The translations under genes and the position numbers were made by a program. From assembly GCA_012798155.1 (NCBI GenBank), contig JAAZNR010000222.1, positions 1 to 11,142 of the forward strand: a DNA stretch of 11,142 nucleotides, given 5' to 3'. The stretch's first letter is position 1. The number at the start of each line of letters is the position of its first letter. The notes below the pieces were generated by a model. It did not search any database and was not told the DNA's origin. It saw only the letters and a list, made by a program, of their open reading frames with translations. Shown piece after piece: positions 1 through 11,142 of the stretch. The stretch comes from Thermogutta sp. (GTDB taxonomy: Bacteria > Planctomycetota > Planctomycetia > Pirellulales > Thermoguttaceae).

Positions 1-1
1 C

Positions 2-115
2 AAGCAGGCGGCTTTCGCCAAATTGCCCGAGATGCGGCGACAGATCAAGGAATTGCAAGAGGCCGTCCGGCGGCTGTCGTCCGGCAAGGTGGGCGAACGG
101 CGTGAGGTCGCTTGA
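2..115 (+). CDS. lpxD: LpxD, UDP-3-O-acylglucosamine N-acyltransferase, C-terminal tail (5' partial)
   Basis: Only the last 37 codons are in the window; the frame is open from base 2 to the TGA at 113-115. The peptide is a charged amphipathic helix containing FAKLPEMRRQIKELQ, which resembles the C-terminal helix that follows the left-handed beta-helix in LpxD. In the family this helix packs in the trimer and contacts acyl-ACP. LpxD adds the N-linked hydroxyacyl chain to UDP-3-O-acyl-glucosamine, the third step of lipid A synthesis, in the cytoplasm. The next gene on the same strand is lpxI, a later step of the same pathway, which supports the call. The fragment is short, so LpxA or another hexapeptide acyltransferase cannot be strictly excluded. 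Confidence 0.7.
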   Translation, partial: KQAAFAKLPEMRRQIKELQEAVRRLSSGKVGERREVA

Positions 116-126
116 CACTGCTCCCC

Positions 127-144
127 GCCGGGCGTCCGCCCGGC
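127..144. other. GC-rich inverted repeat between lpxD and lpxI
   Basis: GCCGGGCG, two bases, then CGCCCGGC: a perfect 8+8 palindrome 12 bases after the lpxD stop. It can fold as a stem of about 7 bp with a 4-base loop. No T-run follows it, so it is not a classic intrinsic terminator. It may cap or process the lpxD message, or simply mark the intergenic spacer. Confidence 0.4.
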
Positions 145-227
145 CCTGGCCGCGCCTTGTCGCGGAGGCGTCCCTTCGGCCCGGGGTTTTCTCGCCGCCC
201 ATTACTTCATCGCGAGTGTCACGAACC

Positions 228-1178
228 ATGTGCGGACTCGCCGTCCCAAACCGAGATTCTCGCCAACCGACCGCGTTCCCAAGCGACGATGTCTCTTGCG
301 CCGCGACGATCCCCAGCCGGATCGGCCTGATCGCCGGGTGGGGCGACTACCCGATCCTCCTCGCCCGCACCCTGCACGAGCGCGGAGTGGCCGTCTTCGG
401 CTTGGGCGTCCGCGGGCACGCCGACCCCGTCATCCGCGATTACTGCCGGAAATTCGGCTGGATCGGGCTGGGGCAACTCGGCCGGGCCGTGCGATTCTTC
501 CGCCGCCACGGCGTGGCCCATGCCGCCATGGCCGGCAAGATCCACAAAGTCATCCTCTTCCAACGTTGGGCCTGGTTGCGGCACCTTCCCGACGGATATG
601 GGTTGCGGACCTTCGCCCCCCACTTCCTGCTCCGGGCCAAGGATAATCGCGACGATTCGCTGCTGGGAACGGTCTGCGAGGCCTTTGCCCGCCGCGGCAT
701 CCGCATGTATCCCGCCACCGATTTCGTCCCCGAAGTCTTGGTGGAACCCGGCGTGCTCACGCGGCGGCAACCGACCGCCGCGCAGTGGCAGGATATCGCC
801 TTCGGCTGGCGGATCGCCAAGGAGATGGGCCGGCTCGACATCGGCCAAACCGTCGTCGTCAAGGACCTGGCCGTGCTGGCCGTGGAGGCCATCGAGGGGA
901 CCGATGCCTGCATCCTTCGGGCGGGAGAACTGTGCGGCGCCGGCGGCTTCACCGTGGTCAAGGTCGCCAAACCGCAGCAAGACATGCGATTCGACGTGCC
1001 CACCATCGGGATGAATACCGTCCGCAACGTCGCGGCCGGGCGGGGAGCGGTCCTCGCCGTCGAGGCCCAAAAGACGATCTTCCTGCACCGCCGAGACGTA
1101 TTGGACCATGCCGATGCGAACGGCGTGGCCCTGGTTGCCCTCGGCGGATCGTGGGCCAAAGCCCTCGGCGGATCGTGA
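228..1178 (+). CDS. lpxI: LpxI, UDP-2,3-diacylglucosamine pyrophosphatase (DUF1009)
   Basis: LpxI hydrolyses UDP-2,3-diacylglucosamine to lipid X and UMP, replacing LpxH in many bacteria; it acts at the inner face of the cytoplasmic membrane. The N-terminal domain begins at residue 32 (IGLIAGWGDYPILLA) and includes AMAGKIHKVILF (100-111). The C-terminal catalytic domain holds DIGQTVVVKDLAVLAVEAIE (204-223), EGTDA (223-227) and the conserved KPQQDMRFDVPTIG (248-261), whose acidic residues are likely metal or catalytic ligands. I chose the ATG at 228 because the frame upstream (a GTG at 102 overlapping lpxD) encodes a low-complexity Arg/Pro stretch, and no later ATG precedes the domain. No good Shine-Dalgarno is visible. 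The product is 316 aa, longer than the roughly 270-285 aa usual for the family, through a 31-residue N-terminal extension and a C-terminal tail made by a 24-bp duplication. Confidence 0.88.
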   Translation: MCGLAVPNRDSRQPTAFPSDDVSCAATIPSRIGLIAGWGDYPILLARTLHERGVAVFGLGVRGHADPVIRDYCRKFGWIGLGQLGRAVRFFRRHGVAHAAMAGKIHKVILFQRWAWLRHLPDGYGLRTFAPHFLLRAKDNRDDSLLGTVCEAFARRGIRMYPATDFVPEVLVEPGVLTRRQPTAAQWQDIAFGWRIAKEMGRLDIGQTVVVKDLAVLAVEAIEGTDACILRAGELCGAGGFTVVKVAKPQQDMRFDVPTIGMNTVRNVAAGRGAVLAVEAQKTIFLHRRDVLDHADANGVALVALGGSWAKALGGS

Positions 1179-1191
1179 GCCAAAGCCCTCG
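1137..1191 (+). repeat. 24-bp tandem duplication at the 3' end of lpxI
   Basis: Two 24-bp copies (1137-1160 and 1161-1184) are followed by a 7-base start of a third (1185-1191). The copies differ at one visible base: copy 1 reads TGG where copy 2 reads TGA. Because 24 is a multiple of three, the duplication is in frame and adds WAKALGGS to LpxI. The stop codon is the variant base in copy 2. Confidence 0.85.
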
Positions 1192-1324
1192 TCCGCGTGC
1201 CCACGCCGCTTGCAACGCAGTACACTGACCGATGTGGCTTCTGTTCCGCCAGGCAATGCGGTATCCCTCCCGCCCGCGCTGGATTTCGAGATGCCGTCGC
1301 CAGAGAATCAACGGACGCCTCGTC

Positions 1325-1377
1325 TTTCCGACGATCATCGGCTATCTTCGGGTTTCCGACGATCATCGGCTATCTTC
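1325..1377 (+). repeat. Two direct repeats of 25 bp, 28-bp period, each with a near-palindrome
   Basis: The same 25 bases occur at 1325-1349 and 1353-1377 with no mismatch. Each copy contains CCGACGATCATCGG, which matches its own reverse complement at 12 of 14 positions, so each is a dyad of the kind bound by dimeric regulators. They lie about 83-135 bp upstream of the predicted -35 at 1460. The 309-bp spacer 1179-1487 otherwise holds only that promoter and no convincing gene. An operator role is inference; a recent neutral duplication is the alternative. Confidence 0.7.
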
Positions 1378-1459
1378 AGCGGCCTCTGGGCATGAAAATG
1401 CCACACCGACCGACGCCGGCGGCTATGTCTGGGCACGGCTGTGGCGAACCAGGCTCACC

Positions 1460-1489
1460 TCGACAAGAGGCCCGAAAAGACGGTAGAAT
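1460..1489 (+). promoter_or_regulatory. Candidate sigma70-type promoter
   Basis: TCGACA at 1460-1465, an 18-bp spacer, then TAGAAT at 1484-1489. Transcription would begin near 1496. If real, it drives the membrane protein gene and implies a translation start downstream of 1488, for example at 1521 or 1578. The call rests on motif match and position only. Confidence 0.4.
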
Positions 1490-2228
1490 GCCAATGATGG
1501 CTATGCCCCGCTTGCGGCGCATGCCGCAAACCGATTCGACCCAAGCAGCAGAACTCAATATCTCCATTGCGGTCGGTATGGATGTCTTGCGTTGGTTCTT
1601 GGCCTTTGCACCGGTCGCGATCTATTTGATGATCGTGGGCGGCTTGAATCTCGCGCGGCGACCCGTCCTTTTGACGGGGACGCAGGATCGGCTCTTGCTG
1701 GGCCTGTCGCTGGTGGGTCTGATCATCGTCGGGCCGATGGAACTGTTCCTTCCCATGGCCGCCTATATCCACTACGGCGGGGCGGTCTGGCTGATTTTGG
1801 TAATCCTTCTCTCGCTGGTGGTGGGCCTGGTGATTCTCACGTCGCCCCCGCGTCTTGTGATCTTCAACACGGCGCCCCATCAACTCCGCGCCGTGGTCGC
1901 CGAGACGGCGCTCGAATTGGACCAAGCGGCGCGTTGGGCCGGCGACTGCCTGCTGCTCCCCGGCTTGGGGATTCAACTCTTTTTGGTCGCTTCGCCCGGT
2001 TGGCGTAACGTCACCTTGTCGGCGATCGGCCCGCATCAAGACCATCAGGGTTGGCGAACATTCGGAAGGGCCTTGGCGAGCCGCTTGGCGGCGACGGAGG
2101 TGCCGCCCAACCCCCGCGGTCTGGTGCTGATCGCGGCGGGATTGGCGCTCTTGGTCGCCGTCAGCGTGGGCGTCTTCCAAGGGAACCCCACGGTGGCGGC
2201 CGTTCTCAATCGGGTCATCCCCTTCTAG
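1488..2228 (+). CDS. Conserved planctomycete-type membrane protein of unknown function
   Basis: Numbered from the ATG at 1488, the product is 246 aa with about four hydrophobic helices: 34-55, 69-92, 99-118 and 212-231. Between helices 3 and 4 lies a soluble region of about 90 residues (120-211), rich in charged residues and containing RLVIFNTAPHQLR and GWRNVTLSA. That layout, two hairpins around a central domain, fits an inner-membrane protein. I recognise no enzymatic motif and assign no function. The start is uncertain: 1488 overlaps the predicted -10 box, the first 30 residues are hydrophilic, and the ATG at 1578 would begin the protein directly at helix 1. It stands 108 bp before ricT on the same strand, with a possible terminator between them. 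Confidence 0.75.
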   Translation: MPMMAMPRLRRMPQTDSTQAAELNISIAVGMDVLRWFLAFAPVAIYLMIVGGLNLARRPVLLTGTQDRLLLGLSLVGLIIVGPMELFLPMAAYIHYGGAVWLILVILLSLVVGLVILTSPPRLVIFNTAPHQLRAVVAETALELDQAARWAGDCLLLPGLGIQLFLVASPGWRNVTLSAIGPHQDHQGWRTFGRALASRLAATEVPPNPRGLVLIAAGLALLVAVSVGVFQGNPTVAAVLNRVIPF

Positions 2229-2287
2229 GTCCGTGTCCGCCGAAGGTCGCGCGGACTGTTCGCCATCCCGGCGGCGTGTCCGGTCCC

Positions 2288-2315
2288 GGCGTCCGCCGAC
2301 GCCCCGGTTTTCTTG
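2288..2315 (+). terminator. Possible intrinsic terminator between the membrane gene and ricT
   Basis: GGCGTC, loop CGCC, GACGCC forms a 6-bp GC-rich stem at 2288-2303, followed by CCGG and an interrupted T-run (TTTTCTT). The four bases between stem and T-run and the short stem make it weak. It is correctly placed to end the upstream transcript. Confidence 0.35.
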
Positions 2316-2336
2316 TTGGCAAAGGGTTTCCCTTCC

Positions 2337-3191
2337 ATGGAAAGATATTTCGTTCGATACGGCGTTACCCGCATCTTGGGCGTCTTTTCTCCGCCCAGCG
2401 AGGCTCAAACGTTCGCACGCGGCGACCAAGTCATCATTCGCACGGATCGCGGTCTGGAGGCGGGCGAGGTCCTCGGACCCGTCACGGAGCGCGGCATCAA
2501 CATGCTCGGCACGCCGCCGGAAGGACGCATCTTGCGGAGCATGACGCCCGACGACCAGCGGGAAGTGGTTCGCATCCGTCGCCAGGCCGAGGAGGAGATC
2601 GAGATTTGCCTCCGGCACGTCCAAGAGTTGGGCCTCGAGATGGAGCTGGTGGACGTGGAACACATCTTCGGCGGGGAGCGGATCATCGTCTATTACCTGG
2701 CCGATCAACGAGTCGACTTCCGCGAACTGGTACGTCGCCTGGCCGCCGAATTCCACACCCGCATCGAAATGCGGCAAATCGGCGTGCGGGACGAGGCCAA
2801 GCTCCTGGGCGACTACGGCGATTGCGGCAAACAGCTCTGCTGCAACACGCACCTCTGGACCATGCCGCCCGTCTCCATGAAGATGGCCAAGCTGCAAAAG
2901 GCGACGTTGGACCCGGCCAAGATCTCGGGCCGATGCGGCCGCCTCAAATGTTGCCTCCGCTACGAATTCGAGCAGTACGAGGAACTGCTGGAAAGGCTGC
3001 CGCCCGTGGGCAGCGAGGTGGAAAGCAAGGACGGCCCGGCCAAGGTGATCGGGCACGAAATCCTGGCGCAAAAAGTCCTCATCGAGACGCGGGATCGCGT
3101 CCGCAAGCTGGTTGCGCTGGATCAGGTGCGGGTAGTGGAGCCGGCCGCCCCCGCGGAAAAGGCGTCGCGGGCTGCCGAAGATGTCTCATGA
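2337..3191 (+). CDS. ricT: RicT/YaaT-family PSP1 C-terminal domain protein
   Basis: This 284-aa cytoplasmic protein matches the PSP1/YaaT family. In Bacillus subtilis YaaT (RicT) joins RicA and RicF in an iron-sulfur complex that tunes RNase Y mRNA cleavage and development; that role here is transferred, not shown. The N-terminal part (1-60) carries YFVRYGVTRILGVF and RGLEAGEVLGPV. The middle (112-160) has IIVYYLADQRVDFRELVRRL. Two cysteine motifs follow: GDCGKQLCC (C163, C168, C169) and GRCGRLKCCLRYE (C200, C205, C206), the six cysteines expected of the Fe-S-binding family. The ATG at 2337 has AAAGGG ten bases upstream. The tail after residue 268 is Ala/Glu-rich and poorly conserved. I see no metG or tmk next to it in the window, common partners elsewhere. 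Confidence 0.85.
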   Translation: MERYFVRYGVTRILGVFSPPSEAQTFARGDQVIIRTDRGLEAGEVLGPVTERGINMLGTPPEGRILRSMTPDDQREVVRIRRQAEEEIEICLRHVQELGLEMELVDVEHIFGGERIIVYYLADQRVDFRELVRRLAAEFHTRIEMRQIGVRDEAKLLGDYGDCGKQLCCNTHLWTMPPVSMKMAKLQKATLDPAKISGRCGRLKCCLRYEFEQYEELLERLPPVGSEVESKDGPAKVIGHEILAQKVLIETRDRVRKLVALDQVRVVEPAAPAEKASRAAEDVS

Positions 3192-3260
3192 GGCCGCTGC
3201 GGTTCCCGGCCTCTCGCGCCGCCCTCGGATGCCCCTTGCCCTTAGGCATTCCGCAGACAC

Positions 3261-3294
3261 GATACCGATATTGGCAAGATACTGGTATTGGCAA
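3261..3294 (+). repeat. 17-bp tandem repeat downstream of ricT
   Basis: GATACCGATATTGGCAA (3261-3277) is followed at once by GATACTGGTATTGGCAA (3278-3294): two copies with two differences. ATATTG (3268-3273) and CAATAT (3292-3297) also form an inverted pair. It sits 29 bp before the RAYT remnant, where such transposase genes often have palindromic or repeated flanks. No other copy is visible in the window. Confidence 0.65.
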
Positions 3295-3432
3295 TATGGG
3301 AATCTGCTGCCGGGTTCAGACGATGGCGAGACTGGCGGGATGAGTGATTCCCGGTTTGCCCCACCACGTGACGCAGCGTGGCAACCGTCGATACCAGACG
3401 TTCTTCAACGATGGGGACTACGCGGCTTACCT

Positions 3433-3598
3433 CTGGACTTTTGCAAATTGTGGTGACAAGTTCTCGTCCGCCTTGGAAGAGGCTTATGGGGAGGGCAATT
3501 AGCCGCGAAAACGGCTTGCCGTGATTGCCCAACTTCACCAAGCCCTCACCCGCTGCCCCTCTCCCAGATGGAGAGGGGAGCAGTTTGCAAAAGTCCAG
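3433..3598. mobile_element. 166-bp MITE-like element with terminal inverted repeats and 6-bp target duplication
   Basis: The left end CTGGACTTTTGCAAATTG (3433-3450) and the reverse complement of the right end (3581-3598) match at 17 of 18 bases. TTACCT flanks both sides (3427-3432 and 3599-3604), a perfect 6-bp target site duplication. The interior has no transposase and only a chance reading frame to a TAG at 3500. It contains two foldable stretches: GGGCAAT (3493-3499) pairing with ATTGCCC (3524-3530) around an inner AGCCG/CGGCT stem, and CCCCTCTCC/GGAGAGGGG (3556-3578). It fits a non-autonomous element moved in trans by a DDE transposase of unknown family. Confidence 0.85.
3556..3578. repeat. 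9-bp perfect hairpin inside the MITE
   Basis: CCCCTCTCC, loop CAGAT, GGAGAGGGG. An outer CTG/CAG pair extends it with a two-base bulge. A short TTT follows at 3584-3586. It could stop transcripts arriving from ricT, but its position inside an inserted element suggests it belongs to the element's own structure. Confidence 0.6.
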
Positions 3599-3833
3599 TT
3601 ACCTGCAACTGACGGACGCTAGGCAGTGCTTCCTTTCTCCATCGCTCGGAGGGCAGGATTGCGTTCGCAGGCCGCGGAAGGGAGGCCGACCACGAAAGCT
3701 CAAAACCTCTTAAACTGCCAAAACAAGCATCGTGTCCCCGGAGTTCCGCCAATTCCACCAGCACAATGCCTTTCACACCGCGCCCTGGGCAAGCCCCGGC
3801 GCTAAACCCCTCACCACTTATACCATTCACCGC

Positions 3834-4574
3834 TCACTCCAGCACCCTCACTTTGATGTTCCGGTACCTCACGAACTGCTTGGTGTAATCGCCGCCGCCG
3901 TGGACCTGCAGCGCGATGCCGCCCGTGTCGGGATGGCGCTTCTCCTTGTCGGTCCACTCCATGAACCGCACGCCGTTGATCCAAGTGACGATGGTCGGCG
4001 GGTTGCCCGTGATCTTCGCCCGGAACTCGTTCCACCGGCCGTGCTTCCAGAAACTGGGCCACTCTTCGGGCGACACGGGGAGCGGGAAGGGGCAATCCAC
4101 TTTCGTAATCACCTCAGGGTTGGCGCCGAAATGGAAATTCCTCACGTGGATCCCGCCCGAGAGCCCCTCGCCGTAGATGCCCATCAAGTTGCCGCCCCCG
4201 TGGTAGTCGATGAGGGCCTGGTAGGCCTGGCCCTGCTCGGTGCTGCGGAGGAAGAGGCCGCTATCCGGGCCGTAGTCGTTTTTCATCTCGACGATCACCT
4301 CGAAGTCGCCGAACCGGCGGTCGGTGATGACGATGCCGCCGTTGCCGGGCTTGTCCTGGCTGCCGACGATGGCCCCGTCCTCGACGACCCATCGGCCGCC
4401 GGTGCCGTGGCCCGTCTTGCTGGAGACGTGCCAGCCGTCGAGCGTCTTGCCGTCGAAGATCGGCACGAAGCCCTTTTCGTCGAGCTTGTCGCGCTGGGGC
4501 TCGCCGGCCGCGGCCCAGGCCGCAAGGCACAGCGCGAGGGAGAGACACGTGGCCGCCGTCAGGGTGCGCGACAT
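3834..4574 (-). CDS. Secreted DUF1080 protein (3-keto-disaccharide hydrolase / 3-keto-glucoside lyase family)
   Basis: The product is 246 aa. Residues 1-23 form a Sec signal peptide (hydrophobic LTAATCLSLALCLAAWAAA, cleavage near AAAG/EP). The rest is one DUF1080 (PF06439) concanavalin-like beta-sandwich: FVPIFDGKTLDGW (36-48), WVVEDGAIVG (62-71), FGDFEVIVEMKN (88-99), GPDSGLFLR (102-110) and WNEFRAKITG (181-190), ending ALQVHGGGDYTKQFVRYRNIK. Family members act on 3-keto-glycosides by hydrolysis or lyase chemistry, or are uncharacterised; the exact substrate cannot be read here. The start at 4574 has AGGAG six bases upstream, better than the ATG at 4592, which lies before that site. Downstream lies only the RAYT remnant. 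A TTGCGG-N18-TAGAAT promoter candidate lies upstream. No lipobox or anchor is seen, so the likely location is the periplasm. Confidence 0.88.
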   Translation of the reverse strand: MSRTLTAATCLSLALCLAAWAAAGEPQRDKLDEKGFVPIFDGKTLDGWHVSSKTGHGTGGRWVVEDGAIVGSQDKPGNGGIVITDRRFGDFEVIVEMKNDYGPDSGLFLRSTEQGQAYQALIDYHGGGNLMGIYGEGLSGGIHVRNFHFGANPEVITKVDCPFPLPVSPEEWPSFWKHGRWNEFRAKITGNPPTIVTWINGVRFMEWTDKEKRHPDTGGIALQVHGGGDYTKQFVRYRNIKVRVLE

Positions 4575-4634
4575 GGGTAGCTCCTTGTGCAAAAGCCTAG
4601 GGAAACTGTCGGGACCGGCCCGGCAGCGTCAGGC

Positions 4635-4664
4635 ATTCTAGTCAAGGCGGATGGCCGACCGCAA
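4635..4664 (-). promoter_or_regulatory. Candidate promoter of the DUF1080 gene
   Basis: On the minus strand TTGCGG (4659-4664), 18 bp, then TAGAAT (4635-4640). Predicted transcription start is near 4628, giving a leader of about 54 bases to the ATG at 4574. The -10 and spacer match those of the candidate at 1460-1489. Confidence 0.4.
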
Positions 4665-4710
4665 GCCGGCGGTCCCCGCTTTCCGCTCTGCCGTTTTTGG
4701 GTGCAGCCTG

Positions 4711-5404
4711 CTGAAGTTCTTCGGCCCGCAAACACGGCTGGGGGACATCCACCCCGGCGCGGCGGACGAGTTCTGCCGCCGGCTGCAAGCCGGTGAGAGA
4801 AATAAGCGGCAGGGAAAAGCCCTCAGCCCGGCGACGGTCGCCAAGCGGATCGAACGGGTCAATGCGTTCTTCCGAGACGCCCTACGGCGGCGACTGATCG
4901 CCGAGAACCCGCTCGAAGAGGTTCGGTTACCCAAGGTGAACGACGAGGATCGGCGGGCTTACGTGTCCGTGGAAATCGTCGAGCGGCTGATCGAGGAAAC
5001 CCCCGGCGCGGAATGGAAATTGCTCTTGGCAATGGCAACGGGAATCGACCAAGGCGGCGGAGCGGGGCTGGTGGGGGAACGTCAACCTGCGGCAAGGATT
5101 GCTGCGGCTGATAGCCCACATCGGAGAGCAGCCTTGGCCCAGACTGTGGCATGTGCGAGCAAGCGCCGAAACGGACCTCGTGGCTCGCTTTCCCGTCCGC
5201 GTCGTGGCGGAATGGCTGGAAAATACCCTCCGAATTGCGGCCAAGCATTACCTGTGGGTGACGCGGGAGGATTATCGGAGGCCGGCCGACGAGGAGTGCA
5301 GCGTGGCGCAAGCAAAAAGCGAAGCACGGTTGAAGCAAAAAGCGAAGCGGACAGCACCGGACCCACTAAGCCCCGACCGGCCAAACCGCGACGTAAACCC
5401 TTGA
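4711..5404 (+). pseudogene. Tyrosine recombinase/integrase pseudogene (truncated, frameshifted, internal deletion)
   Basis: Two frames together give a recombinase relic. The first (from LKFFGPQTRLGDI at 4711 to about 5040) is the SAM-like core-binding domain: LSPATVAKRIERVNAFF, DALRRRLIAENPLEEV and WKLLLAMA. The match continues one frame over from about 5060: NVNLRQGLLRLIAHIGE, PWPRLWHVRASAETDL and AAKHYLWVT, ending at 5404. These fit the HxxR-like histidine/arginine segment and the nucleophile Tyr of KHYL. The stretch carrying the first catalytic Arg (LARYGGLRCPSE-like in relatives) and some 80-100 residues is missing at the junction. The usual N-terminal arm-binding part before 4711 is also not recognisable. 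It cannot be active. It reads toward the tRNA-fMet gene 61 bp away, on the 3' side of that tRNA. Confidence 0.78.
5310..5348 (+). repeat. 16-bp direct repeat in the recombinase tail
   Basis: AAGCAAAAAGCGAAGC occurs at 5310-5325 and 5333-5348, a 23-bp period. Twenty-three is not a multiple of three, so if this arose by duplication it changed the frame of the Lys/Ala-rich tail. Simple Lys/Ala codon composition is an alternative explanation. Confidence 0.55.
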
Positions 5405-5465
5405 GTACGGCGGACTTAGGCTCATGACGGCGGGATGTGGCGAAAAGGCGGAAAGGGGGATAAAA

Positions 5466-5538
<73 letters not shown>

Positions 5539-5604
5539 ATAATTCGAGACGTTCTCGGCCGCCGACGGACCGACGACTCATGGGACACGCCTCGCACTGC
5601 TCTT

Positions 5605-5632
5605 AATATAGCAGATTACTCTCGCGGGTCAA
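5605..5632 (-). promoter_or_regulatory. Strong sigma70-type promoter for tRNA-fMet
   Basis: On the minus strand TTGACC (5627-5632), a 16-bp spacer and TATATT (5605-5610). It is an AT-rich island in GC-rich DNA. The start would fall near 5598, giving a 5' leader of about 60 bases for RNase P to remove. Confidence 0.65.
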
Positions 5633-6315
5633 CGTGCCCCCCTCATCACGATCAAGAGAGGTTCCACGGCAAACGACTTCCACTCCGATCGCCAAATACC
5701 GTGCCCTTCGGACGGACCCGGCCGCCGGCTCCGGCCTGGGCACAGCGCGAGCCGCGTTACCGATGCTTCGACGGCCGTCGCTTCCCGATCTTCGGGATGA
5801 TGTCAGTTTCTCACCGCGACCTCCCGCCCCGGAGCAGACGGCGGCGACCTTATCCGCGGTAAGCAAACATTTACGATTCCGTCCAGCGCGGAACACATGG
5901 CAACGGCCGCGGCCGGATTCCTTTCAGCCACAGTCCAGGCATAGCCGACCCGGCGGACGGAACCGGGCGGGTAGGGTTCGCCTTGCTGTGCTCCGGTCGC
6001 CCCGCTCCCTTTGCAGAGCAAGGCCGAGAGCTAAAAACCCCTGCCCCCCCTTTCGGTACCATGAGGGGACATTTCTATTGGTTTCAAAACGGGGACACTT
6101 CTATTGGTCGCTGACATGCGGTCCGCGGTTTGTTGCGGCGGCGCGTGGGCGTCGTTACCATAATCAGCAACGCATCGGCTCGAACGGCCGCCGGGCCGTT
6201 CCGCGTGAACTGGCACGGCGTCGCGGTTTTTCCAAAGGGTGAGGCCGCGCTGCCCCCTGCGGTTCGCCGAAGATTTCCCCGATGCTTTTTTACCGGGAAA
6301 AGAAAGGGTTGAAAG
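5633..6315. other. 683-bp spacer without a convincing gene
   Basis: Several reading frames exist on both strands but none shows a recognisable domain, a good ribosome site or protein-like composition. The stretch contains small perfect hairpins: TCCCGA/TCGGGA with a 3-base loop (5783-5797), and GAACGGCC, GCCG, GGCCGTTC (6182-6201), the latter lacking a T-run. It also holds the 18-bp repeats at 6065-6108. A structured RNA or a regulatory leader for the oxidoreductase gene is possible but not shown. I saw no clear promoter for the gene at 6316. Confidence 0.5.
6065..6108 (+). repeat. Two 18-bp direct repeats, 26-bp period
   Basis: GGGGACATTTCTATTGGT (6065-6082) and GGGGACACTTCTATTGGT (6091-6108) differ at one base and are separated by 8 bases. 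Sequences of the GGGGACA-TTCTATT kind are often seen beside insertion-sequence remnants in many bacterial genomes (from memory, not checked). No transposase is seen next to them. Confidence 0.7.
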
Positions 6316-7671
6316 ATGCAAGACAGGTTCCTTCACGGCAATCGGCGGCAATTCCTGGCCGGCACCAGCGCCCTGGCGCTAAGCGCGGCGGCAGTTGCCC
6401 GCGGCATCCCGGCCGTCCATGCGGCGGAAGACAACACCATCCGGTTGGCATTGATCGGCTGCGGTTCGCGCGGGGCCGGAGCAGTGGCCGACGCGATGAG
6501 CACCCGCGAAATGGGACCGATCAAGCTGTACGCCATGGCCGACATCGAGAAGGATCGCATGGACGCCTCGCACGACGCCTTGCGGGAGAAATTCGGCGAC
6601 GCCATCGACGTGCCCGCGGATCGCCGCTTCGTGGGATTCGACGCCTACAAGAAGGCCGTGGATATTCTCCGCCCCGGCGACGTGGCCATGTGCACGACGC
6701 GGGCGTACATCCGACCGATCCACGTGGAATACGCGGTCTCGAAGGGCATCAACGTGTTCATGGAAAAACCGTTCGCTCCGGATCCGGCCGGCCTCCGCAG
6801 GCTCTTGAAGGCGGGCGAGGAGGCGGAGAAAAAGGGCGTCAAGATCGCCGCCGGTTTGCAGTGCCGCCACTCGCCGGCCCGCGCGGCCCTGATCGAAAAG
6901 ATCAAGAGCGGGGCGCTGGGCGACTTGATCTGCATCCGCGCCAATCGCCTGGAAGGCCGTGCCTGGCTGGGACCCGTGGGAGATCGGGCGAACAACCTTT
7001 TGGACCAATTGAAGTTCGGAAGAATCCACCTGTTCTGGGTCGGATCGGGCCATTTCGTCGATTATCTGATCCATCAGATCGACGAATGCTGCTGGCTGAT
7101 GGACTCGTGGCCCGTCTCTTGCCACGGGATGGGCGGGCGCGAGGTCGGCAGCGACGACCACGGCCAAAACTCGGACGTCTATTCGCTGGAATACACGTTC
7201 GCCGACGGGCGGAAGGCCTTTTGCGGTTTTCGCCGCGCCTTGAACGGGCACTCCGAATTCGCCACCTTCGTGCATTGCGCGAAGAAGGCCGGCCAATTTT
7301 CCGGGAACGTGCACGCCGCCACCGTGCACATGTTCAAGGATCAGCGGATCGCAAACGACAACATCGAATGGTCGCCGGAACCGGATCGATTCAGCCCCTG
7401 GGTGTATGAATGGCGGGACTTCATCACCAGCATCCGAACGGATCGCCCGCACAATGAGTGCAAGCGGGCGGTCTACTCGGACTTGACCACGTTGATGGGA
7501 CGGGCGGCGGCCCACTACAACCGCATCGTGACCTGGGATGAAGTCTTCAATTCGCAATTCCAGTTCTGTAACTATCTGGATGAATTGAATTACGATTCGC
7601 CGGCCCCCGTCACCGCGGATGAGAAAGGCTACTTTCCGGCTCCGGCGGCAGGCCAATGGACTGAGTTGTAA
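6316..7671 (+). CDS. Tat-exported Gfo/Idh/MocA-family NAD(P)-dependent oxidoreductase
   Basis: The 451-aa product begins with a twin-arginine signal (NRRQFLAGTSALALSAAA, residues 9-26; likely cleavage near HAA/ED at 37). A Rossmann fold follows: IRLALIGCGSRGAGA (42-56) has GxGxxG, ADIEKDR (75-81) is near the cofactor ribose site, and MEKPF (149-153) is the family EKP motif whose Lys is usually catalytic. The C-terminal sheet domain carries DYLIHQIDECCWLM (249-262), matching the region of the catalytic His. Such enzymes oxidise or reduce sugars, inositols or glycosides; substrate is not readable. Export folded with bound cofactor is typical of planctomycete members. The ATG at 6316 follows GAAAGGGTTGAAAG. 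The next gene starts 117 bp later on the same strand and is probably cotranscribed. Confidence 0.9.
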   Translation: MQDRFLHGNRRQFLAGTSALALSAAAVARGIPAVHAAEDNTIRLALIGCGSRGAGAVADAMSTREMGPIKLYAMADIEKDRMDASHDALREKFGDAIDVPADRRFVGFDAYKKAVDILRPGDVAMCTTRAYIRPIHVEYAVSKGINVFMEKPFAPDPAGLRRLLKAGEEAEKKGVKIAAGLQCRHSPARAALIEKIKSGALGDLICIRANRLEGRAWLGPVGDRANNLLDQLKFGRIHLFWVGSGHFVDYLIHQIDECCWLMDSWPVSCHGMGGREVGSDDHGQNSDVYSLEYTFADGRKAFCGFRRALNGHSEFATFVHCAKKAGQFSGNVHAATVHMFKDQRIANDNIEWSPEPDRFSPWVYEWRDFITSIRTDRPHNECKRAVYSDLTTLMGRAAAHYNRIVTWDEVFNSQFQFCNYLDELNYDSPAPVTADEKGYFPAPAAGQWTEL

Positions 7672-7674
7672 TCG

Positions 7675-7694
7675 CTCGATCTCAAGGGATCGAG
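7675..7694 (+). other. Hairpin just after the oxidoreductase gene
   Basis: CTCGATC, loop TCAAGG, GATCGAG forms a perfect 7-bp stem four bases past the stop codon. No T-run follows, so it is not a standard terminator; it could protect the upstream message end or attenuate reading into the next gene. Confidence 0.4.
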
Positions 7695-7788
7695 GGCTTC
7701 GGTCTCGACGGCGGCGGGCGGAAACGCGGAGTTTCGGCCGAGCGCCGCGGTCTTGGCCGGCCCGTTTCTCAAAAGATTGGAGTTCATC

Positions 7789-9894
7789 GTGACAAGATTT
7801 GTGGGTTTATTTGTGAGTTTATTTGTCGGTTCAGTCGCGGCGGTCGGCTTCCTTTGCGGCTGGGCGGTCGCGCAAGCGGGAGAAAACCCGGCGGGACGCC
7901 CGCCCGCCGTACCGCTGGTGGTACACGATCCGTACTTCAGCATTTGGTCGTTCGGCGATCGCTTGACCGACGACTGGCCTCGGCATTGGACGGGGCGAGT
8001 ACAGGCCATGTGCGGCATGGTCCGCGTGGATGGAACCGCCTTCCGTGTGATGGGTTTGCCTTCGCCCGACATCCCGGCCATGAAACAGACCGGCCTGCGG
8101 GTCTTGCCTACTCGGACGATCTACGAATTCGAGGGCGGCGGCGTGAAGGTAGGATTGACGTTCTTCTCCCCCGTCCTGCCGAAGGACCTGGACGTCCTTT
8201 CGCGACCGCTCACCTATATCGTCTGGGAGGTTCGGTCCATCGACGGGCTGACGCACGCCGTACAGGTCTATTTCGACAACACGGCCGAGCTTGCCGTGAA
8301 CGAACCGCAACAGCGCGTGGTCTGGGACCGCGGCTCCGCGGACGGAGTGATCTGGATGCGAATGGGAACCGAGGAGCAGCCGGTCTTGGCCGCCTCGGGC
8401 GACGATCGCCGCATCGACTGGGGCTATGTCTACACGGCCGTGCCGCAGGGAGTTCCCTTTCGCACGGTGCTAGCCGACGCCGGCAAGGCGCGGGAGGCCT
8501 TTCGAACGGAGGGCGACATTCCGCGGGCGGACGAGAAGGATCAGCCGCGACGGGCGGACAATCGTTGGCCCGCCGCCGTCTGCTGCTTCGATTTAGGCGA
8601 AGTTGCCGACACCGCCAAGACATGCCGGCTCATGCCGGCGTATGACGACATTTTCTCGATCCAGTATTTCGGCGAGAACCTGCGGCCTTATTGGCGGCGG
8701 AACGGCTGGGAGGCCGAGGACCTGCTGCGTGCGGCCGATCGCGAGTATGCAAGCCTGCTGCAACGCGCCGCCGCCTTCGATGAACAGCTCCTGGCCGAGG
8801 CGGAAGGCGTGGGCGGCCGGGGATACGCCAATCTCTTGGCTCTCTCGTATCGGCAAGCCGTCGGGGGGCACAAGCTCGCGGCCGGCCCCGGCGGAAAGCC
8901 CATGCTTTTCAGCAAGGAATGCTTCAGCAACGGCTGCATCGGAACGGTGGACGTGCTCTACCCCGCCTCGCCCATCTTCATGCTCCTAGACAACGATTTG
9001 CTGAAGGCGACGGTCACGCCGGTGTTCGAGTACGCCGCCATGCCGCGTTGGACCTTCCCCTTCGCGCCGCACGATTTGGGCCAATATCCCCTGGCCAACG
9101 GTCAAGTCTATGGGGGGCGTGAGCACAGCGAGGAGAACCAGATGCCCGTGGAAGAGTCGGGCAACATGATCATCGTGGCCTACGTCATCGCCCGGAATGA
9201 CGGCGACACCGCGTACCTGGAGCCTTACCGGCCCCTCCTCGAGACCTGGGCCGAGTACCTGAAGGCCAAGGGTCTGGATCCCGAGAACCAGTTGTGTACG
9301 GACGATTTCACGGGGCATTTGGCCCACAATGCCAACCTGTCGGCCAAGGCGATCGTAGCCTTGGCGTGCTTCGGCAAGTTATGCGAAATGTGGGGATCGG
9401 CGGCCGAGGCCGAAGAATACTTGAGCTTGGCGAAAAGCTATGCCAAGCAGTGGGTGGAGCAGGCCGACGACGGTGATCACTTCCGCCTGGCCTTCGATAA
9501 ACCCGGCACGTGGAGCCAAAAGTACAATCTGGTATGGGACCGGCTGCTCGGTCTCGATCTCTTCGGGCCGGAGGTACGTGCCAAGGAAATCGCGTATTAC
9601 AAGGGGCAACTTCAGCCCTATGGGCTGCCGCTCGACAACCGGTCGCTCTTCACGAAGACCGACTGGCAGGTGTGGACGGCGACGTTGGCGGATGAGCGGG
9701 CCGATTTCGAGACCTTGATGAACCCGGTGTACCGTTTCGTGGACGAGACCCCCGACCGCATCCCTCTGACCGACTGGTATTGGACCGACTCGGCCAAGGT
9801 GCGAGGCTTTCGAGCGCGACCCGTGATCGGCGGCGTCTTCATCAAGATGCTGGAGTCGCCCGACGTCCGCCGGCGCTTTGGAGCCTGGAAATAG
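7789..9894 (+). CDS. Secreted GtaA-like glutaminase family protein (DUF4964-DUF5127-DUF4965-DUF1793)
   Basis: The product is 701 aa from a GTG at 7789 with GGAG six bases upstream; the frame is open further back to a TTG at 7753 without such a site. Residues 1-29 form a Sec signal peptide (cleavage near AVAQA/GE). PLVVHDPYFSIWSFGDRLTD opens the N-terminal DUF4964 region, followed by a beta-rich DUF5127 part (VQVYFDNTAELAVN). The C-terminal alpha/alpha-barrel-like part has LCTDDFTGHLAHNANL (about 502-517), SQKYNLVWDRLLGLDLF and YGLPLDNRSLFTKTDWQVW. This order and length match fungal and bacterial GtaA-type proteins. Some fungal members deamidate glutamine; bacterial homologues are mostly untested and could be glycoside-active. 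It follows the oxidoreductase gene, suggesting joint periplasmic catabolism. Confidence 0.87.
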   Translation: MTRFVGLFVSLFVGSVAAVGFLCGWAVAQAGENPAGRPPAVPLVVHDPYFSIWSFGDRLTDDWPRHWTGRVQAMCGMVRVDGTAFRVMGLPSPDIPAMKQTGLRVLPTRTIYEFEGGGVKVGLTFFSPVLPKDLDVLSRPLTYIVWEVRSIDGLTHAVQVYFDNTAELAVNEPQQRVVWDRGSADGVIWMRMGTEEQPVLAASGDDRRIDWGYVYTAVPQGVPFRTVLADAGKAREAFRTEGDIPRADEKDQPRRADNRWPAAVCCFDLGEVADTAKTCRLMPAYDDIFSIQYFGENLRPYWRRNGWEAEDLLRAADREYASLLQRAAAFDEQLLAEAEGVGGRGYANLLALSYRQAVGGHKLAAGPGGKPMLFSKECFSNGCIGTVDVLYPASPIFMLLDNDLLKATVTPVFEYAAMPRWTFPFAPHDLGQYPLANGQVYGGREHSEENQMPVEESGNMIIVAYVIARNDGDTAYLEPYRPLLETWAEYLKAKGLDPENQLCTDDFTGHLAHNANLSAKAIVALACFGKLCEMWGSAAEAEEYLSLAKSYAKQWVEQADDGDHFRLAFDKPGTWSQKYNLVWDRLLGLDLFGPEVRAKEIAYYKGQLQPYGLPLDNRSLFTKTDWQVWTATLADERADFETLMNPVYRFVDETPDRIPLTDWYWTDSAKVRGFRARPVIGGVFIKMLESPDVRRRFGAWK

Positions 9895-9902
9895 CGATCC
9901 GG

Positions 9903-9927
9903 GGCCTTTCGGCTTCGGGAAAGCGCC
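9903..9927. terminator. Possible bidirectional terminator between convergent genes
   Basis: GGCCTTTC and GAAAGCGCC pair around an 8-base loop (5 bp plus 3 bp with one bulged C). It lies in the 41-bp gap between the ends of the GtaA-like gene (9894) and nfo (9936). No long T-run is present on either side, so termination strength is doubtful. Confidence 0.4.
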
Positions 9928-9935
9928 TTCTCGCA

Positions 9936-10814
9936 TCAACGCGAACGGGCGAGCTTTCGCAGCAGGTCGAGATTGACCGCGTCCCAATCCCGGCCTTCGG
10001 AGTCCGTGCCCTTCGGCGTCTCCAAGTACATGGGGATGCCGGCCAAACGCTCGTCGCGGAGCAAACGGCGGAAGGCGTCCGTACCGATTTTGCCTTGGCC
10101 GATATGGGCGTGCCGATCCACGCGACTGCCGAAGTCCGCGCGGCTGTCATTGAGATGGACGGCTCGGATCTTGGTGAGACCGATCACGGCATCGAATTCG
10201 CGGAGGACTTCGGCGAGGCCCCGCGGCCGGTGAATCGGGTACCCCGCCGCAAAGACGTGGCAGGTGTCCAAGCAGATACCGACTCGATGCGGATGACGCA
10301 CGTCGTCGAGGATCGCGGCCAGATGTTCGAATCGCCACCCCAGATTCGTGCCTTGGCCCGCCGTCGTCTCGAGGAGAAGTTGCGTGCGGAGCGTCGGCAG
10401 ACGTTCGTGGATCAGATCGACGGCCTGGGCGATCCGCTTCAGGCCCGCCTCTTCGCCGCCTTCGATGTACGCTCCCGGATGGGCCACGGCATAGTCCAAG
10501 CCCAGCAAGTCCGCCCGCTTAAGCTCGGCGGCCAAGGCATCGACCGAACGATTCCAAAGGGAGTCGTCCGGACTGGCGAGATTGATAAGATACGAGTCGT
10601 GCGAGACGGCCGCCGTCAAGCCGCTATTCCGCAGCGCTTCGCGAAAGGCCGTCGCCTGTTCCTCTGAAACGTCCGGGTCTCGCCACTGGTTGGAATTCTT
10701 GGTGAAAAGCTGGAGGCATTGGCAACCGACCGCCGCGGCCCGCTCCACGGCGCGGTGGTAGCCTCCCGCGATCGACATGTGAGCACCGAGAAGCGGAAGG
10801 TCGCGTCGTGCCAC
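9936..10814 (-). CDS. nfo: Endonuclease IV (AP endonuclease, Nfo)
   Basis: Nfo cuts DNA 5' to abasic sites and repairs 3'-blocked ends in base excision repair, using three zinc ions in a TIM barrel. The 292-aa product has the expected length. All nine metal ligands can be placed: H72 (SHDSYL), H112 (AHPGAY), E149 (LLLET), D183 and H186 (CLDTCH), H220 (VHLNDS), D233 and H235 (VDRHAHIG), and E265 (LETP). LLGAHMSIAGG near the start and FTKNSNQW (37-44) are also typical. The start is a GTG (10814) with GAGAG six bases upstream; the only nearby ATG (codon 13) would remove the first conserved strand. It converges with the GtaA-like gene and is separated by 72 bp from the next minus-strand gene upstream. 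Confidence 0.95.
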   Translation of the reverse strand: MARRDLPLLGAHMSIAGGYHRAVERAAAVGCQCLQLFTKNSNQWRDPDVSEEQATAFREALRNSGLTAAVSHDSYLINLASPDDSLWNRSVDALAAELKRADLLGLDYAVAHPGAYIEGGEEAGLKRIAQAVDLIHERLPTLRTQLLLETTAGQGTNLGWRFEHLAAILDDVRHPHRVGICLDTCHVFAAGYPIHRPRGLAEVLREFDAVIGLTKIRAVHLNDSRADFGSRVDRHAHIGQGKIGTDAFRRLLRDERLAGIPMYLETPKGTDSEGRDWDAVNLDLLRKLARSR

Positions 10815-10886
10815 CGGCGTCTCTCAGTCAGCCGAAGGAGGGTTCCAGCGTGCGAGGCGTTTCAACCCGGCCGTCATTGGATCCAT

Positions 10887-11142
10887 TCAGGGCAGGTTAA
10901 CCGGCTGTCCCAGCCGCTTGGCCCAGCCCAGGGTGGACATGAATTTGGGGGATTGCGAGGGGTCTTCATCGTGGAACTCAAGGATTCCCCAGCTCCCCCA
11001 CTTCGACCAGCGCGAGACGGAACTGAAATAGCAAAACAAATCGCCGCCGCCCTCCTCCCAAGCTTGGTAATAGCGCTCATAGATGCGAGCCATGCGGGGA
11101 TCACGGTTGGCTTGGTGGAAGAGGGCGGTCATGATCTCGGAA
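10887..11142 (-). CDS. C-terminal end of an unrecognised protein (5' partial)
   Basis: The frame is open from the window edge to the TGA at 10887-10889, 84 whole codons. There is an ATG at 11132, but the frame continues upstream of it (SEI), so the protein probably begins outside. The visible part is rich in aromatics: ARIYERYYQAWEEGGGDLFC, SRWSKWGSWGILEFHDEDP and SPKFMSTLGWAKRLGQPV. Similar Trp/Gly-rich endings occur, to my memory, on large secreted planctomycete proteins with glycoside-hydrolase-like or cellulose-binding annotation, but I cannot name the family with confidence. It is on the same strand as nfo and upstream of it by 72 bp, so the two may be cotranscribed. A shadow frame is unlikely given the coherent composition. 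Confidence 0.65.
   Translation of the reverse strand, partial: SEIMTALFHQANRDPRMARIYERYYQAWEEGGGDLFCYFSSVSRWSKWGSWGILEFHDEDPSQSPKFMSTLGWAKRLGQPVNLP

Follow-up and report, generated by a model that had tools for sequence, protein, structure and literature searches.

A short element in one contig of a Thermogutta sp. assembly raises the questions of whether it is a genuine mobile element, what its interior consists of, and which transposase moves it. The stretch of DNA analysed (11,142 bp; hereafter the window) is one whole contig of an assembly of 4.29 Mb in 988 contigs, estimated to be 87.85% complete.

A non-autonomous element inserted into a transposase relic

The element lies at window positions 3433-3598 with TTACCT on both sides (Table 1), and its inverted ends (TIRs), CTGGACTTTTGCAAATTG and CTGGACTTTTGCAAACTG when both are read inward, agree at 17 of 18 bases. 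The position, 166-bp length, end match and abutting TTACCT copies given in the original prediction were all reproduced, and the two internal foldable stems it had claimed are both present in the predicted fold of the element (z = -6.8, a value to which the TIRs also contribute). Being short (166 bp), bounded by 17/18 TIRs and devoid of a transposase frame, the window copy has the features of a MITE; the earlier description of a complete element without a transposase thus holds for a TIR element that has real target duplications and is non-autonomous.

Table 1. Features of the window copy and of the sequence that it interrupts, in window coordinates.
Feature	Position	Strand	Basis
Relic of IS200-like (Y1) transposase N terminus	3323..3432	+	Match to the Y1 transposase in L158
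Left target duplication TTACCT	3427..3432	+	Identical to 3599-3604
Left TIR, core CTGGACTTTTGCAAA	3433..3447	+	17 of 18 bases shared with right end when taken as far as 3450
Left arm, decayed triplex motif	3464..3495	+	Column-by-column alignment with G014 and G032, whose arms are intact
Spacer between arms, with small stem AGCCGCGAAAACGGCT	3496..3542	+	Fold and alignment
Right arm, triplex motif with G/C-rich second loop	3543..3577	-	Same blocks as Table 1 of PMC4666352
Right TIR, core CTGGACTTTTGCAAA on minus strand	3584..3598	-	End match
Right target duplication TTACCT	3599..3604	+	Identical to 3427-3432

The original prediction had also taken continuity of the host reading frame across the excised element as independent confirmation of the boundaries. 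Such continuity is literally present, but the supposed host gene is a decayed relic, which over 32 residues is 66% identical to the Y1 transposase in L158 (E 1.6e-12) and has an in-frame TGA at 3341-3343, the seventh codon, just upstream of the insertion. Past the element the frame continues, but the Y1 similarity stops within a few residues. Because the host frame is a relic with an upstream TGA, its continuity is consistent with the boundaries yet weak evidence for them. No orthologous empty site corresponding to the window copy was found in the relatives G001-G003, whose matches to its surroundings were confined to portions of the PSP1 gene upstream and 42 bp of downstream sequence.

Copy number and target duplications in the source assembly

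Allowing up to one mismatch, the 15-base end CTGGACTTTTGCAAA has 88 forward and 90 reverse matches in the source assembly (G000), compared with 1 + 1 for the same pattern read backwards, which suggests that the assembly may hold about 89 copies of the element. When the whole element was used as the query, 40 of 110 candidates were scored; most of these spanned the element from its first to its last bases, and a few ran on into the target duplication. Copies read with both ends amounted to 67 records, representing 66 insertions out of the approximately 89 estimated, as one locus (L064) gave two overlapping records with a 46-bp partial duplication of the left end; the other 23 or so were not fetched or are cut by contig ends. 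Fifty-six of the 67 records are exactly 166 bp long. The 64 records of 164-168 bp have a mean pairwise identity of 94.2% and a median of 5 differences from their consensus (3 in the window copy); given this divergence, and since no two of the 64 are identical, the copies do not represent a very recent burst. Also identified were variants with internal duplications, at L064:2583-2794 (212 bp) and L074:1457-1643 (187 bp), both flanked by exact 6-bp target duplications.

Among the 66 records with flanks (covering 65 of the 66 insertions), target duplications were exact over 6 bp in 38, over 7 bp in 7 and over 5 bp in 2; the 19 records without an exact 5-7-bp duplication comprise 7 in which the 6-bp copies differ by one mismatch and 12 with none of these. 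In a cross-copy control, in which the left flank of one copy was paired with the right flank of another, 35 of 4290 pairings gave an exact 6-bp match. Beyond the duplication, left flanks share a mean identity of 26% over 20 bp, and target sites are AT-rich, with TTATAA as the majority bases. The search for copies with different 6-bp flanks proposed in the original prediction therefore yielded many, and the target duplications are real; the outcomes it had named as speaking against an element, namely an absence of other copies or similarity running on into unrelated flanks, did not occur.

Precise insertion is further illustrated by a paralogous empty site. Five or more copies (L016, L023, L186, L192, L195 among them) are inserted at, or within two bases of, a common position in the terminal sequence of a second palindromic repeat, which is 110 bp long. 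The filled site in L186 reads CCTGCGCAGTAA, element, CAGTAAAACTAA, whereas the unfilled sites in L030 and L062 read CCTGCGCAGTAAAACTAA; CAGTAA is thus present once in the unfilled sites and on both sides of the element in L186, so that insertion duplicated CAGTAA exactly. The element is therefore a MITE present in many copies, inserting precisely with duplication of 6 bp and sometimes 7 bp. The second palindromic repeat has the ends CTTAGTTTTACTGCGCAGGAT and was seen at L028:196-305, L028:550-659, L030:1709-1818 and L062:2343-2452.

The element interior contains predicted intrastrand triplex motifs

Elements of relatives (G003, G014, G032 and G035) share 72-82% identity with the window element, and that of G068, which was found through its ends, aligns with them over its full length. 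Exact 6-bp duplications were present in 6 of the 14 paired elements of relatives that were tested, corresponding to 6 of the 9 with a length of 165-167 bp; those of G003 tested beyond the first (L055, L103, L116) had no exact duplication. In the G014 element and in both G032 elements, the interior is composed of two inverted arms of the form CCCTCTCCC-loop-GGGAGAGGG-loop-GGGTGAGGG, with no more than one mismatch; the left arm has a TTA loop and the right arm a G/C-rich loop. These blocks are those of the intrastrand triplex motif (TMECO or PIT motif) described by Holder et al. 2015 (PMC4666352), and judged by sequence the G014 and G032 interiors are inverted pairs of this motif. Both arms are also present in the G068 element (loops GTT and CTA), both have decayed in G035, and G003 and the source genome retain one. 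The right-arm second loop comprises 5 bases in the source genome, G003, G014 and G032, or 3 if the stem is taken to be one pair longer. Compared with the insertion sequences that we saw, the MITE interior resembles none; its identifiable content is these predicted triplex motifs.

In the window copy, the right-arm blocks on the minus strand are CCCTCTCC(C), GGGAGAGGG and GGGTGAGGG, with one mismatch, and the decayed left arm corresponds to the TTA-loop arm of G014 and G032. The same asymmetry holds throughout the source genome, where the right arm has been kept and the left has decayed: with up to two mismatches allowed per block, the right arm is recognisable in 63 of the 67 copy records (exact in 26), and the left arm in 2, the window copy not among them. 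Fifty-five exact hairpins were counted in the assembly; 40 of the 67 copy records hold one each, so that these 40, and not all 55, can be assigned to the MITE. No triplex motif outside the MITE was found in 153,194 bases of source DNA, a sample drawn around MITE copies. Among the relatives, the hairpin half was present in 31 of 60, and the reversed control in none. At 20 of 21 relatives' loci that have the motif and lack the MITE ends, the motif is complete at the matched place; a convergent inverted pair occurs at 3 of the 21 (L047, L049, L060), with one TTA loop in L047 and L060, and around the triplex motifs of these 21 TIR-free loci no convincing inverted repeats were found. Since the motif also occurs in relatives at loci without these ends, it exists independently, and the ends most likely captured a pair.

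These elements resemble the E. coli TMECO in possessing the same three blocks; in G014 and G032, moreover, a TTA-loop motif and a G/C-loop motif are combined in inverted orientation, much as in the five inverted pairs of E. coli, which according to the available text of PMC4666352 always join a TTA-loop to a CCG-loop motif. They differ in that the right-arm second loop is not CCG, and in that the motif here lies inside TIRs and target duplications and is multiplied as part of a transposon. In its available text, the 2015 description reports that the motif is associated neither with transposons nor with phages or plasmids and has no remnants of a transposase or integrase next to it, and names horizontal transfer as one possibility (PMC4666352); the present elements tie the motif to mobile DNA.

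The exact 15-base end was detected in 19 of the 119 genomes of the family, and G008 and the genus g9 have elements that combine the same ends with a different interior, indicating that the triplex pair is not required for mobility. The g9 elements (L092, L104, L105, L110) are 237-792 bp long. Their ends are similar and their interiors, which are AT-rich, different, and all four lack an exact 6-bp duplication. In G008, ten 22-bp palindromes (L163-L172) consist of two element ends fused and nothing else, 7 of them exact and 3 with one mismatch, and among the 119 family genomes they occur in G008 only. Three are flanked by exact 6-bp duplications, one by an exact 7-bp duplication, four by duplications with one mismatch and two by neither. 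These sites are probably scars of internal deletions between the two TTTTGCAAAA copies of one element, aided by its hairpin, and offer a testable model for the collapse of palindromic elements.

Beyond these genomes, phage records gave no match to the element, and three plasmid records gave short matches confined to the triplex arm. Six IMG/VR matches to the 18-base end have one common surrounding sequence and no partner end, and were therefore dismissed as chance.

Longer elements with the same ends encode an IS701-like transposase

In G018, G007 and G004, an IS701-like frame or its relic comes after unpaired copies of the 15-base end. An open frame of 449 residues belongs to a 1432-bp element (L120/L127) on JAJRSE010000087.1 of genome G218 and scores 180.8 bits against the NCBIfam IS701 model NF033540 (cut-off 150); the relics L106 and L108 match this model below the cut-off. 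Flanks of the G218 element (TTATAT and TTATTA) agree at 4 of 6 positions. A 1358-bp element, L128 (SYLG01000142.1), has both 15-bp ends exact and an exact TTAGAC duplication, its transposase frame being interrupted by a stop, and L133, with ends of the type CTGAAGTTTTGCAAA, has an exact GTTTAA duplication. Altogether, the six longer elements in which both ends were found are 1358-1612 bp long; two (L128 and L133) have an exact 6-bp duplication and four do not, and none of the six has an exact 4-bp duplication alone. Longer elements with these ends in other genomes thus encode an IS701-like DDE transposase. The original prediction had suggested that a full-length IS sharing the end might be found; such elements exist, but what they share is 15 bp, and they reside in other genomes, not in the source assembly.

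Membership of the IS701 family was considered from the available part of PMC2266710, which gives a length of 1400-1550 bp, a target duplication of 4 bp for almost all elements, and an end consensus that does not represent the whole family. The G218 element passes the NCBIfam cut-off and, at 1432 bp, falls inside this range, and the ends agree with the consensus ---YACT-Y--YR at 6 of 7 positions in L120, L128 and L131 and at 5 of 7 in L133. Unlike the published family, the related elements described here have a 6-bp duplication and G, not Y, at end position 4, and the lengths of the six with both ends exceed its range on either side. Given the published 4 bp and the 6 bp seen here, we refer to the partner as IS701-related with a 6-bp cut and not as IS701 in the strict sense, and it suggests an IS701-related group with this property.

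No IS701-like transposase was found in the source assembly, which is 87.85% complete and in 988 contigs, or in G003, so that no genome was seen to hold both an intact partner and the MITE. The IS701 model, run on 11 genomes, gave weak matches in 7, none above the cut-off and none in these two. The L120 protein was used to search 17 of the 19 genomes that have the exact end, the exceptions being G089 and G090, in which the end matches have one common flanking sequence and no partner end. Together with G218, from which the protein comes, this made 18 genomes, 6 of which matched; 5 of the 17 have transposase remains, a partly circular tally in that 3 of the 5 (G004, G007, G018) entered the list through the ends of such elements. 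A search of 392 genomes of the phylum at E 1e-60, a sample without a positive control, gave no match to the L120 transposase.

Mobilisation and origin of the element

We favour, with a probability of about 0.88, the reading that the element is a MITE moved by an IS701-like transposase acting in trans on its 15-bp ends, with an interior pair of triplex motifs that was captured and then spread. An ancestral pair of transposon ends would have captured a pre-existing pair of triplex motifs; the IS701-like transposase, known from relatives and probably responsible for movement of the MITE, would recognise the 15-bp ends and join the element across a 6-bp stagger at AT-rich sites (TTATAA), and transposition would then have scattered the triplex motif. 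In size, TIRs, lack of coding capacity and presumed mobilisation in trans, the element resembles Nezha, RUP and NEMIS, MITEs named in the available part of PMC3733652; it differs in having only 15 bp in common with its presumed partner and in its triplex-motif interior.

The limited extent of this common sequence bears on whether a different DDE transposase mobilises the MITE, the shared 15-bp ends being convergent or coincidental. The MITE was indeed seen to resemble the longer elements in these ends only, no cognate transposase was found in the source assembly, and the 4-bp duplication published for IS701 (PMC2266710, as available) would fit poorly; against this, the identical 15-bp end adjoins IS701-like frames or relics in G004, G007, G018 and G218 and stands at both ends of L128, and L128 and L133 have exact 6-bp duplications, which together leave such a coincidence very improbable. 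Selection, in turn, might have kept the triplex motif as functional cargo, serving local rearrangement or regulation, with the MITE as its delivery vehicle. The widely recognisable right arm of the source copies (63 of 67) and the association of the motif with genome instability in E. coli (PMC4666352) would agree with such a role, but the left arm has decayed in nearly all of the same copies, the pair is dispensable for mobility as judged from the G008 and g9 elements, and the available text of PMC4666352 attributes to the motif neither promoter nor terminator activity nor a general regulatory role. We therefore regard functional cargo as an improbable account, if a somewhat better one than coincidental ends.

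The inverted pair of hairpins, their many copies and the IS200-like Y1 relic at the insertion site recall REPINs, reportedly described by Bertels and Rainey in 2011, and they could be explained if the element were a REPIN-type unit and a RAYT (Y1) transposase moved it. Conserved TIRs and 6-bp duplications, however, indicate a DDE transposase; the source assembly gave a single Y1 match, and of the 24 loci retrieved around Y1 matches only one holds the hairpin (up to two mismatches). On these grounds, movement by a RAYT was rejected, and it is the least probable of the accounts considered, with hardly any weight left to it.

Mobilisation in trans by the IS701-like transposase hence being preferred, a motif-carrying MITE with target duplications, a paralogous empty site and a candidate partner offers a concrete and testable route for the spread of the triplex motif, at least in this lineage. 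Capture by the ends of DDE transposons might even be a general route, in which case the bare inverted pairs of TTA-loop and G/C-loop motifs in E. coli and elsewhere would be remnants or donors of composite MITEs, and the partner would represent an undescribed IS701-related group with 6-bp duplications; this extension is tentative, and we think it more likely wrong than right.

Other features of the window

An Rfam scan of the window at the gathering threshold identified a tRNA alone. Beside this tRNA gene (5466-5538, minus strand) lies a weak XerC-like match (4651-5427, plus strand; 21.4 bits, cut-off 371), and this arrangement possibly marks the relic of an integrated element. By eye, a near-identical direct repeat of GGGGACAYTTCTATTGG is seen at 6065-6107, and short tandem duplications with units of about 24 and 27 bp are seen at 1142-1189 and 1325-1377, respectively, the former located at the end of a reading frame.
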